Positions 1 through 64,000 of a DNA stretch of 64,000 nucleotides are shown here, in pieces. This DNA comes from Solirubrobacter pauli. Its GTDB lineage: Bacteria > Actinomycetota > Thermoleophilia > Solirubrobacterales > Solirubrobacteraceae. The notes beneath the pieces are model-generated. The model searched no databases and was not told where the DNA came from. It worked only from the letters and a program-made list of their open reading frames with translations. The position numbers were made by a program, and so were the translations under genes. How positions within the stretch are numbered: the stretch's first letter is position 1; the number at the start of each line of letters is the position of its first letter. The stretch is taken from positions 3,395,426 to 3,459,425 of the forward strand of contig NZ_RBIL01000001.1 in assembly GCF_003633755.1 (NCBI RefSeq), written 5' to 3'.

Positions 1-2
1 AC

Positions 3-1340
3 CCGTGGCCCGGCCAGGAGGCGCAGATCGTCTCCGGCTCGAGCCCCGGCACGGTCGTCGTGCCGGCGACCACCGCGGCGCTCATCACGCTCCCCGCGGC
101 CGCCAACGGCACGTACCTGATCCAGCGCCCGAGCGCGCCGACCAGCGCGCTGCCGACGGCGGTCCTCACCGGCGCCGCGCCGACCGAGGCGCGCCACCTG
201 GCGGGCTCGAACGCGCGGATCGGCATCGACGTCCCCGGCTACGAGCCGCCCGGCCCGTGCCCGACGCCGACGCAGACGCCGCTGTTCGCCTGGGACCCGT
301 CCTCGGGGAACACCATCGACGACGCGTCCGGCTACGACCGTGACGGCGTCTGGGCCGGCGGCGCCGCCAGCTACCTCGCCACGGGCCCGACCGGCTCGAG
401 CGCGAGCATCGACGGTCCGCGCTACCTGCGCACGAACGGTGTTGCCACGCTCGGCTACCTGCGCGAGGCCACCTGGGCGGCGGAGATCAAGATCAACGCG
501 TCCAACTCGTACCGCCGGATCTGGGACTGGAAGACGCCCAGCGGCGGCGACAGCGTCGGCTTCCTGATCGACCTCACGCCCAGCGGCCAGGTGCGCATCA
601 TCACCTCGGGCGTGGGCGTCACCACCAACGCCGTGCTGCCGACCGGGCGCTTCATCAACCTGGTCATCACCGCGTCGCGGTCGGGTGAGATCGACGTCTA
701 CGTCGACGGCACCCGCGTCGGCGGCGGCTCGATCCCGAACCTGGCGATCGACGGCTGCGCGCCGGCGGAGCTGCGGATCGGCGCCGACCAGGGCGGCGGC
801 CAGCGCATCAGCGCCGAGGTCGACCGCACGGCGATGTTCACCAAGGCGCTCGGCGCCGAGGACCGCGGGCGCTGGCAGGCGCTGGCGTTCACGGCCCCGG
901 GTGAGTCGGTGACCGCGGAGACCGAGATCAGCGGCTCCGTGCCGCAGGTCCTGTCGCTCGCCTTCAACCAGGCGACCGCCAACCTCGGCACGTTCAAGCC
1001 CGGCGTCACCGCCGACTACACGGCGACGCTGGACGCCACCGTCACGAGCACCGCGCCGAACGCGGCGCTGACCGTGCACGACGCGTCCGCGACGGCACCC
1101 GGGCACCTCGTGCAGGGCAGCTACGTGCTCCCGCAGGCCTTGCAGGTCCGGGCGGGGGCCGGTGCGTTCGCGCCCGTGGGGGGCGCGAGCGCACCCACAC
1201 CGCTCGTCAGCTACACGGGCCCGAAGAGCCTCGACGCCGTCGCGATCGCGCTCAAGCAGCCGATCGCCGCGACGGACGGGCTGCACACGGGCGCGTACGG
1301 CAAGACGCTCACGTTCACGCTTTCGACGACGACACCGTAG
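3..1340 (+). CDS. Secreted/cell-surface LamG-domain protein, 3' part (5' end outside window)
   Basis: The frame is open from the first bases of the window, so the gene begins upstream; the GTG at 60 is internal. The first ~40 residues (with a PWPGQE motif and a YLIQRP strand) resemble the beta-domain that ends some glycosidases, but this is weak. A cysteine/proline/threonine linker follows, then a concanavalin/LamG-like domain (about 310-890; ATWAAEIKI, VDGTRVGGG, ELRIGAD). The last ~145 residues, from about 905, match the C-terminus of the next gene, including the shared ending TFTLSTTTP. This shared module is probably a cell-surface or secretion-associated domain. The stop lies 12 bp before the next start, suggesting co-transcription. 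Probably extracellular and carbohydrate-related; the actual enzyme part is not visible. Confidence 0.75.
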   Translation, partial: PWPGQEAQIVSGSSPGTVVVPATTAALITLPAAANGTYLIQRPSAPTSALPTAVLTGAAPTEARHLAGSNARIGIDVPGYEPPGPCPTPTQTPLFAWDPSSGNTIDDASGYDRDGVWAGGAASYLATGPTGSSASIDGPRYLRTNGVATLGYLREATWAAEIKINASNSYRRIWDWKTPSGGDSVGFLIDLTPSGQVRIITSGVGVTTNAVLPTGRFINLVITASRSGEIDVYVDGTRVGGGSIPNLAIDGCAPAELRIGADQGGGQRISAEVDRTAMFTKALGAEDRGRWQALAFTAPGESVTAETEISGSVPQVLSLAFNQATANLGTFKPGVTADYTATLDATVTSTAPNAALTVHDASATAPGHLVQGSYVLPQALQVRAGAGAFAPVGGASAPTPLVSYTGPKSLDAVAIALKQPIAATDGLHTGAYGKTLTFTLSTTTP

Positions 1341-1352
1341 GGGGAGAGGGAA

Positions 1353-4300
1353 TTGGGTCTCAGGACGGTCGCGGCGGTCATCGCCGCGGTCCTCTCGTGC
1401 CTTTGCTGGACGGCCGCGGCCGGCGCGCAGACGCCGGTCGCGGGTGACTTCCAGAAGGTCACGCTGGACGACAACACGCAGAACCCGATGGAGCTGGACA
1501 TCGCCCCGGACGGGCGCGTCTTCTACATCGAGCGCGATGGACGGCTGATGATCTGGAAGCCGAACACGCAGCAGACGCTCACAGCGGGCACGGTGCCCGT
1601 CACCCGCAGCCAGGAGAACGGCCTGCTCGGCCTCCAGCTCGCCCCGGACTTCGCGACGTCGAAGTGGGTCTACCTCTTCTACTCGCAGCTGCCCGACAGC
1701 TCGAACACGCAGGTGGTCGCCCGCTTCAAGGTCAACGGCGACACGCTCGACCTCGCGTCCGAGCAGAAGATCCTCACGTTCACCCACCAGCGTGGGCAGT
1801 GCTGCCACTCGTCCGGCTCGATGTCCTTCGGTCCCGACGGGAGCCTGTTCATCTCCACGGGCGACAACACGAACCCGTTCGACTCGGGCGGCTACAACCC
1901 GATCGACGAGCGCTCCGGCCGCTCCGCGTGGGACGCGCAGCGCACGTCGGCCAACACCAACGACCTCAACGGCAAGATCCTGCGGATCAAGCCGGTCGAG
2001 AACCCGACCGGCACGCCCGGCCTCGGCAACACGTACACGGTGCCGCCCGGGAACCTGTTCGCGGCGGGCGTCGACAAGACGCGGCCCGAGATCTTCGCCA
2101 TGGGCTTCCGCAACCCGTTCCGGATCACGGTCGACCAAGAGACCGGCTGGGTCCTGAGCGGCGACTACGGCCCGGACGCGGGTACGGCGAACGCCAACCG
2201 CGGCCCGCAGGGCTCGGTCGAGTTCAACGTCGTGCCCCAGGCCGGCAACTATGGCTGGCCGTACTGCATCCGCGACAACGTGCAGTACAACGACTACAAC
2301 TTCGAGACCTCGCAGTCCGGCGCCAAGTTCGACTGCGCGAACCTCAAGAACGACTCGCCCAACAACACGGGCCTGACGGACCTCCCGCCCGCGCAGCCCG
2401 CGTCCGCGTGGATGGGCTTCAGCGACACCGACCCGCGGTTCCGGCCGAACCTCGGCACGGGCGGCGCGCCGATGGGCGGCCCCCGCTACCACTTCGACCC
2501 GAACCTGGACTCGGACCGCAAGTTCCCGGCGTTCTACGACGACAAGTGGTTCATCGCCGAGTGGAACAACGGCTGGATCAAGACCGCCGACCTCGGCCCG
2601 ACCGGCGCGATGACCGCGGTCGACCCGTTCGCCCTCGGCACCGGCTACAAGCGGCCGATGGACCTCGACTTCGGTCCGGACGGCGCGCTGTACGTGATCG
2701 AGTGGGGCTCCGGCTTCGGTGGCGACAACGCCGACTCGGGCGTCTACCGGATCGACTACGTCGCCGGCAACAAGGCCCCGATCGCGGAAGCCACGGCCTC
2801 CGTCACCAACGGCCTCGCGCCGCTGGCGGTGCAGTTCAACTCGACCGGCTCCAAGGACCCCGAGGGCGAGGCGATCACCTACGCCTGGGACTTCGACTCC
2901 GACGGCACGGTCGACTCGACCGCGGCCAACCCGGCGCACACCTACGCGACCAACGGCGCCTACACGGCCAAGCTGACCGTGCGTGACGCGGGCGGCCTGA
3001 GCGCCGTCGAGAACATCCTGATCACGGTCGGCAACCGCGCGCCGACGGTGACGATCGAGACGCCGCTCAACGGCAAGCTCGCGTCCTTCACGGACAAGAT
3101 CCCGTACAAGGTCACCGTCACCGACCCGGAGGACGGCTCGACCGGCTCCGGCATCGACTGCTCGCAGCTGACGGTGAAGATCTCGCTCGGCCATGACGAG
3201 CACGCGCACGACCTGTCGAGCGCGCAGGGCTGCGAGGGCACGTTGAGCTCCGGCCTGGCCGCCGGCCACGGCCCCGAGGCCAACACGTTCACGGTCATCT
3301 CGGTCAGCTACACCGACAAGGGCGGCGCGCTCGCGCTGACCGGTCGCGCCGAGGCGATCCTGCAGCCCAAGCAGAAGCAGGCCGAGTTCTTCGCCTCGAC
3401 CGGCCGCGTGCCGGACGGGACGACCGGCGGCACCGCCGGCGTGCAGACGGAGACCACGACCGACGTCGAGGGCGGCGGCTCGAACATCGGCTTCATCGAG
3501 GACGGCGACTACACGTCCTACAAGCCGTTCAACCTGACCGACATCTCCGAGGCCCGCTTCCGGGTCGCGAGCGCCGGCCCGGGCGGCACGATCGAGCTGC
3601 GCTACGACTCGCCGACCGGCCCGCTGCTGGGCAAGACGGCGATGATCACGCCGACCGGCAACTGGCAGACGTACAAGAACGTCTCGCTGCCGTTGACGAA
3701 CGTGCCCGCGGGGACCCACGAGCTGTTCGTCATCACCCGCAACCCGGGCCAGACGGCGTCGCTCCTGAACATCAACTGGATCGACTTCGTCGGCAAGGGC
3801 GCCGCGCAGACGGCGGCTCCGGACGTGACGTCGACGGCGACGCCGCTGACGGGCGCCGCGCCGCTCCCGGTCAAGTTCGAGACGACCGCGACCGACCCGG
3901 ACGGCGGCACGCTGGCCTACGCGTGGGACTTCGGCGTGCCCGGCACGACGACGGACACGTCGACGGCCGCCTCGCCGAGCTACACCTACGCCAACCAGGG
4001 CAACTACACCGCCACGCTGACGGTCACCGACGGCCAGGGCGGCACGACGGTGAAGACGTTCGCGATCCGCGTCACCGCGCCCGCCGGGTGCGGCACGCAG
4101 TACCGCGACGACTTCGACGGCACCGACCTCGGCGCGGGCTGGGACGTGGTCCGGCGTGACCAGGGCCTCGTGGTCTCCGGCGGCACGCTGAAGATCCCGA
4201 CCGCCCAGGGCGACGTCTACGGCGGCGACAACAACGCCAAGAACATCGTCCTGCGTGCGGCGCCGGCCGGCCCGTGGACGGTCACCACGAAGGTCAAGCA

Positions 4301-6770
4301 CAGCGGCGACCGCCAGTACCACCAGGCGGGCCTGATCGTCTACGGCGACGACGACAACTACACGAAGTTCGATCGCCTGGCCGACAACACCGCCGGCAAC
4401 CCGGTGACCGAGCACTTCGAGTTCATCAACGAGGTGGCCGGGAACCCGCGCAACACGTCGGAGGACTCGGGCGGACAGCTCGGGGCCGGCTACCCGCAGG
4501 ACTTCTTCATGAAGATCGAGTCCGACGGGGCGCAGATCCGCGGCTACCAGTCGACGAACGGCACCGATTGGACGCTGGTGGGCCGCCCGGCCGACCTGCC
4601 GACGGGCACCGTGCGCGTCGGCATGTTCTCGCTCGGCAACGCGGCCGCGACCGCGGTCACGTCCGAGTTCGACTGGTTCACCCTGACCACGCCGGGTGGC
4701 GGTGGCGGTGGCGCGGGTGACGAGTTCACCGGCACGTCGCTCGACAAGACCCGCTGGAACGCGATCACGCGTGAGGACACGTCGCTCTACAAGGTGGAGA
4801 ACGGCGGCCTGACGATGACGATGGTGCAGGCCGACGTCGGGGGCGCGAACAACAAGAACTACATCCTGCAGACGGCCGACCACACGTCGCCGGACTACGT
4901 GCTCGAGACCAAGCTGTCGGCCTGGACGTTCGCCGGCCAGTACCGGCAGGCGGGCATCCTGATCTACGGGGACGACCAGAACTTCATCAAGTTCAACGCG
5001 ATCTCCGACGCGACCAACACGCGGATCAACCGGATGGAGATCCGGTCGCGGATGGCCGGCACGACGGCCGACGGCCCGAACCTCGACGTGCCCACGGGCG
5101 TGACGGGGATCTGGCTGCGGCTGACGAAGTCGGGCACGAGCTACCAGGCCGAGGCGTCGTTCAACGGGACGACGTGGCAGAACGTCGGCGCACCGGTGGT
5201 CAACACGGTGGCGGACATGAAGTTCGGCCTCTACACCGCGGGTGTGGACGGCGCGGGCGGCACGGCGACCTTCGACTACTTCAAGGTCAACGGGTCGACC
5301 GGCTGCGGCGGCTCGGCCAACACGCCGCCGGTGCTCACGTCCGCGACGGCCACGCCGACGGCGGGCTTCGCCCCGCTGCAGGTCGCGCTGAGCGCGGCCG
5401 CGACCGACGCCAACGGCGACGCGCTCACGTACTCGTGGGACTTCGACGGCAACGGCACGGCCGACGCGACGGGCGCGACCGCGTCCACCACGTTCACCAC
5501 GGCCGGCAACCGCACCGTGAAGCTGACCGTGTCGGACGGCAAGGGCGGCACCGCGACCCGGGACATCCCGGTCCAGGTGCTGGCCGCGGACGATCCGGCG
5601 AAGAAGCTCCGCGCGCTGGTGTTCTCCAAGACCGGCGGGTTCCGGCACGACGCGATCCCGGCGGGCGTGACCGCCATCCAGGGTCTCGCCGCGTCGAAGG
5701 GCTGGCAGGTCGACTCCACCGAGGACGCGTCGCTGTTCACGGCCGACGTGCTCTCGCACTACGACGTCGTGATCTTCAACTCGACGACGGGTGACGTCCT
5801 CAACGCCGCGCAGCAGACGGCGTTCGAGAGCTTCATCAAGAGCGGCAAGGGCTACGTGGGCATCCACGCGGCCGCCGACACCGAGTACGACTGGCACTGG
5901 TACGGCGGCCTGGTGGGCGCGTACTTCCGCAACCACCCGGCCGGCACGCCCAACGCGACGGTCATCGTGGAGGACCTCACGGACCCGTCGACCCAGGGCC
6001 TCCCGGCCCGCTGGGCGCGGACGGACGAGTGGTACAACTACAAGAAGCCGGACAACTCCAGCGGTGACGACTACTCACCGCGCAGCACGCCCGGCGTGCA
6101 CGTCCTGCTCACGATGGACGAGGCGACCTACGCCGAGGACGACGGCAACGCGACGGATGACGACCATCCGATCTCGTGGTGCCAGCGCTACGACGGCGGC
6201 CGGTCCTGGTACACGGGCATGGGGCACACGCAGGCGACGTTCCAGGAGGCCGGGTTCCTGGCGCACCTGGGCTCCGGCATCGAGATCGCGGCAGGCGTGC
6301 TCCCGTCCGCGGCCTGCGGCGTCGCGCCGCAGGGGCCGGGTGAGGAGACCGAGGTGCCGGTGGAAGTCGGCGGCACCGTGCCGGGCACCCTGTCGCTCGC
6401 GATCGCGGGCGACGGCGCGCTCGGCCCGTTCCTCCCGGGCCAGTCGAAGGACTACACGGGTCAGCTGACGGCGACCGTGACGTCCAGCTCGGCGGCGTCG
6501 GCCCTGACGGTGCGCGACCCGAGCGCGACCGCCACCGGGCGGCTCGTGAACGGGACGCAGGCGCTCGAGCAGCCGCTGCAGCTCAAGGCCGGGACGGGTG
6601 CCTTCGGCGCCCTCAACTCTGCTGGGCTGCCGCTCGCCACGTTCACCACCCCGGTGGGCGCGCGGGCCGTGCCGATCGACCTGAAGCAGACCATCGCGGC
6701 GACCGAGTCGCTGCTGACCGGCAGCTACAAGAAGACCATCGTCTTCACGCTGTCGACCACGACTCCCTAA
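1353..6770 (+). CDS. Giant secreted PQQ-dependent sugar dehydrogenase / PKD / CBM / ThuA multidomain protein
   Basis: 1,805 residues. It starts at TTG 1353 behind a GGGAGAGGGAA ribosome-binding site and has a signal peptide ending near AAGAQ. Approximate domains: soluble glucose/sorbosone dehydrogenase beta-propeller (30-470; FGPDGSLFISTGDN, GFRNPFRITVD); PKD (473-559); a linking beta-domain; CBM6-like (677-815); PKD (823-906); two DUF1349/concanavalin-like domains (913-1113 and 1121-1316) separated by a glycine run; PKD (1323-1409); ThuA (1418-1652; VFSKTGGFRHDAI, GIHAAADTEYDW); and the terminal module shared with the upstream gene (1665-1805). Proteins joining the sugar dehydrogenase to ThuA are known in actinobacteria and are expected to oxidise or process extracellular sugars; the exact substrate is unknown. 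Confidence 0.88.
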   Translation: MGLRTVAAVIAAVLSCLCWTAAAGAQTPVAGDFQKVTLDDNTQNPMELDIAPDGRVFYIERDGRLMIWKPNTQQTLTAGTVPVTRSQENGLLGLQLAPDFATSKWVYLFYSQLPDSSNTQVVARFKVNGDTLDLASEQKILTFTHQRGQCCHSSGSMSFGPDGSLFISTGDNTNPFDSGGYNPIDERSGRSAWDAQRTSANTNDLNGKILRIKPVENPTGTPGLGNTYTVPPGNLFAAGVDKTRPEIFAMGFRNPFRITVDQETGWVLSGDYGPDAGTANANRGPQGSVEFNVVPQAGNYGWPYCIRDNVQYNDYNFETSQSGAKFDCANLKNDSPNNTGLTDLPPAQPASAWMGFSDTDPRFRPNLGTGGAPMGGPRYHFDPNLDSDRKFPAFYDDKWFIAEWNNGWIKTADLGPTGAMTAVDPFALGTGYKRPMDLDFGPDGALYVIEWGSGFGGDNADSGVYRIDYVAGNKAPIAEATASVTNGLAPLAVQFNSTGSKDPEGEAITYAWDFDSDGTVDSTAANPAHTYATNGAYTAKLTVRDAGGLSAVENILITVGNRAPTVTIETPLNGKLASFTDKIPYKVTVTDPEDGSTGSGIDCSQLTVKISLGHDEHAHDLSSAQGCEGTLSSGLAAGHGPEANTFTVISVSYTDKGGALALTGRAEAILQPKQKQAEFFASTGRVPDGTTGGTAGVQTETTTDVEGGGSNIGFIEDGDYTSYKPFNLTDISEARFRVASAGPGGTIELRYDSPTGPLLGKTAMITPTGNWQTYKNVSLPLTNVPAGTHELFVITRNPGQTASLLNINWIDFVGKGAAQTAAPDVTSTATPLTGAAPLPVKFETTATDPDGGTLAYAWDFGVPGTTTDTSTAASPSYTYANQGNYTATLTVTDGQGGTTVKTFAIRVTAPAGCGTQYRDDFDGTDLGAGWDVVRRDQGLVVSGGTLKIPTAQGDVYGGDNNAKNIVLRAAPAGPWTVTTKVKHSGDRQYHQAGLIVYGDDDNYTKFDRLADNTAGNPVTEHFEFINEVAGNPRNTSEDSGGQLGAGYPQDFFMKIESDGAQIRGYQSTNGTDWTLVGRPADLPTGTVRVGMFSLGNAAATAVTSEFDWFTLTTPGGGGGGAGDEFTGTSLDKTRWNAITREDTSLYKVENGGLTMTMVQADVGGANNKNYILQTADHTSPDYVLETKLSAWTFAGQYRQAGILIYGDDQNFIKFNAISDATNTRINRMEIRSRMAGTTADGPNLDVPTGVTGIWLRLTKSGTSYQAEASFNGTTWQNVGAPVVNTVADMKFGLYTAGVDGAGGTATFDYFKVNGSTGCGGSANTPPVLTSATATPTAGFAPLQVALSAAATDANGDALTYSWDFDGNGTADATGATASTTFTTAGNRTVKLTVSDGKGGTATRDIPVQVLAADDPAKKLRALVFSKTGGFRHDAIPAGVTAIQGLAASKGWQVDSTEDASLFTADVLSHYDVVIFNSTTGDVLNAAQQTAFESFIKSGKGYVGIHAAADTEYDWHWYGGLVGAYFRNHPAGTPNATVIVEDLTDPSTQGLPARWARTDEWYNYKKPDNSSGDDYSPRSTPGVHVLLTMDEATYAEDDGNATDDDHPISWCQRYDGGRSWYTGMGHTQATFQEAGFLAHLGSGIEIAAGVLPSAACGVAPQGPGEETEVPVEVGGTVPGTLSLAIAGDGALGPFLPGQSKDYTGQLTATVTSSSAASALTVRDPSATATGRLVNGTQALEQPLQLKAGTGAFGALNSAGLPLATFTTPVGARAVPIDLKQTIAATESLLTGSYKKTIVFTLSTTTP

Positions 6771-6788
6771 AGGGAGACCCTCCGTGAA

Positions 6789-6818
6789 GGAGCGTCGGCT
6801 TGCACGGGCCGGCGCTCC
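6789..6818 (+). terminator. Hairpin terminator after the giant secreted protein
   Basis: A 10-bp stem with one G-T wobble (GGAGCGTCGG at 6789-6798, CCGGCGCTCC at 6809-6818) and a 10-nt loop lies 19 bp after the stop. There is no long T-tract. It sits between convergent genes and could act on either side. Confidence 0.6.
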
Positions 6819-6830
6819 CGAGCGGAGCCC

Positions 6831-7442
6831 TTACCGCGGCCGCAAGATGTCCACCCGCATCGGAATCGGGTAGGCGCCGGGCGTGAAGCGCTCGCGCAGG
6901 TTCTCCTCCTCCTGCGCGTAGCGCTCGGCCCGGGTCGGGTCGGCCGCGAGGACGCGGTCCCGCAGCTGCTCGAGCCGGTCGAGGTGCAGGACGACGTCGT
7001 ACTCGATCGTCTGCACCGGCTCGAAGCCACTCGCCTGGATCGCGCGCTGCGCCTCGGCGCGGACCGCGGTCTCGTCGTCGACGGGGCGCAGCAGCTCGAA
7101 GAACGCGCCGACGGGCAGCGGCTCGGCGATGTAGACCAGGTCGCGCACGACGCGCCTGAGCTCTGGGAACGCGCTGTGCGGGTCCGGCACGTGGTGCAGG
7201 CTGCGCATCAGCGTGGCCACGTCGACGGACCGGTCGTCGAGCGGCAGGTCCTGCGCGCCGCCGGTCAGGTAGCGCCCCTCGGGGTCGATCTCCCGGGCGC
7301 GCGTGACGTCGATGTCGACGCCGAGCGCATCCGCTCCCGCGCCGCGCAGGGCGCGCACGAACGCGCCGTCGCCGCAGCCCACGTCCAGGACGGTGCGCCC
7401 CTCGAGCGCGACCGCGTTCGCCAGTGCCTCGAAGTCATCCAT
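6831..7442 (-). CDS. Class I SAM-dependent methyltransferase
   Basis: 203 residues with a UbiE/COQ5-type methyltransferase fold. Motif I, VLDVGCGDGAFVRAL, lies at about residues 18-32, the acidic ribose-binding GVDID follows, and SVDVATLMRSLHHVPD is the motif IV region. The C-terminal part (EEENLRERFTPGAYPIPMR) is specific to this protein and gives no substrate. It is convergent with the large secreted protein and divergent from the YjbR-like gene. Cytoplasmic small-molecule methyltransferase; substrate not predictable. Confidence 0.8.
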   Translation of the reverse strand: MDDFEALANAVALEGRTVLDVGCGDGAFVRALRGAGADALGVDIDVTRAREIDPEGRYLTGGAQDLPLDDRSVDVATLMRSLHHVPDPHSAFPELRRVVRDLVYIAEPLPVGAFFELLRPVDDETAVRAEAQRAIQASGFEPVQTIEYDVVLHLDRLEQLRDRVLAADPTRAERYAQEEENLRERFTPGAYPIPMRVDILRPR

Positions 7443-7456
7443 AGGTAGAGGCAGCG

Positions 7457-7462
7457 TACGCT
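7457..7462 (+). promoter_or_regulatory. -10 element (TACGCT) for a probable leaderless mRNA
   Basis: TACGCT ends 6 nt before ATG 7469, so transcription would begin at or next to the A of the ATG. No ribosome-binding site is visible, which fits a leaderless transcript. Confidence 0.45.
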
Positions 7463-7468
7463 TGCGGC

Positions 7469-7813
7469 ATGCCGACCTGGGACGACGTCCGCGCGATCGC
7501 CGCCCGCCTCCCCGGCTGCGAGGAGTCCACGTCCTACGGAACGCCTTCGCTGAAGGTCCGCGGCAAGTTCATGTGCCGGATGCGCACCGACCCGGACGCG
7601 CTGGTCGTCCGCTGCGTGGACGTCGCCGACGCCGACGCGCTCAAGCTCGGCTCTCCCGACGTGTTCTTCTCGACGCCCCACTACGACGGCTGGCCCGGCA
7701 TCCTCGTCCGCCTGGACGCAGTCTCGCCCGAGCAGCTCGCCGAGCTGATCGAGGACGCCTGGCGCATCCAGGCCGCGAAGCGCGTGGTCGCGGCCTACGA
7801 CCGCGGTGGGTGA
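7469..7813 (+). CDS. MmcQ/YjbR family protein
   Basis: 114 residues. It opens with a WDDVRAIAARLPGCEES helix and continues with TSYGTPSLKVRGKFMCRM, the signature of the MmcQ/YjbR (CyaY-like fold) family. These small cytoplasmic proteins are annotated as DNA-binding but poorly understood. Its stop overlaps the start of the AlkZ-like gene by 8 bp, so the two are probably co-translated. Confidence 0.85.
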   Translation: MPTWDDVRAIAARLPGCEESTSYGTPSLKVRGKFMCRMRTDPDALVVRCVDVADADALKLGSPDVFFSTPHYDGWPGILVRLDAVSPEQLAELIEDAWRIQAAKRVVAAYDRGG

Positions 7814-8714
7814 AGTCGCGCGGGCGCGCGCCCGCGGCCAATGGCTCCACGCGCCCGCCGAGGGCGACGTCGTGCGCCACCTCCTCGCCGTCCAGGCCCA
7901 GGACGTGGCGAGCGTGCCGTACGCGCTGGCAGCTCGCGGCGGCGGCTTCCGCGACGGTCTCGTCGTCACCTGGCTGATGCGCGCGACGCTGCACCTCGTC
8001 GACGTCGACGACCTCGCCTGGCTGCACCCGCTGTTCGCGCCGCGCCGGGCCGCCGCGAGCGACCGCCGCCTCGCGCAACTCGGCGTGGCCGACCCGGACG
8101 CGCTCGTCGAGCGCCTCGTCCGCGCCGTCCCGGCCACGCGCGACGAGCTCGCCACGACGCTCGGCCTGACCGGCCAGGCCGTGCCGCACATCATCGCCCG
8201 CGCGGCGATGACGGGCCGCGTCGCGCTCACGGCGGGCGCGCCCGCCGCGCCCGCGGCCTCCGGCTCGTCCCCGTCCCCCGCCGCGACCGCCGTCCCCGGC
8301 TCGTCGCTCGGCCTCGCCGCGCCCGACTCGGCGCCCGCGCCCAGCGCGCGCGTCGTCGTCCCCCTCCACTTGCCGCCCGCGCCTGATCGCGACGCGTCGC
8401 TCGACGAGCTCGCGCGGCGGTACTACGCCTGCCACGCGGGTGCGGACGAGCGCGATCTCGCGTACTGGTCCGGGCTGCCCCTGCGCGACTGCCGGCCGCC
8501 CGCGTCCACCACGATCGTGGATGGCCCGGTCCCCGACGTGCTGATCCCGGCGTTCGACGAGCTCCTGCTCGGCTGGCGGGACCGCTCACCCACGGTGCCC
8601 GCCGAGCACGCCAAGGCCGTCCATCCCGGCGGGGGCATGATCCGCGCGGTCGCCCTCGAAGACGGCGTCGCGGTCGGCACCTGGACCCGACGGGGCGGCG
8701 TCGTCCGTTTCTAA
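7806..8714 (+). CDS. Winged-helix DNA-binding domain protein, AlkZ/YcaQ-like
   Basis: 302 residues, GTG start overlapping the previous gene by 8 bp. The HTH_42/AlkZ fold is visible: LLAVQAQDVASVPYALAAR near residues 27-45 carries the Q-x-Q pair that is catalytic in AlkZ DNA glycosylases; ATRDELATTLGL is a winged-helix segment; RYYACHAGADERDLAYWSGL and LIPAFDELLLGWRDR are the conserved C-terminal blocks. An Ala/Pro/Ser-rich stretch (about residues 140-190) replaces part of the usual central region, and the protein is shorter than typical members (about 350-390). Function as an interstrand-crosslink or alkyl-base glycosylase is an inference from family. Confidence 0.75.
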   Translation: MGEVARARARGQWLHAPAEGDVVRHLLAVQAQDVASVPYALAARGGGFRDGLVVTWLMRATLHLVDVDDLAWLHPLFAPRRAAASDRRLAQLGVADPDALVERLVRAVPATRDELATTLGLTGQAVPHIIARAAMTGRVALTAGAPAAPAASGSSPSPAATAVPGSSLGLAAPDSAPAPSARVVVPLHLPPAPDRDASLDELARRYYACHAGADERDLAYWSGLPLRDCRPPASTTIVDGPVPDVLIPAFDELLLGWRDRSPTVPAEHAKAVHPGGGMIRAVALEDGVAVGTWTRRGGVVRF

Positions 8715-8728
8715 AGGCCCAGGGCCTT
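8714..8728. terminator. Short palindromic bidirectional terminator
   Basis: AAGGCCC and GGGCCTT, separated by one base, lie exactly between the convergent stop codons of the AlkZ-like and PlsC genes. The palindrome touches both stop codons. Confidence 0.5.
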
Positions 8729-9558
8729 CATCTTCCGAACGGGCCCTTCTTCTTGCCCTTGCGGCGGGGTACGGCGCGCTTGGCCTTCGTGGTGAGCTGC
8801 TTGCGCTTGGGCTGCTTCTTGTGCGTCTGCTGGTAGGCGACGCCACCGCCGGCGGCGGACAGGGCGGCGACGACGGCCGCGATCAGGCCCGGGTTCGCGC
8901 GCAGCCGCTTGAACTCGCGCTCGACCTCCGGCCACACCTGGTTCTCGATCAGCTCCTGGGCGGCCTCGGGCGTGGCCTCCAGCTGCGCGGGCATGATCGC
9001 GGGCGCGAAGCTGACCTGCACCTTGACGGGCTTCGGGAACCAGCCCCAGGCGAACAGCTTGTCGGTGCCGGTGATCGCGCACGGGACGATCGGCGCCTGC
9101 GCCTCGATCGCCAGCCGGCCGACGCCACGCCGCGGCTCGCGCAGCGTCTCGGGGTCGCGGTGGCGGGTGCCTTCAGGGAACATCGCCAGCACGCGGCCCT
9201 TCTCGAGGTGCACCTGGGCAGTCCGCAGCGCGTCCGGGTCGGCGGTGCCGCGGCGCACGGGGAACGCGCCGAGCCCGCTCAGCAGGCGCGCGGTCTTCTT
9301 GCCCTCGAAGAGCTCGGTCTTCGCCATGAAGTGCAGGTGTCGCTTGGTGGCGAGCCCGATGAAGAACGAGTCGTAGAAGCTCTTGTGGTTGGGCGCGATG
9401 ATCGCGGGCCCTTCGGCCGGCACGAACTCGGCGCCGGTGACCCGCAGGCGGTACCAGACGGCGGCGATCGGGGTGAGGACGATGCGCGCGAGCTCGTACA
9501 CCCACGAGGTGCCGCGTTTGCGTGAGAGCTCGTTCGCCTCTTCGTTGGTGAGGGCCAT
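8728..9558 (-). CDS. 1-acyl-sn-glycerol-3-phosphate acyltransferase (PlsC family)
   Basis: 276 residues. The HX4D catalytic motif (NHKSFYD) and the FPEGTRHRD substrate motif show an LPLAT/PlsC enzyme, which acylates lysophosphatidic acid or a related glycerolipid at the membrane. After the catalytic domain (about residue 225) comes a short hydrophobic Ala/Gly helix and then a ~35-residue Lys/Arg-rich tail (QPKRKQLTTKAKRAVPRRK). This tail is not part of the family core and may anchor the protein to acidic membrane surfaces. Divergent from the DpgC-like gene with only 20 bp between start codons. Confidence 0.85.
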   Translation of the reverse strand: MALTNEEANELSRKRGTSWVYELARIVLTPIAAVWYRLRVTGAEFVPAEGPAIIAPNHKSFYDSFFIGLATKRHLHFMAKTELFEGKKTARLLSGLGAFPVRRGTADPDALRTAQVHLEKGRVLAMFPEGTRHRDPETLREPRRGVGRLAIEAQAPIVPCAITGTDKLFAWGWFPKPVKVQVSFAPAIMPAQLEATPEAAQELIENQVWPEVEREFKRLRANPGLIAAVVAALSAAGGGVAYQQTHKKQPKRKQLTTKAKRAVPRRKGKKKGPFGR

Positions 9559-9565
9559 AAGCGCG

Positions 9566-9571
9566 TAGATT
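9566..9571 (+). promoter_or_regulatory. -10 element (TAGATT), leaderless-type
   Basis: TAGATT lies 7 nt before ATG 9579 with no ribosome-binding site between. This favours ATG 9579 over the in-frame TTG 9573 as the start. Confidence 0.45.
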
Positions 9572-9578
9572 CTTGCCG

Positions 9579-10643
9579 ATGGAGGCTCGGCGGATCTACT
9601 ACGAGCTCACGGACGGGCTGGAACGCCGCCTCCGGGCGGAGGAGCTCGTCTACCTCGCGCCCGGTCTGCCGACCCGCGCGGAGATCGCCGGCGAGGCCGC
9701 CAAGCCGCAGTCCGACAAGGCCGGGATCGAGATCGCGCAGGGCGCTTTCCTCGCCGACGTGCTCGCCGACCCCGAGTGCGGCCGTCATCTGCTCGACACG
9801 ATGTTGGCGCCGACGCCGCTCGCGCTCTCCCACCGCGAGGCGTTCGCGCGCGACGGCCGGGTGGACCTCGGCCGCGCGTTCGTCGAGCGTCGCGGGAACG
9901 TCGGCGTCGCCGAGCTGCGCAACCCGCGCCACCTCAACGCCGAGGACGACACCACGCTCGCCCCGCTGGAGGCCGCCGTCGACCTGCTGCTGGGCGACGA
10001 GGCGACGGAGGTCTGCGTGCTGCGCGGCGGCGTCGTCGAGCACCCGCGCTACGCCGGGCGCCGCATCTTCGGCGCCGGCCTGAACCTGACGCATCTGTAC
10101 CGCGGCCAGATCTCCTACCTGTTCTTCCCGGTCCGCGATCTCGGCCTCGTGCACAAGGTCTTCCGCGCCGACAAGCTGTGGATCGCCGCCGCGGAGACGT
10201 TCGCGATCGGCGGCGGCTGCCAGCTCCTGCTCACCGTCGACCACATCCTGTGCGAGCGCGGCACCCGGCTCACGCTGCCCGCCCGCAACGAGGGCATCAT
10301 CCCGGGCGCCGCGAACCTGCGGCTGCCGCGCTTCGTCGGCGACCGCCGCGCCCGCCAGGCGATCCTGTCCGGCGCCGAGCTGCAGCCGGAGGAGCTCGCG
10401 GACGAGCTCGTCGAGGTGGGGGAGATGGACGCGGCGATCACCGCGCGCGCCGCCGCGCTCGCGACCGCCGGCGCGGTCTCCGGTGGCGCGAACAAGCGGG
10501 CCTTCCGCGTCGGCCAGGAGCCGCTCGACGTCTTCCGCGAGTACATGTCCGTCTACTGCCGCGAGCAGGCGGCCTGCTACTTCAGCCCCGCGCTCATCCG
10601 CAACCTGGAGGAGAACTGGCGTGCCCACGAGAGAGGCGCTTGA
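9579..10643 (+). CDS. DpgC-like (3,5-dihydroxyphenyl)acetyl-CoA 1,2-dioxygenase family protein
   Basis: About 354 residues. The central block (GNVGVAELRNPRHLNAEDD, HPRYAGRRIFGAGLNLTHL, GQISYLFFPVRDLG, FAIGGGCQLLLTVDH, LPARNEGIIPGAANLRL) is an enoyl-CoA hydratase/crotonase fold of the DpgC type. DpgC is a cofactor-free dioxygenase that converts dihydroxyphenylacetyl-CoA to the glyoxylate in glycopeptide-antibiotic pathways. The next gene, overlapping by 23 bp, is a PaaK-like aryl-CoA ligase that could supply the CoA ester. No DpgA, DpgB or DpgD homologue lies nearby, so an aromatic-catabolic role is more likely than antibiotic synthesis. An in-frame TTG at 9573 is an alternative start. Confidence 0.72.
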   Translation: MEARRIYYELTDGLERRLRAEELVYLAPGLPTRAEIAGEAAKPQSDKAGIEIAQGAFLADVLADPECGRHLLDTMLAPTPLALSHREAFARDGRVDLGRAFVERRGNVGVAELRNPRHLNAEDDTTLAPLEAAVDLLLGDEATEVCVLRGGVVEHPRYAGRRIFGAGLNLTHLYRGQISYLFFPVRDLGLVHKVFRADKLWIAAAETFAIGGGCQLLLTVDHILCERGTRLTLPARNEGIIPGAANLRLPRFVGDRRARQAILSGAELQPEELADELVEVGEMDAAITARAAALATAGAVSGGANKRAFRVGQEPLDVFREYMSVYCREQAACYFSPALIRNLEENWRAHERGA

Positions 10644-11808
10644 GCGGGTCGTCGAGCGGGTGCGCCGGACGCCGTTGGGCGAGCGCATCCCGGCCGGCTG
10701 GGAGGCGCTGACCGACCTCCCGTTCACGACGAAGGAGGACCTGCGCCGGCACTACCCGCTCGGCCTCGTGACGGTCCCGCACGAGCAGCTGCGTCGCATC
10801 CACGCCTCGTCCGGCAGCCGCGGCAAGCCGACGATCGCCGCTTACACCCAGCACGACCTCGACGTGTGGTCGGAGGTGATGGCCGACTGCCTGACGATGG
10901 CCGGCGTGCAGCCCGGCATGGTGCTGCACAACGCGTACGGGTACGGGCTCTTCACCGGTGGCCTCGGCTTCCACCAGGGCGCGGAGCGGATCGGCGCGCT
11001 GACGATCCCGGTGAGCGGCGGCGTCACCGCGCGGCAGGCCCTCCTGCTCCGCGACCTCCGAGGTCAGGTGCTGTGCTCGACGCCGAGCTACGCGCTGCAC
11101 ATCGCCCAAGGGCTGCGCGAGGCGGGCATCGGACCGGACGAGCTCGCGCTCGAGATCGGGCTGTTCGGCGCCGAGCCGTGGACCGAGGGCATGCGCGACC
11201 AGCTGGAGGCCGAGCTCGGCCTGGTCGCGCTGAACATCTACGGCCTCTCGGAGATCGTCGGCCCGGGCGTGGCGGCGGAGTGCCCCGAGGGCCGCGACGG
11301 CCTGCACGTGATGGAGGACCACTTCCTCGTCGAGGTCATCGACCCCGAGACGGGTGCGCCGGCCCCCGACGGCACCGACGGCGAGCTCGTCTTCACCACG
11401 CTGACCAAGGAGGCGATGCCGCTCCTGCGCTACCGCACCGGCGACATCGCGTCGCTGGATCGCGAGCCGTGCGTGTGCGGCCGCGCCTCCGCGCGCATGA
11501 GCGCCGTCCGCGGCCGGCGCGACGACATGCTGATCATCCGCGGCGTGAACCTCTACCCCTCGCAGATCGAGGAGGCGCTCCTGCACGTCGACGGCGTCGC
11601 GCCGCACTACCAGCTGATCGTCGAGCGCCCGGGACAGCTCGACGAGCTCACCGTCCTCTGCGAGGGCAAGGGCGCGAACCTCGCGAGTCGCGTGAAGGAG
11701 GCGATCCGGGAGCAGGTCGGCGTCACCGTGCGCGTCCTGGTCCGCCCGCTCGGCGAGATCCCGCGCAGCGAGGGCAAGGCGGTCCGCGTCGTGGATAAAC
11801 GAACCTAA
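10621..11808 (+). CDS. Phenylacetate-CoA ligase-like AMP-forming ligase (PaaK family)
   Basis: 395 residues from GTG 10621, which has a GGAGG site 10 nt upstream inside the preceding gene. Adenylation motifs: SSGSRGKPT (A3), NIYGLSEIVGPG (A5), YRTGDIASLD (A7), and GRRDDMLIIRGVNLYPSQIEE (A8). These identify the PaaK branch, which activates aryl-acetates or benzoates to CoA thioesters in the cytoplasm. It is about 35-40 residues shorter at the N-terminus than typical PaaK. Translational coupling to the DpgC-like dioxygenase suggests the ligase makes its CoA substrate; the acid is unknown. The stop codon is embedded in a palindromic repeat. Confidence 0.8.
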   Translation: MPTREALERVVERVRRTPLGERIPAGWEALTDLPFTTKEDLRRHYPLGLVTVPHEQLRRIHASSGSRGKPTIAAYTQHDLDVWSEVMADCLTMAGVQPGMVLHNAYGYGLFTGGLGFHQGAERIGALTIPVSGGVTARQALLLRDLRGQVLCSTPSYALHIAQGLREAGIGPDELALEIGLFGAEPWTEGMRDQLEAELGLVALNIYGLSEIVGPGVAAECPEGRDGLHVMEDHFLVEVIDPETGAPAPDGTDGELVFTTLTKEAMPLLRYRTGDIASLDREPCVCGRASARMSAVRGRRDDMLIIRGVNLYPSQIEEALLHVDGVAPHYQLIVERPGQLDELTVLCEGKGANLASRVKEAIREQVGVTVRVLVRPLGEIPRSEGKAVRVVDKRT

Positions 11809-11830
11809 AGGGGTCTGACCCCTTCAGGTT
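11802..11830. repeat. 29-bp palindromic repeat, copy 1
   Basis: Arms AACCTAAAGGGGT (11802-11814) and ACCCCTTCAGGTT (11818-11830) flank CTG, with one arm mismatch. The element holds both stop codons of the convergent genes on either side (TAA 11806-11808 and, on the minus strand, TGA 11824-11826). A near-identical copy occurs at 12615-12643, so it is a repeated palindrome that probably also works as a terminator here. Confidence 0.7.
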
Positions 11831-12585
11831 CCGAGCACCGGCTCGAGCTGCGGCCGCTTGGCCGTGATGCCGTCGCCGGAGGAGACGCCGCGGAGGCGTC
11901 GCAGGACCCACGGCGCGAGGTACTTGCCGGCCCACACCGCGTGCGAGACGGTCGACCGCGGGCCGAGCGGATCGGTGAACGGCTGCGTCCAGGACGAGTC
12001 CGCGCCCTCCAGGCCCATCGCCTCCGCCGCGGCCGCGGCGATCCGGGCGTGGCCGTGCGGGTTCGCGTGCAGGCGGTCGGTGTGCCAGAGCCGGCGGTCG
12101 GACGCCACCGGGTGCGCTTCCAGGTCGACGAGGAACGTGCCGTGCGTGGCCGACAGGTCGCGGATCGCCCGGTTGAGGTTGCGCAGGCGCGCCGCGGCCC
12201 CCTTGGCGATCGGGTTGATCGGCACCGGGTCGGGCAGCGTGAACGCGATCACGTCCGCGCCGGCTCCGCGCAGCGCGCCGATCAGCGTGTCGATCCGCTC
12301 GATCACCGTCGGGACGCTGCAGTCGCGCCGGAGCATGTCGTTGAGCCCGGTGAGCACCGAGGCGAGGTCCGGGCGGAGCGCCAGGGCCGGCTCGAGCTGC
12401 TCGTCCACGAGCTGGCGCGCGAGCTTCCCGCGCACGGCCAGGTTCGCGTACTGCAGGTCCGGCGCGTCCTGCGCGAGCCGCTCCGCGAGCCGGTCCGCCC
12501 AGCCGCGGAACGTCCCGTCGGGGTTCATGTCCCAGAGCCCTTCGGTCGTGCTGTCGCCGATGGCCACGAAGCGCCGATACGCCAT
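11824..12585 (-). CDS. SGNH/GDSL-family esterase or lipase
   Basis: 253 residues. The four SGNH blocks are visible: GDST (block I nucleophile Ser, near residue 12), the NLAVRG glycine block, TGLND (block III), and WHTDRLHANPHGH carrying the Asp/His pair (block V). No signal peptide is seen, so it probably acts in the cytoplasm on acyl esters, carbohydrate acetates or thioesters; the substrate is unknown. It is flanked on both sides by copies of the same palindromic repeat, and its stop codon lies within copy 1. Confidence 0.85.
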   Translation of the reverse strand: MAYRRFVAIGDSTTEGLWDMNPDGTFRGWADRLAERLAQDAPDLQYANLAVRGKLARQLVDEQLEPALALRPDLASVLTGLNDMLRRDCSVPTVIERIDTLIGALRGAGADVIAFTLPDPVPINPIAKGAAARLRNLNRAIRDLSATHGTFLVDLEAHPVASDRRLWHTDRLHANPHGHARIAAAAAEAMGLEGADSSWTQPFTDPLGPRSTVSHAVWAGKYLAPWVLRRLRGVSSGDGITAKRPQLEPVLGT

Positions 12586-12592
12586 GCATCCA

Positions 12593-12598
12593 ACGCTA
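12593..12598 (-). promoter_or_regulatory. -10 element (TAGCGT, minus strand), leaderless-type
   Basis: On the minus strand TAGCGT lies 7 nt before the ATG at 12585, with no ribosome-binding site between. Confidence 0.4.
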
Positions 12599-12601
12599 CA
12601 G

Positions 12602-12644
12602 AAAAACCTAAAGGAACCTAAAGGGGTCTGACCCCTTTAGGTTT
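12602..12644. repeat. Palindromic repeat, copy 2, with duplicated left arm
   Basis: The arms AACCTAAAGGGGT (12615-12627) and ACCCCTTTAGGTT (12631-12643) form a perfect palindrome around CTG. A partial left arm (AACCTAAAGG, 12605-12614) is duplicated just before it. Unlike copy 1 it lies between divergent genes, so it is not a terminator in this place. The right arm carries TAGGTT (12638-12643), 6 nt before GTG 12650, and could serve as the -10 element of the flavoenzyme gene. Confidence 0.7.
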
Positions 12645-12649
12645 GGCGG

Positions 12650-14020
12650 GTGATCACGAGGCGGCAGCTGATCGCTCGTGGAGCGGCCGGGGCGCTCGCG
12701 CTCGCGCTGCCCGAGGCGGCCGAGGCGCGGCGGCTCACGCGGACGCAGGAGCGTGCGCTGCGGACCGCCGTCCGTGGGCGGGTGCTGGTGCCCGGCGGCA
12801 GCGGCTACGACGCCGCCCGCGTGGTCTTCAACACGCGTTGGGACGGCGTGAAGCCGCCCGCCGTCGTGCAGGCGCGTGACACCGCGGACGTGCGCGCGGT
12901 GGTGCGCTGGGCCGACCGCTTCGACGTGCCGCTCGTCGCCCGTTCGGGCGGCCACGGCTACAGCGGCAACAGCACGAGCGCCAGCGCGGTCGTGGTCGAC
13001 CTCGACGCGCTGGACGCCGTCCGCTTCAACGACGGGATCGCCACGCTCGGCCCGGGCGCGCGACTGGGGGACGTGTACGCGCGGCTGGCGAGCCGCGGCT
13101 TGACGATCCCCGCCGGCAGCTGCCCGACGGTCGCGGTCGGCGGGCTCGTGCTCGGCGGCGGGATGGGCCTCGCGGGCCGCGCCTTCGGGCTCACGTGCGA
13201 CCGCGTCACGAGCTTCGACGTCGTCGACGCCGACGGCCGGCGCCGGCGCGTCGACGACGGCTCGCTCTTCTGGGCGCTGCGCGGCGGCGGTGGCAGCTTC
13301 GCCATCGTCACCGCCGTGCGACTGCGCACGCGGCGCGTCACGACCGCGGCGTTCTTCAGCGTCAGCTACCCGCGCGGCGCGCGCGAGGAGGCGCTGCAGC
13401 GGTGGGACGCGCTCGCCCCGAAGGCCCCGCGGGAGCTGACCGCGATCCTCACGCTGACGACCGACGGCGCGACCGCCTTCGGGCAGTACCTCGGCAGCCC
13501 GACCGCGCTGCGTCGCCTGATCCGCCCGCTCGGCGGGGTGCCGACCGTCGGCAGCGCCGACTACCGGACCGTGCAGCGCCGCTGGGCCGGCAATGCCAAC
13601 CCGCCGCGCTCGGCGTTCGCCGCCAGCTCGATGTACGTGACCAAGCGCCTGACCGCGAGCGGCCGCCGCGCGTTCGTGGCCGCCGCGGACACCGGCGCGA
13701 CGCTCATCCTCGACGCCTACGGCGGAGCGATCAACCGCCCGGACGGCGACGCCACCGCGTTCCCGCACCGCGACGCCCGCTTCAGCGTCCAGGTGATCAG
13801 CTACCGGGACGTCGCGACCGCGCGCACCCAGGTGCGCCGGGCACGGAAGGCGATCGCGCAGTACGGCGGCGGCGCCTACCTCAACTACGCCGACCCCGAC
13901 CTCACCCACGCGACCCGCGGCTACTGGGGCGCGAACCTCGAGCGGCTGCGCCGGGTCAAGCGCGAGGTCGACCCGGCGAACCGCTTCCGCCCTGCGCAGG
14001 GCGTGAGACCCGCTACGTGA
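12650..14020 (+). CDS. Exported FAD-linked oxidoreductase, berberine-bridge-enzyme (BBE) type
   Basis: 456 residues, GTG start. The N-terminus, with RRQLIARGAAGALALAL and an AEA cleavage site, looks like a Tat signal peptide. FAD_binding_4 domain: RSGGHGYSGNS near residue 98 provides the histidine for covalent flavin attachment, and GSCPTVAVGG near residue 158 provides the cysteine of bicovalent flavinylation, followed by LGGGMGLAGRAFGLTCD. The C-terminal BBE segment is YLNYADPDL and GANLERLRRVKREVDP. Such enzymes oxidise sugars or other alcohols with O2. Its promoter appears to lie in the palindromic repeat. The 3' end overlaps the convergent L,D-transpeptidase by 8 bp. Confidence 0.87.
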   Translation: MITRRQLIARGAAGALALALPEAAEARRLTRTQERALRTAVRGRVLVPGGSGYDAARVVFNTRWDGVKPPAVVQARDTADVRAVVRWADRFDVPLVARSGGHGYSGNSTSASAVVVDLDALDAVRFNDGIATLGPGARLGDVYARLASRGLTIPAGSCPTVAVGGLVLGGGMGLAGRAFGLTCDRVTSFDVVDADGRRRRVDDGSLFWALRGGGGSFAIVTAVRLRTRRVTTAAFFSVSYPRGAREEALQRWDALAPKAPRELTAILTLTTDGATAFGQYLGSPTALRRLIRPLGGVPTVGSADYRTVQRRWAGNANPPRSAFAASSMYVTKRLTASGRRAFVAAADTGATLILDAYGGAINRPDGDATAFPHRDARFSVQVISYRDVATARTQVRRARKAIAQYGGGAYLNYADPDLTHATRGYWGANLERLRRVKREVDPANRFRPAQGVRPAT

Positions 14021-14735
14021 TGGTGATCGGGGTCCCGACCGGCATCAGCTTCTCGAGCTTGAGGATGTCGGCGTTCTTGAGGCGCACGCAGCCGTGCGAG
14101 ACCCGGCCGGGGAGGATGCCCGGCTGGTTGGTGCCGTGCACGCCGACGAGCCCGCCACCGGGCCAGTCGGTCAGCGTGTCCGACGTCGCGCTCGTGATGT
14201 AGGCGAGCGGCCCGTAGACCGAGCCCTTGCCGCCGTAGCCCTTGAGCTTGGCGCGGATGTAGAACTGGCCCTTCGGCGTCGGCCACTGCGACTGCCCGAC
14301 GCCGATCGGCGCGCTGAAGACCTTCTTGCCGTTCTTGATCAGCGTGATCTTGTACGTCTTGGTGGAGATCTTCAGCCACGTGTTGACGGGCTGCAGCGAG
14401 CTCACCGCGTCGGCGGGCACCCAGCCCGTCGTGTTGTTCGGCCGCACGGGCAGGCGCACCCGCAGCCACTCCTCGCCGTCCACCTCGGTGCGATCGAGGA
14501 CGAACACGAGGTCGTCGGTCTTCTCGGGCGTCCGGAGCGTGAGCTTGGCGACCTTCTTGGCCGTCGGGCTCGGCTCCTCGCGCGCGACCTCGGCGCGGTT
14601 GACGTACGCGAAGTACGACGTCTTGCCGGGCGTGCTGACACGCTCGACCTCGGCCGCGCGCGCGGTGCCCTCAGACACGGCGGCGGCCGCGACGAGCGTC
14701 GCGGCCGCAGCCACTACCAACTTCTTGACTGGCAT
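14013..14735 (-). CDS. L,D-transpeptidase (YkuD domain) with SH3-like domain
   Basis: 240 residues. The signal peptide is MPVKKLVVAAAATLVAAAA. Residues about 40-110 form a bacterial SH3-like domain (FAYVNRAEVAREEP, WVPADAV); residues about 115-240 form the YkuD catalytic domain with the SHGCVRL signature and nucleophile Cys216. It forms 3-3 peptidoglycan crosslinks or attaches proteins at the cell wall. It lies 10 bp downstream of a secreted DUF11-like gene on the same strand, probably as one operon. Confidence 0.9.
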   Translation of the reverse strand: MPVKKLVVAAAATLVAAAAVSEGTARAAEVERVSTPGKTSYFAYVNRAEVAREEPSPTAKKVAKLTLRTPEKTDDLVFVLDRTEVDGEEWLRVRLPVRPNNTTGWVPADAVSSLQPVNTWLKISTKTYKITLIKNGKKVFSAPIGVGQSQWPTPKGQFYIRAKLKGYGGKGSVYGPLAYITSATSDTLTDWPGGGLVGVHGTNQPGILPGRVSHGCVRLKNADILKLEKLMPVGTPITIT

Positions 14736-14745
14736 CAGCCTGCTT

Positions 14746-15918
14746 TTAGCCGGTCACCCGCGGCACACGCCGCGATTGCGTCTTGCGGGCGGCGCGAACC
14801 GTCAGACGCTGGACGTCCGAGCACTCGGCGACGGTGATCCGCGCGGTGCCCGTCTTGGGCGGGCGCACCTTCAGGATCGCGACGCCCTTCGAGTTCGTCT
14901 TGGCGCTCACGGTCTTGCCGCCGGGGAGCGTGATCTTGACCGTCGTGCCGGCGTCGACCTGGCGCACGGTGGCCTTGATCGACGTGAGCTCCTTGGCGCG
15001 CACCTGAAGGCCCTTCGGGGTGGACAGCGTGCACGGCGCCTGGGTCGCGTTGGCGGGCTTCACCGCGGTCTCGGCGGGCGGGCCGGCCGGAGGCGGCGAG
15101 GCGGGCGGGCTGCCGGGCGGCGGCGTGAGCGTGACCGTCCACGTGTCGGGCGGCGAGCACACGTCGCGCTTGTCGATGTCGCTCTCAGCGCACGCGTACG
15201 CGGTGTTGGTGTAGACGCCCGGCGCCTGGTGCAGCTGCGCGCAGGTGAACGTCCACGACTCGCCGTTCGAGAGCTTGCCGTCGCCGTCGTCGCCGGTGGA
15301 GTACGTCGCGTTGCCGCACTTGTCGTCGGAGACACGCACCTTCGACATCGGCACGGGGGTGGAGCTGGTGTTGGTGACGACGAACGTGTAGGTGACGTTC
15401 TGCGGCGCGACGCCGGACTCGATCGAGCCCCGCTTGTCGATCGTCAGCGCCGGCTGGGTGATGTCCGTGCCGATCGAGCGGTAGATGCGGTAGGCGTGAG
15501 GCACGCGCGCGTCGTACAGCGTCGAGTTGCCCTCGAGCTCGGTGGAAGCGTCAGCGACGCCCGGGTTGACCGTCACCGTCCACGGGATCGTCACCTTCGT
15601 GAGCGGGAATCCGGCCGGGAACGTGAAGCCCAAGGGGTTCAACACGTTCGTCACGCCGGTCGCCGTGCCGTCCAGCGCCGGCAGGCGGAACACGAGCGGC
15701 GAGTTGAGCGTGATGTTGCACGGCCGGTCACCGACGTTCGCGAGCGAGATGATGAACCGCACCTGGTCGCCGGGACGGGCGGGGTTGGAGGGGTCGCGGA
15801 TGTAGCGGAAGTCCGATTCGTTTCCGCCACAGTTGTCGGGGATCTGCTGCGCCGACGCCGGCGACGCCATTGCCAGACCCGTTGCCAACAACGCCCCAAT
15901 AAGTACTGCTCGCCTCAT
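14746..15918 (-). CDS. Secreted DUF11-like (conserved-repeat domain) protein
   Basis: About 390 residues. ATG 15918 is chosen because GGGGAG lies upstream and it begins a clean signal peptide (MRRAVLIGALLATGLA, cleavage after ASA); the frame continues upstream but that part does not look coding. A beta-sandwich segment (RFIISLANVGDRPC) is followed by a DUF11-type domain (VTYTFVVTNTSSTPVPMSKV, GESWTFTC), a Pro-rich linker (PPPGSPPASPPPAGPP), and a C-terminal Ig-like or adhesion module (LQVRAKELTSIKATV). Likely wall-associated or extracellular, and plausibly a partner or substrate of the downstream L,D-transpeptidase. Specific function unknown. Confidence 0.75.
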   Translation of the reverse strand: MRRAVLIGALLATGLAMASPASAQQIPDNCGGNESDFRYIRDPSNPARPGDQVRFIISLANVGDRPCNITLNSPLVFRLPALDGTATGVTNVLNPLGFTFPAGFPLTKVTIPWTVTVNPGVADASTELEGNSTLYDARVPHAYRIYRSIGTDITQPALTIDKRGSIESGVAPQNVTYTFVVTNTSSTPVPMSKVRVSDDKCGNATYSTGDDGDGKLSNGESWTFTCAQLHQAPGVYTNTAYACAESDIDKRDVCSPPDTWTVTLTPPPGSPPASPPPAGPPAETAVKPANATQAPCTLSTPKGLQVRAKELTSIKATVRQVDAGTTVKITLPGGKTVSAKTNSKGVAILKVRPPKTGTARITVAECSDVQRLTVRAARKTQSRRVPRVTG

Positions 15919-16149
15919 CACTCCCCCTGCCGTCAACAAAGTCGGCGAGAAGCTATACGGACGGACGGCCCCGCGCGGAAGCACTTTTCCGGCCGTTCAT
16001 CGACTGGAAAGTGGAGTTACGCCAACCATGACGATGCACCAGAAAAGCCTGTATGCAACGATGCAAGAGTTCTGGCCGACCGGAGTGTTGCTGCTCTGAC
16101 GTCCAGTCTGCTGACAGCGCGTCGATGAGAGCCCATCACGTCGCGTCGG

Positions 16150-16155
16150 TACCGT
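16150..16155 (+). promoter_or_regulatory. -10 element (TACCGT) upstream of metY
   Basis: TACCGT lies 7 nt before ATG 16163. The intervening CAAGGGC could also be a weak ribosome-binding site. The 244-bp divergent gap 15919-16162 shows no S-box or SAM-II-like core. Confidence 0.35.
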
Positions 16156-16162
16156 CAAGGGC

Positions 16163-17449
16163 ATGAGCGACCCCGCAGACCGGGACTGGGGCATGCGCAC
16201 CCGCGCGATCCACGCCGGCGCCCGTCCTGACCCCACCACCGGGGCGCGCGCGGTGCCGATCTACCAGACGACGTCCTTCGTGTTCGAGGACACCGAGGAC
16301 GCAGCCGACCTGTTCGCGCTGCAGAAGTACGGGAACATCTACTCGCGGCTCGGCAACCCGACCGTCGCGGCCTTCGAGGAGCGTGTCGCGAGCCTCGAAG
16401 GCGGGATCGGCGCGGTGGCGACCAGCAGCGGCCAGGCGGCGGAGACGCTCCTGTTGACGCAGCTGTGTGAGGCCGGCGACCACGTGGTCGCGTCCTCCGC
16501 GCTCTACGGCGGCACCTTCACGCTGCTGAACGTGACCCTGCGCCGGCTCGGCGTGGAGACCACCTTCGTGGCGCCGGACGACCCGCAGGCCTTCGCCGAC
16601 GCGATCATCCCCGGGCGCACGAAGCTCGTCTACACGGAGATCATCGCCAACCCGGCGGGGACGGTCGCCGACCTGGAGGCGCTGGGCGCGGTCGCGCACG
16701 CGGCGGGCGTTCCGCTCGTCGTGGACAGCACGCTCGCGAGCCCGTACCTGTGCCGCCCGCTCGACCACGGCGCGGACATCGTCATCCACTCCGCGACCAA
16801 GTACCTCGGCGGCCACGGCACCTCGATCGCGGGCGTGATCGTGGACTCCGGCCGCTTCCCGTGGGACAACGGCAACTTCCCGGTCATGACCGAGCCGGTC
16901 GCCACCTACGGCAACCTGCGCTTCTGGGACAACTTCGGCGAGTACGGGTTCGCCACCAAGCTGCGCGTCGAGGGCCTGCGCAACCTCGGCGGCGTGCTGT
17001 CGCCGTTCAACGCCTTCCTGATCCTGCAGGGCATGGAGACGCTGCCGCTGCGGATGGACGCGCACGTGGCCAACGCGCAGAAGGTCGCCGAGTGGCTGGA
17101 CCAGGACCCGCGCGTCAGCTGGGTCCGCTACGGCGGGCTGCCGGACGATCCGAACCACGCGCTGTCCAAGAAGTACCTGCCGAAGGGCCCGGGCGCGGTG
17201 TTCGCGTTCGGCTGCGAGGGCGGGCGCGAGGCCGGCGAGGCGTTCATCGGCCGCGTCGAGCTGTGCTCGCACCTGGCGAACGTCGGCGACACGCGCACGC
17301 TCGTCATCCACCCGGGGTCCACGACCCACCGCCAGCTCTCCACCGAGGCGCTGGACGCCGCCGGCGTCCGCCCCGAGCTCGTGCGCATCAGCGTCGGCAT
17401 CGAGGATCCGGACGACATCATCTTCGACCTCGATCGGGCGCTCGGATGA
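16163..17449 (+). CDS. metY: O-acetylhomoserine sulfhydrylase (aminocarboxypropyltransferase)
   Basis: 428 residues, the normal length for the family. A Cys/Met-metabolism PLP enzyme: [20 protein letters not shown] at the start, [40 protein letters not shown], and the PLP lysine (about residue 213) in [11 protein letters not shown]. It converts O-acetyl-L-homoserine and sulfide to homocysteine in the cytoplasm. It starts a tight operon: the CoA-binding protein overlaps by 4 bp (ATGA) and then metX by 8 bp. metX makes its substrate. Confidence 0.93.
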
Positions 17450-17934
17450 CCGCTTCCACCTGGACTCCTCCCACCGCGGGTGAGCGACTGGCGATCCTGC
17501 GCCGCGCGAAGACGATCGCGGTCGTCGGCGCGTCGTCGAAGCCCTCGCGCGCGAGCAACTTCGTGCTCACCTACCTGCTGTCGTCGAGCACCGACTTCGA
17601 GGTCTGGCCGGTCACGCCCAACGAGGACGAGATCCTGGGCGCCAAGTGCTACCCGTCGCTGAAGGACCTGCCGGCCGCGCCGGACGTCGTCGACGTGTTC
17701 CGGCGCGCGGACCAGCTCCCGGGCGTCGCGCGCGAGGCCGTCGAGGTCGGCGCGGGCGCGTTCTGGATGCAGCTCGGCCTGCACAGCGACGAGGCGGCGG
17801 AGATCGCGCACGCGGGTGGCCTGGACGTCGTCTCCAACCGCTGCATCAAGATCGAGCACGCGCGCTTCAACGGCGGCCTGCACCTCGCGGGCTTCGACAC
17901 CGGCGTCATCTCCTCCAAGCGCACCCGTGGTTGA
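17446..17934 (+). CDS. CoA-binding (YccU/Rossmann) protein in the metY-metX operon
   Basis: 162 residues from ATG 17446, which shares ATGA with the metY stop. The CoA_binding_2 fold is visible in TIAVVGASSKPSRASNFVLTYLL, VWPVTPNEDEILGAKCYPSL and DVVDVFRRADQLPGVAREA, followed by GAFWMQLGLHSDEAAEIA and the conserved VSNRCIKIEHARF. Members bind CoA or nucleotides; a role in methionine synthesis is unproven. Its placement between metY and metX, translationally linked to both, suggests it supports homocysteine synthesis, for example through acetyl-CoA or sulfur handling. Confidence 0.85.
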   Translation: MTASTWTPPTAGERLAILRRAKTIAVVGASSKPSRASNFVLTYLLSSSTDFEVWPVTPNEDEILGAKCYPSLKDLPAAPDVVDVFRRADQLPGVAREAVEVGAGAFWMQLGLHSDEAAEIAHAGGLDVVSNRCIKIEHARFNGGLHLAGFDTGVISSKRTRG

Positions 17935-18928
17935 GACCCTCGTCCTCCCGGACGGCCTCCAGCTCGAGTCCGGCGCCCACCTCGCCCCGGTCGAGATCGC
18001 GTACGCCCGGTACGGCGACCCGGCCAACCCGGTCGTCTACGTCTGCCACGCGCTGACCGGTGACGCCGAGGTCCTGAACTGGTGGGACACGCTGATCGGG
18101 CCGGGCAAGGCGATCGACACCGACCGCTTCCACGTCGTCTGCTCGAACCTGCTCGGCGGCTGCAAGGGCACGACCGGCCCGTCCTCGACGAACCCGGCGA
18201 CCGGTGAGCCGTACGGGACGGACTTCCCGCTGTTCACCATGCGCGACCTCGTGCAGGTGCACCGCACGCTGCTGCGCGCGCTCGGGATCGAGACGGTCTA
18301 CGCCGCGGTCGGCGGCTCGCTGGGCGGCATGCAGATCCTCCAGTGGTCGCTCGACCACCCCGGTGAGATCGAACGGGCCGTGCTGATCTGCGCCTCCTCG
18401 CGGCTGACCGCCCAGAACATCGCCTTCAGCAAGGTCGCGCGCCACGCGATCCTCACGCACGACGCGATGGACGTCGCGCGCATGATGGCCCACATCACCT
18501 ACCTCTCCGAGGAGGGGATGGACCGCAAGTTCGAGCGCGCGCGGCGCGTGCCGGACGCGGAGATGACGCTGGGCTCGGACTTCGAGGTCGAGCACTACCT
18601 CGATCACCAGGCGAAGATCTTCCTCGCCCGCTTCGACCCGGGCACGTACCTGTACCTCTCGCGCGTCATGGACTACTACGACGCGTTCGCCGACGAGCGG
18701 CCCGTGGCACCCAGCACGTCCTACCTGCTGGTGAGCTTCTCCTCCGATTGGCGTTTCGGCACCGACCACTCGGTCCGGATGGACGAGCAGCTGCGCGCGT
18801 TGGGCGTGGACGTGCGCCATCACGAGGTCGAGTCGCCGTGGGGCCACGACTCGTTCCTGATGGACGTGCCCGAGTACCACCAGCTCGTCCGCGACTTCGT
18901 GTATCAGGAGGTCGCCGGGGCGCTCTAA
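17927..18928 (+). CDS. metX: Homoserine O-acetyltransferase
   Basis: 333 residues from GTG 17927. Alpha/beta-hydrolase fold: VYVCHALTGDAEVLNWWD, CSNLLGGCKGTTGPSS, the nucleophile Ser131 in AAVGGSLGGMQ, and the catalytic His307 in WGHDSFLMD. It acetylates homoserine with acetyl-CoA, giving the substrate of metY. The start overlaps the previous gene by 8 bp. It is slightly shorter than typical members (about 350-380), mostly at the N-terminus. The stop codon begins a half-copy of the AAAGGGGT palindrome arm seen at 11.8 and 12.6 kb. Confidence 0.92.
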   Translation: MVETLVLPDGLQLESGAHLAPVEIAYARYGDPANPVVYVCHALTGDAEVLNWWDTLIGPGKAIDTDRFHVVCSNLLGGCKGTTGPSSTNPATGEPYGTDFPLFTMRDLVQVHRTLLRALGIETVYAAVGGSLGGMQILQWSLDHPGEIERAVLICASSRLTAQNIAFSKVARHAILTHDAMDVARMMAHITYLSEEGMDRKFERARRVPDAEMTLGSDFEVEHYLDHQAKIFLARFDPGTYLYLSRVMDYYDAFADERPVAPSTSYLLVSFSSDWRFGTDHSVRMDEQLRALGVDVRHHEVESPWGHDSFLMDVPEYHQLVRDFVYQEVAGAL

Positions 18929-18934
18929 AGGGGT

Positions 18935-19648
18935 GTGACCGAGTTGTGCGTCATCCACCCCGGCGAGCTCTCTCCCCTCTGCTGGCCTCGCCTTGCCCGT
19001 CATCTCCCCGCGGGCACCCGGTTGCGCGTCCTCGAGCTCGAGGCGCTCAACGGCTATTGGGAGCACGATCCGAACACCACCGTCGACGGCCTCGCCGACC
19101 GCCTGCGCCTGACGCTCGACCCGCGCCAGCCGCGCGTGCTGGTCGGCTGGGGCGTCGGGGGCGTGGTCGCCGAAGCGCTCGCGGCCCGGCTCACGCGGCC
19201 GCCGCGGCACACGATCCTGCTGGACTCGGCCGAGCCCGGCCTGGCCGACAAGCCGACGGACGCCGACCTGGTGCGCTCGTACGCGATGCTCGTCAGCGCG
19301 CGCCGCGGCCGGCCCTTCCCGCTCGAGGAGACGACGCTGGATCCGCTCGTCGAGCGGCTCGCCCAGCACGGCTTCGGCGCCGCCGACGTCCTGCGCAAGG
19401 GCTTCTTCCAGCACCAGCGCACGCATCACTTCAACCATCGCCTCACGTCCCGCCACACGCCGGCGGGGATGCCGGTGACGGTCGTCCAGCCGGCGGCCAG
19501 CCTCTACGAGGACCTCGGCTGGGACATGCGCGTCGAGCTGCTCGCGGCCGGCGGCGACCACTACACGATGCTGACCGACCCCGACCACACGGTCAGCGTC
19601 GCGCTGCTGCTGACGCGCTGGCTGAGCCCGGCTTACGCGGCGGCCTGA
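18935..19648 (+). CDS. Thioesterase-fold alpha/beta-hydrolase homologue lacking the nucleophile serine
   Basis: 237 residues, GTG start 6 bp after metX. The fold is that of type II/NRPS thioesterases: RVLELEALNGYWEHDP, then VLVGWGVGGVVAEALAARL where G-x-S-x-G-G is expected, and a C-terminal GGDHYTMLTDPDH carrying the usual histidine. The nucleophile position is Gly instead of Ser, so classical thioesterase chemistry should be lost. It may be a binding protein, or use another residue. The 3' end overlaps the convergent histidine-kinase gene by 16 bp. Role in or near methionine metabolism unknown. Confidence 0.65.
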   Translation: MTELCVIHPGELSPLCWPRLARHLPAGTRLRVLELEALNGYWEHDPNTTVDGLADRLRLTLDPRQPRVLVGWGVGGVVAEALAARLTRPPRHTILLDSAEPGLADKPTDADLVRSYAMLVSARRGRPFPLEETTLDPLVERLAQHGFGAADVLRKGFFQHQRTHHFNHRLTSRHTPAGMPVTVVQPAASLYEDLGWDMRVELLAAGGDHYTMLTDPDHTVSVALLLTRWLSPAYAAA

Positions 19649-22128
19649 AGCCGTGACCGCAGCGCGCGGTCGGCCTGGCCGGCCGCGCCGTTGACGCAGT
19701 CCAGCGGGGCGACGACGCCCTTGCGCGCGGCGGCCTCCACGCGGCGCAGGCGCGAGGCGAGCCGCGCGATGCCGAAGCCCGCGCTCGGCGAGCGCAGCGC
19801 GTGCGCCGCCTCTCGCAGCTCCTCGGCGGTGGTGGCGGCGTTCAGGCGCTCCAGCCGGCCGGGCAGCTCGCCGTGATAGACGGCCAGCATCTGATCGACG
19901 AGCGCGCGGCCGCCCAGGTTGTCGGCGAGCTCGTCGAGCAGCGTGTCGTCGAGCACGGGCGTGATCCGGCGGTCGAGCTCGGCGCGCAGGGCGGGCAGCG
20001 AGATCGGCTTGGCGAGGTGGCCGTCCATGCCGGCGGCGCGGCAGTGCGCGACGTCCTCGGCGGCCGTGTCGGCGGTGAGCGCGAGCAGCGGCACCTCGTC
20101 GTCGAGCGCGCGGATCGCCCGCGCGGCGTCGAGCCCGCCCATCACCGGCATGCGCAGGTCCAGCAGCACGGCGTCGAACGTCTCGCGGCTGACGGCGTCG
20201 ACGGCGGCCTGGCCGTGCTCGACCAGCACGGTCGTGACGCCGAGGCGCCCGAGCTGCATGCCGATCAGCCGGCGCAGCGCGGCGTCGTCCTCGGCCACGA
20301 GGACCTTGCTCGCCACGAGCGCGGGCGCGGCCGCGAAGCCCATCTCCGGCGTCGCCTCGCCCGCCTGCAGCGGCAGCTCGAGCGTGAACGCCGAGCCCTC
20401 GCCGGGCGTGCTGACGACGGTGACGTCGCCGTCCATGGCCCGCGCCAGCCGGCGCGCGATGCTGAGGCCGAGCCCGGTGCCCGCCCAGGCCCGCGTGTGG
20501 GTGCGCGTCCACGGCTCGAACAGGCGCGCGAGGTCCTCCTCGGCGATCCCGCGGCCGGTGTCGGAGACCGTGATCTTGAGCGTGTCCCCGTCGACGTGCG
20601 CGTCGATCCGGGCGTGCCCCTCCTCGGTGTACTTGACCGCGTTCGAGGCGAGGTTGAGGACGATCTGACGCACCCGTGCCGGGTCGCCGCGCAGGGCGTC
20701 GGGGACGTGCGGGTCGACGTGGACGAGCAGGTCCACGTTGCGGCCGCGCAGGCTGGGGCGGAGCACGCCGGCGACCGAGGTCAGCAGTCGGCGCGGGTCG
20801 TAGTCGGACGCCTCGGACTCCTCGCGCCCCGCCTCGGCGCGGGACACGTCGAGCACGTCGCGCAGCAGGCCGGTCAGCGACTGGGCGGCGTCGGAGATCA
20901 CCTCGGCCAGCTCCTGCTCGTGCCGCGGCAGGCCCGCGTCGATCAGCAGCTCGGCGGCGCCCGCGATGCCCGACAGCGGCGTCTTGAGCTCGTGGCTCAT
21001 GGTGGCCAGGAAGCCGCGCTGCTCCTCCTCGACGAGCTTGAAGTGGGTGGCGTCGCGGAACGTCCACAGGCGCCCGCCGTCGGCGAGCGGGACGAAGTCC
21101 AGGCCGACGCGGCGCCCGTCGTTGCACTCGAAGTGGACGAAGCGGACGGGCTCCTTCTTCTCGGCGATCGTGCGCAGCTGGGCGAGCGCCAGCTCGGGCT
21201 CGGCGACGAGCTTGCGGATCGCGCCGGAGATCAGCGAGGCGCTCTGGCCGACCAACTCGTCCGGCTGGCGGTCGAGCTCCATCAGCGAGCAGGCCTGCTC
21301 GTTGATGACGACGATGCTGCCCTCGGGGTCGACCATGATGATCCCGTCCGGCGCGCTCGCGATCAGCGCCTGCAGCTGGCTCGAGAGCGTGTCGCCGCGC
21401 AGCTCGGCGGCGCGGGTGCGCGTGATGTCACGCCCGGTGATCTCGACCGCGATCGCCCGGCCCATGCGGAAGCGCAGCGTCGCCTGGCCCTGGATCGTGC
21501 GGTAGGCGCCGTCGCGCGTGCGCAGCCGCAGCTCGAGCATCTTCGTCCGTGGCTCGTCCGGTCCGGCGTCGGCGAGCGCGGCGCGCAGGACGGGCACGTC
21601 CTCGGGGTGCGTGAGCGCGCGCCACAGGCGGCCGAGGACCTCGTCCTGGCGCAGGCCGAGCGCGTCGGCGACCGACGGGCTCGCGTACTCGATGATGCCG
21701 GACGCGTCGAACATCCACACGAGGTCGGGGGACTCGTCGACGAGCGTGGTGATGCGCGCCGCGGAGCGGGCCTTGGCCTCGGCCTCGGTGATCGGCGTGA
21801 AGACGGAGGCGATCAGGCCGTCGGGCGTGGGGGCGGAGCGGACCGCGACCCAGATGATGTCGTCGTCGCCGAGCGCGATCCCGTACTCCTGGTCGACGCG
21901 CCCGTTCGTCCGGCCGACGCGCGCGGCGGGCAGCTGCTCGGCGGGCAGCGAGCCGCCGCCGGGAGCGCGCAGCATCGACACGTCGGACGGCTGGCCGACC
22001 ATCAGCTCCCGCGGCACGTTGAGCATGCGCTCCATCGCCGCGTTGACCTCGACGACGACGCCGTTGGGCTCCCACACCATGACGCCGTCCTCGAGGGCCG
22101 GCGGAAGGTCGACGCCGAGTGCTGTCAC
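19633..22128 (-). CDS. Soluble multi-PAS hybrid histidine kinase with receiver and HPt domains
   Basis: 831 residues and no membrane segment. Three PAS-like domains occupy about residues 10-360 (MVWEPNGVVVEVNAAMERML; LVWMFDASGIIEYASPSVAD; APDGIIMVDPEGSIVVINE). The kinase has an H-box with His379 (MSHELKTPLSG), an N-box (NLASNAVKYTE), G-boxes (SDTGRGIAEEDL, TGLGLSIARRLA), a receiver with Asp657 (LLDLRMPVMGG), and a C-terminal HPt domain with His776 (AAHALRSPSAGFG). This is a full phosphorelay in one cytoplasmic protein. It follows the OmpR-type regulator with a 4-bp overlap; that regulator is the likely output. Signal unknown. Confidence 0.9.
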   Translation of the reverse strand: MTALGVDLPPALEDGVMVWEPNGVVVEVNAAMERMLNVPRELMVGQPSDVSMLRAPGGGSLPAEQLPAARVGRTNGRVDQEYGIALGDDDIIWVAVRSAPTPDGLIASVFTPITEAEAKARSAARITTLVDESPDLVWMFDASGIIEYASPSVADALGLRQDEVLGRLWRALTHPEDVPVLRAALADAGPDEPRTKMLELRLRTRDGAYRTIQGQATLRFRMGRAIAVEITGRDITRTRAAELRGDTLSSQLQALIASAPDGIIMVDPEGSIVVINEQACSLMELDRQPDELVGQSASLISGAIRKLVAEPELALAQLRTIAEKKEPVRFVHFECNDGRRVGLDFVPLADGGRLWTFRDATHFKLVEEEQRGFLATMSHELKTPLSGIAGAAELLIDAGLPRHEQELAEVISDAAQSLTGLLRDVLDVSRAEAGREESEASDYDPRRLLTSVAGVLRPSLRGRNVDLLVHVDPHVPDALRGDPARVRQIVLNLASNAVKYTEEGHARIDAHVDGDTLKITVSDTGRGIAEEDLARLFEPWTRTHTRAWAGTGLGLSIARRLARAMDGDVTVVSTPGEGSAFTLELPLQAGEATPEMGFAAAPALVASKVLVAEDDAALRRLIGMQLGRLGVTTVLVEHGQAAVDAVSRETFDAVLLDLRMPVMGGLDAARAIRALDDEVPLLALTADTAAEDVAHCRAAGMDGHLAKPISLPALRAELDRRITPVLDDTLLDELADNLGGRALVDQMLAVYHGELPGRLERLNAATTAEELREAAHALRSPSAGFGIARLASRLRRVEAAARKGVVAPLDCVNGAAGQADRALRSRLQAAA

Positions 22129-22862
22129 CGCCCGGCGCCCATCCGGTAACCGACGCCGCGGACCGTGCAGACGAAGTCCGGGGAGCGGGGGTCATCGGCG
22201 AGCTTGCGGCGCAAGTTGGAGACGTGGACGTCGACGAGGTGGTCGTCGCCGAACCAGTTGGGGCCCCACACGCGCTCGAGCAGCTGGGCGCGGGAGAACG
22301 CCACGCGCGGCTCGGCGGTGAAGGTGTCGAGCAGGTCGAACTCGATCCGGGTCAGCTCGAGGGTCTTGCCCTCGAGCGTGACCTCGCGGGCCAGTGGATC
22401 GATCGTGAGCGAGCCGAAGGTGCGGGTCGTCTCGACCGCGAACGCCGCGGCGGCGGCGTGCGACGGCGGCGCGGTGGCCGCACGGCGCGCGCGGCGGAGC
22501 ACGGCCTTCACGCGGCCGACGAGCTCGGCGACGCTGAACGGCTTGGTCACGTAGTCGTCGGCGCCGGCCTCGAAGCCGACGACCTTGTCGAGCTCGGTGT
22601 CCTGCGCGGTGAGCATCAGGACGTGCGCGTCGCTGAACGAGCGCACGCGCCGGCAGACCTCGACGCCGTCGATGTCGGGCAGGCCGATGTCGAGGACGAT
22701 CAGGTCGGGGCTCGTCTTCTCGGCCGCTTCGACGGCGGCCTCGCCGTCCGCGGCCTGGTCGACCTGGAACCCCTGCTGGATGAGCAGGGCGCTCACCAGC
22801 ATCCGGTTCTCGGCGGCGTCGTCGACGACGAGGGCTCGGGGTGTCACGGTCGTGCCGGGCAT
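22125..22862 (-). CDS. OmpR/PhoB-family response regulator
   Basis: 245 residues. Receiver domain with phosphoacceptor Asp58 (LIVLDIGLPDIDG), TLTAQD-type Thr/Ala switch region (VLMLTAQDTELD) and Lys in DDYVTKPFSVAEL. A variable Ala-rich linker leads to a winged-helix DNA-binding domain (RVAFSRAQLLERVWGPNWFGDDHLVDVHVSNLRRKL, GVGYRMGAGR). It is the first gene of the minus-strand two-gene operon with the hybrid kinase and is divergent from the MatB-like gene across 57 bp, making that gene a plausible target. Confidence 0.92.
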   Translation of the reverse strand: MPGTTVTPRALVVDDAAENRMLVSALLIQQGFQVDQAADGEAAVEAAEKTSPDLIVLDIGLPDIDGVEVCRRVRSFSDAHVLMLTAQDTELDKVVGFEAGADDYVTKPFSVAELVGRVKAVLRRARRAATAPPSHAAAAAFAVETTRTFGSLTIDPLAREVTLEGKTLELTRIEFDLLDTFTAEPRVAFSRAQLLERVWGPNWFGDDHLVDVHVSNLRRKLADDPRSPDFVCTVRGVGYRMGAGR

Positions 22863-22919
22863 GGTCTTCCCCTGTCATCGGCACGACTCGGCGACTCTGC
22901 AAGGGGTAGAACTTCGTTC

Positions 22920-24302
22920 GTGCTCTTGACAGGTTTGCGGGACCCGGACCAGCGCGAGGCGATCCGGGTGGGAGAGGACGCTCTCACGTACGCCCAGCTG
23001 GCGTCCGCTGCGGGCGCGGTCTGCGCGCGCGTCCGTGGGGCGGCACGCGTCGCCGTGGTGGCGGAAACCCGCCTGGAGACGGTCGTCGCGGTCGTCGGCG
23101 CGCTGGCCGCGGGCGTGCCGATCGTGCCGATCAACCCGAAGGCGGGGGAACGCGAGCTCGAGCACATCCTCACGGACTACGCGCCGGACCTCGTGCTCGA
23201 CGACGTGGACCTCACCCAGACGGGGGACTGGCCCACCGCGGAGCCCGACGAAGCGGCGCCGGCGATCGTCGTCTACACGTCGGGCACGACGGGGCCCCCG
23301 AAGGGCGTCGTCCTGCCGCGCCGGGCGCTCGCCGGCAACCTGGACGCGCTCGCCGAGGCGTGGGCGTGGACCGGTGACGACGTGGTCGCCCACGGCCTGC
23401 CGCTGTTCCACGTGCACGGGCTCATCCTCGGGACGCTCGGCCCGCTCCGGCTCGGCGGCGGGTCCTGGCACCTGGGCCGGTTCTCCTCGGGCGCCGCGGC
23501 CGAGGCGCTGCGCGGGCGCGCGACGATGCTCTTCGGCGTGCCGACGATGTACCACCGGCTGGCGGCCGACCTGGAGGCCGACGCGGAGCTGGCGTCGGCG
23601 TTCAGCGGCGCCCGGCTGCTCGTCAGCGGGTCGGCGGCCCTGCCCGCGGCCGACCATGCGCGGATCCGCGCCGCCTGCGGGCAGGAGGTCGTCGAGCGCT
23701 ACGGGATGAGCGAGACGCTGATGAACACGGCGATCCGCGCGGACGGCGAGCGCCGGCCGGGCACGGTGGGCGTGCCCCTCGACGGCGTCTCGGTCCGGCT
23801 CGTCGACGACGCCGGCGAGGAGCTGGACGTGTGGGACGACGAGACCGTCGGCGAGATCCAGGTGCGCGGCAACAACCTCTTCCTCGAGTACCTCAACCGG
23901 CCGGACGCGACCGAGGAGGCGTTCCGCGACGGCTGGTTCGCGACGGGTGACGTCGCCACGCGGTCGGCGGACGGCTACATCCGGATCGTCGGGCGGCGCG
24001 CCACCGACCTGATCAAGAGCGGTGGGTACAAGATCGGTGCCGGCGAGATCGAGAACGCGCTCAACGAGCACGCCGCCGTCGCCGAGTCGGCGGTCACGGG
24101 CGAGCCGGACGACGACCTCGGCGAGCGCATCGTCGCCTGGGTGGTCGTCGAGGACGGGCACGAGCGCCCGTCGCCCCAGGAGCTGGCCGATCACGTCGCC
24201 CGGTTGCTCACACCGCACAAGCGCCCGCGCGACGTGCGCTACCTCGACGCGCTGCCTCGCAACGCGATGGGGAAGGTGACGAAGAAGGCCCTACGCGCCT
24301 GA
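22920..24302 (+). CDS. matB: Malonyl-CoA (methylmalonyl-CoA) synthetase
   Basis: 460 residues from GTG 22920, with AAGGGGT upstream. It matches the Streptomyces MatB sequence as recalled, almost segment by segment: [96 protein letters not shown] and [17 protein letters not shown]. MatB activates malonate or methylmalonate to the CoA ester with ATP in the cytoplasm. It is divergent from the two-component genes, which may regulate it. No malonate decarboxylase or transporter is adjacent. Confidence 0.85.
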
Positions 24303-24342
24303 AACGGTAAAGACCAGGCAGTTCCGGCCGAACACCGGGACG

Positions 24343-26160
24343 ATGTTGGGCAGGCGCACCTTCACGATCGCGGCTGTGGTCGCCCTCGTCGCTCTGGCGG
24401 CGGGAGCCGGCATCGCCGTGCTCCACTTGCGCGCCGACGAGCAGCGCAGCCGCTACGAGGCGCTGATCGAGCTCGAGGCCGACGCCAACCGGGTCGACGC
24501 GCTCGAGTCGGAGGCCAACGCCCGCGCCGGCGTGCCGCTCGCCGTCCAGGCCGAGCTGAACGCGCTCCTCGTCGAGATGGCGGCGGACCTGGGCCGGCTC
24601 ACGCGGGCGGGCACCCCTGGCGCCGCGCCGATCCACGCCCGCTTCATGCGCTTCAAGCCGCTGGTCGAGGAGGAGTTCGCCCTGATGCGGGCGCGCCAGT
24701 TCGAGGAGGCCGCCCGGATCGACGCCGCGGTCGACTTCGACACCATCCCGGCCGACCTGCGCCGCGCCGCGCGCCGCAGCGACGCCTCCGCCGAGCGCAG
24801 CGAGCGCCTCGCCTGGCTCGGCACGCTGGGCATGCTCGTGCTGTCCGTGATCGCCCTGACCGCGGTGCTCGCCCTGCTCGACCGCGCCGGCCGCCGCCGC
24901 ATGCGCGACGAGGAGCTGCAGCGGCTCGCGTTCGCCGACCCGCTGACGGGCCTCCCGAACCGCTCCCTGTTCGAGCAGCGCATCGCCGAGGTGCTCAAGG
25001 CGGACGTCCCCGCGATCGTCGCGTTCCTCGACCTCGACGACTTCAAGCGCGTCAACGACTCCCTCGGCCACGCCGCCGGCGACCGGCTGCTCGAGATCTG
25101 CGGCGAGCGTCTCCGGCACGCGCTGCGCGCCACCGACACGGTCGCGCGGTTGGGCGGCGACGAGTTCGCGGTCCTCGCGCTCGGCGCCGACGACCCCGAG
25201 GCGCTCGTCGACCGCCTGTTCGCGGTGCTCGCCGCCCCGGTGATGCTCGAGGGCAAGCGGCTGGCCCTGCGCGCCTCGATCGGCATCGCCGGCACCGACT
25301 CCGGCCGCGACCTGCTCCGCAACGCTGACCTCGCGATGTACGCCGCCAAGGGCTCCGGCACCAACCGCTTCGCCGTCTACACCGCCGACATGCACGTCAA
25401 CGCGCTGGCCCGCCTCGACGGCCGCGAGCAGCTCGAGCGCGCGATCGAGAACGAGGAGCTGGTGTTGCACTACCAGCCGATCGTCGACCTCGACCTCGGC
25501 CGCGTCGCCGGCTTCGAGGCACTGGTCCGCTGGCAGCACCCCGTCCGCGGCCTGCTCGGCCCGGGCGAGTTCATCCCGCTGGCGGAGGAGACCGGCCTGA
25601 TCGTGCCCCTCGGCCGCTGGGTCCTGCGCGAGGCCTGCCGCACCGCCGCCTCCTGGGCCGGCGCGCCGTACCTGAGCGTCAACGTCGCCGGCGCCCAGCT
25701 CGAGCAGGAGGGCTTCGTCGAGGAGGTCGCCGCCGCGCTGCGCGACGGCGACCTCGTCTCCTCCCGCCTCATGCTCGAGGTCACCGAGTCCACCCTCGTC
25801 GGCGAGGACTCCGCCGAGCGCCTCCAGGCCCTGCGCAAGCTCGGCATCCGCCTGGCGATCGACGACTTCGGCACCGGCTACTCGTCCCTCTCGTACCTGC
25901 GGCGCTTCCCGATGGACGTGCTGAAGATCGACCGCTCCTTCACCCAGGAGGCCTGCGAGGACGGCGCGCTCCTCCAGGCCATCGTGGCCATGGGCGAGTC
26001 ACTCGGCCTGGTCCTCGTGCCGGAGGGCATCGAGTCCGAGGAGCAGGCGGACGAGCTTCGCGCGCTCGGCTGCCGCCTCGGCCAGGGCTTCCTGTTCGGC
26101 CGCCCGGTCCCGGCGTCCGAGCTGACGGGCATCGCGACCCGCGCGGCGGTCTCGCTCTAG
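24343..26160 (+). CDS. Membrane-bound GGDEF-EAL cyclic-di-GMP enzyme
   Basis: 605 residues. Two transmembrane helices (about 7-28 and 161-182) bracket an extracytoplasmic helical sensor region. The GGDEF domain has an intact GGDEF at residues 271-275 and DPLTGLPNR before it; the EAL domain has FEALVRW at about 391-397, [13 protein letters not shown] and a C-terminal [11 protein letters not shown]. Both active sites look complete, so it may make and degrade cyclic di-GMP, with one activity dominant under regulation. Its end overlaps the convergent secreted protein gene by 4 bp. Confidence 0.92.
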
Positions 26161-27533
26161 CGGAACCGCAAGCGCTTCGTGGCCTTGGCGCTGCCGTGCT
26201 TGACGGTCAACGTCACAGAGCCCTTGCGCCGCATCGTCGCGTTGAGCGACAGCGTGATCGAGAACTTGCCCTTGCGCACGGCGGCCGACTTGCGGGTGCT
26301 GCGCTTGCCGCGGGTCACGGTCGCGGTGACCTTGCCGGACGTCGCGTTCGCGACGCTGCCCTTGACGATCAGCCGCGTACCGCTGCGACGGGCGCTGGAG
26401 AGCTTGATGCGCGGGGCGGCGGCGTCCTCCAGGATCGGCGGGTTCAGCGGCAGCGTCCGCGCGGTCCCGACGCCGACGGCGGTGGCAGGGTCGGCGTTGC
26501 CGGCCGCGTCCTCGAGGTGGATCCGCTCGACCGGTGAAGCCGAGGTCAGCTGCGTGAGGCCGGCGCCCCTGACCACGGTGCCGTCGGACAGGTGCGCCGC
26601 CGCGATCGGTGCGGCCGTCCCCTGGTCGGGGTTGCGCCAGCTGTAGAGGTAGAAGCCCGCGCCGCTCGGCTGCACCGTGAGTCCCTCGGGAGCGCCGGGC
26701 GCCTGACGGTCGAGCAGCAGGGTGCCGATGGCGGCGGTGCTGCTCTGGCCCGCGGCGTCCGTGGCGGTGGCGGTCAGCGCGTGCGCGCCGTCGGGCAGGG
26801 CGACGCTGACGGTCACGCCGCCGGCCGGGCACGGCCGCAGATGCCGGAAGTCGCACGTCGAGGTGACCGCGCCGACCGCTTGGCCGTCCTTGCGCAGCGC
26901 GACGGACGCGATGCCGCTGGCGTCGGTCGCGCCGACGCTCACCTCGGGCGTCCGCTGCCAGCTGCCGAGGGTCGCGGTCGGTGCGATCACGGGCGGGGCG
27001 GGATCGTCGATCGTCGCGCGGGCGGACTCGATCGTCAGCCAGGCCCGAGAGCCCGTGGCGGTGGAGCAGGTGGTCGCGGCGCACCGGACGCGGAAGGCGA
27101 CCTCATGCGTCAGGTCGTAGTTGACGGTCGCGACGTTCGCGTCGCACCGGCTGCCGCTGCCGCAGCCGTCGACCACCGCGCCGTCGGAGAGCACCGCGAT
27201 CTCGTACTCGCGGTCGATCTTCGCGAGGCGCCGCTGCACGCGGAGCGTCTCGAACGACGTGCCGGCCGGCGCCGAGACCGTCCACGAGGCCGCCGTCCCG
27301 CCCTGCATGTCCCCGACTTCGACCTTGGTGCCGACGAGGACGCCGATGAACGGGTCCGTCAGGACGGGCGGGCACGCTGCGCGCGTCGTCAGCACCGACG
27401 GGTTGTCGTTGCGCACGGCGAACCCCGTCTCCTGCGGGTCCGCGCACAGCTGCACGTCGTACGTCCCGGCGTGGGCGGCCGGGACGATCAGCGCAGCGAC
27501 GAGCGCGACGAGCGCGAAGACGCTCGCCTTCAC
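26157..27533 (-). CDS. Secreted Ig-like repeat protein of unknown function
   Basis: 458 residues with signal peptide [22 protein letters not shown]. It has a Cys-containing beta-rich N-terminal region ([16 protein letters not shown]), several Ig-like/fibronectin-like strands ([34 protein letters not shown]), and a C-terminal adhesion-like module ([28 protein letters not shown]) common at the ends of Solirubrobacter secreted proteins. No catalytic residues were recognised. Likely an extracellular or wall-associated structural protein. Confidence 0.7.
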
Positions 27534-27591
27534 GGTTTGACGCGCACCGCGATCGTCCGGCTCACACCCTCGACTGTATTGGAAAGCGCGG

Positions 27592-28845
27592 CTAGCGCGG
27601 AGCGATCCGGGCGAGCAGGCCGCGCGCGGCCTCGACCGCGAGGTCGCGGTCGTACGTCAGGCAGAAGTCGAAGCGCCGCTCCATGTCCGGGCAGTCGGTG
27701 TCGCCGAGGTCGCGGGCGACGAAGGCCGCCGCGAAGTGCGGGGCGACGACCGTGACGTTCCACTCGCCGGCCAGGGCGTCGTCGACGTCGAGGTCCGCGC
27801 CGCGGACGCCCGGGACGGGCTCGGCGGAGAGGCCGACGCCCAACGCGCCGACCAGCGCCGCCGAGGTCGCGAGCTGCTCGTAGCGGGCGGCCGAGCGCGG
27901 GGTGAAGTGGCGGGCCTCCTGGAAGGCGGCGAAGACGACGGCGGACTCGCCCTGGGCGGCGACCTGGGCCTCGAGGTGCTTGCTGATGGCCAGGAGCAGG
28001 CCCTTGGTGCCGCGGCGGGGGCGCACGCGCGCGGCGACGGCACGGTAGGGCGACGGCGGGATCGGCGCGACCACGCGGCGCGGCGCCAGCGGCACCGGCA
28101 GCTCGCGGGTGCCCGTCGGCAGCTCGGCCGGGCGGCCGAACAGCCAGCCCTGGCCGTAGCGGGCACCGAGTGCGCGGGCGACGGCGAGCTGCTCCTCGGT
28201 CTCGATGCCTTCGGCGAGCAGGACGGCGCCGGAGCGCTCGGCCTCGGCGTTGACGGCGTGGACGATCGCGGCGATCGCCGGGGAGGGGTTCTCCTGGACC
28301 AGGCGCAGGTCGAGCTTGATGACCTCCGGGTTCACGAACGGCATCAGCGCGAGCGAACGGCGGTCGGCGCCGACGTCGTCGAGCGCCATCATCAGCCCGC
28401 TGGTGCGCATGGCGGCCACGCGGGCCAGCATCTCGGCCGGCTTGTCGGTCAGGGCGCGCTCGGTGAGCTCGATCACGACGTCCAGCTCGCGGGTGGCGCG
28501 GGCGAACAGCTCGGCCAGCTCGACCGGCACGGACATGTCGAGCATCGACGGCTCGACGTTCACGAACAGCGTCTTGCGCAGGCGCGCGTCGAGGGCGCCG
28601 CGCAGCGCGGCGGCGCGGCACGCCCACTCGAGCTGCTCCAGCAGCCCGTGCTCGCGGGCGCAGGCGAAGAGCAGGTCCGGGCGCTCCAGCGACGAGCCGA
28701 CCGGCCCGCGCGCGAGCGCCTCGTAGCCGACGACCTCGTGGGTGTCGAGGTCGACGATCGGTTGATACACGGAGCGGATGAGGTCGCCGTCGAGGATCGA
28801 GCGCAGCTCGGCGACGCGGGCGGCCTCCCGGAGGATGGCGGTCAT
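27592..28845 (-). CDS. EAL-domain cyclic-di-GMP phosphodiesterase with C-terminal DICT sensory domain
   Basis: 417 residues, no membrane segment. The EAL domain (about 18-245) has [43 protein letters not shown] (DDFG position altered to DDVG) and YGQGWLFGRPAEL. A Pro/Arg-rich linker leads to a DICT domain (about 285-417; LLLAISKHLE, FTPRSAARYEQLA), which is typical of diguanylate-signalling and light- or redox-related sensors. The catalytic EAL glutamate is present, but the altered DD-x-G loop leaves activity uncertain. Confidence 0.85.
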   Translation of the reverse strand: MTAILREAARVAELRSILDGDLIRSVYQPIVDLDTHEVVGYEALARGPVGSSLERPDLLFACAREHGLLEQLEWACRAAALRGALDARLRKTLFVNVEPSMLDMSVPVELAELFARATRELDVVIELTERALTDKPAEMLARVAAMRTSGLMMALDDVGADRRSLALMPFVNPEVIKLDLRLVQENPSPAIAAIVHAVNAEAERSGAVLLAEGIETEEQLAVARALGARYGQGWLFGRPAELPTGTRELPVPLAPRRVVAPIPPSPYRAVAARVRPRRGTKGLLLAISKHLEAQVAAQGESAVVFAAFQEARHFTPRSAARYEQLATSAALVGALGVGLSAEPVPGVRGADLDVDDALAGEWNVTVVAPHFAAAFVARDLGDTDCPDMERRFDFCLTYDRDLAVEAARGLLARIAPR

Positions 28846-28906
28846 CTCCCTCTCTCTTCGGCCACAATCCGACGAAGTGCGAACGGATTGGCCGAATTCG
28901 GCGCGA

Positions 28907-29659
28907 ATGGCAATTTCTCTGACGTTCGACGTCGACGCCGAGACCGGCTGGCTGGGCGAGGACCCCGCGTACGCCCACCGGCTGTCGACGCTGAGCGAGG
29001 CACGCTACGGCGTCACGCGCGGGCTGCCGCGCATCCTCGACACGCTGAGCCGCCACGACGTCAAGGCCACGTTCTACGTCCCCGGCCACACGGCGGAGCT
29101 CCACCCGGACGCGATCCGGCGGATCGCGGACGAGGGCCACGAGATCGGCCATCACGGCCACATGCACCTGCGGTCGGACGCGATCGGCGAGGCCGCCCAG
29201 CGCGAGGAGATCGAGCGGGGCCTCGAAGCGCTGCAGCCGATCGCCACCCCGATCGGGTATCGCAGCCCGAGCTGGGAGCTGACCCCGACCACGCTCCAGC
29301 TGCTCAAGGACCACGGCTTCGCCTACGACAGCAGCTTGATGGGCGACGACCGCCCGTACTTCCACGACGGCCTCCTCGAGCTGCCCGTGCACTGGAGCCT
29401 CGACGACTGGCCGCACCTGCACTGGAAGCCGGGCCGCGGGGACGCGTTCACCGCGCCCGAGGCGTTCCTCGACACGTGGCTGAAGGAGTTCGAGTCGGCG
29501 CTCGAGGAGCGCAGGCACCTCACCTACACGATGCACCCGGAAGTGATCGGTCGCGGGCACCGGATGGCGCTGCTCGACCGGCTCATACGCGAGGTCAGCG
29601 AACGGGCCGACGTGTGGTTCGCCACGCACGCGGATGTGGCAGCCTTCGTGACGTCATGA
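28907..29659 (+). CDS. Polysaccharide deacetylase (NodB/CE4 fold), HpPgdA-like branch
   Basis: 250 residues from ATG 28907 (a longer frame upstream overlaps the divergent EAL gene and is unlikely). NodB features: TFDVDAETGWLG (metal-binding Asp), GHEIGHHGHMHL (metal-binding His pair), IGYRSPSWELTP and the late TMHPEVIGRGHR. The opening resembles the HpPgdA cyclic-imidase/deacetylase-type branch rather than exported chitin deacetylases; no signal peptide is seen, so it may act on a cytoplasmic small molecule or nucleotide sugar. Its stop overlaps the next start (ATGA). Confidence 0.8.
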   Translation: MAISLTFDVDAETGWLGEDPAYAHRLSTLSEARYGVTRGLPRILDTLSRHDVKATFYVPGHTAELHPDAIRRIADEGHEIGHHGHMHLRSDAIGEAAQREEIERGLEALQPIATPIGYRSPSWELTPTTLQLLKDHGFAYDSSLMGDDRPYFHDGLLELPVHWSLDDWPHLHWKPGRGDAFTAPEAFLDTWLKEFESALEERRHLTYTMHPEVIGRGHRMALLDRLIREVSERADVWFATHADVAAFVTS

Positions 29660-30645
29660 CGTTCGCCGTCCACCGCTCGGACGAGCCGACCGCGAAGCAG
29701 CGCGGCGAGGCGTTCGGGCGGGCGATGGCCCCGCAGGTGCGGCACACGGTCGCCGTCTACCGCCGCATGTTCGACGAGCGCGGCGTGACCGTGCCGGCCG
29801 ACCTGCCGCCGCACGCGGAGATCGACGCCATCGCGCACGGCGCCGGCGTGGACCCGGGCTTCCTGCGCGCCGTCAACGCGCGCACCGAGCTGCTCAACGG
29901 CGCCGACGAGTGCTCCGTCCAGGGCGCGGGCGGGCTGCTCGCGCAGAACTGGGACTGGCACCCGGACCTCGCCGCCTCGACGGTGATCTGGATCGTCGAG
30001 CACGACGGCCGCTGGTTCGCGACCGCCACCGAGGCCGGCATGCTCGCCAAGATCGGCCTCAACGACGCGGGGCTGGGCGTCTGCCTGAACATCCTGCGCA
30101 CGACCGCCGACGGCGGCACCGACGGCATCCCGATCCACGTCCTGCTGCGCACCGTGCTGGAGACCACGCAGACGGTCGACGAGGCGATCGACGTCCTCAC
30201 CGCCGCGCGCGTGACCGCGAGCAGCGCCGTCACCGTCGCCACCCCCGGGGACATCGCGCACGTCGAGCTCAGCCCGGGCGGGGCCAACGTCCTCCGGGGC
30301 GCCGTCGGCGCGCACACGAACCATTTCATCGTCCCGCCCCGGGCCGGGACGGACGTGATGGCGGTCGAGTCGCCGACCACGCACCTGCGCCTCGACGTCG
30401 TCCGGACCCAGCCGCTGCTCGACGCGCTCCGCTCCCACGACGGCCACCCGAAGGGCGTCTGCCGCCACGTGGACGCCGGCGACGCGTGGATCGATCAGAC
30501 CGTCACGATCGCCTCGGTCGTCATGAACCTCTCCACGCGCCGGCTGCACGTGGCCGCAGGTCCGCCCTGCAGCCACGAGCACCACGAGGTCACGCTGCCG
30601 ACGCGCTCTTCTTCCGGTCGGCTCGCATCGACAGCAGCGCGGTGA
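29656..30645 (+). CDS. C45-family autoproteolytic acyltransferase/hydrolase
   Basis: 329 residues from ATG 29656, coupled to the deacetylase by ATGA. It resembles acyl-CoA:6-aminopenicillanate acyltransferase-type Ntn hydrolases: an N-terminal propeptide (AKQRGEAFGRAMAPQVR), a candidate nucleophile Cys86 in DECSVQG followed by GLLAQNWDW, then KIGLNDAGLGVCLN, and THLRLDVV. Autocleavage before Cys86 would free the catalytic cysteine. Members act on amide bonds of acylated compounds. The last 56 bp overlap the 3' end of terC, so the final residues may be non-conserved. Confidence 0.78.
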   Translation: MTFAVHRSDEPTAKQRGEAFGRAMAPQVRHTVAVYRRMFDERGVTVPADLPPHAEIDAIAHGAGVDPGFLRAVNARTELLNGADECSVQGAGGLLAQNWDWHPDLAASTVIWIVEHDGRWFATATEAGMLAKIGLNDAGLGVCLNILRTTADGGTDGIPIHVLLRTVLETTQTVDEAIDVLTAARVTASSAVTVATPGDIAHVELSPGGANVLRGAVGAHTNHFIVPPRAGTDVMAVESPTTHLRLDVVRTQPLLDALRSHDGHPKGVCRHVDAGDAWIDQTVTIASVVMNLSTRRLHVAAGPPCSHEHHEVTLPTRSSSGRLASTAAR

Positions 30646-31552
30646 GCGCGAGCGTCACGACGATCACCGACAGCGACAGCCAGATCGGCACGTGCCAGAT
30701 GTCCACCAGGAGCATCTTCACGCCGATGAACGCGAGGATGAACGACAGGCCCTGGGTCAGGTAGATGAACTTGTCCATCAGGCCGACGAGCAGGAAGTAG
30801 AGCGCGCGCAGGCCGATCAGCGCGAAGGCGTTCGCGGCGAAGACGATGAACGGCTCCTGCGTGACCGCGAAGATCGCCGGGATCGAGTCGACCGCGAAGA
30901 TGATGTCGGTCGTCGCGATCACGACGAAGACGGCCAGCAGCGGCGTCGCGATCCGCTTGCCGTTGACGCGCGTCCAGACCTTCTCGCCGTCGTACTCGTC
31001 GGTCATCTTCACGCGGGAGCGGATGAACTTGAGCGCCGGGTTGTGCTCGGGCTCGACCTCCGCGTCGTCGTGGCGGGCGAGCTTCCAGGCGGTGTAGAGC
31101 AGCAGCGCGCCGAAGAAGTAGAACGTGATGTGGAACGCGTCCAGCAGCGCGGCGCCGAGGATGATGAACACCAGGCGCAGCAGCAGCGCGAGGATGATGC
31201 CCCAGGCGAGCACCTTCGCCTGCGCGTGCTGTCCGGGTACCGCGAAGTAGGACAGGATCACCGCGAACACGAAGATGTTGTCCAGCGACAGCGAGCGCTC
31301 GAGCAGGTAGCCGGCGTAGAACTGCGAGCCGGCCTCGCCGCCCTGCCAGGCCCAGAACACCGCGCCGAAGATCAGCGCGACCGCGATCCAGCCGACCGAC
31401 CAGATCGTGTTCTCACGCACGCTCGGGACGTGCCCGCGGGCGTAGATCACGAGGTCGAAGACCGCCATCACGACGATCACGCCCGCGAGGATCCCCCACG
31501 TGGCGAGGTTGATGTCCAGGTTCAGTTCAGGAGCGCTACTGGCGGCAAACAC
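30590..31552 (-). CDS. TerC/Alx-family membrane protein (probable manganese exporter)
   Basis: 320 residues, GTG start 8 nt after GGAGAAGG. Nine or so membrane helices; signature segments are RSLSLDNIFVFAVILSYF, VFFILGAALLD-type helix (FIILGAALLDAF), TPLLAVFVVIATTDIIFAVDSIPAIFA and PFIVFAANAFALIGLRALYFLL, with the acidic metal-binding helix pairs of TerC proteins. Known relatives (Alx, MeeF/YceF/YkoY) export Mn2+. The ribosome-binding site is sequestered in a hairpin downstream of a yybP-ykoY-like aptamer, which supports a manganese role. It lies at the end of the biotin operon but is probably regulated separately by this leader. Confidence 0.9.
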   Translation of the reverse strand: MFAASSAPELNLDINLATWGILAGVIVVMAVFDLVIYARGHVPSVRENTIWSVGWIAVALIFGAVFWAWQGGEAGSQFYAGYLLERSLSLDNIFVFAVILSYFAVPGQHAQAKVLAWGIILALLLRLVFIILGAALLDAFHITFYFFGALLLYTAWKLARHDDAEVEPEHNPALKFIRSRVKMTDEYDGEKVWTRVNGKRIATPLLAVFVVIATTDIIFAVDSIPAIFAVTQEPFIVFAANAFALIGLRALYFLLVGLMDKFIYLTQGLSFILAFIGVKMLLVDIWHVPIWLSLSVIVVTLALTALLSMRADRKKSASAA

Positions 31553-31559
31553 GGATTGT

Positions 31560-31669
31560 CCTTCTCCAGGCAGGTACGGGAGAAGGTTTCGTCCGCCGCA
31601 ATCCGGCCGGTGGCGCCGGGCCTATCGGCCGTGCTGACGAACGCCACCCGTCGGGACTACTTCCCTTCC
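31560..31669 (-). promoter_or_regulatory. Manganese riboswitch (yybP-ykoY type) controlling terC
   Basis: On the minus strand the 5' part GGAAGGGAAGTAG aligns with the conserved AAGGGGAGUAGC of yybP-ykoY. P1 pairs GAAGG (31668-31664) with CCTTC (31586-31582). A second helix pairs GGTGGCG (31648-31642) with CGCCACC (31615-31609) and contains TCGTCA (31640-31635) opposite CGG (31618-31616), the conserved cross-helix loops of the aptamer. The expression platform pairs CCTTCTCC (31586-31579) with the terC ribosome-binding site GGAGAAGG (31567-31560). CCTTC cannot be in both helices, so ligand binding should free the ribosome-binding site. The aptamer overlaps the last ~16 codons of bioF. Confidence 0.82.
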
Positions 31670-32746
31670 ATGGGGACGATAGCTCATTGTCTTCTCACGA
31701 AGTGTGGTTCCGGCGTGACGTAGCTCGTCCGGGGCGTGCGCCGCGGTGGCGACCGCGCGCAGCCGCGAGGTGCCGTCGGGGACCGTCGGCGGGCGGATCG
31801 CCTGGACGAACACGCCCTCGTCCAGCGCCTCGGCGCACGCGGCCATGGCGTCGTCGGGGTCGCCGACCACGAGCGGCACGATCGGCATGGCGCTCACCTC
31901 GACGCCCAGCGCGGCTCGCAGCGCCCGCGCGTTCGCGTGCAGCCGCGCCATGAGCGGCGCATCCATCAGGTCGAGCGCCTTGAGCGCCGCCCCGATCGAG
32001 GGCGGCGGGAGCGCGGTCGAGTAGATCAGCGTGCGCGCCCGGTTGACCAGATAGTCGGCGACCTCGCGCGAGCAGCACACGAACGCGCCGTAGGAGCCGA
32101 GCGCCTTGCCCAGCGTCCCGATCGTGATCACGTGGTCCTGCAGGCCCAGCTCGTGCACGAGCCCACGGCCCTCGGCGCCGATCACGCCCGTCGCGTGCGC
32201 CTCGTCGACGATCACGCGCGCGCCGGTCTCGACCAGGGCGGCAAGATCGGCGGTGTCACCGTCCATGGAGAACACGGCGTCGGTGACGATCACGTCCGCG
32301 CCGCTGGGGATCTCGCCGTGCGCGTACACCTGCGTGCGCGCTCGCGCGAGCCGGCAGCCGTCGATGATCGAGGCGTGGTTGAGCGCGTCGGACGCGACCA
32401 CGCCGTCGGTCGCCAGCGCCGCGATCACGCCCGTGTTGGCCAGGAAGCCGGAGCCGAACAGCAGGCACGCCTCGTAGCCCTTGAGCTCGGCCAGCCGCTC
32501 CTCGAGCTCGCGGTGGATGCTCATGTGGCCGCTCACGAGCTGGGACGAGCCGGCGCCCGCGCCCCAGCGCGCCGCCGCCTCACCCGCGGCTTCGGCCACG
32601 CGTGGGTCACCCGCCAGCCCGAGGTAGTCGTTCGAGCACAGCAGGAGCACGTCGCGGCCGTCCAGCGTCACCCGCGGCCCCTGCGCCGACTGCACCTCGC
32701 GCAGGAAGCGGCGCAGCTCCGGCGCTACGTCGGGCAGCTCACGCAT
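31622..32746 (-). CDS. bioF: 8-amino-7-oxononanoate synthase
   Basis: 374 residues from ATG 32746. Alpha-oxoamine synthase features: LLCSNDYLGLAGDPRV, SQLVSGHMSIHRELEERLAEL, FGSGFLANTGVIAAL, DEAHATGVIGAEGRGL and TLGKALGSYGAFVC with the PLP lysine. It condenses pimeloyl-ACP/CoA with alanine in biotin synthesis. The start lies 22 bp inside bsaP. The last ~16 residues (about from SYRPHGREV to the end) are encoded by the manganese-riboswitch region and probably lack a conserved role. Confidence 0.93.
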   Translation of the reverse strand: MRELPDVAPELRRFLREVQSAQGPRVTLDGRDVLLLCSNDYLGLAGDPRVAEAAGEAAARWGAGAGSSQLVSGHMSIHRELEERLAELKGYEACLLFGSGFLANTGVIAALATDGVVASDALNHASIIDGCRLARARTQVYAHGEIPSGADVIVTDAVFSMDGDTADLAALVETGARVIVDEAHATGVIGAEGRGLVHELGLQDHVITIGTLGKALGSYGAFVCCSREVADYLVNRARTLIYSTALPPPSIGAALKALDLMDAPLMARLHANARALRAALGVEVSAMPIVPLVVGDPDDAMAACAEALDEGVFVQAIRPPTVPDGTSRLRAVATAAHAPDELRHAGTTLREKTMSYRPHGREVVPTGGVRQHGR

Positions 32747-32889
32747 TGCGCCTTGAAGCCGGTCGGGAGCACCTGGACCTTGAGCTTGCGCCCGCAGTGC
32801 ACGCACCAGCGCGGCGGGTCCAGGGCCCGCACGCACGTCTCGTGCCCGGCCTCCTCGACCGTCTTCCCACACCCCGGGCAGTAGCTCAC
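32725..32889 (-). CDS. bsaP: Biotin synthase auxiliary protein
   Basis: 54 residues, GTG start sharing 4 bp with the bioB stop. Cysteines C4, C7, C19, C29, C32, C49 and C52 form CxxC pairs, with the family segment [15 protein letters not shown] and [10 protein letters not shown]. This matches the small BsaP proteins that support biotin synthase in actinobacteria, probably by sustaining its iron-sulfur clusters during turnover. It sits exactly between bioB and bioF, overlapping both, which fits co-production with its partner. Confidence 0.85.
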
Positions 32890-33875
32890 AGCGTCTTCGA
32901 GAGCTCCTTCACGGGCATCGACAGCTCGGCCAGCAGGTCGAGGTCCTCCTGCGGCGAGCGGCCGAGCGTCGTCAGGTAGTTGCCGACGATCACCGCGTTG
33001 ATGCCACCGACCATGCCCTGGCGCGCGCCGAGGTCGCCGAGCGTGAGCTCGCGCCCGCCGGCGAAGCGCAGGATCGTGCGCGGGAGCGCGAGGCGGAAGG
33101 CGGCGATCGTGCGCAGCGCGTCCAGCGCCGGCACCGGCTCGAGCGACGCGAACGGCGTGCCCGGGCGCGGGTCGAGGAAGTTCAGCGGCACCTCGTCGGG
33201 GTTCAACGCGGCGAACTGCGCGGCCAGCTCGGCGCGCTGCTCGAGCGACTCGCCCATGCCGATGATGCCGCCGCAGCAGACCTCCATGCCCATCTCGCGC
33301 ACGAGCTGCAGCGTCTCCCAGCGCTCCTCCCACGTGTGCGTGGTGACGACGTTGCCGAAGTGGCTGCGGGCCGTCTCGAGGTTGTGGTTGTAGCGGTGCA
33401 CGCCGAGGTCGCGCAGCTCCTCGCCCTGCTCGCGGGTGAGGATGCCGAGCGAGCAGGCGACGTTGATGTCGACGTTGTCCGTGATGGCCTTGACGCCCTC
33501 GCGCACCTGGTCCATGAGCCGCTTGTCGGGCCCGCGCACGGCGGCGACGATGCAGAACTCGGTCGCGCCGGTGGCGGCCGTCTCGCGCGCGGCCTCGACC
33601 AGCGACGGGATGTCCAGCCGGACGGCGCGGACCGGCGTCTCGAACCGCCCCGACTGCGAGCAGAAGTGGCAGTCCTCGGGGCAGCCGCCGGTCTTGATCG
33701 AGACGATGCCCTCGACCTCCACCTCGGGCCCGCAGTGGCGCATGCGCACCTCGTGGGCGAGCTCGAGCGCGTCGTCGACCCGCTCGTCGGGCAGGCGCAG
33801 CACCTCGAGGGTCTGCGCCTCGTCGAGGCCGATCCTCCGCTCGAGGACCTGCTCACGGGCGATGTCGAGGATCAT
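32886..33875 (-). CDS. bioB: Biotin synthase (radical SAM)
   Basis: 329 residues from ATG 33875. The radical-SAM cluster motif is C65-x3-C69-x2-C72 in [14 protein letters not shown]. Later landmarks are [39 protein letters not shown] and [13 protein letters not shown] with the Arg that helps bind the second, sacrificial [2Fe-2S] cluster. It inserts sulfur into dethiobiotin. Overlaps: 4 bp with bioD upstream and 4 bp with bsaP downstream. Confidence 0.95.
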
Positions 33876-34459
33876 GCGGGCAGCTCCATGGTCGTGAATT
33901 CTCCCTCGGGGATCTTCCCGAGGAGCGGTGCGATCTGCGTGAGGTCCTGGAGGTTGCACTCGGCGGCGAGGTCGGGATCGCGCGGCCACGCGCCGATCAC
34001 GATGCCGAGGCAGCGCAGGCCGCGGCGCTCGATCGCTTCCACCGTCAGCGCGGTGTGGTTGAGCGTGCCGAGGCCGGCGCGGGCCACGACCACGAGCGGC
34101 GCGTCGAGCAGGTGCGCGACGTCGGCGATCGTGCCGCCCTGGTCGTCGAGCGCGACGAGCAGACCGCCCGCGCCCTCGATGATCACGCGCTCGTGGTCGA
34201 GCTGGGCGACGAAGTGGGCGACCTCGGCCATCAGGACGGTCGGCAGCTTGGCCCGGCGCGCGGCGGTGGCGGGGGCGAGCGGCTCCGGGTAGCGCGCGAG
34301 CGTGTGGACCTCGGCGCCGCTGAGCTCGTGGACGACCGCCGCGTCGTCGTCGTCGCCGGTCTGCGCGGCCTTGACGTAGGCGTCGCCGGGGCGCGCGAGC
34401 GCCGCGGAGACCCAGGTCTTGCCGACTCCGGTGTCGGTTCCGGTCACCACGACCCTCAT
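33872..34459 (-). CDS. bioD: Dethiobiotin synthetase
   Basis: 195 residues from ATG 34459, overlapping bioA by 4 bp. The P-loop GTDTGVGKT is at residues 7-15, with [27 protein letters not shown] and [18 protein letters not shown]. It closes the ureido ring from diaminopelargonate, CO2 and ATP. It is slightly shorter than typical BioD (about 220) but has all active-site blocks. Confidence 0.93.
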
Positions 34460-35667
34460 CCGGCCGCGGCTCCTGCGATGGCGGCGCGGCAGATGCGCGC
34501 GATGTCGTCGTCGTCGGTCACGTAGGGAGGCATCGTGTACACGAGGTCGCGGAACGGCCGCAGCCAGACGCCGTGCTCGACCGCTGCCCGGGTGGCTGCG
34601 ACCCCGTCGATCGGGTGGTCGAGCTGGATCACGCCGATCGCGCCCTTCACGCGCACGTCCTTCACGCCGGGGAGCTCGCGCGCGTCGTGCAGGGCGCCGA
34701 GCCCGCGCTCGATCCGCGCGACGTCGGCCTCCCAGGCGCCGTCCTGCAGGAGGCCGGTCGAGGCGAGCGCGGCGGACACCGCCAGGGGGTTGGCCATGAA
34801 CGTGGGGCCGTGCATCAGCGGGCCGTCGACCTTCGCGGCCAGCTCGGCCCGGCAGAGCGTCGCGGCGAGCGTCATGTAGCCGCCGGTGAGCGCCTTCCCG
34901 AGGCAGAGGACGTCCGCCAGCTCGGCCGCCGCGAACAGCGTGCCGGTGCGGCCGAAGCCGGTGGCGATCTCGTCGAGGACGAGCGGGACGCCGTACTCGT
35001 CGCACAGGTCGCGCAGGAGCTGCACGCACTCGCGCGGGTGGAAGCGCATCCCGCCCGCGCCCTGCACGATCGGCTCGACGATCACGCCGGCGAAGTCGTG
35101 GGCTTCGAAGAGGGCGCGCACCGCGGATTCCCACTCCGGCGTCCACTCGGGAAGCGGCGCGAAGACGTGCTCGGCCAGCGAGCCCTGCCACATCGAGTGC
35201 ATGCCGCCGTCGGGGTCGCAGACGGCCATCGCGCCGAACGTGTCGCCGTGGTAGCCGCCGCGCCAGGTCAGCAGCTGCCGCCGCTCACCGTGCCAGGACT
35301 GCAGGACGAGCTTGATCGCGACCTCGACGGACACGCTGCCGGAGTCCGCGAAGAAGACGTGGTCGAGCCCCGTCCAGTCGGTCAGCCGCTCGGCCAGGCG
35401 GATCGCCGGCTCGTGCGTGAGCCCGCCGAACATCACGTGGGCCATCCGGCCGAGCTGGTCCTGCACGGCCGCGTCGATCACCGGGTGGCGGTAGCCGTGG
35501 ATGGCGCACCACCAGGAGGCCATGCCGTCGACGAGCTCGCGACCGTCGGCGAGCGTGAGCCGCACGCCCTCGGCGGACGCCACCGGCAGGGGCGCCTGAG
35601 CCGCCGGCATCGGCCCGTACGGGTGCCAGATGCGGGTGCGGTCGAGTTCCAGCAGGTCGGCGTTCAC
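34456..35667 (-). CDS. bioA: Adenosylmethionine-8-amino-7-oxononanoate aminotransferase
   Basis: 403 residues, GTG start. Class III aminotransferase: [75 protein letters not shown] and the PLP lysine in [16 protein letters not shown]. It uses S-adenosylmethionine as amino donor. First gene of the minus-strand operon bioA-bioD-bioB-bsaP-bioF. A -10-like TAGGGT (minus strand, 35682-35677) lies 9 nt before the start; the metallophosphoesterase gene ends 12 bp upstream and could also be co-transcribed. Confidence 0.94.
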
Positions 35668-35679
35668 AGACGCTCGACC

Positions 35680-37182
35680 CTATCGAGTCGTTTCCGGCTC
35701 CAAGATCGCGCGCCGCGCGGAGGAGTTGCCGGTGCCGGGGTCGATCGAGACGAGGTCGGCCGCGAGCGGCTGGAAGGCGGGCTTCGTCGTGAAGGTGAAG
35801 CGGGCGAGGCTGAGCTCGGTGCTCTCGGCCAGGTTGCCGGTCCCGCCGGCGCCGATGCTGCCGCCGTTGATGACGGTCACGCCGGGCCGCTGGTCGAGCG
35901 CGGTCTTGTGCGTGTGGCCGATCAGGAACACGAGCGGGCTCTGTGGCGGATCGTCTTTCAGGACGTCCAAGGCCGTGCTCAGCAGCGCGCCCTCGTGGAC
36001 CATGACCACGTCCACCTTGCCGATCAGCGGGCGCAGCCACTGGAGGAACGCCTCCTGCATGCCGGGCTGCGGGTTGTTGTCGAAGCGGTCGCGGAACGAC
36101 TCCGCGCTGCGCCGCTCGAACGGGTCGTCGTAGCCCGCGACCCGCAGGCCGGCGATCTTGTTGATGACCGGCCCGTAGGTCCCGTCCTGCTTGAGGCGCC
36201 CTCGCTGCGTGAGCACGATCCCGCCCGCGGCGGCGAGCTCGCGCTTGAGATAGTCCGAGTCGTGGTTGCCGGAGACGAACACGAACGGATCGCCGGTGTG
36301 GACGATGCGGCTCACGAGCCGGGTCTCCAGCGGTGAGCCGCGGTCGGTCAGGTCGCCGACGAAGAACAGCGGCCCGCCGTCGGTCGCGCGTTCGAGCACG
36401 CCCAGCGCGACCGTGTTGTTGTGCAGGTCGGAGGCCACCGTGATCGTCGGCTGGCCGGTCAGGCTCTGGCGCCGGCCGGGTTCGACCACGAGCCGGGCGA
36501 GGCCGACGAGCTGCGCGTCCAGCTCCTGGTCGAGCACGCCGGGGGTGCGCTGCGCGGCCTCGACGGCCTCCAGCGCGCGCGGGATGTCCGGGCCGTGCGC
36601 GTAGTACTGCGGGTCGGCGATCTCGCCGCGCGGCGGGACCAGCGTGACCATCGCCACGCCGATGCCGATCGCCACGAGGATCGCGGTCGGCGCCGTCCAG
36701 CGCAGGCGCGGGACCCGGCTGCGGATGGCGAAGGCGACGAGCAGGCCGAGCGCGGACGCGGCGGCGACGGTCAGGCCGATCAACCGCATCAGGTAGGTGC
36801 GGAGGGCGTCCTCGGCCTCCTTGCGGACCTGCTCGACGTCCAGCGGCTTGCCTTCGGCGAGCGACGTGGCGACCCGGCGGTTGACGGTCTGCAGGTCCAC
36901 CCGCAGGCGGATCGGCGCGCGGATCGCCTCGAAGCGCGCGCCCCAGTCCACGAGCGGGACGTACACGTCGAGCGCTCCGCGGTGGCCGGGGGAGACCGAC
37001 ATCCGGATCTCGCCCACGGACAGCGTCGCGCTCTGGTGGTAGCCGACGAGCGCCAGGTACCCGCCGGCGGCCGTCGCCGCGACGACGAGGATCACCGACA
37101 GCGCGCGTCGCGCGTAGGTGATCAGGCGGGCCTTCAGGTCCCGCCGGGCCCAGGCCGGTGGCCGCTGTGCAACATGCGCCAT
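35680..37182 (-). CDS. Membrane-anchored metallophosphoesterase
   Basis: 500 residues. An N-terminal helix (about 26-47) and two further helices (about 133-155 and 165-185) anchor it. The C-terminal calcineurin-like domain (about 245-470) has all metal motifs: SDLHNN, GDLTDRG, SGNHDSD, VMVHEG and GHTHK. It probably faces outside the membrane and cleaves phosphomonoesters or diesters of unknown identity. It lies directly upstream of bioA on the same strand. Confidence 0.85.
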   Translation of the reverse strand: MAHVAQRPPAWARRDLKARLITYARRALSVILVVAATAAGGYLALVGYHQSATLSVGEIRMSVSPGHRGALDVYVPLVDWGARFEAIRAPIRLRVDLQTVNRRVATSLAEGKPLDVEQVRKEAEDALRTYLMRLIGLTVAAASALGLLVAFAIRSRVPRLRWTAPTAILVAIGIGVAMVTLVPPRGEIADPQYYAHGPDIPRALEAVEAAQRTPGVLDQELDAQLVGLARLVVEPGRRQSLTGQPTITVASDLHNNTVALGVLERATDGGPLFFVGDLTDRGSPLETRLVSRIVHTGDPFVFVSGNHDSDYLKRELAAAGGIVLTQRGRLKQDGTYGPVINKIAGLRVAGYDDPFERRSAESFRDRFDNNPQPGMQEAFLQWLRPLIGKVDVVMVHEGALLSTALDVLKDDPPQSPLVFLIGHTHKTALDQRPGVTVINGGSIGAGGTGNLAESTELSLARFTFTTKPAFQPLAADLVSIDPGTGNSSARRAILEPETTR

Positions 37183-37204
37183 TCCGCTCTACCAACGTAC
37201 GAGG

Positions 37205-37960
37205 TCATCGCCGCCGCTCCCACAGCTCCATCGGGGAGAGGCGTCTCAGACCCAGCTGCTGGTACAGGCGTTCCCCCAGCTCGGTGGCCTGAAGCGTGAT
37301 CGTCGTCAGCTGGTGGCGCTGGGCGTCGGCGAGCGCGCTGCGCATCACCTGCGTGGCGAGGCCGTGCCGGCGCGCCTGCGGGATCGTCGCGACGAACGAG
37401 ACGCCGCAGTCCTGCCCGTGGTGCAGCGCGAGCGCGACCGAGGCGGGCGCGCCGTTGAGGTCGGCCCGGTAGCCACGCAGCGTGCCCTCGTCGAGCGTGT
37501 TGAGCGTGCGCTCGAGCCGGCTGTCGACGTTCCCGTACGCGAGGTCGTTGACACGGCCGACCTGCTGCAGGTTGGCGTTGGGCCGGGGATTGGCGGTCGA
37601 CAGGTCGATCTTGAGCTCGCTCAGGACGGCGCCCATGCCCGGCGAGGCGGACGCGATCGCCATGTTGGCGTGGCGCAGCTCGCTCGTCACCTCGCGCGCC
37701 GCGCCGTCGACCCACACCGCCCAGCGCCGCACCCCCGCGTCGCCGTAGCGGACCTCGAGCTCCTCGAGGTGGCGCGGCGCGGCGGCGGGATCGAGCGCGA
37801 CGGCGGCGTTGAGCGCGGGTGAGTCGGGCGCGCTCGGCACGATCGATGCGAGCAGGCCCTCGCGCCGGATCACGAAGCCGTTCTTGGCGTTCCCGCCCAG
37901 CAGGGTCTGCAGGGCGGCGAAGCCTTCCCACAGGCGGCGTTTGAGCTCCGCGTCGTCCAT
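37205..37960 (-). CDS. GNAT-family N-acetyltransferase
   Basis: 251 residues from ATG 37960. The C-terminal half has GNAT motif A (VSFVATIPQARRHGLATQVMRSAL) with the Q/R-x-x-G acetyl-CoA loop, and motif B (LQATELGERLYQQLGLR). The N-terminal half (LKRRLWEGFAALQTLLGG, VRRWAVWVDG) is a divergent second domain, as in tandem GNATs. Substrate unknown. It lies 13 bp downstream of the RraA-like gene on the same strand. Confidence 0.8.
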   Translation of the reverse strand: MDDAELKRRLWEGFAALQTLLGGNAKNGFVIRREGLLASIVPSAPDSPALNAAVALDPAAAPRHLEELEVRYGDAGVRRWAVWVDGAAREVTSELRHANMAIASASPGMGAVLSELKIDLSTANPRPNANLQQVGRVNDLAYGNVDSRLERTLNTLDEGTLRGYRADLNGAPASVALALHHGQDCGVSFVATIPQARRHGLATQVMRSALADAQRHQLTTITLQATELGERLYQQLGLRRLSPMELWERRR

Positions 37961-37973
37961 GTGGGCCGGGAGG

Positions 37974-38669
37974 CTACCCGTCGGCCTGCAGGCGGTAGCG
38001 CTCGCGCGTGGCCTCGTCCGGCGGGTAGGTCCCGCGCAGGGGTTTCCCGGCGGCGATCTCCTGCTGGATGAACGCTTCCAGCCGCTCCTGCTCGGAGGCC
38101 GCCTCGGCGACTTCCTGCGCGAGGTGCCGGGGCACGCAGACCACGCCCTCCGCGTCCCCGACCATGACGTCGCCGGGGTAGACGGCCACCTCCGCACAGC
38201 CGATCGGCACGTCGAGGTCGACCGCGTGGTGCTGGGCGAGGTTCGTCAGCGGGCTCGCCCCGGCGGCGTACACGGGGAGCGCGGCGAGCTTGGCGATCTC
38301 CGGCGTGTCCCGGAGCGTCCCGTCGGTCACCAGCCCGGCCGCTCCCCGCACCTGCAGGCGCGTGGCGAGGATGCCGCCGGCGCTCGCCGCCCGTCCCTGC
38401 CCGCGGCAGTCCATCACCAGCACGTGCCCGGGCGGGACGGTCTCGACCGCCTTGCGCTGCGGGTGGTCGTAGTCCTGGTAGACGGCCAGGACGTCGATGT
38501 CCTCGCGCGCCGGGATGTACCGGAGCGTGAAGGCGGGGCCCGCCATCCGGTGGCCCGTGAGCGGCTTGATCCCGTGCAGGAACGTGTTCCGCAGCCCGCG
38601 GGAGAGCAGCTGCGTCGAGATCGTGGCGGTGCTGACCTGCTTGAGCAGCTCGATCGTGCGCGCGTCCAT
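37974..38669 (-). CDS. RraA-family protein (HMG/CHA aldolase-like)
   Basis: 231 residues. The RraA fold is visible in MAGPAFTLRYIPAREDID, VMDCRGQGRAASAGGILATR, GLVTDGTLRDTPEI (with the Arg-Asp pair that binds oxaloacetate-type substrates and metal) and VMVGDAEGVVCVPRHLAQEV. Many such proteins are aldolases or decarboxylases of 2-oxo acids rather than RNase E regulators. It is divergent (14 bp) from a sugar-acid dehydratase gene, which supports a role in the same sugar-acid pathway. Confidence 0.83.
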   Translation of the reverse strand: MDARTIELLKQVSTATISTQLLSRGLRNTFLHGIKPLTGHRMAGPAFTLRYIPAREDIDVLAVYQDYDHPQRKAVETVPPGHVLVMDCRGQGRAASAGGILATRLQVRGAAGLVTDGTLRDTPEIAKLAALPVYAAGASPLTNLAQHHAVDLDVPIGCAEVAVYPGDVMVGDAEGVVCVPRHLAQEVAEAASEQERLEAFIQQEIAAGKPLRGTYPPDEATRERYRLQADG

Positions 38670-38683
38670 GGCACGATGTTGAC

Positions 38684-40357
38684 GTGCGCAGCCACCGATG
38701 GTTCGGCGTCGACGACCTGCGGTCCTTCGGCCACCGCTCGCGGACGCTCCAGATGGGCTACGACCGGGAGGACTTCGCCGGCAAGCCGGTCATCGCGATC
38801 GTCAACACGTGGTCGGAGATCAACCCGTGCCACACGCACTTGCGCGACCGGGCGCAGGACGTCAAGCGGGGCGTGTTCCAGGCGGGCGGGTTTCCGTTGG
38901 AGATCCCGGCCCTGTCGCTCAGCGAGCCGTTCATGAAGCCGACGACGATGCTCTACCGGAACCTGCTGGCGATGGAGACCGAGGAGCTGCTGCGGTCCTA
39001 TCCCTTCGACGGCGCCGTGCTGATGGGCGGCTGCGACAAGACGACGCCGGCGTTGGTCATGGGGGCGCTGTCGGCGGGCTTGCCGTTCATCTTCGTGCCG
39101 GCCGGCCCGATGCTGCGGGCGTCCTGGCGCGGGAGGACGCTGGGCTCAGGCTCGGACGTCTGGAAGTACTGGGACGAGCTCCGGGCCGGGACGATCACCG
39201 AGGACGACTGGCACTCGGCCGAGGAGCGGATCGCGTCCTCGCCCGGGCACTGCATGACGATGGGGACGGCGTCGACCATGACGTCGGCGGTCGAGGCGCT
39301 GGGGCTGTCCCTGCCGGGCGCGGCGTCGATCCCGGCGGCGGACTCGGACCATCCCCGCATGGCGGTCGCGTCGGGGCGGCGGATCGTCTCGTTGCCGGAG
39401 CCGGCGCTGTCGCTGGAGAGCTTCGAGAACGCGATCAAGGTCGTATTGGCGTTGGGCGGGTCGACCAACGCCGTCATCCACCTCGTCGCCATGGCCGGCC
39501 GCGCTGGCATCGAGGTGACCGTGGACCTGTTCGACCGCCTGTCGCGTGAGGTCCCCGTGCTCGCGAACCTGCGGCCGTCGGGGCAGTACCTGATGCAGGA
39601 CTTCTTCGAGGCCGGCGGGCTGCGAGGGCTGATGTCCCGGCTGGACCTGCACGACGTCCCGACCGTGTCCGGGTTCTCGCTGCTGCAAACGCTGGAGGGC
39701 GCCGCCGTGTACGACGACGACGTCATCCGGCCGCTGTCGAACCCCGTCAAGGCCGAGGGCGGGCTGGCCGTGTTGCGAGGGTCCTTGGCACCGGAAGGAG
39801 CGGTCATCAAGCACTCGGCCGCGTCCCCGGAGCTGTTGCAGCACACCGGCCCGGCGGTGGTCTTCGAGGACTACGACGACATGGTGGCGCGGATCGACGA
39901 CCCGTCGTTGGACGTCACACCCGATTCCGTGCTGGTGCTACGGAGCGCGGGACCGCTCGGCGGCCCGGGCATGCCGGAGTGGGGCATGCTGCCGATCCCC
40001 AAGAAGCTGCTGGCGGCCGGCGTCCGCGACATGGTGCGGGTCAGCGACGCCCGCATGTCCGGCACCGCCTACGGGACGTGCGTGCTGCACGTCTCGCCCG
40101 AGTCGTTCGTCGGCGGCCCGCTCGCGTTGGTCCAGACCGGCGACCTCGTGGTCCTGGACGTCCCGGCCCGCCGCCTGGACCTCGACGTCCCGGAAGAAGT
40201 CCTCGCGGCCCGTCGTTCTTCCTGGGTGCCCCGAGAGCTCCCCGCGACGCGCGGCTACGCCCAGCTGTTCGCCCAGCACGTCACCCAGGCGCACGAGGGC
40301 TGCGACTTCGACTTCCTCCACGGCGCCGGCGGCGTCCCTGAACCAGCCATCCATTAG
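38684..40357 (+). CDS. Sugar-acid dehydratase, IlvD/Edd family (L-arabonate dehydratase-like)
   Basis: 557 residues, GTG start. Iron-sulfur ligands: Cys in NTWSEINPCHTHL, Cys in GGCDKTTPA, and Cys in GHCMTMGTASTM, giving the [2Fe-2S] set of arabonate/xylonate dehydratases. SLSEPFMKPTTMLYRN is typical of that branch rather than IlvD or Edd. It should dehydrate an aldonate to 2-keto-3-deoxy-aldonate. It is the first gene of a unit with an LhgO-like oxidase immediately after it and is divergent from the RraA-like gene. No transporter or aldehyde dehydrogenase of the pathway is visible here. Confidence 0.85.
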   Translation: MRSHRWFGVDDLRSFGHRSRTLQMGYDREDFAGKPVIAIVNTWSEINPCHTHLRDRAQDVKRGVFQAGGFPLEIPALSLSEPFMKPTTMLYRNLLAMETEELLRSYPFDGAVLMGGCDKTTPALVMGALSAGLPFIFVPAGPMLRASWRGRTLGSGSDVWKYWDELRAGTITEDDWHSAEERIASSPGHCMTMGTASTMTSAVEALGLSLPGAASIPAADSDHPRMAVASGRRIVSLPEPALSLESFENAIKVVLALGGSTNAVIHLVAMAGRAGIEVTVDLFDRLSREVPVLANLRPSGQYLMQDFFEAGGLRGLMSRLDLHDVPTVSGFSLLQTLEGAAVYDDDVIRPLSNPVKAEGGLAVLRGSLAPEGAVIKHSAASPELLQHTGPAVVFEDYDDMVARIDDPSLDVTPDSVLVLRSAGPLGGPGMPEWGMLPIPKKLLAAGVRDMVRVSDARMSGTAYGTCVLHVSPESFVGGPLALVQTGDLVVLDVPARRLDLDVPEEVLAARRSSWVPRELPATRGYAQLFAQHVTQAHEGCDFDFLHGAGGVPEPAIH

Positions 40358-41566
40358 ATGAACACCTTCGAAGGCCCCTGGGACGTCATCGTCATCGGGG
40401 CAGGCATCCTCGGCCTCGCGACCGCGCGAGAGCTGCTCTTGCGGTCGCCGGGCACGCGCGTGCTCGTGTTGGAGCGCGAGCCGTCGATCGCCGCCCACCA
40501 GACCGGCCACAACTCCGGCGTCATCCACGCCGGCATCTACTACAAGCCCGGGTCTCTGAAGGCCCAGCTGTGCGCCGCCGGCCGCGACGCGATGTACCGC
40601 TACTGCGACGAGCACGGCGTGCCCTACGAGAAGTGCGGCAAGCTGATCATCGCGCGGGACGAGTCGGAGCTGGCGGCTTTGGACGAGCTCGAGCGCCGTG
40701 GAGTCGAGAACGGCGTGCCGGGCCTGCGGCGCCTGTCGGGTGCCGAGATCGCGGAGATCGAACCGCACGCCGTCGGCGCCGCCGCCCTGCATTCCCCCGA
40801 GACCGGCATCGTCGACTTCGCCGCGGTGGGCCGCGCGATGGCCGCGGAGATCCAGGGGCTGGGCGCGACGATCGCCTTGGGCGTGGCGGTCCGATCGCTC
40901 GCGCGGCACGGCTCCACCACAGTGGTTGCGACGAGCGAGGGAGACATCCCGTGTGGGCGCGCGATCGCCTGCGCCGGCCTCTGGTCGGACCGCCTGGCCG
41001 CCGCGTCCGGCGACTCCGACAACCCCCGCATCATCCCGTTCCGCGGCGGCTACGCGAAGCTCAAGCCCTCGGCGCGGTATTTGGTGCGGTCCCTCATCTA
41101 CCCCGTCCCGGATCCGTCGTTGCCCTTCCTCGGCGTCCACCTCACCAAGACGATCTCGGGCGACATCTGGCTCGGCCCGACGGCCCTGCTCGCACCGTCG
41201 CGCACGGCCTACTCGCTGTCGTCCGTGAGCCGGTACGACCTCGGCTCGACCCTGCGCTGGCCCGGGACGTGGCGGATGGCCCGCCGCTTCTGGCGCACCG
41301 GCCTGACCGAGATGCACTTCGCCGCGCGCCGCGCGTCCTTCGTGCGGGCGTGCGCGGAGTACGTCCCGGCCTTGCAGGCCTCCGACGTCGAGCCCGGCCC
41401 GGCGGGAATCCGCGCCCAAGCCGTCGACCGATCGGGCGCCCTGCTGGACGACTTCGCGTTCGGCTCTGCGCCGGGCGTCCTGCACGTTCGCAACGCCCCG
41501 TCCCCGGCTGCGACCTCGTCCCTGGCGATCGCCAAGATGCTCGCGGATCGACTCGACGCGGCGTAG
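40358..41566 (+). CDS. lhgO: L-2-hydroxyglutarate oxidase-like FAD enzyme
   Basis: 402 residues, starting one base after the dehydratase stop. FAD-dependent DAO fold: DVIVIGAGILGLATARELL at the N-terminus, then TGHNSGVIHAGIYYKPGSLKA, a hallmark of LhgO/YgaF, and LHSPETGIVDFAAVGRAM, with GDIWLGPTALLAPSR near the C-terminus. It oxidises L-2-hydroxyglutarate to 2-oxoglutarate. Position after a sugar-acid dehydratase fits an oxidative pentose route ending in 2-oxoglutarate, where it would repair the reduced by-product. Confidence 0.88.
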   Translation: MNTFEGPWDVIVIGAGILGLATARELLLRSPGTRVLVLEREPSIAAHQTGHNSGVIHAGIYYKPGSLKAQLCAAGRDAMYRYCDEHGVPYEKCGKLIIARDESELAALDELERRGVENGVPGLRRLSGAEIAEIEPHAVGAAALHSPETGIVDFAAVGRAMAAEIQGLGATIALGVAVRSLARHGSTTVVATSEGDIPCGRAIACAGLWSDRLAAASGDSDNPRIIPFRGGYAKLKPSARYLVRSLIYPVPDPSLPFLGVHLTKTISGDIWLGPTALLAPSRTAYSLSSVSRYDLGSTLRWPGTWRMARRFWRTGLTEMHFAARRASFVRACAEYVPALQASDVEPGPAGIRAQAVDRSGALLDDFAFGSAPGVLHVRNAPSPAATSSLAIAKMLADRLDAA

Positions 41567-41588
41567 TCGCTACCCTGCTTCTCCGCAC

Positions 41589-41661
<73 letters not shown>

Positions 41662-41896
41662 CTGCGCCGGTTCAGAGTTCGACCGCGACCGGCGCCGCCG
41701 CGAGCCAGGTCCTCGTCCACGAGCGCCGCGTGATCACCTCCGTGTCGCCCCGTCGGTAACGCCCGTACGCCGGGTGGACATCAGACGCGGACCCGCTCGA
41801 GCGTCGTCGTCATGGAACCGTGCTGCGTTGAACGCCAAGTTCCAGAACCCGGGTCGCCACGGCCGTGCGGGCATCGCTGGCGCCACGGCGCGCCGA

Positions 41897-41932
41897 CTGG
41901 TATAACCAGCCCTCATGACTGGTCCAACCAGT
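41897..41932 (+). promoter_or_regulatory. Paired FadR-like operators over a leaderless promoter
   Basis: Two inverted repeats, CTGGTATAACCAG (41897-41909) and ACTGGTCCAACCAGT (41918-41932), resemble the TGGT-N-ACCA core of FadR-type GntR operators. The first contains the -10-like TATAAC (41901-41906), 8 nt before ATG 41915; the second overlaps codons 2-6. No ribosome-binding site is present. Binding by the encoded GntR protein would block its own promoter. The 253-bp gap 41662-41914 otherwise holds no recognisable gene. Confidence 0.65.
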
Positions 41933-42598
41933 TCAACGGTCTCCGATCGCATCCACTCTCAGCTGCGCGGCGACATTCTTGGCGGCCGGTACGAGGTCGG
42001 CGCCGCGCTGCCCTCGGAGCGCCGGCTGAGCGAGGAGCTGGAGACCAGCCGGCACGGCGTCCGCGAGGCACTCAAGCGGCTCCAACAGGCCGGACTGGTG
42101 TCGATCAGCCAGGGCGGCGCGACGCGGGTGCGCGACTGGCGGCGCCACGGCGGCCTCGAGCTCCTGCTCGACCTCGCCGCGGAAGGGGACGCGCCGGATG
42201 CGCTGCACGTGCCGCGCGCGGCGATGGAGATGCGCGCGTGCATCGGTGCGGACGCGGCGAGACGGTGCGCCGAGCGCGCCGACGCAGCGACCAAGGCGCA
42301 GATCGTCGCGCGCGCCGAGCAGCTCGCCGCCGTCGAGGACCTCGAGGCGCGGAACGCGCACTACGAGGTGCTCTGGGAGCTGATCGTCGACGGCGCCGAC
42401 AACATCGCCTACCGCCTTGCCCTGACGTCGTTGATCGCGCCGCGCCAGCACGCCGTCGCGATCGACGCGCACGCCGTTGCCGCCGAGCTGCAAGACGCCG
42501 ACACGATCCGCGGCCTCGCCCAGGCGATCGCCAACCACGACGAGGACGCGCGCACGAGAGCCGCTGACCTCTTGGAGCGCTCGATCCCCCGTGGCTGA
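41915..42598 (+). CDS. FadR/GntR-family transcriptional regulator (FCD-type)
   Basis: 227 residues. The N-terminal winged helix is typical GntR: IHSQLRGDILGGRYEVGAALPSERRLSEELETSRHGVREALKRLQQAGLV. The C-terminal helical domain (about 85-225; RAAMEMRACIGADAARRCA) is FCD/FadR_C-like and may bind a fatty acid or organic acid. Two FadR-like palindromes cover its own promoter and start, so it probably represses itself and the downstream sterol-desaturase gene, which overlaps by 8 bp. Confidence 0.87.
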   Translation: MTGPTSSTVSDRIHSQLRGDILGGRYEVGAALPSERRLSEELETSRHGVREALKRLQQAGLVSISQGGATRVRDWRRHGGLELLLDLAAEGDAPDALHVPRAAMEMRACIGADAARRCAERADAATKAQIVARAEQLAAVEDLEARNAHYEVLWELIVDGADNIAYRLALTSLIAPRQHAVAIDAHAVAAELQDADTIRGLAQAIANHDEDARTRAADLLERSIPRG

Positions 42599-43445
42599 GG
42601 TCCTCTACTACGCGATCCCGTTCTTCGTGCTCCTGCTGATCGCGGAGTACGCGTCGTTCCGGCACCTCGACCACGACCACGAGGATCTGGTCGGCTACGA
42701 CCTCAAGGACACCGGCACGTCCCTGGCCATGGGCATCGGGAACGTGGCCATCAACGTCGGCTGGAAGCTCGTGGTGGTGGCGGTCTACGCCGCGCTGTAC
42801 GAGCTCACGCCGCTGCGGCTGGACCCGCACAACCCGCTGACGTGGGTGCTGCTGTTCTTCGCCGACGACCTCGCGTACTACTGGTTCCACCGCGTCTCGC
42901 ACGAGAGCCGCGTGTTCTGGGCCAGCCACGTCGTGCACCACAGCTCGCAGCACTTCAACCTGTCCACGGCGCTGCGGCAGACGTGGGTGCCGATGACCTA
43001 CTTCCCGTTCTGGCTGCCATTGCCGCTGCTCGGCTTCCCGGTCTGGATGGTGCTGCTCGCCCAGGCGTGGTCGCTGATCTACCAGTTCTGGATTCACACG
43101 GAGCGGATCAAGCGGCTCCCGCGCTGGGTCGAGGGCTTCTTCAACACGCCGTCGCACCATCGGGTCCACCACGGCATGAACGACCAGTACCTGGACAAGA
43201 ACTACGGCGGCATCCTGATCATCTGGGACCGCCTGTTCGGCACCTGGGAACCCGAAGGCGAGCGCGTGAAGTACGGGCTGACGACGCAGCTCACGACCTT
43301 CCACCCGGTCCGCGTCGCGTTCCACGAGTACATCGCGCTCGCGCACGACGTGCGGGCCGCCAAGGGCCTGCGCACGAAGCTCGCGGTGCTGCTGCACGGA
43401 CCCGGCTGGCGGCCGGAGCCGTCACGCAAGCGTCACACCGTGTGA
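42591..43445 (+). CDS. Sterol desaturase / fatty-acid hydroxylase superfamily membrane protein
   Basis: 284 residues, GTG start overlapping the regulator by 8 bp. Several membrane helices and the di-iron histidine motifs HRVSH, HVVHHSSQHFN and HHRVHH define the superfamily, which hydroxylates or desaturates lipid substrates at the membrane. FFADDLAYYWFHR precedes the first motif. Substrate unknown; control by a FadR-type regulator points to a fatty-acyl or other lipid substrate. Confidence 0.88.
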   Translation: MAEVLYYAIPFFVLLLIAEYASFRHLDHDHEDLVGYDLKDTGTSLAMGIGNVAINVGWKLVVVAVYAALYELTPLRLDPHNPLTWVLLFFADDLAYYWFHRVSHESRVFWASHVVHHSSQHFNLSTALRQTWVPMTYFPFWLPLPLLGFPVWMVLLAQAWSLIYQFWIHTERIKRLPRWVEGFFNTPSHHRVHHGMNDQYLDKNYGGILIIWDRLFGTWEPEGERVKYGLTTQLTTFHPVRVAFHEYIALAHDVRAAKGLRTKLAVLLHGPGWRPEPSRKRHTV

Positions 43446-43467
43446 CGAATCCGCACCCGCTCTGCAC

Positions 43468-43480
43468 CTTTCCACGCGCG
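43468..43480 (+). promoter_or_regulatory. Shared upstream element CTTTCCACGCGCG
   Basis: This 13-mer starts exactly 53 bp before ATG 43521. Its match CTTTTCACGCGCG starts exactly 53 bp before ATG 51999 of the paralogous gene. It is probably a promoter or regulator site common to both. Confidence 0.5.
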
Positions 43481-43520
43481 CGAAGCCACGACGAGGCGCC
43501 GGCCTGGCAGCGTCCGCTGC

Positions 43521-44042
43521 ATGACGATCACCACCGAGGACCGCGCCGCGCTGCTCAAGGAGGGCGTGCTCGTGCACTCCGTCCATCACTACGAGACGCA
43601 CCCGACGCAGCTGTTCGTCACCGCGCCTGACGAGGAGCACGCGCTCGAAGCGGTATCGGCCCGGCTCGGCGCGGCGGTCGACGTGAACGTCTGCGGCGAC
43701 GCGCCCCGCGAGGTTCGTCCGCGCCGGTGCACCGGCCACATGGAACGTGAAGCCGGACGCTTGCAGCTGCGCTACGACATGCAACGCGACGAGCACATGG
43801 ACGAGATCCTCGTGGCCGAGGACGACGAACGTGTCGTCGTGTTCGCGACGGTGTGCACGCCGATCGATCCTCAGCTCGGTGACGTCGTGGGGTGCCCGTA
43901 CCACGTGCACCTGGATCGTCCGCTCGGCGAGCGCGTGGTCTTCGACGCCGTGGCACGCGCGCCGGTGCCGTACTTCAACGTCTACGACGGCATCTGGGAC
44001 CGAGTCGAGGCGCAGCGCGCAGCGTCAGACCGAACCGGGTGA
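43521..44042 (+). CDS. Unrecognised small protein, paralogue of the 51999-52499 gene
   Basis: 173 residues, cytoplasmic by appearance, no known domain recognised. The conserved core shared with the second copy is LQLRYDMQRDEHMDEILVAEDDERVVVF, then a Cys (TVCTPI), HLDRPLGERVVFDAV and PVPYFNVYDGIW. Strongly acidic, with alternating strands. Upstream is a 13-bp element at the same distance as in the paralogue, so both may be in one regulon. Confidence 0.7.
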   Translation: MTITTEDRAALLKEGVLVHSVHHYETHPTQLFVTAPDEEHALEAVSARLGAAVDVNVCGDAPREVRPRRCTGHMEREAGRLQLRYDMQRDEHMDEILVAEDDERVVVFATVCTPIDPQLGDVVGCPYHVHLDRPLGERVVFDAVARAPVPYFNVYDGIWDRVEAQRAASDRTG

Positions 44043-44072
44043 CCCGGTCGCGCCCCGGTACCCTCGGAGGTG

Positions 44073-44336
44073 ATGGCCGAGCCCTCCAAGCGCCGACTGC
44101 CCCAGGTCCGGAACGTCCCCTGGGGCGAGTTCCGGCGTCACGCCACGACGGCCTTCCTCATGCTGCAGGCGGGCTGGGGCGCGCTTTCCGAAGCGGAACG
44201 CAAAGAGGCGCGCAAGCTGGTGACGAAGTCCCGCGGGAACCCGAAGAACCTCACCAAGCTCGAAGCACGCAAGCTCGGGAAGCTGGCGGCCAAGGCCGCG
44301 ACCGCCGCGTCGGCCGCGCGCCGGCTCACGCGCTAG
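44073..44336 (+). CDS. Small basic protein of unknown function
   Basis: 87 residues from ATG 44073 (an adjacent GTG at 44070 is the alternative), with GGAGG just upstream and a -10-like TACCCT at 44059-44064. It has WGEFRRHATTAFLMLQAGWGALSEAER followed by a Lys/Arg/Ala-rich helical tail (RKLGKLAAKAATAASAARR). Might bind nucleic acid. The stop abuts the Fic gene end. Confidence 0.6.
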   Translation: MAEPSKRRLPQVRNVPWGEFRRHATTAFLMLQAGWGALSEAERKEARKLVTKSRGNPKNLTKLEARKLGKLAAKAATAASAARRLTR

Positions 44337-45614
44337 TCACGGCTGCGGTCGAGCGGGCACTCGCCGCTCCGGCGGTGCGGTGATCGTGTCCGCAGTCGGG
44401 CTGGCGAGCTGTCGCTCGAGGGCCGTGAAGCTGTCGATGAGCTCGGCGGCCTCGAACGCGCGGTTGCGCTGGCCGATGTTGGTCTGCTTGAGCACGCCCG
44501 CTTCGACCAGCCGTGGGATCGCCTCGTTGACCGCCTGGACACTGCGGCCGATGAGCGAAGCGCCGCTCTGCACGGTGATGACCGGGGCTCCAGGGAGCGC
44601 CGCGAGCAGGAGGTCGACCGCCGAGTTCTTGCGCACTCGCCCGAGGCGCTCTCGCCATTCCGTCTGGAGGGCTCGAACTCTGGCCTCGAAGGCATCAGCG
44701 TCCGCGACCGCGCGCTGGCAAGCTCCGGCGAAGAGCGACACCCACGCGTTCATCCCCTCTAAGGCCGCTTCGCTGCTGCGTGATCCCGCGTAGCGCGTGC
44801 GCGTGAGCCCATCGATGTAGTCGCTCGACCAGGTCGCCAGGACGAGCGAGATGGGAGGGACGAACCTCGGCGCGACCCCTCTGCGGCGAAGGATGACGTG
44901 GATCAGCGCACGCCCGGTGCGACCATTGCCGTCCGCGAACGGATGGATCGTCTCGAACTGCGCGTGGGCCAGCGCGGCCTGCGCCACCGCCGGGAGCCGG
45001 TCCTGGTTGCAGAACGCGCAGAGGTCCTGCATCAGCTCGAGCACGTGCCCGGGGGGCGGGGGCACGAACGCCGCGGAGCACGGGTTGAAGCTGCTTCCGC
45101 CAATCCAGTTCTGCTCCTCGCGGATCTTGCCTCCGTGCGGCTCCATGTCAGTGCCTGCGAGCAGGCGCTCGTTCACCGCAAGGAGATCGTCGACCTCCAG
45201 CTCTCTGGCGCCGCTCAGCGTCTCGACGGCCCAGTGCATCGCTTCGACGTTGTTGAGCACCTCCGTCGCGGTCACATCGGGCCGGGCGTCGTCCAAGCTG
45301 CGGGCCAGGTCGGCTCGGAGCAAGCGCCGTCCCCCGACTTCGAGCCCTTCGATCTTCGAGGAGGCGACCGCTTCCGCTCGTAGCAACAGACGTGCCATCG
45401 CTTCGGAGTCGGCGAGCGTCGTGGTCTCCTGGTTGAGCCGACGGATCGCGACCTCGGCGTCGCTGACGTCCGCGGCGGTGTCGCCATCGAATGAGATCGG
45501 CGCGTCGGCGAGGAGGTCCGGTACGTACGCCTCGTAGTCGCAGCCCTGTCGGTCGCGTCGTGAGAGGCTCGACCGCGCGTCGGTCTGCCATTGAAGCTTG
45601 ATCAGCGACGACAC
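44337..45614 (-). CDS. Fic-family AMP/UMP-transferase with C-terminal winged helix
   Basis: 425 residues, GTG start. N-terminal Fic_N-like helices include the inhibitory motif SSKIEG (about 83-88), which matches [S/T]xxxE[G/N] of class II Fic proteins. The catalytic motif HPFADGNGRTGR starts at about residue 224. Residues about 335-425 form a winged helix (AVITVQSGASLIGRSVQAVNEAIPRLVEAGVLKQTN). It probably adenylylates a protein under self-inhibition. A cluster of palindromic sites immediately upstream suggests self-repression through the winged helix. No antitoxin partner is seen. Confidence 0.9.
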   Translation of the reverse strand: MSSLIKLQWQTDARSSLSRRDRQGCDYEAYVPDLLADAPISFDGDTAADVSDAEVAIRRLNQETTTLADSEAMARLLLRAEAVASSKIEGLEVGGRRLLRADLARSLDDARPDVTATEVLNNVEAMHWAVETLSGARELEVDDLLAVNERLLAGTDMEPHGGKIREEQNWIGGSSFNPCSAAFVPPPPGHVLELMQDLCAFCNQDRLPAVAQAALAHAQFETIHPFADGNGRTGRALIHVILRRRGVAPRFVPPISLVLATWSSDYIDGLTRTRYAGSRSSEAALEGMNAWVSLFAGACQRAVADADAFEARVRALQTEWRERLGRVRKNSAVDLLLAALPGAPVITVQSGASLIGRSVQAVNEAIPRLVEAGVLKQTNIGQRNRAFEAAELIDSFTALERQLASPTADTITAPPERRVPARPQP

Positions 45615-45715
45615 TTATTCAAGCTTATCTCGTAACCTTGAACACCGGCGGTATGGCTTACCGAATCTTGCGTCAAACGCGGTGTTATTCAAGCTTACGC
45701 TCGAAGCTTGAATAA
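45591..45715 (-). promoter_or_regulatory. AT-rich operator cluster upstream of the Fic gene
   Basis: The motif TTCAAGCTT/AAGCTTGAA recurs four times: TTGAAGCTTGA (45591-45601, inside the start of the gene), TTATTCAAGCTTA (45615-45627, abutting the start codon), and TTATTCAAGCTT (45685-45696) facing AAGCTTGAATAA (45704-45715), a perfect 12-bp inverted repeat with a 7-nt spacer. The 124-bp gap is markedly A+T-rich against the surroundings. Confidence 0.7.
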
Positions 45716-45738
45716 GGTGGGCGGCGGTCCGAGGTTCG

Positions 45739-46428
45739 TCAATAGGCGACGCGCGTGCTCTCGCACAGGAAGCGCATGAAGTCGCCCGCTGCGGCGCAGC
45801 GCTCCAGGTAGAGGTCGAGGAAGCCGGGCGAGACCACGTCCTCCTCGGTCAGCGGCGAGTACGCGATGAAGTCCTTGCGCTTGAGCTCCTCGATCAGCGG
45901 GTGATCGCGGTCGAAGCCCGCCGGCGGCCGCTTCAGCGCCTCGCCGCCCAGGGTGTACAGGGGCGACAGGCCCTCGACCAGCCCGGTCCAGCGTGCCGGC
46001 TTGCCCGCGATCGCGGTCCGGATCAGGTGCAGGACCTCGCGCTCGGGGTGCCAGGTTCCGCAGGCCATGAACACGTTGCCCGGCTCGAGGTGCAGGTAGA
46101 AGCCGGGCGCGTGGACGTCGCGGGTGCGGGCGTGGCGGAACTGGATGCCGGTGTGGGTCTTGTACGGCGTCTTGTCCTTGGAGAAGCGGGTGTCGCGGTA
46201 GATGCGGAACACGGACCCGCCGGTCGTGCGCGCGTCGGCGACGAAGTGCGGGCTGATCTCCTCCGGCAGTCGCATGCCGACGTCCTCGACGAAGGCCAGC
46301 GCCGGCTCTTGGACCTCGGCGACGTACCGGTCCTTGTTGTCGGCGAACCAGGAGCGGTCGTTGTTCGCGGCGAGGTCGCGCAGGAACGTGAACAGCGCGG
46401 GCGAGAACGAGGGCTCGAGATCGGTCAC
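45739..46428 (-). CDS. DUF2461 domain protein
   Basis: About 229 residues from GTG 46428; a longer frame to GTG 46461 is possible, but family members begin close to the FLRDLAANNDRSWFADNKDRY segment. Other landmarks are FRIYRDTRFSKDKTPYKTHTGIQFRH, YLHLEPGNVFMACGTWHP and RKDFIAYSPL. DUF2461/TIGR02453 proteins are widespread and cytoplasmic, with no established function. Confidence 0.85.
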   Translation of the reverse strand: MTDLEPSFSPALFTFLRDLAANNDRSWFADNKDRYVAEVQEPALAFVEDVGMRLPEEISPHFVADARTTGGSVFRIYRDTRFSKDKTPYKTHTGIQFRHARTRDVHAPGFYLHLEPGNVFMACGTWHPEREVLHLIRTAIAGKPARWTGLVEGLSPLYTLGGEALKRPPAGFDRDHPLIEELKRKDFIAYSPLTEEDVVSPGFLDLYLERCAAAGDFMRFLCESTRVAY

Positions 46429-46489
46429 GCAGACATCATGGCCAACGACGATCGGTGACACGTGTAAGTCCGCTCGCTAACCAGGACCG

Positions 46490-46517
46490 TTGACACCGTC
46501 CTACTGAGCCGTAAGGT
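46490..46517 (+). promoter_or_regulatory. Sigma-70-type promoter of the secreted esterase gene
   Basis: TTGACA (46490-46495) and TAAGGT (46512-46517) are 16 bp apart. The predicted start of transcription (about 46524) is just before a stable hairpin leader. Confidence 0.6.
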
Positions 46518-46525
46518 TGCGACGA

Positions 46526-46565
46526 CTGCCGGGGAGAGCCGCGATCAGGGGGTCGCGGACGGCAG
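46526..46565 (+). promoter_or_regulatory. Structured 5' leader hairpin
   Basis: Outer pair CTGCCG (46526-46531)/CGGCAG (46560-46565), inner pair CCGCGA (46539-46544)/TCGCGG (46553-46558), with an asymmetric GGGAGAG internal loop. It forms the very 5' end of the predicted mRNA. Possible mRNA stabiliser or regulator; it does not match a riboswitch class that I recognise. Confidence 0.4.
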
Positions 46566-46585
46566 CACCAAAGGGAGGCAAGACC

Positions 46586-47953
46586 TTGCGTTTCATCGTG
46601 CTCGCGCTCGTCGCGCTGGCCGCACTCGTGCCCACGACGACGGCGACCGCGGCGCCGGCACCCGCGCCGCCGAACACCATCGTCCGCACGGACGTCATCA
46701 CCGACGTGCACCCGTTCGGCTGGAAGGTCGCGGCCGTCGCGATCGAGTACCGCAGCAACATCAACCTCGGGAGCGCCGACATCCCGAACAGCGCGTTCAC
46801 GGTCAACGCGACCGCCAACGGGGCGACTGCGCCGCGTACGGTCGTCGACGTCTACACCAACAACGCCGCCGAGATCGACACCCGCGGGCCGAAGGGCACG
46901 CCGGGCAAGTTCCTGATCATCGAGCTGAGCTCGGACGACCGCAACTCCGGTGCGCTCGTCTACGCGGGGGGCCGCAACGAGCCGATCCCGCTCACCGGCG
47001 CGTACAGCGTTCGCCAGACCGCGGACATCACGGACGCCAACGGCAAGGTCCGTCTGAAGGCCGCGCCGTACGCCATCACCAGCCAGGGCCAGATCAACCC
47101 GATCGTCGACGACTTCATCAGCGGCACGTACACCGACAGCACCGGGTACGCGCTCAACTTCCGCCTGTACACGCCGCAGGCCCGGCCGGAGTACCGCAAG
47201 GACGGCTTCCCGCTCGTGCTCTTCCTGCACGGTGGGGGCGAGCGCGGCGCGAACAACATCACGCAGATCACCGCCAACGAGGGCGCGGCGGCGTTCGCGG
47301 CGCCGGACCGGCAGGCGAGCGACCCGAGCTACATCCTCGCCGCGCAGGTCCCGGTCGGCTCGAGCTGGACGACGCCCGCGCAGCAGGCGGCGCTGATGGA
47401 GCTGCTGGACACGATCGTCGCCGGCAACCCGATCGACAAGGACCGCCTCTACGTCACGGGCATGTCGATGGGCGGCATCGGCACGTTCGACCTGCTCCCG
47501 AAGTACGCCGACAAGTTCGCCGGCGCGCTGCCGATCGCGGCGGCGGGCGACGCGACGAAGATGCCACTGATCAAGGACGTGCCGATCTGGGCGACGCACT
47601 CGATCGACGACCCGACCGTCAACTACACGACCGGGACGCTGGCGCTGATGAACGCGCTGGACGCCGCGGGCGCGCTCGTCACGCGCGCGCAGTGGGCCGG
47701 GAACCTGCCCGAGCTGCAGGCCGAGGCCGAGGCGCTGCGCCAGTACGCGCAGGCTGAAGCCGCCGGCAGCCACACGCTACTCACGGCCTACACGCCCGGC
47801 ACCACACCGGTCAACGCCCACTGGTCGTGGGTCCCGACCTACCTCAACGACGTGATGCTCGACTGGCTGTTCGACCAAGACCTGCAGGACCGGCCGGCGC
47901 CGACCACGACGTCGGTGACCGCGACGACGCAGGTCGTCGGCATCGCGGACTAA
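46586..47953 (+). CDS. Secreted alpha/beta-hydrolase (esterase / prolyl-oligopeptidase-like)
   Basis: 455 residues from TTG 46586, chosen because GGGAGG lies 7-8 nt upstream and it begins a signal peptide (MRFIVLALVALAALVPTTT). An N-terminal beta-rich region (about 30-180) precedes an alpha/beta-hydrolase domain: FPLVLFLHGGGERG (oxyanion region), DRLYVTGMSMGGIGTFDLL (nucleophile Ser), ATHSIDDPTVNY (acid) and a late His near NAHWSW. It looks like the phospholipase/carboxylesterase type often found with PHB depolymerases. Likely extracellular; substrate unknown. Confidence 0.82.
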   Translation: MRFIVLALVALAALVPTTTATAAPAPAPPNTIVRTDVITDVHPFGWKVAAVAIEYRSNINLGSADIPNSAFTVNATANGATAPRTVVDVYTNNAAEIDTRGPKGTPGKFLIIELSSDDRNSGALVYAGGRNEPIPLTGAYSVRQTADITDANGKVRLKAAPYAITSQGQINPIVDDFISGTYTDSTGYALNFRLYTPQARPEYRKDGFPLVLFLHGGGERGANNITQITANEGAAAFAAPDRQASDPSYILAAQVPVGSSWTTPAQQAALMELLDTIVAGNPIDKDRLYVTGMSMGGIGTFDLLPKYADKFAGALPIAAAGDATKMPLIKDVPIWATHSIDDPTVNYTTGTLALMNALDAAGALVTRAQWAGNLPELQAEAEALRQYAQAEAAGSHTLLTAYTPGTTPVNAHWSWVPTYLNDVMLDWLFDQDLQDRPAPTTTSVTATTQVVGIAD

Positions 47954-47966
47954 GACCTCCTCCACC

Positions 47967-47992
47967 GAGCGGGTGCCTTCGGGCGCCCGCTC
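47967..47992. terminator. Strong hairpin terminator, UUCG-type loop
   Basis: An 11-bp stem (47967-47977 with 47982-47992) closes a TTCG loop. It lies between the convergent esterase and DUF3140 genes and overlaps the stop of the latter by 2 bp, so it can serve both. Confidence 0.75.
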
Positions 47993-48311
47993 ACCTAAGC
48001 GGGTCGTGCCCCCAGTTCATGAGGGAGTAGCGCCAGCGGGAGTGCGCTTTGTCCTTCTCAGGCCCGCCCTGGGCGGTGTGGCGCTTGACGTACCCGACGA
48101 CCTTGCGCATGTGGGCGTAGTCGTCATTGGTCAGGTCGTCCTTCTTCGTGCGCTTGATCTCGACGATCCGCCGACCGGAGTGATGGCCGACCGACTCGCC
48201 CTCGCCCCAGCCGACGGCCTTGGACTCGTCGGTCGCGAGCCAGTCCTCGAGCTCCTTCGGGGCCATGTTCACGGCATCCTCGAAGTCGCCGCGGATGTCG
48301 TCCGCGGTCAC
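47991..48311 (-). CDS. DUF3140 domain protein
   Basis: 106 residues, GTG start. Conserved DUF3140 segments: FEDAVNMAPKELEDWLATDESKAVGW and GHHSGRRIVEIKRTKKDDLTNDDYAHMRKVVGYVKRH, ending in HSRWRYSLMNWGHDP. Very charged, probably cytoplasmic; function unknown. It overlaps the DUF2945 gene by 4 bp; the DUF2945-DUF3140 pair is a recurring neighbourhood. Confidence 0.85.
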   Translation of the reverse strand: MTADDIRGDFEDAVNMAPKELEDWLATDESKAVGWGEGESVGHHSGRRIVEIKRTKKDDLTNDDYAHMRKVVGYVKRHTAQGGPEKDKAHSRWRYSLMNWGHDPLR

Positions 48312-48523
48312 GAGCGCTTCTTCAGGGCCGACGGCTTGTGAACGGCCTCGCCGCCGCCCTTCTCGCTCTTGACGAGGTACTGCGGCTCGTCCTTGGAGGC
48401 CTTGACCTTGCGCCCGCCCGCCTCGGTGTCCGAGGTGATCTTGCGCTCGACCACGCCCGGCGTGTCGTCCTGGCCGTGCGAGCTCCACACGACCTTGTCG
48501 CCCTTCTTGAACTCGTCGGCCAT
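48308..48523 (-). CDS. DUF2945 (HVA1/TUDOR-like) small protein
   Basis: 71 residues: FKKGDKVVWSSHGQDDTPGVVERKIT and DEPQYLVKSEKGGGEAVHKPSAL match the small Tudor-like DUF2945 fold. First gene of a two-gene unit with DUF3140. Members are linked to stress and hypervirulence-associated proteins in fungi, but the bacterial role is unknown. Confidence 0.87.
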   Translation of the reverse strand: MADEFKKGDKVVWSSHGQDDTPGVVERKITSDTEAGGRKVKASKDEPQYLVKSEKGGGEAVHKPSALKKRS

Positions 48524-48570
48524 GGGCGAGACCTACCCACTGCAGGTCTCGCCCGTGTGCCAGCTTCGCG

Positions 48571-50727
48571 CTACCGGTACACGACCTCGCGCTCGGGCTC
48601 GTCGACGGTCGCGCGCTCCTCGGGCGGCTCGATGTTCAGGTGCGGCAGGCGCTTGTCAAGCCACGCGGGCATCCACCACATGGCCGGACCGGCGAGGTGC
48701 ATGACCGCCGGCAGCAGCAGGAGCCGGATGATGAACGCGTCGATGAAGATGGCCGACGCGAAGCCGACGCCCATCATCGCCAGCGCCCGCTCGTTGCCGA
48801 TCGCGAAGGCGCCGAAGACCGCGATCATGATGATCGCCGCCGCCGTGACGACCCGGCCGGTCATCGCCAGGCCGTGCTGGACGGCGTACTTGGCGTCGCG
48901 CGTGTGCGTCCACTCCTCGTGCATGCGGGACACGAGGAAGACCTCGTAGTCCATGCTCAGCCCGAAGACCACCGCGAACACCATGATCGGCAGGAACGAC
49001 TCGATCGGGCCGGTGGCATCGCCGAACAGGCTGGCGAAGTTGCCGTCCTGGAAGATCAGCGTCACGACGCCGAACGCACCGGCGATCGACAGCAGGTTGA
49101 AGACGCCGGCCTTGACCGGGATCAGCAGCGAGCGGAAGACGATCGCGAGCAGCAACAGCGAGAGCCCGACGACGACGCCGATGAACAGCGGCAGCTTGTC
49201 CCGGATGGTCTGGGAGAAGTCGAGGTTGCTCGCGGTGGTGCCGCCGATCGAGATGCGCGCGCCGGTCGCGTCCGCCACTGGCGGGAGCGTGGTGCTGCGG
49301 GCCGTCCGCACCGTCTCGTCCGTGCGCTCGTCCTGCGGCGTGGTCGTCGGGTAGGCGATAATCGTCGCGGTGTCGCCCGCCTCGTTGAGCTGCGGCGGGA
49401 GCACCTGGGCGATACCGTCCTGCTTGCCGAGCGCCTCGGTGATCTGGTCGAGCGCGGCGGTGTCGCCGGGCTCCGGGAGCTCGACGCCCAGCAGCAGCGG
49501 CGCGTTGAAGCCCGCGCCGAAGCCTTCCTTGAGCAGGTCGTACGCGACGCGCGCCGTGTCGTCGGACTTGTACGTGCTCGCGTCGCTGGTCGCCAGCCGC
49601 ATGTGCAGCGCCGGAGCGGCGAGGGCGAGCAGCACCGCGAGGGCGATGATCGCGACCGGCGCGGGGCGCCGGGCGACGAAGCCGCTCCAGCGCGCGGAGA
49701 AGCCGGCCTCGGTGTCGGCGCCCTGGGTGGCGGGCTTCACGCGCCCGCCGATCTTGCTCAGCAGCGCCGGGATCAGCGTCAGCGCGCCGGCCATCGTGGC
49801 CAGCACGGAGAGCGCGGCGGCGATCGCCGGGCCGTAGAGGAACGAGATCCCGAGCAGCATCATGCCGAGCATCGCGATCACGACGACGATGCCGGCGAAC
49901 AGCACGGCGCGGCCGGAGGTGTCGATGGCGATCAGCGTCGCCTCGCGCACATCCCGCCCGCCGCCGCGCTCGAGCCGGAAGCGGTTGAGGATCAGCAGCG
50001 CGTAGTCGATGCCGACGCCGATGCCGATCATGGCGGCGAGCTGCGGCGCCCAGTCGACGACGTCGATCGCGCGCGTGGCGACCACCGCGGTCAGCGAGAG
50101 GCTGACGACCATCGCGAACAGCGCGTTCAGGAGCGGCAGCCCCATGGCGATGATGCCGAGCGTCAGGAAGAGCACGATCGCCGCGACCAGGATGCCGATC
50201 ATCTCGCCGGCCCCGCCCGTCTCGGCGGTCGACCAGTGGATGATGTCGCCGCCCAGCGCGACCTGCACGCCGTCCTGGCCGTCCAGCTTGAGCACGTTCT
50301 CCGTCATCGTCTTGACCGGCACCGGGTCGACGTCGCCCGGCGGCTCCTTGAACTGGATCTGCGCGAAGGTGATCCGGCCGTCCTTGGAGACCGGGGCGCC
50401 CTTCGCGAACGGGTCGGCGACGGCGAGCACCTCGGGTGACCGCTTGATCTCGGCGACGACGCGCTCGATCGTCGGGCGGTGAGCGGCGTCGAGGACGGCG
50501 CCGTCCTTGACGGCGAAGACGACGTTCGCGGTGTCACCCGACTGCTGCGGGAACTTCTCCTGCAGCAGGTCGTAGGTGCGCTGCGATTCCGTGCCGGGCA
50601 GGTTGAAGTTGTTGACGAACTCGCCGGCGGCGGTCACCCAGAGCCCGATGGCGACGACGAATGCGGCGAGCCAGACACCGAGGACGGTGCGGCGGCGGTC
50701 GTGGGACCAGGCGGCGAGCTTGCGCAT
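48571..50727 (-). CDS. MMPL/RND-family transporter
   Basis: 718 residues with about 12 membrane helices in two halves, each with a large extracytoplasmic loop (about 40-170 and 390-520). Segments typical of MmpL/YdfJ: GVGIDYALLILNRFRLE, GLSMDYEVFLVSRMHEEW and the repeated SxxAxxxxDx transmembrane motifs. It exports lipids or small amphiphiles using the proton gradient. A leaderless-type TAGGTT lies 6 nt before its start on the minus strand. Confidence 0.92.
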   Translation of the reverse strand: MRKLAAWSHDRRRTVLGVWLAAFVVAIGLWVTAAGEFVNNFNLPGTESQRTYDLLQEKFPQQSGDTANVVFAVKDGAVLDAAHRPTIERVVAEIKRSPEVLAVADPFAKGAPVSKDGRITFAQIQFKEPPGDVDPVPVKTMTENVLKLDGQDGVQVALGGDIIHWSTAETGGAGEMIGILVAAIVLFLTLGIIAMGLPLLNALFAMVVSLSLTAVVATRAIDVVDWAPQLAAMIGIGVGIDYALLILNRFRLERGGGRDVREATLIAIDTSGRAVLFAGIVVVIAMLGMMLLGISFLYGPAIAAALSVLATMAGALTLIPALLSKIGGRVKPATQGADTEAGFSARWSGFVARRPAPVAIIALAVLLALAAPALHMRLATSDASTYKSDDTARVAYDLLKEGFGAGFNAPLLLGVELPEPGDTAALDQITEALGKQDGIAQVLPPQLNEAGDTATIIAYPTTTPQDERTDETVRTARSTTLPPVADATGARISIGGTTASNLDFSQTIRDKLPLFIGVVVGLSLLLLAIVFRSLLIPVKAGVFNLLSIAGAFGVVTLIFQDGNFASLFGDATGPIESFLPIMVFAVVFGLSMDYEVFLVSRMHEEWTHTRDAKYAVQHGLAMTGRVVTAAAIIMIAVFGAFAIGNERALAMMGVGFASAIFIDAFIIRLLLLPAVMHLAGPAMWWMPAWLDKRLPHLNIEPPEERATVDEPEREVVYR

Positions 50728-50733
50728 GCGCGA

Positions 50734-50739
50734 AACCTA
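50734..50739 (-). promoter_or_regulatory. -10 element (TAGGTT, minus strand) of the MMPL gene
   Basis: TAGGTT is followed by 6 nt and then the ATG at 50727 on the minus strand. The same hexamer is in the arms of the palindromic repeat at 12.6 kb. Confidence 0.45.
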
Positions 50740-50828
50740 AAGCGAAGATGAAGCGATCTCGCCGGGGTTGTCCGTAGGGCGAAGTAGAGGTGGCACCCGT
50801 TCTCGGCCTCCTGTCAACCCCCGGTTCG

Positions 50829-51233
50829 TCAGCGTCGTCGCGCCCACGCAGTGATGGCCATGCCGGTGAACCCGACGCTCGTCGCCACGAACGAGGCTGC
50901 CGCCGCGGCCCGGTACTCGGGGCGCTGGTCGGCGTCCGGCTTGAAGGCGAGTGGCAGGAACAGCAGGGCGTTGGTCCACGCGCCGACGCCCAGCGCCGCA
51001 GCGACGGGGCGCGGCGCGTCGGGAACCGCCGTCGCGCAGGCGACGGTCGCCGTCCCGAGGATCGCCATGTCCAGGTGCCACTGGCGAACCCGCGCGGCGC
51101 TCTTGATGCCGACGTCCCGAACTCGCTCGGGCTGCTGACGCGCGAACGTGTACACCCAGCCGGACAGCGCACCGGCGGCGAGCTCGGTCAGGCCGGAGGC
51201 GAGCAGCAGCGACGGGCGAGCGGGCGAGGGCAT
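50829..51233 (-). CDS. Four-helix membrane protein of unknown function
   Basis: 134 residues from ATG 51233. About four hydrophobic helices: LLLASGLTELAAGALSGWVYTF, WHLDMAILGTATVACATAV, AALGVGAWTNALLFLPLAF and ASFVATSVGFTGMAITAW. It ends 101 bp upstream of the MMPL start on the same strand. A family name was not recognised; small four-helix proteins of this type are sometimes called HabA-like, but this was not established. Confidence 0.6.
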   Translation of the reverse strand: MPSPARPSLLLASGLTELAAGALSGWVYTFARQQPERVRDVGIKSAARVRQWHLDMAILGTATVACATAVPDAPRPVAAALGVGAWTNALLFLPLAFKPDADQRPEYRAAAAASFVATSVGFTGMAITAWARRR

Positions 51234-51261
51234 CGGCGGAGACTGGCAGACTGCAGGAGGG

Positions 51262-51522
51262 ATGCGGGACGATGTGAAGCTGGTGCTGGTACGGGTGACG
51301 TTGCCCGCGACCGTGTTCGTCGCGGGGCTGATCCTGATCATCATCGGCGGTGAGATCGCGCAAGGGGCGGGCGTGTTCCTGATCGGCTCGTCGATCCTCG
51401 GCGCGCTCGCGAACGCGTACATGCGCCTCGCCTTGCAGAGCAACGAGGATCGTGAGCGCGAAGAGGCGCGACGGCAGTTCATGGAGAAGCACGGCCGCTG
51501 GCCTCGGCGTGACGAGATCTGA
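51262..51522 (+). CDS. Small two-helix membrane protein
   Basis: 86 residues; ATG 51262 follows GGAGG very closely, so a later in-frame GTG at 51274 is an alternative start. Two membrane helices (LPATVFVAGLILIIIGG; GVFLIGSSILGALANAYMRL) are followed by a charged tail (NEDREREEARRQFMEKHGRWP). Function unknown. Divergent from the preceding membrane-protein gene. Confidence 0.6.
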   Translation: MRDDVKLVLVRVTLPATVFVAGLILIIIGGEIAQGAGVFLIGSSILGALANAYMRLALQSNEDREREEARRQFMEKHGRWPRRDEI

Positions 51523-51548
51523 GCGCGACGAGCTCCCGTCCCGCGGCA

Positions 51549-51896
51549 TCAGAGGCTCCGTCCGTGCGAGGAGCGGACCGTGCGGACGCCACGTCCGCGC
51601 TGCTCGGCCACGGCTGCGGCGCGCTCGAGGTCGTCGAGGATCACCGCGAGCGTCGTGCGCGCGAGCGCGCTCGCGCGCATGAACTCCTCGGGTGGCGTGG
51701 CGGCCAGCCGCACGCCGACGGTCCCCATCGCCATCGCGACGACGTCGTGCCGGGCCTCTTCGATCGGGGCGCCCGTCGCCTCGACGACGGCCTCGGCGAG
51801 GTTCTCGACGAGGCCGACGACGGTGTGGCCGACGTTGAGCAACTGCACGACGAACTCGGTGACGTGTGGGGGCGGGAGCATGTCCATGCCCACCAT
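51549..51896 (-). CDS. Small helical protein of unknown function, possible relative of the 54266-54631 protein
   Basis: 115 residues, all-helical by appearance: PPPHVTEFVVQLLNVGHTVVGLVENLAEAVVEATG, then VVAMAMGTVGVRLAATPPEEFMRASALARTTLAVILDDLERA. The start TPP/PPP-HV-E-V-LL followed by V-L pattern resembles the protein at 54266-54631. It is divergent from an unknown-family gene (51999) across a 102-bp regulatory gap. Function unknown. Confidence 0.6.
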   Translation of the reverse strand: MVGMDMLPPPHVTEFVVQLLNVGHTVVGLVENLAEAVVEATGAPIEEARHDVVAMAMGTVGVRLAATPPEEFMRASALARTTLAVILDDLERAAAVAEQRGRGVRTVRSSHGRSL

Positions 51897-51945
51897 AGGT
51901 CCGCGGTCCGGGAATCTCTGCAACAAAAGTGCACCAAAACTGTGA

Positions 51946-51958
51946 CTTTTCACGCGCG
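51946..51958 (+). promoter_or_regulatory. Shared upstream element CTTTTCACGCGCG
   Basis: Begins 53 bp before ATG 51999, at the same distance as its counterpart (43468) before the paralogue. Within this divergent gap AAAAGT (51924-51929) and ACTTTT also form an inverted repeat. Confidence 0.5.
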
Positions 51959-51998
51959 GTCGGTGGCGATCGGCGGGACGCGTGGGACGGTGCCGAAC

Positions 51999-52499
51999 AT
52001 GATCAACGAACGCGAGATCGTCAGCGCGCAGGACAGCGTCGCGCTGCTCAGAGAAGGCATCGCGGTGCTCTCGGTGGAAGAGCACGAGGGACGCATCCAG
52101 GTGGGGGTGTCCGGGCGGGACGACGAGCGCGTGCGCCGACGGGTGGTCGAGCGGCTCGGGGACGTGGACGTCTGGGTCGTCGGCGACGTGTCGCGCCAGC
52201 TCAGGCCACGGGCGGCGTCGTCGTACATGCCCGAGGACGGCAACGTGCTGCACCTGCGCTACGTCGTGCAGGGCGGCCAGCACGTGGACGAGATCGTCAC
52301 CGCCGAGGACGACGCCGCCGTGGTGGTGTTCGGCTGCATCTGCATGTCGGTGGTCGGGGACGAAGGGCCACCGATCGACGCGCCGGCGTTCGTCATGCTC
52401 GAGCGGCCGCTCGGCGGCCGGACGGTGATCGACGGCGTCAGCGGCACGCCGCTGCCGTTCCGCAACGTCTACGAGGGGATCGGGGAGCCGTTGGGCTAG
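51999..52499 (+). CDS. Unrecognised small protein, paralogue of the 43521-44042 gene
   Basis: 166 residues. Conserved with the first copy: SVALLREGIAVLSVEEHEG, LHLRYVVQGGQHVDEIVTAEDDAAVVVF, a Cys region (GCICMSV), MLERPLGGRTVIDGV and PLPFRNVYEGI. Acidic and probably soluble. No known family recognised. Convergent with the Lrp-type regulator (8-bp gap). The paralogues are clearly diverged in the N-terminal half, so they are not a recent duplication. Confidence 0.7.
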   Translation: MINEREIVSAQDSVALLREGIAVLSVEEHEGRIQVGVSGRDDERVRRRVVERLGDVDVWVVGDVSRQLRPRAASSYMPEDGNVLHLRYVVQGGQHVDEIVTAEDDAAVVVFGCICMSVVGDEGPPIDAPAFVMLERPLGGRTVIDGVSGTPLPFRNVYEGIGEPLG

Positions 52500-52507
52500 G
52501 TCCTGCC

Positions 52508-52966
52508 TCAGAGCGGCAGTGGAGCGGCCGACTTGACCGTGCGCAGGACGAAGTCCGACCGCACATCGGTCACGTGCGGGAGCTTGAGGAGCGTGTCGAA
52601 CATCAGGCGCTCGTAGTCGACGAGGTCGCGGACGACGACCTCGAGGCGGAAGTCGGCGACCCCGGAGACGATGTGCGCGGAGATGATCTCGGGCGCCGCC
52701 GACAGCGCGCGCGAGATCTCGGCCGCGGACTGGTCCGAGTGCCGCTCGACCTTGAGGTCGACGAACACGGTGAGCGCCAGGCCGAGGCGCGGACGGTCGA
52801 GCACGGCGGTGTAGCCGGTGATCACGCCGGACGACTCCAGCGCGCGCAGGCGGCGCAGGCACGGCGACGGGGACATGTGCAGCCGCTCGGCGAGCGCGGC
52901 GTTGGAGATCCGGCCTTCGCTCTGCAGGATGGCCAGCATCTGGCGGTCGACGCGGTCCAGGGGCAT
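52508..52966 (-). CDS. Lrp/AsnC-family transcriptional regulator
   Basis: 152 residues from ATG 52966, with GAGAGGA upstream. HTH: DRQMLAILQSEGRISNAALAERLHMSPSPCLRRLRALESSGVI; RAM ligand domain: ALTVFVDLKVERHSDQ, IISAHIVSGVADFRLEVVVRDLVDYERLM. It probably senses an amino acid and controls the divergent APC permease across a 106-bp gap that contains TTGCGCAA. Confidence 0.92.
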   Translation of the reverse strand: MPLDRVDRQMLAILQSEGRISNAALAERLHMSPSPCLRRLRALESSGVITGYTAVLDRPRLGLALTVFVDLKVERHSDQSAAEISRALSAAPEIISAHIVSGVADFRLEVVVRDLVDYERLMFDTLLKLPHVTDVRSDFVLRTVKSAAPLPL

Positions 52967-53001
52967 GATCGTCCTCTCGAAGGCAGTGGAGGAGCAGATC
53001 A

Positions 53002-53009
53002 TTGCGCAA
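53002..53009. promoter_or_regulatory. Candidate Lrp operator TTGCGCAA
   Basis: A perfect 8-bp palindrome in the divergent gap between the Lrp-type regulator and the permease. It is too short to be certain. Confidence 0.3.
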
Positions 53010-53072
53010 GGGTGCGGCTAGCACCGGTCAAGTGAGCACCATCTGCCCCGAGATCGGCGAGAAACTGCCTGC

Positions 53073-54272
53073 ATGCTCACCACGCGGACGGCCATCGCCC
53101 TCTACGTCGGCGCCGTGCTCGGCCCGGGAGTGCTGTTCATCCCGGCGGTCGCCGCGCGGGAGGCCGGCCCCGCGTCGATCCTGGCGTGGGCGGGGCTGCT
53201 GGCGCTGTCGGTGCCGCTCGCGGCGACGTTCGCGGCGCTCGGTACCCGCCAGCCGGAGGCGGGCGGCACGGCGGCGTACGTGCGCAAGGCGTTCGGCCGC
53301 CGGGCCGGTGCGACGACGGGCTGGTGGTTCCTCGGCGGCGTCGTGATCGGCGCGCCGGCCGTCGCGCTCGTCGGCGGGTTCTACGTGGCCGAGCTGCTCG
53401 GCGCCGGGCGCGGCGCGGCGGTCGCGGCGGCGGCCGGGATGGTCGGCATCGTCCTGGTGACGAACGCGGCGAGCCTGCACACCACGGCGCGGCTGCAGCT
53501 GGGGCTGGCCGCGGTGCTCGCCGGGCTGCTGCTCGTCGCCGTCGTCACGGCGCTGCCACACAGCGAGGCCGAGAACTGGACGCCGTTCGCACCCCACGGC
53601 TGGCTCGCGATCGGCGGTGCGGCGAGCGTGCTGATGTTCTCGTTCGTCGGCTGGGAGGCCGGCTCGCACCTCGCGGGCGAGCTGCAGGACCCACGACGCC
53701 AGCTGCCGCGGGCGATCGGCACCGCGCTCGCCGTCGTGGTCGTCCTCTACCTCGGCCTGGCGGCGGCGACGGTGGGCGTCGGGACGCAATCCGACGTGCC
53801 ACTCGCGGACCTGATGGGCGCCGGGCTCGGCGACGCCGGCCGGCGGATCACCGCACTGCTCGCGGTCTTGCTGACGATGGGCACGATGAACACGTACGTG
53901 GCCGCCGCCACGCGGCTGGCGGGTGCGTTGGCGCAGGAGGGGAACGCGCCGCGATTCCTCGCCTCGCCCAGGCTCGCGCTCGCGACGATGGCGGGCATCG
54001 CCGGCGCGTTGCTGGTCGTCCTCGGGGTGGAGCTGCTCGACGTGGACGCGTTGATGCGGGCCACGAGCGCGCTGTTTGTGGCGGTCTACGTCACGGCCAC
54101 CGCGGCCGGGAGCCGGCTGCTCGACGGGGCGGCGCGGATCGCCGCGCGGGTCGCGTTCGTCGCCGTCCTGGTCGTGTTCGCCTTCTCCGGCGCGTACATC
54201 CTCGTGCCGCTCGTGATCATCGCGGTCACCAAGCTGTCGCTGTCGCGGCGCGCGGTGCTGGTCGCTCAGTAG
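53073..54272 (+). CDS. APC-family amino acid permease/exporter
   Basis: 399 residues with about 11-12 helices. APC core: IALYVGAVLGPGVLFIPAVAAREAGP (the TM1 GxG-type break), QPEAGGTAAYVRKAFG, SFVGWEAGSHLAGELQDPRRQLPRAI (YjeH/YfnA-like) and MGTMNTYVAAATRLAGALAQEG. The family moves amino acids, with YjeH-like members exporting methionine and branched-chain amino acids. Divergent from its likely regulator, an Lrp protein. The 3' end overlaps the next gene by 7 bp. Confidence 0.87.
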   Translation: MLTTRTAIALYVGAVLGPGVLFIPAVAAREAGPASILAWAGLLALSVPLAATFAALGTRQPEAGGTAAYVRKAFGRRAGATTGWWFLGGVVIGAPAVALVGGFYVAELLGAGRGAAVAAAAGMVGIVLVTNAASLHTTARLQLGLAAVLAGLLLVAVVTALPHSEAENWTPFAPHGWLAIGGAASVLMFSFVGWEAGSHLAGELQDPRRQLPRAIGTALAVVVVLYLGLAAATVGVGTQSDVPLADLMGAGLGDAGRRITALLAVLLTMGTMNTYVAAATRLAGALAQEGNAPRFLASPRLALATMAGIAGALLVVLGVELLDVDALMRATSALFVAVYVTATAAGSRLLDGAARIAARVAFVAVLVVFAFSGAYILVPLVIIAVTKLSLSRRAVLVAQ

Positions 54273-54631
54273 CGGGTGCCGCGCTTGCGCGGGATCTTCG
54301 GGCGGCGCGGGCGGCGGTGGGCGTTGCGCGGGTCGCGCGTCGGGACCTCGGCCTCGACCTCGCAGGCCGCGAAGTCGAAGCTGCTGCCGGTGATGCCCGC
54401 CGCGACCTCGAGCACCGCGGTCGCGGCGCGCAGGTCACGGGGGCCGAGGAGCATCGAGGTGGGGGCGAGCAGCTCGTAGAGCGCGTCGCGGAAGAACGCG
54501 AGCGCCGCGGCGCGATCCGCGACGTCCTTGGCTCGGGTGAGCTCGGCGACGATGGAGTCGGAGGAGGCGACGAGCTCGAGGAGCGCATCGACGAGCTCGA
54601 CGTGGCCCGGAGGTGTGGTGAGTTCTTCCAT
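54266..54631 (-). CDS. Small helical protein with basic tail
   Basis: 121 residues from ATG 54631. Helical core: TPPGHVELVDALLELVASSDSIVAELTRAKDVADRAAALAFFRDALYEL, then RDLRAATAVLEVAAGITGSSFDF. The C-terminal tail is Arg/Pro/Lys-rich (HRRPRRPKIPRKRGTRY). Its opening resembles the helical protein at 51549-51896. Divergent from the 54736 gene across a palindrome-rich 104-bp gap. Function unknown. Confidence 0.6.
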   Translation of the reverse strand: MEELTTPPGHVELVDALLELVASSDSIVAELTRAKDVADRAAALAFFRDALYELLAPTSMLLGPRDLRAATAVLEVAAGITGSSFDFAACEVEAEVPTRDPRNAHRRPRRPKIPRKRGTRY

Positions 54632-54653
54632 GACGCTTCTAGGCCTCGGCGCG

Positions 54654-54695
54654 AACTTCTCGCCCCCTTGAGAAGTTGCAGATTTGTTGCAATCT
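54654..54695. promoter_or_regulatory. Two palindromic sites in a divergent promoter
   Basis: AACTTCTC (54654-54661) and GAGAAGTT (54670-54677) form a perfect 8-bp inverted repeat with an 8-bp spacer; AGATT (54680-54684) and AATCT (54691-54695) form a second with a 6-bp spacer. The gap is less G+C-rich than its surroundings. Probably operators for the genes on each side. Confidence 0.55.
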
Positions 54696-54735
54696 CGTCT
54701 TGTTCCGTGACAAGCGGATCGTCGATCCTGCCTGC

Positions 54736-55086
54736 ATGGCACCCAAACATACGTTCGCCGGAGAGCTCAGCCAGTACGACAAGCCGAACTGGGACCCGCT
54801 GATCGACCTCGTGGGCGTGCATCTCGTGCGCTGGTTCATGTGGATGCACGAGTTCGAGGTGGACGCCACGCCCACGCACGCGTACAAGCACATCGCCACG
54901 CGGCGGTACCTGCACATCGGCGAGGACGGGCGGCTGTTCGGGTACGTGCCGCGCTTCCGCTATCAGGTCGTCGAGCGTGAGCAGGCACTCGACGAGGTCT
55001 TCTTCGAGTGGGAGGAGACGGTGCCCCAGCCGGACGAGGCGGCGCTCGCGGCGTTGGAGCAGCTGCGGCGGAGGGCGGCGTCGTGA
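54736..55086 (+). CDS. Small protein of unknown function
   Basis: 116 residues from ATG 54736. Rich in aromatic residues: [74 protein letters not shown]. Soluble and probably compact. No domain recognised. Followed 12 bp later by the DUF3303 gene on the same strand. Confidence 0.65.
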
Positions 55087-55098
55087 GAGGGTCCGCCG

Positions 55099-55368
55099 AT
55101 GCACTTCATGGTGATCGAACGTTTCCGGGCCGGTGCCCGTCCGGTCTACGAGCGCTTCGGGGAGCAGGGGCGCCTGATGCCGGACGGGCTCGAGTTCGTC
55201 GCGAGCTGGGTCTCCGCGGACCTAGGTCGCGTGTTCCAGGTGATGGAGTGCGAGGACGTCACGCTCCTCCAGCGCTGGGTCGCGAGTTGGGAGGACCTCA
55301 CGGAGTTCGAGATCGTCCCGGTCGTCCCGGGCGGGAGCGGGACCGCCGAGGCCGTCCTGGGGAGCTGA
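55099..55368 (+). CDS. DUF3303-family protein
   Basis: 89 residues: [38 protein letters not shown], then [32 protein letters not shown], the full DUF3303 pattern (ferredoxin-like dimeric barrel). Function unknown; no catalytic residues recognised. Confidence 0.88.
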
Positions 55369-55427
55369 GTCGACGGCCGCCGGATAGACGCGGGGAACCC
55401 GATAGAGGCACATGGCCGGCGCTCCTC

Positions 55428-55853
55428 TCAGGCGGGCGTGGCGACCTGGGTCAGCTGGGACAGCCGGAAGTGGTTGCCGGAGGGGTCGCGAAAGCCGCAG
55501 TCGATGCCGTACGGGCGCTCCTCCGGCGGCTCGGTGAACTCGACGCCGCGGGCCCGGAGCGTCTCGTACTCGCCCTGGATGTCGTCGGTCGTGAAGAACA
55601 CGGCGGTCGCGACGCCCTTCGACATCGCCTCCTGGGCGGCCTTGAAGCGCTCGTCGTCGAACGCCGGAGGGCCGGGGATGGCCATCAGGACGAGCGCGAC
55701 GTCGGAGCCGGCCGGCGCGACCGTCAGCCAGCGGAAGTTGCCCAGCTCGGGCATCGTGACGTCCTCACGGACCTCGAAGCCCAGCTTCTGCGTGTAGAAC
55801 GCGAGCGCCTCGTCCTGGTCGTGAACCCAAATCTGCGTGGTGGCGATCTTCAT
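55428..55853 (-). CDS. VOC-family (glyoxalase-like) protein
   Basis: 141 residues from ATG 55853. One vicinal-oxygen-chelate unit pair: [35 protein letters not shown], and [27 protein letters not shown], ending [19 protein letters not shown]. It follows an AraC-type regulator on the same strand by 11 bp, a common pairing. Substrate unknown. Confidence 0.88.
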
Positions 55854-55864
55854 GGGACAGGACG

Positions 55865-56299
55865 CTATTCCGGGCCCGCGCCGTTGTCTTCTCGAAACGT
55901 GCGGTGTTGCGGTCGCCCGTACGCGCGGACGACGCAGCTGGGCACCATCGCCCGGGCGCCGGCGGGTGGGTGCTGCGCGCGGTACTGGGCCGGCGTGGCG
56001 TCGAACATGCGCTTGAAGCTCGTGGTGAACGAGCCGACGCTGGTGAGCCCGACGTCGAAGCAGATCTCGGCGATCGTGCGGTCGGTGTTGCGCAGGAGCG
56101 CGGCGGCCCGCTCGAGCCGGCGGGTGAGCAGGTACACGTGCGGGGAGACGCCGAACTCCTTGCGGAACGCGCGGGAGAAGTGCGCGCGGGAGAGGCCGGC
56201 GGCCGCGGCCATGTCGTCGACGCCGAGCGGCTCGCTGTACCGGAGGTCCGCGAGGTCCTTGCCCCGGAGCAGATGCCGTGTCGGTGAGACCTGGGCCAC
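55865..56299 (-). CDS. AraC-family transcriptional regulator (short)
   Basis: 144 residues, GTG start. Little more than the double helix-turn-helix of Ara[46 protein letters not shown] and [35 protein letters not shown]. No ligand-binding domain. The gene is the first of a two-gene unit with the VOC protein, which it probably regulates. Confidence 0.9.
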
Positions 56300-56363
56300 C
56301 GGTTCGAGTATCGCCGATGAGTACCCTCACCGCCCCAGGGTTCACGAACGCGAAGAGCAGGCG

Positions 56364-58589
<2,226 letters not shown>

Positions 58590-58604
58590 GCCGCACCGCG
58601 GCTC

Positions 58605-58628
58605 GCGCGGGCGCTGCGGCGCCCGCGC
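58605..58628 (+). terminator. Hairpin terminator after icd
   Basis: A 10-bp perfect stem (58605-58614 with 58619-58628) closes a TGCG loop 16 bp after the stop. No T-tract follows. Confidence 0.65.
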
Positions 58629-58635
58629 CGGCCGG

Positions 58636-58687
58636 GCGGGCTGGGCTGCGGGCCTGGGCTGGGCGGGCTGGGCTGGGCTGGGTTGGC
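58636..58687 (+). repeat. G-rich degenerate tandem repeat (GGGCT units)
   Basis: About ten imperfect units of GGGCT or GGGCGGGCT in a row, with at least four G-triplets at short spacing, which could fold as a G-quadruplex. It lies between the icd terminator and the promoter of the VOC gene. Confidence 0.6.
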
Positions 58688-58692
58688 CTGCG

Positions 58693-58722
58693 CGTATGCC
58701 CACCGATTCGCGGGCATACGAT
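58693..58722 (+). promoter_or_regulatory. Palindromic operator over a leaderless promoter
   Basis: CGTATGCCC (58693-58701) and GGGCATACG (58712-58720) form a perfect 9-bp inverted repeat with a 10-bp spacer. The -10-like TACGAT (58717-58722) overlaps the right arm and lies 6 nt before ATG 58729. Confidence 0.55.
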
Positions 58723-58728
58723 CCGGCC

Positions 58729-59478
58729 ATGGGCGAACGAACGAGCTACGCGCCCGGGACGCTGTCCTGGACCGAGCTGCTGACGAGCGACGCTGACGCC
58801 GCCAAGGCGTTCTACACCGAGCTGTTCGGCTGGTCGTACGACGACCGTCCGATCGGCGACGGGATGGTCTACTCGATGGCGCAGCGCGACGGCAAGAGCG
58901 TCGCGGCGCTCTATCAGAGCCAGGACCCGCCGCATTGGAACTGCTACGTGACGGTCGAGTCGGTGGACGAGACGGTCGAGGCGGCGCGCGGGCTGGGCGC
59001 GCAGATCCTCGCCGAGCCGTTCGACGTGATGACCGCGGGGCGGTCGGCGGCGATCGCGGACCCCACAGGCGCGGTGCTGTACCTCTGGGAGGCGGGTGAC
59101 AACATCGGCGCGTACCTCGTCAACCAGCCCGGTGCGATGGCGTGGAACGACCTCGTCACGGCCAAGCCGGACGCGGCCGCCGACTTCTACGGCGCGCTGT
59201 TCGGGTGGACGGTGGAGGAGATCCCGAACGCCGGCGGCTACCGGAGCATCAAGAACGGCGAGCGGACGAACGGCGGCGTCATGCCGTTGGACGGCCCGTC
59301 CGCGTGGATGCCGTACTTCGGGCACGAGAGCGTCGACGCGGTGATCGAGCGCATCGACGGGCTCGGCGGCAAGCTGATGACCGGGCCGCTGCCGGTCCCG
59401 TCCGGGCAGTTCGCGGTGTTCCTCGACCCGCAGGGCGCGGTGTTCGGCGTGCTGGAGTCCAACGCGTACGACGACTGA
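58729..59478 (+). CDS. VOC-family protein with two glyoxalase-like domains
   Basis: 249 residues from ATG 58729 (an upstream in-frame ATG at 58696 lies inside the operator and is less likely). Two tandem VOC domains: LSWTELLTSDADAAKAFYTELFGWSYDD (about 10-118) and MAWNDLVTAKPDAAADFYGALFGWTVEE (about 130-245), each ending in an IADPTGAVLYLWE- or LDPQGAVFGVLE-type strand. Similar proteins are annotated as hydroxylase or glyoxalase-like; substrate unknown. Shares TGATG with the next gene. Confidence 0.88.
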   Translation: MGERTSYAPGTLSWTELLTSDADAAKAFYTELFGWSYDDRPIGDGMVYSMAQRDGKSVAALYQSQDPPHWNCYVTVESVDETVEAARGLGAQILAEPFDVMTAGRSAAIADPTGAVLYLWEAGDNIGAYLVNQPGAMAWNDLVTAKPDAAADFYGALFGWTVEEIPNAGGYRSIKNGERTNGGVMPLDGPSAWMPYFGHESVDAVIERIDGLGGKLMTGPLPVPSGQFAVFLDPQGAVFGVLESNAYDD

Positions 59479-59951
59479 TGCAGCTGGAGACGTGGGCCGC
59501 CCCGCCGGGTGAGGTGATCCCGAACCACCCGCGCTTCGAGGTGCTGCTGTACCGCGGCGTGGACGTGCGCGACGCGCAAGGGCTCTTGGCGGCGCACGGC
59601 TGGGGCGGCTCCTGGGTCGACGGCGTGTTCGACTTCCACCACTTCCACTCGACGTCGCACGAGGTGCTGGCGGTGATCGCGGGCGCCGCGGAGATCGAGC
59701 TCGGTGGGCCGCAGGGCCAGACGTTCGCGGTCTCCGCCGGGGACGTGATCGTGCTTCCGGCCGGGACCGGGCACCGGCGCGCGAGCGCGTCGGCGGACTT
59801 CCGCGTCGTCGGCGCGTACCCGGCAGGGCAGGAGGACTACGACCTGCTGCGCGAGGCCGACGAGGCGGCCCGCGCCCGGATCGACGCGCTGGCGCCGCCG
59901 CCGCAGGACCCGGTGGGCGGCGGGGGCGTCGCGCGCTGGCGCGCCGGGTAG
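59478..59951 (+). CDS. Cupin-domain protein
   Basis: 157 residues. Cupin motif 1 is HHFHSTSHEVLAVIAGAAEIELGG and motif 2 VSAGDVIVLPAGTGHRRASASADFRVVGAYP, with the metal-binding His/Glu set. Close to the YjlB-type family. Metal-dependent enzyme or binding protein of unknown substrate. Overlaps the VOC gene by 1 bp, so one transcript and translational coupling are likely. Confidence 0.87.
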   Translation: MQLETWAAPPGEVIPNHPRFEVLLYRGVDVRDAQGLLAAHGWGGSWVDGVFDFHHFHSTSHEVLAVIAGAAEIELGGPQGQTFAVSAGDVIVLPAGTGHRRASASADFRVVGAYPAGQEDYDLLREADEAARARIDALAPPPQDPVGGGGVARWRAG

Positions 59952-59960
59952 ATCTGACGC

Positions 59961-60215
59961 ATGGCCAAAGATCACGGATCGTCGGTGAAGGACGACAAGC
60001 AGTACGAAGCGCTGCGCGACCAGGGCGCGAGCAAGGAGAAGGCGGCGCGGATCGCCAACTCGGACACGAAGTCGACGTCCAAGAAGGGTGGCAAGGCGCC
60101 CGCCTACGAGGACTGGACGAAGGACGACCTCGAGCAGCGGGCCAAGGAAGTCGGCATCGAGGGGCGCTCGGACATGAACAAGGGCGAGTTGATCAAGGCG
60201 CTGCGCGACCACTAG
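59961..60215 (+). CDS. Small Rho-N/SAP-like protein
   Basis: 84 residues: a Lys/Ser-rich N-terminal half (DKQYEALRDQGASKEKAARIANSDTKS) followed by a C-terminal Rho-N/SAP-like helix pair (DWTKDDLEQRAKEVGIEGRSDMNKGELIKALRDH). The family is common in actinobacteria; the fold suggests nucleic-acid binding. Function unknown. Confidence 0.8.
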   Translation: MAKDHGSSVKDDKQYEALRDQGASKEKAARIANSDTKSTSKKGGKAPAYEDWTKDDLEQRAKEVGIEGRSDMNKGELIKALRDH

Positions 60216-60252
60216 CGTTGCGCACCTGAGCGTCCAGGCACCCAGGTGGTGG

Positions 60253-60513
60253 GTGGTGCGGCCGGCGGCGAACCTCAAGCCGGCGACCTACCGCTGCCCG
60301 TTCTGCGAGGAGCACCTGCCCTCGCTCATGGGGCACATGCTCGTCGTGCCCGAAGGCGACACGCGTCGCCGCCGGCACGCCCACACCGAGTGCGTTCTCA
60401 TCGAGCGGCGCGCCGGACGGTTGCCGTCACGCGACGAGTGGCTCGCGACGCAGCCCCGGCCGGAGCGCCGGAGCCGACTCGCGCGCTTGCTGGGCGGGCG
60501 CGACACGCCGTGA
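60253..60513 (+). CDS. Small zinc-finger-like protein
   Basis: 86 residues, GTG start (60253, or the next codon 60256). YRCPFCEEHLPSLMGHMLVVPEGD and HAHTEC provide a C-x2-C...H...H-x3-C-like metal site. The C-terminus is Arg-rich (RPERRSRLARLLGGRD). It might bind nucleic acid or protein. A hairpin follows immediately. Confidence 0.65.
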   Translation: MVRPAANLKPATYRCPFCEEHLPSLMGHMLVVPEGDTRRRRHAHTECVLIERRAGRLPSRDEWLATQPRPERRSRLARLLGGRDTP

Positions 60514-60514
60514 C

Positions 60515-60539
60515 GCCCCGCGCAGGTGGCGCGCGGGGC
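60515..60539. terminator. Strong GC hairpin after the zinc-finger gene
   Basis: A 9-bp perfect stem GCCCCGCGC (60515-60523)/GCGCGGGGC (60531-60539) with a 7-nt loop starts just after the stop codon. It could also end the minus-strand tRNA-like element described next. Confidence 0.6.
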
Positions 60540-60552
60540 GCCCGCGGCGAGT

Positions 60553-60640
60553 GGCGGATTCGAACCTGCGCGCCGCTCGGACTCGAACCGCGAGGGGACT
60601 TGCAACGTCCGTCACGAGGCCCTACCTTGCAGCACCGCAT
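60553..60640 (-). ncRNA. Degenerate tRNA-like element, minus strand
   Basis: On the minus strand: D-arm-like GCTGCAAGGTAGGGC (60633-60619), anticodon-like arm GGAC/GTCC with loop GTTGCAA (TGC at 60604-60602), and a T-arm-like CGGTTCGAGTCCG (60590-60578); a second T-arm-like GGTTCGAATCC lies further on (60566-60556). The T-stems are imperfect and no good acceptor stem was found, so it is not a normal tRNA. Possible relic or distant cousin of the tRNA-like RNAs in this locus. The interval 60641-60739 shows nothing clear. Confidence 0.4.
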
Positions 60641-60739
60641 GACAAGCAGCCACCGAGATCACGAGCTGTACATCGCCCTCGCCGGGAGGTGCGTCCACGC
60701 CTGAGCGCTTGCTCGGACAGCGACGCAGCACCACAGCGA

Positions 60740-60765
60740 GGGCGGCCCGGCGGGCCGCCCTTTCT
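60740..60765 (+). terminator. Rho-independent terminator
   Basis: A 9-bp perfect stem GGGCGGCCC (60740-60748)/GGGCCGCCC (60752-60760), then TTTCTCGTTCTTT. It ends whatever transcript comes from the left and insulates the RNA array that follows. Confidence 0.8.
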
Positions 60766-60771
60766 CGTTCT

Positions 60772-60777
60772 TTGACA
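60772..60777 (+). promoter_or_regulatory. -35 element (TTGACA) of the RNA array
   Basis: A consensus TTGACA 20 bp before the first tRNA-like RNA. No consensus -10 hexamer was found 16-18 bp further on, so the promoter assignment is tentative. Confidence 0.4.
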
Positions 60778-60797
60778 ACTGCATCCACGCAACACGA

Positions 60798-60871
60798 ACG
60801 CTCGTAGCTCAGTGGAAGAGAGCACCGCCCTGCGACGGCGGAGGCCGCTGGTTCGAATCCAGCCGAGCGTG
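60798..60871 (+). ncRNA. tRNA-like RNA module 1 (anticodon-position GCG)
   Basis: Full cloverleaf: acceptor ACGCTCG/CGAGCGT, D-arm GCTC..GAGC with GG in the loop, anticodon stem CCGCC/GGCGG with loop CTGCGAC, T-arm GCTGG TTCGAAT CCAGC. Read as a tRNA it would be Arg(GCG), an anticodon normally absent from bacteria, which use ACG. It is joined to the Y-RNA-like module at 60872 and lies upstream of the Ro60/Rsr gene, so it is better read as the tRNA-mimic part of a Y RNA (YrlA type). A true tRNA cannot be excluded. Confidence 0.7.
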
Positions 60872-60963
60872 TTCACCGCGGGCCGAAGGCGTCCGGTTAC
60901 CGCCTGTCAAGCGGTGGCCAGCCAGGCCACTTCTCCGGTCGCCACCCACATGACCGCGGTGAG
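60872..60963 (+). ncRNA. Y-RNA-like (Ro-binding) module 1
   Basis: Outer stem TCACCGCGG (60873-60881)/CCGCGGTGA (60954-60962); internal loop with GCCGAAGG (60882-60889), matching the GNCGAAN(0-1)G motif known from bacterial Y RNAs; inner stem GGCG-T-CCGG (60888-60896)/CCGG-T-CGCC (60935-60943) with one T-T mismatch. Inside are two hairpins: ACCGC/GCGGT with the 7-nt loop CTGTCAA (60899-60915), and GGCC/GGCC (60916-60928). The same plan recurs at 61050-61141 with compensating changes. Probably binds the Rsr protein encoded downstream. Confidence 0.75.
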
Positions 60964-60972
60964 GTTCTGCAC

Positions 60973-61046
60973 GTGCCCGTAGCTCAACTGGCCAGAGCGC
61001 CGCCCTGTCGAGGCGGAGGTCGCCGGTTCGATCCCGGTCGGGCGCG
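60973..61046 (+). ncRNA. tRNA-like RNA module 2 (anticodon-position GTC)
   Basis: Cloverleaf: acceptor GTGCCCG/CGGGCGC (one T-G pair), D-arm GCTC..GAGC with GG in the loop, anticodon stem CCGCC/GGCGG with loop CTGTCGA, T-arm GCCGG TTCGATC CCGGT. The anticodon would be GTC (Asp), but its acceptor is unlike standard bacterial tRNA-Asp (which begins with GG). Its anticodon stem is identical to that of module 1. Read as a tRNA mimic paired with the next Y-RNA-like module; an automated scan may call it tRNA-Asp. Confidence 0.7.
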
Positions 61047-61049
61047 CCT

Positions 61050-61141
61050 TGCCGCGGGCCGAAGCGCGCCGGTTACCAGGGGCTCGGTCCGTCCCACCGG
61101 ACGCCGGACGAGCGTCCGGTGCGCACACCACGACCGCGGCA
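61050..61141 (+). ncRNA. Y-RNA-like (Ro-binding) module 2
   Basis: Outer stem TGCCGCGG (61050-61057)/CCGCGGCA (61134-61141); GCCGAAG motif (61058-61064); inner stem GCGCGCCGG (61064-61072)/CCGGTGCGC (61116-61124). Compared with module 1, three inner pairs change on both sides (G-C to C-G, C-G to G-C, G-C to C-G) and an outer A-T becomes G-C. CCGGTTACC and the 3' GACCGCGG are conserved. This is strong comparative evidence for the structure. It ends 32 bp before the Rsr start. Confidence 0.75.
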
Positions 61142-61173
61142 CATCCACTCGAGACCGAAAGGAGGGAGATCCC

Positions 61174-62943
61174 ATCAACTACCTGACCCGCATCAACTTC
61201 CGCCGCACGCGCCAGAGCGAGCCGCTGCCCGGCACGGCCCAGGTGCCGAACTCGGCCGGCGGCTTCGCCTGGGCCGTGGACGACTGGACGCGCCTGCGGC
61301 GCTTCCTGATCCTCGGCTCCGAGAGCGGCTCGTACTACGCGGGCGAGCACGCGCTCACCCGTGCGAACGCGGACGCCGTCGCGCGGGCGATCGCGGCCGA
61401 CGGCCGGCGCGCCGTCGGCGAGATCGTGACGATCTCCCGCGCCGGCCGGGCGGCCTCCAACGACCCGGCAATCTTCGCGCTGGCGATGGCGGCCGCGGCC
61501 GCCGACGAGGCGACCCGCACGGCCGCCCTCGACGCGCTCCCGCAGGTCTGCCGCACCGGCACGCACCTATTCACGTTCGCGCGTCACGTCGAGCAGTTCC
61601 GCGGCTGGGGCCGCGCGCTGCGCCGCGGCGTCGGCCGCTGGTACGTCGAGCAGCCGGTCGACCGCGTCGCCTACCAGGCGATCAAGTACCGCCGGCGCGA
61701 CGGCATGAGCCACCGCGACCTGCTCCGCCTCGCCCACCCGGGCGCGAAGACCCGCGCGGGCAACCCGCGCCTGCCCGTCAGCGACGAGCACGCGCGCCTG
61801 TTCGAGTGGATCGTCCGGGGCGGCGAGCCGGCCGCGCGTGGGGCCGGAGAGTCCGCGATGGGCGCGGGCGGCGAGTCCGTGGCGCGTGGCGCGGTGGGCG
61901 CGGGCGGCGAGACCGCGGCGCGTGGCGCGGCCGCTCGCGACGGGCTGCCCGCCGTGATCGGCGCGTTCGAGGCCGCGCAGGGCTCCGGCTCGGCGCGGGA
62001 GACCGCCGCACTCGTGCGGGCGTACGGCCTGCCGCGTGAGGCGGTCCGGCCCGAGCACCTGGACGATCGCGAGGTGTGGGCGGCGCTGCTCGAGCGGATG
62101 CCGATGACCGCGCTGTTGCGCAACCTCGCGACGCTTACGCGCGTGGGGGTCATCACGCCGGGGTCGGTGGGTGCCGATCTGGCGGCCGAGCAGCTCGGCG
62201 ACGTCGAGCGGTTGCGGACCGCGCGGGTGCACCCGATCACGGTGCTGTCCGCGTTGCGCACGTACGCGCGCGGGCGCGGGGTGCGCGGGCAGCACACGTG
62301 GGCGCCGGTGGCGCGGATCGTCGACGCGCTCGACGGAGCGTTCTACGCGGCGTTCGGCAACGTCGAGCCGGCGGGAACGCGGATGCTGCTCGCGTTGGAC
62401 GTGTCCGGGTCGATGACGTGCGGCGAGATCGCGGGCGTGCCGGGGCTGACGCCGCGGGACGCGTCGGCGGCGATGGCGCTCGTGACCGCGGCCACGGAGG
62501 CGCGGCACGAGATCGTCGGGTTCTTCGCCGGCGACGGCGGCTGGAAGTCGGGGCAGCGCGACTGGCACCGCTACGGCGGGATCACGCCGCTCTCGATCAG
62601 CCCGCGCCAGCGTTTGACGGATGCGATCGGCGCCGTGTCCAGCCTGCCGTTCGGCGGGACCGACTGCTCGCTGCCGATGCGGTACGCGCTCGCCGAGGGC
62701 CGTGAGATCGACACGTTCGTGGTCTACACGGACTCGGAGACGTGGCACGGCGAGATCCACCCGGCCCAGGCGCTGCGGGAGTACCGCGAGCGGACCGGGA
62801 TCGCCGCGCGGCTCGTCGTGATCGGCATGGTTGCGAACGGGTTCACGATCGCCGACCCCGAGGACCCGGGGATGCTGGACATCGTCGGGTTCGACGGCGC
62901 GACGCCGGAAGTGGTCTCCGGCTTCGCGCGCGGGGTGGTGTAG
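61174..62943 (+). CDS. rsr: Ro60/Rsr-like TROVE-domain RNA-binding protein (probable AUC start)
   Basis: About 589 residues. The N-terminus matches Deinococcus Rsr as recalled (NYLTRINFRRTRQSEPL, NSAGGFAWAVDDWTRLRRFLILGSESGSYY). TROVE/HEAT-like repeats extend to about residue 375; the C-terminal vWA-like domain has the MIDAS motif LALDVSGSMTCG (D409, S411, S413). The ring binds Y RNAs and 3' ends of misfolded RNA. Start: no ATG, GTG or TTG lies in frame near the conserved N-terminus; ATC 61174 is 7 nt after GGAGGG and gives the right N-terminus. The first normal start, GTG near 61276, would remove about 34 conserved residues. A Gly/Ala/Glu-rich insert (about 215-252) interrupts TROVE. Confidence 0.85.
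   Translation: MNYLTRINFRRTRQSEPLPGTAQVPNSAGGFAWAVDDWTRLRRFLILGSESGSYYAGEHALTRANADAVARAIAADGRRAVGEIVTISRAGRAASNDPAIFALAMAAAAADEATRTAALDALPQVCRTGTHLFTFARHVEQFRGWGRALRRGVGRWYVEQPVDRVAYQAIKYRRRDGMSHRDLLRLAHPGAKTRAGNPRLPVSDEHARLFEWIVRGGEPAARGAGESAMGAGGESVARGAVGAGGETAARGAAARDGLPAVIGAFEAAQGSGSARETAALVRAYGLPREAVRPEHLDDREVWAALLERMPMTALLRNLATLTRVGVITPGSVGADLAAEQLGDVERLRTARVHPITVLSALRTYARGRGVRGQHTWAPVARIVDALDGAFYAAFGNVEPAGTRMLLALDVSGSMTCGEIAGVPGLTPRDASAAMALVTAATEARHEIVGFFAGDGGWKSGQRDWHRYGGITPLSISPRQRLTDAIGAVSSLPFGGTDCSLPMRYALAEGREIDTFVVYTDSETWHGEIHPAQALREYRERTGIAARLVVIGMVANGFTIADPEDPGMLDIVGFDGATPEVVSGFARGVV
61815..61931 (+). repeat. Low-complexity repeats inside rsr
   Basis: Imperfect direct repeats of a GGCGAG...GCGCGTGG unit encode alternating GGES/T and ARGA blocks (residues about 215-252). 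Probably a flexible loop added to the TROVE ring, expanded by slippage. Confidence 0.6.
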
Positions 62944-62945
62944 GT

Positions 62946-62971
62946 GAAGGGGGCGCTTCGGCGCCCCCTTC
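62946..62971. terminator. Hairpin terminator with TTCG loop after rsr
   Basis: An 11-bp perfect stem (62946-62956 with 62961-62971) closes a TTCG loop between the convergent rsr and acetamidase genes. Confidence 0.8.
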
Positions 62972-62976
62972 GCTCG

Positions 62977-63999
62977 TTAAGCGACCGCTCCGTACTGCTC
63001 GATCGCGTACCCGAGGAGGCCGGCGGCCTCGAGCGCGGGCAGCGGCGCCCGGAACGTGACCTGCACGACGCCCGGCGCGCGACCGATCTCGATCGCGCCC
63101 GTGATCGTGGCGCGGTTCATCACCTCGGGCACGCTCATGTCCAGCAGCTTCGCGGCGCGCGCCAGGCCGTTGTCGGTCGCCGAGTTCAGGTCCGGGCCGG
63201 TGCCGATGACCGAGATCGGCAGCGACTCCTCGATCGCCGTGACGCCCTCGCGCTCGGCCAGCGCCAGCGCGCGGGCGCGCTCGTCGGCGGTCAGCGGACG
63301 CGCCAGGAACGGCAGGTCCTCGAGCACCGGGAACAGCACCGGCCCGTCGATGCCGAGCGCCTTGAGCACCTCGACCTGCAGCGTGACCGTGCCGGCCACG
63401 TCGGCGGTGTGCCCGGCGATCTCGCCGTCGCCCTGCATCGCGTGCATGTCGCCGAGGTAGACGCCGCCGCCCGGCACCTTCACCGGGCAGACGAGGATCG
63501 CGCCGGCGCGCACGGCGTCGATGTCCAGGTGCCCGTCCGTCTTGTGCTGCTGAAGCGCCTGGGCGTCCATCGCGAACCTGTGCGGGGCGCCGACGAGGAA
63601 CGCGCCGAAGTCGCCCGCGTTGTGCGAGTCCGGCATCGGGGCGCTGGGCGTCGTGCCGAGCTGGCCGAGGAACGGCCGCATGCGCGTGACCACGCCGACG
63701 AGGTCGCTCGGCGCGAACGTCAGGATCGGGTTCTGCGCGCTGTTGTCCGGCAGCTGGGCGTAGGCCGCGGCGTCGCCCGCGATCTCGCGTGCGCGGTCCT
63801 CGTGGACCGACAGGCCCAGGCGGCCGTCGAACGCGAGCGTGTAGCCGTTGGTGAACGTGAAGGGCGTCGCGTCCGCCCCGCACGCGACGCAGCGCACCGC
63901 GGTCTCGCCGATGCCCTCGAGCCGCGTCTCGGGCCACTCCGCGCCGCAGCCCGGGCACACCGCCGCGCAGTACGGATCGCCGTTGAAGCGGCCCTCCAT
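62977..63999 (-). CDS. Acetamidase/formamidase-family protein, probably continuing past the window edge
   Basis: At least 340 residues. FmdA_AmdA family segments: SAPMPDSHNAGDFGAFLVG, DGHLDIDAVRAGAILVCPVKVPGGGVYLGDMHAMQGDGEIAGHTADVAG (metal and active-site loop) and SATDNGLARAAKLLDMSVPEVMNRATITGAIEIG. The N-terminal part shows a Cys-rich segment (YCAAVCPGCGAEW; RCVACG) that may bind zinc. It opens with ATG 63999 at the very edge; the family usually has more upstream, so the true start is probably outside. Hydrolyses small amides, releasing ammonia. Confidence 0.82.
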   Translation of the reverse strand: MEGRFNGDPYCAAVCPGCGAEWPETRLEGIGETAVRCVACGADATPFTFTNGYTLAFDGRLGLSVHEDRAREIAGDAAAYAQLPDNSAQNPILTFAPSDLVGVVTRMRPFLGQLGTTPSAPMPDSHNAGDFGAFLVGAPHRFAMDAQALQQHKTDGHLDIDAVRAGAILVCPVKVPGGGVYLGDMHAMQGDGEIAGHTADVAGTVTLQVEVLKALGIDGPVLFPVLEDLPFLARPLTADERARALALAEREGVTAIEESLPISVIGTGPDLNSATDNGLARAAKLLDMSVPEVMNRATITGAIEIGRAPGVVQVTFRAPLPALEAAGLLGYAIEQYGAVA

Positions 64000-64000
64000 C

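What the first reader, a model, noticed from the sequence alone, without database searches (positions are those of the whole stretch)
60798..61046. tRNA-like RNAs with anticodon-position GCG and GTC and identical anticodon stems
The two cloverleaves share anticodon stems CCGCC/GGCGG and normal D- and T-loops, but one would be tRNA-Arg(GCG), an anticodon normally absent from bacteria, and the other a tRNA-Asp without the usual acceptor. The normal tRNA-Thr at 41589 shows that standard tRNAs in this genome look ordinary. These are better explained as mimics that may recruit tRNA-processing enzymes to Y RNA.
Basis: partly seen in the sequence, partly recalled or inferred. Interest (0 to 1): 0.7.

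Follow-up and report, generated by a model that had tools for sequence, protein, structure and literature searches.

The report
tRNA genes punctuating a Y-RNA operon
In a soil bacterium, two extra transfer-RNA genes sit directly in front of two Y RNAs and the gene for their Ro60 partner protein; one looks like a working arginine tRNA of a rare type kept across the genus, the other a looser one seen in one species, which suggests that tRNA supply and RNA quality control come from one transcript.

Summary
The two cloverleaves are real and both are extra: the genome has its own tRNA-Asp(GTC), tRNA-Arg(ACG) and tRNAs for all 20 amino acids. They lie in one row: leader and terminator, boxA-like site, tRNA1, Y RNA 1, tRNA2, Y RNA 2, then a Ro60/TROVE gene (rsr). 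tRNA1, Arg(GCG), stands beside rsr in 6 of 6 TROVE-bearing Solirubrobacter genomes examined, with an invariant anticodon loop and compensated stem changes. By identity its nearest kin outside the genus is a tRNA-Arg(ACG) that ends a tRNA array beside Y RNAs and rsr. It is most likely a true, array-derived tRNA, not a mimic. tRNA2 (GUC) was seen only here; it has A15 with C48 and A38, and its counterpart in S. taibaiensis has an irregular anticodon arm, so it may not decode. The tRNA 3' ends abut the Y RNAs (0 and 3 nt), so RNase Z and RNase P cutting would also free the Y RNAs (inferred). None of 9 Solirubrobacter Y RNAs shows the motifs of the internal tRNA-like module that 6 of 7 scored loci outside the genus have, so a retained tRNA-Y chimera is not excluded. 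Known parts in a new arrangement.

The parts
60556..60589 (+). two T-arm-like direct repeats (GGATTCGAACC 60556-60566, GGACTCGAACC 60579-60589) upstream of the -35-like site; role unknown
   Evidence: GACTCGAACC of the nearer repeat is in 5 of 5 aligned Solirubrobacter leaders
60600..60628 (+). promoter-like TTGCAA-N17-TACCTT
   Evidence: by eye; kept with variation in 5 of 5 leaders; the consensus scan found no promoter
60639..60704 (+). short leader ORF, 21 codons plus stop (MTSSHRDHELYIALAGRCVHA, translated by eye)
   Evidence: its end is also the end of a longer ORF
60738..60762 (+). intrinsic terminator-like hairpin between leader and tRNA1; CGCCCTCG inside the leader ORF can pair with its 5' arm (attenuator, inferred)
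   Evidence: 1 found, 0.3 expected, sd 0.7; kept in 5 of 5 leaders
60767..60781 (+). boxA-like site GTTCTTTGACAACTG
   Evidence: the only exact match to GTTCTTTGANAACTG in the genome; 2 of 5 leaders have TTCCTTGACAAC instead; the 16S leader has GTCTTTGAAAACTC by eye
60798..60871 (+). tRNA1, tRNA-Arg(GCG)
   Evidence: beside rsr in 6 of 6 TROVE-bearing Solirubrobacter genomes, the window's included
60872..60963 (+). Y RNA 1
   Evidence: fold, structural finder; basal helix covaries over 20 Y RNAs
60899..60915 (+). hairpin in Y RNA 1 with a 7-nt loop CUGUCAA, like a tRNA-Asp anticodon arm
   Evidence: CCUGUCA in 5 of 9 Solirubrobacter Y RNAs, one per distinct genome sequence
60973..61046 (+). 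tRNA2, tRNA-Asp(GUC)-like
   Evidence: GUC form found only in the window among the 6 genomes
61050..61141 (+). Y RNA 2
   Evidence: fold, structural finder, covariation
61174..62943 (+). rsr: Ro60/TROVE protein, apparent ATC start after AGGAGG
   Evidence: vWA_Ro60 1e-58, TROVE 2.9e-36

Best explanation
This is a stable-RNA operon, tRNA1 - Y1 - tRNA2 - Y2 - rsr. tRNA1 is a genuine tRNA-Arg(GCG) that descends from a tRNA array standing beside Y RNAs and rsr. The long transcript is cut at the tRNAs by RNase P (5' side) and RNase Z (3' side). This gives a tRNA that can read CGC and CGU without A34-to-inosine editing, and at the same time sets the 5' end of each Y RNA and the rough 3' end of Y1 (tRNA punctuation). 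The Y RNAs then bind Ro60. tRNA2 is a lineage-specific extra with a loosened core that may serve mainly as a processing signal. Shown here: the order of parts, the cloverleaf, Y-RNA and TROVE identities, the conservation of tRNA1 in the genus, and the array kinship. Inferred: co-transcription, cleavage, charging with arginine, decoding, and any benefit when host tRNA-Arg is damaged.
For: Scores inside the range of the genome's own tRNAs. tRNA1 beside rsr in 6 of 6 TROVE-bearing Solirubrobacter genomes, 5 distinct sequences because G001 and G006 are alike here. Window and S. phytolaccae copies are identical, 74 of 74, while the leader is 155 of 170 columns, Y1 82 of 100, and the first 900 nt of rsr 754 of 921. 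The loop CUGCGAC is invariant in 5 of 5 with compensated stem changes in L077. A20, C35, G36 and A/G73 are present in 5 of 5 (that these are arginine identity elements is recalled). The Solirubrobacter Arg(GCG) genes group with Arg(ACG) of L048 and L097 (support 88/84); by identity L048's is closest outside the genus (0.88), and it is the last of a 6-tRNA array directly in front of a Y RNA and rsr. The one genus member without TROVE (G002) has no closer match than an Arg(GCG) in an array of 32 tRNAs and a tmRNA, 0.77 identical with the same loop. tRNA clusters stand upstream of rsr in L048, L049, L052, L054 and L076. Gaps from tRNA to Y RNA are 0-2 nt in the window (tRNA1), L046, L047, L073, L048 and L087 (in L046 the finder's ends overlap by 2). 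Y RNAs without a tRNA directly in front (L047 Y3, L077 Y2) suggest that the cloverleaf need not stay attached. CGC is the main Arg codon of rsr, 36 of 65.
Against: No expression, processing or charging data. The genome already reads CGC with Arg(ACG). The missing internal module (0 of 9) could mean that the cloverleaf replaces it in the mature RNA. The cloverleaf before Y2 in L047 has an irregular anticodon arm, so decoding is not what keeps it. tRNAs beside rsr are far from general: none in L050, L051, L053; 21 of 80 viral rsr loci hold any tRNA and 7 hold three or more in the stretch fetched; 2 of 7 phage stretches hold none.
Confidence: 0.6

Rival explanations
1. Externalised module: the cloverleaf stays attached to the Y RNA and stands in for the internal tRNA-like module of YrlA-type Y RNAs, docking tRNA enzymes or PNPase.
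For: 0 of 9 Solirubrobacter Y RNAs carry GTTCRA or TAGCTCA, whereas 6 of the 7 loci outside the genus in which the script found a Y RNA (L048, L049, L053, L054, L076, L087) have at least one with GTTCRA. G73 of tRNA1 is followed at once by the Y1 helix, so the two helices could stack.
Against: The anticodon loop is invariant, although YrlA is described as resembling the D, T and acceptor arms (PMC8394870, passage). The gap is not fixed in L077, and Y RNAs without a tRNA in front occur. The motif test is crude: T- or D-arm-like remnants are visible by eye in Y RNAs of L072 and L077, and the one L052 row lacks the motif.
Confidence: 0.17
2. Decoy: the cloverleaves, and the GUC hairpin of Y1, absorb or inhibit anticodon nucleases.
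For: [quoted passage not shown] Array tRNAs are discussed as anti-defence (PMC12803027, passages). CCUGUCA is kept in one Y RNA of each of 5 distinct Solirubrobacter sequences.
Against: No nuclease is known to act here. The same loop in tRNA1 is what decoding would also keep. The hairpin is in the predicted fold of only 3 of the 5 Y RNAs (window, L046, L047).
Confidence: 0.1
3. Ordinary neighbours: extra tRNA genes left from a decayed tRNA array, with no functional tie to the Y RNAs.
For: tRNA clusters lie upstream of rsr in some relatives. tRNA2 is loosened and was seen in one species.
Against: tRNA1 has stayed beside Y RNA and rsr in 6 of 6 genomes without the rest of an array, behind a conserved leader.
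Confidence: 0.13

Closest known systems
tRNA array units of actinobacteria, their phages and plasmids (PMC5966550, PMC12803027; abstract starts and passages seen)
   Same: dense tRNA genes outside the housekeeping set, probably moved horizontally; tRNA1 is akin to an array tRNA-Arg
   Different: only one or two tRNAs, interleaved with Y RNAs; TROVE, Ro60 and Y RNA do not occur in the main texts of these two papers
Bacterial Y RNA / YrlA with Rsr (Chen 2014 recalled, not held; described in PMC8394870 and PMC7790460, passages seen)
   Same: paired ends with invariant GGGCCG and CANGACCG elements, next to a Ro60 gene
   Different: no GTTCRA or TAGCTCA motif in 9 of 9 Solirubrobacter Y RNAs; complete cloverleaves lie in front instead
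Phage tRNAs with altered anticodon loops (PMC10264068, abstract start and passages seen)
   Same: tRNA-rich mycobacteriophages of cluster C1; a difference from the host tRNA in the anticodon loop (G34 here against A34 in the own tRNA-Arg)
   Different: chromosomal locus, G34 lies in the anticodon itself, and no nuclease link is shown here

Membership tests
tRNA (tRNA1, Arg GCG) | cloverleaf scoring as tRNA with canonical core positions | tested here: met
   69.6 bits, 16th of 47; G15 with C48, the pair of 32 of 47 own tRNAs; other positions by eye
tRNA (tRNA1, Arg GCG) | aminoacylation by ArgRS and use on the ribosome | not testable with these tools
   A20, C35, G36, A/G73 present in 5 of 5; identity rules recalled
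tRNA-Asp (tRNA2, GUC) | canonical core and Asp identity set | tested here: inconclusive
   61.3 bits; G34 U35 C36 and G73 present; A15 with C48 is one of 2 non-standard cases among 47 own tRNAs, the other possibly a misparse; A38 where the own tRNA-Asp has C38 and U2-G71 where it has G2-C71; the closest by identity are tRNA-Arg genes
Bacterial Y RNA | paired 5' and 3' ends with conserved elements, next to rsr | tested here: met
   20 chosen Y RNAs: 93.3% of 180 cells paired, 6 of 9 pairs with double changes, covariation 0.499 against 0.189 shuffled, 0 of 500
Bacterial Y RNA | binding of Ro60 | not testable with these tools
   none
YrlA subtype | internal tRNA-like module | tested here: not met
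   0 of 9 Solirubrobacter Y RNAs with GTTCRA or TAGCTCA; motif test only
Ro60/TROVE | TROVE and Ro60 vWA domains | tested here: met
   PF05731 126.1 bits, PF25045 198.4 bits

The most novel reading that the evidence does not exclude
In Solirubrobacter the tRNA-like module has moved out of the Y RNA: a complete cloverleaf fused to the 5' end of the Y RNA, together with a tRNA-Asp-like GUC hairpin inside it, forms a two-part tRNA-mimic RNP with Ro60 that senses or buffers tRNA damage.
Probability: 0.14. Interest if true: 0.75.

Novelty: new variant of a known kind. Interest (0 to 1): 0.45.

Why it matters
It would tie tRNA supply to the Ro60/Y RNA quality-control system in one transcript, give a simple route by which Y RNA ends can be made, and offer a natural case of a conserved tRNA-Arg with G34 beside a normal A34 copy. 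If the cloverleaf stays attached, it would show how tRNA mimicry in Y RNAs arises or is replaced.

Tried and rejected
Duplication of a tRNA1-Y1 unit as the source of tRNA2: the shared anticodon stem suggested it, but over the whole length tRNA2 is closer to tRNA-Arg(CCG/ACG) genes of other genomes (0.80-0.81) than to tRNA1 (0.75), and the tree leaves it unresolved. I do not claim it.

Scan of the phylum sample for a T-arm followed by the Y box: 5 of 396 genomes matched. Of the 4 besides the window's, ARAGORN found a tRNA at the site in one (L105), and by eye no Y RNA follows it. Scan of viral contigs: 10 contigs, 3 of them (L110, L112, L116) with a tRNA at the site. Not used as support.

The Y-RNA finder is loose: over 106 loci it gave 128 hits on the given strand and 74 on the other, so only hits between tRNA and rsr that I also read by eye were used. 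In one search I dropped one row by hand (L046 at 14, a false pair inside leader and tRNA). Other rows there (L049 at 458, L052, L053) rest on doubtful 3' arms; L050 and L051 gave no row. The 20 Y RNAs were picked by eye; left out were a middle Y RNA of L049, a partial one of L054, and those of L050, L051, L052 and L053. The five Y RNAs were picked because they hold CCUGUCA.

Four exact boxA patterns gave no hit in the 16S leader; a looser one hit about 225 bases before 16S, and the likeness was judged by eye. The promoter is by eye only (one search found none).

Full report
What is there. Both cloverleaves are real tRNA-type sequences, listed 16th and 29th among 47 tRNA matches in a 7.1-Mb genome that has its own tRNA-Asp(GTC) and four other tRNA-Arg types. 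The closest rsr relatives in genome contigs are two Solirubrobacter species (82% and 74%), so the window is taken to be of that genus. Reading downstream, tRNA1 (60798-60871) is followed with no gap by Y RNA 1, then tRNA2 (60973-61046), 3 nt, Y RNA 2, and a Ro60/TROVE gene.

Y RNA identity. Ends of 20 Y RNAs from Solirubrobacter and other actinobacterial loci share GGGCCG and CANGACCG. Their basal helix shows double changes at 6 of 9 pairs, with a covariation score of 0.499 against 0.189 in shuffles (0 of 500 as high) and at most 0.205 when slid. I chose these arms by eye, which favours the helix. The single-sequence folds of Y1 and Y2 are only modestly better than shuffles (z -2.01 and -1.38), and tRNA2 with Y2 folded together is no better than shuffles (z -0.15).

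tRNA1. It lies beside rsr in the window and in the 5 same-genus genomes, of 6 searched, that have TROVE; G001 and G006 are alike here, so there are 5 distinct sequences. The anticodon loop is invariant and the stems change in a compensated way. It is identical over 74 bases to S. phytolaccae, where the first 900 nt of rsr are 754 of 921 columns identical. It groups with Arg(ACG) of L048 and L097 (88/84); the former is the last tRNA of an array in front of Y RNAs and rsr, the latter is the only tRNA in its 3-kb stretch. G002, which lacks TROVE, has an array of 32 tRNAs and a tmRNA with an Arg(GCG) of 0.77 identity and the same loop. I read this as a change from A34 to G34 in an array-borne tRNA-Arg; the direction is inferred.

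tRNA2. The GUC form occurs only in the window among the 6 genomes. At the matching place S. taibaiensis has a cloverleaf called GCG with an irregular anticodon arm. tRNA2 has A15 with C48, one of 2 non-standard cases among 47 own tRNAs, and A38. Within the genome it is 0.78 identical to Arg(CCG), 0.77 to Asp and 0.75 to tRNA1, too close to decide its origin.

Context. tRNA clusters stand upstream of rsr in L048, L049, L052, L054 and L076, a single tRNA-His in L087, and none in L050, L051 or L053. Among phage records 340 of 50,697 carry an rsr relative; of 7 fetched, 5 hold tRNAs in the stretch (LinStu 2, Sparky 4, Boopy 19, Enygma 7, prophiGD43A-5 1, by ARAGORN) and Cashline and Phabba none. 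Of 80 viral-contig rsr loci kept from 346, 21 hold any tRNA and 7 hold three or more. The link between rsr and tRNA clusters is therefore common in the actinobacterial relatives looked at, but not general. TROVE itself is rare: 8 of 61 relatives, 8 of 399 in the class sample, 11 of 396 in the phylum sample, own genome included.

Leader. Five aligned Solirubrobacter leaders share a promoter-like pair, a short ORF, a terminator and a boxA-like site (one base different in 2 of 5) before tRNA1. The terminator was found by scan, the promoter was not. The boxA-like string is the only exact match in the genome, and the 16S leader holds a similar string by eye. An attenuated stable-RNA operon is an inference.

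Mechanism. The best reading is a co-transcript cut at its tRNAs, with tRNA1 a working tRNA. The main alternative is a retained tRNA-Y chimera, made plausible by the missing module motifs (0 of 9) and less likely by the invariant anticodon loop and by Y RNAs that have no tRNA in front. Literature: the founding papers on bacterial Y RNAs were not held, so whether tRNA genes beside Y RNAs were noted there is not known to me. The open-library searches (4 of 4 listed; 25 of 240; 15 of 490; 4 of 4; 12 of 98), read as listings, showed no title or abstract start on this arrangement.

Noticed in passing
60639-60762: Short leader ORF kept in 5 aligned leaders, followed by a terminator; part of the ORF is complementary to the terminator's 5' arm, so the operon may be attenuated.
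   Followed up: partly
61174-61176: rsr appears to start with ATC after AGGAGG; S. taibaiensis (L047) also has ATC, while L046, L072 and L077 have ATG at the same place (by eye).
   Followed up: partly
60899-60915: Y RNA 1 hairpin with loop CUGUCAA resembles the anticodon arm of the array tRNA-Asp in L048; CCUGUCA is in 5 of 9 Solirubrobacter Y RNAs.
   Followed up: partly
60556-60589: Two T-arm-like direct repeats upstream of the promoter-like site.
   Followed up: no
L119:7107-12871: Array of 32 tRNA genes and a tmRNA in a Solirubrobacter genome in which no TROVE match was found.
   Followed up: partly
62977-63999: Acetamidase/formamidase-family gene downstream of rsr on the other strand.
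   Followed up: no
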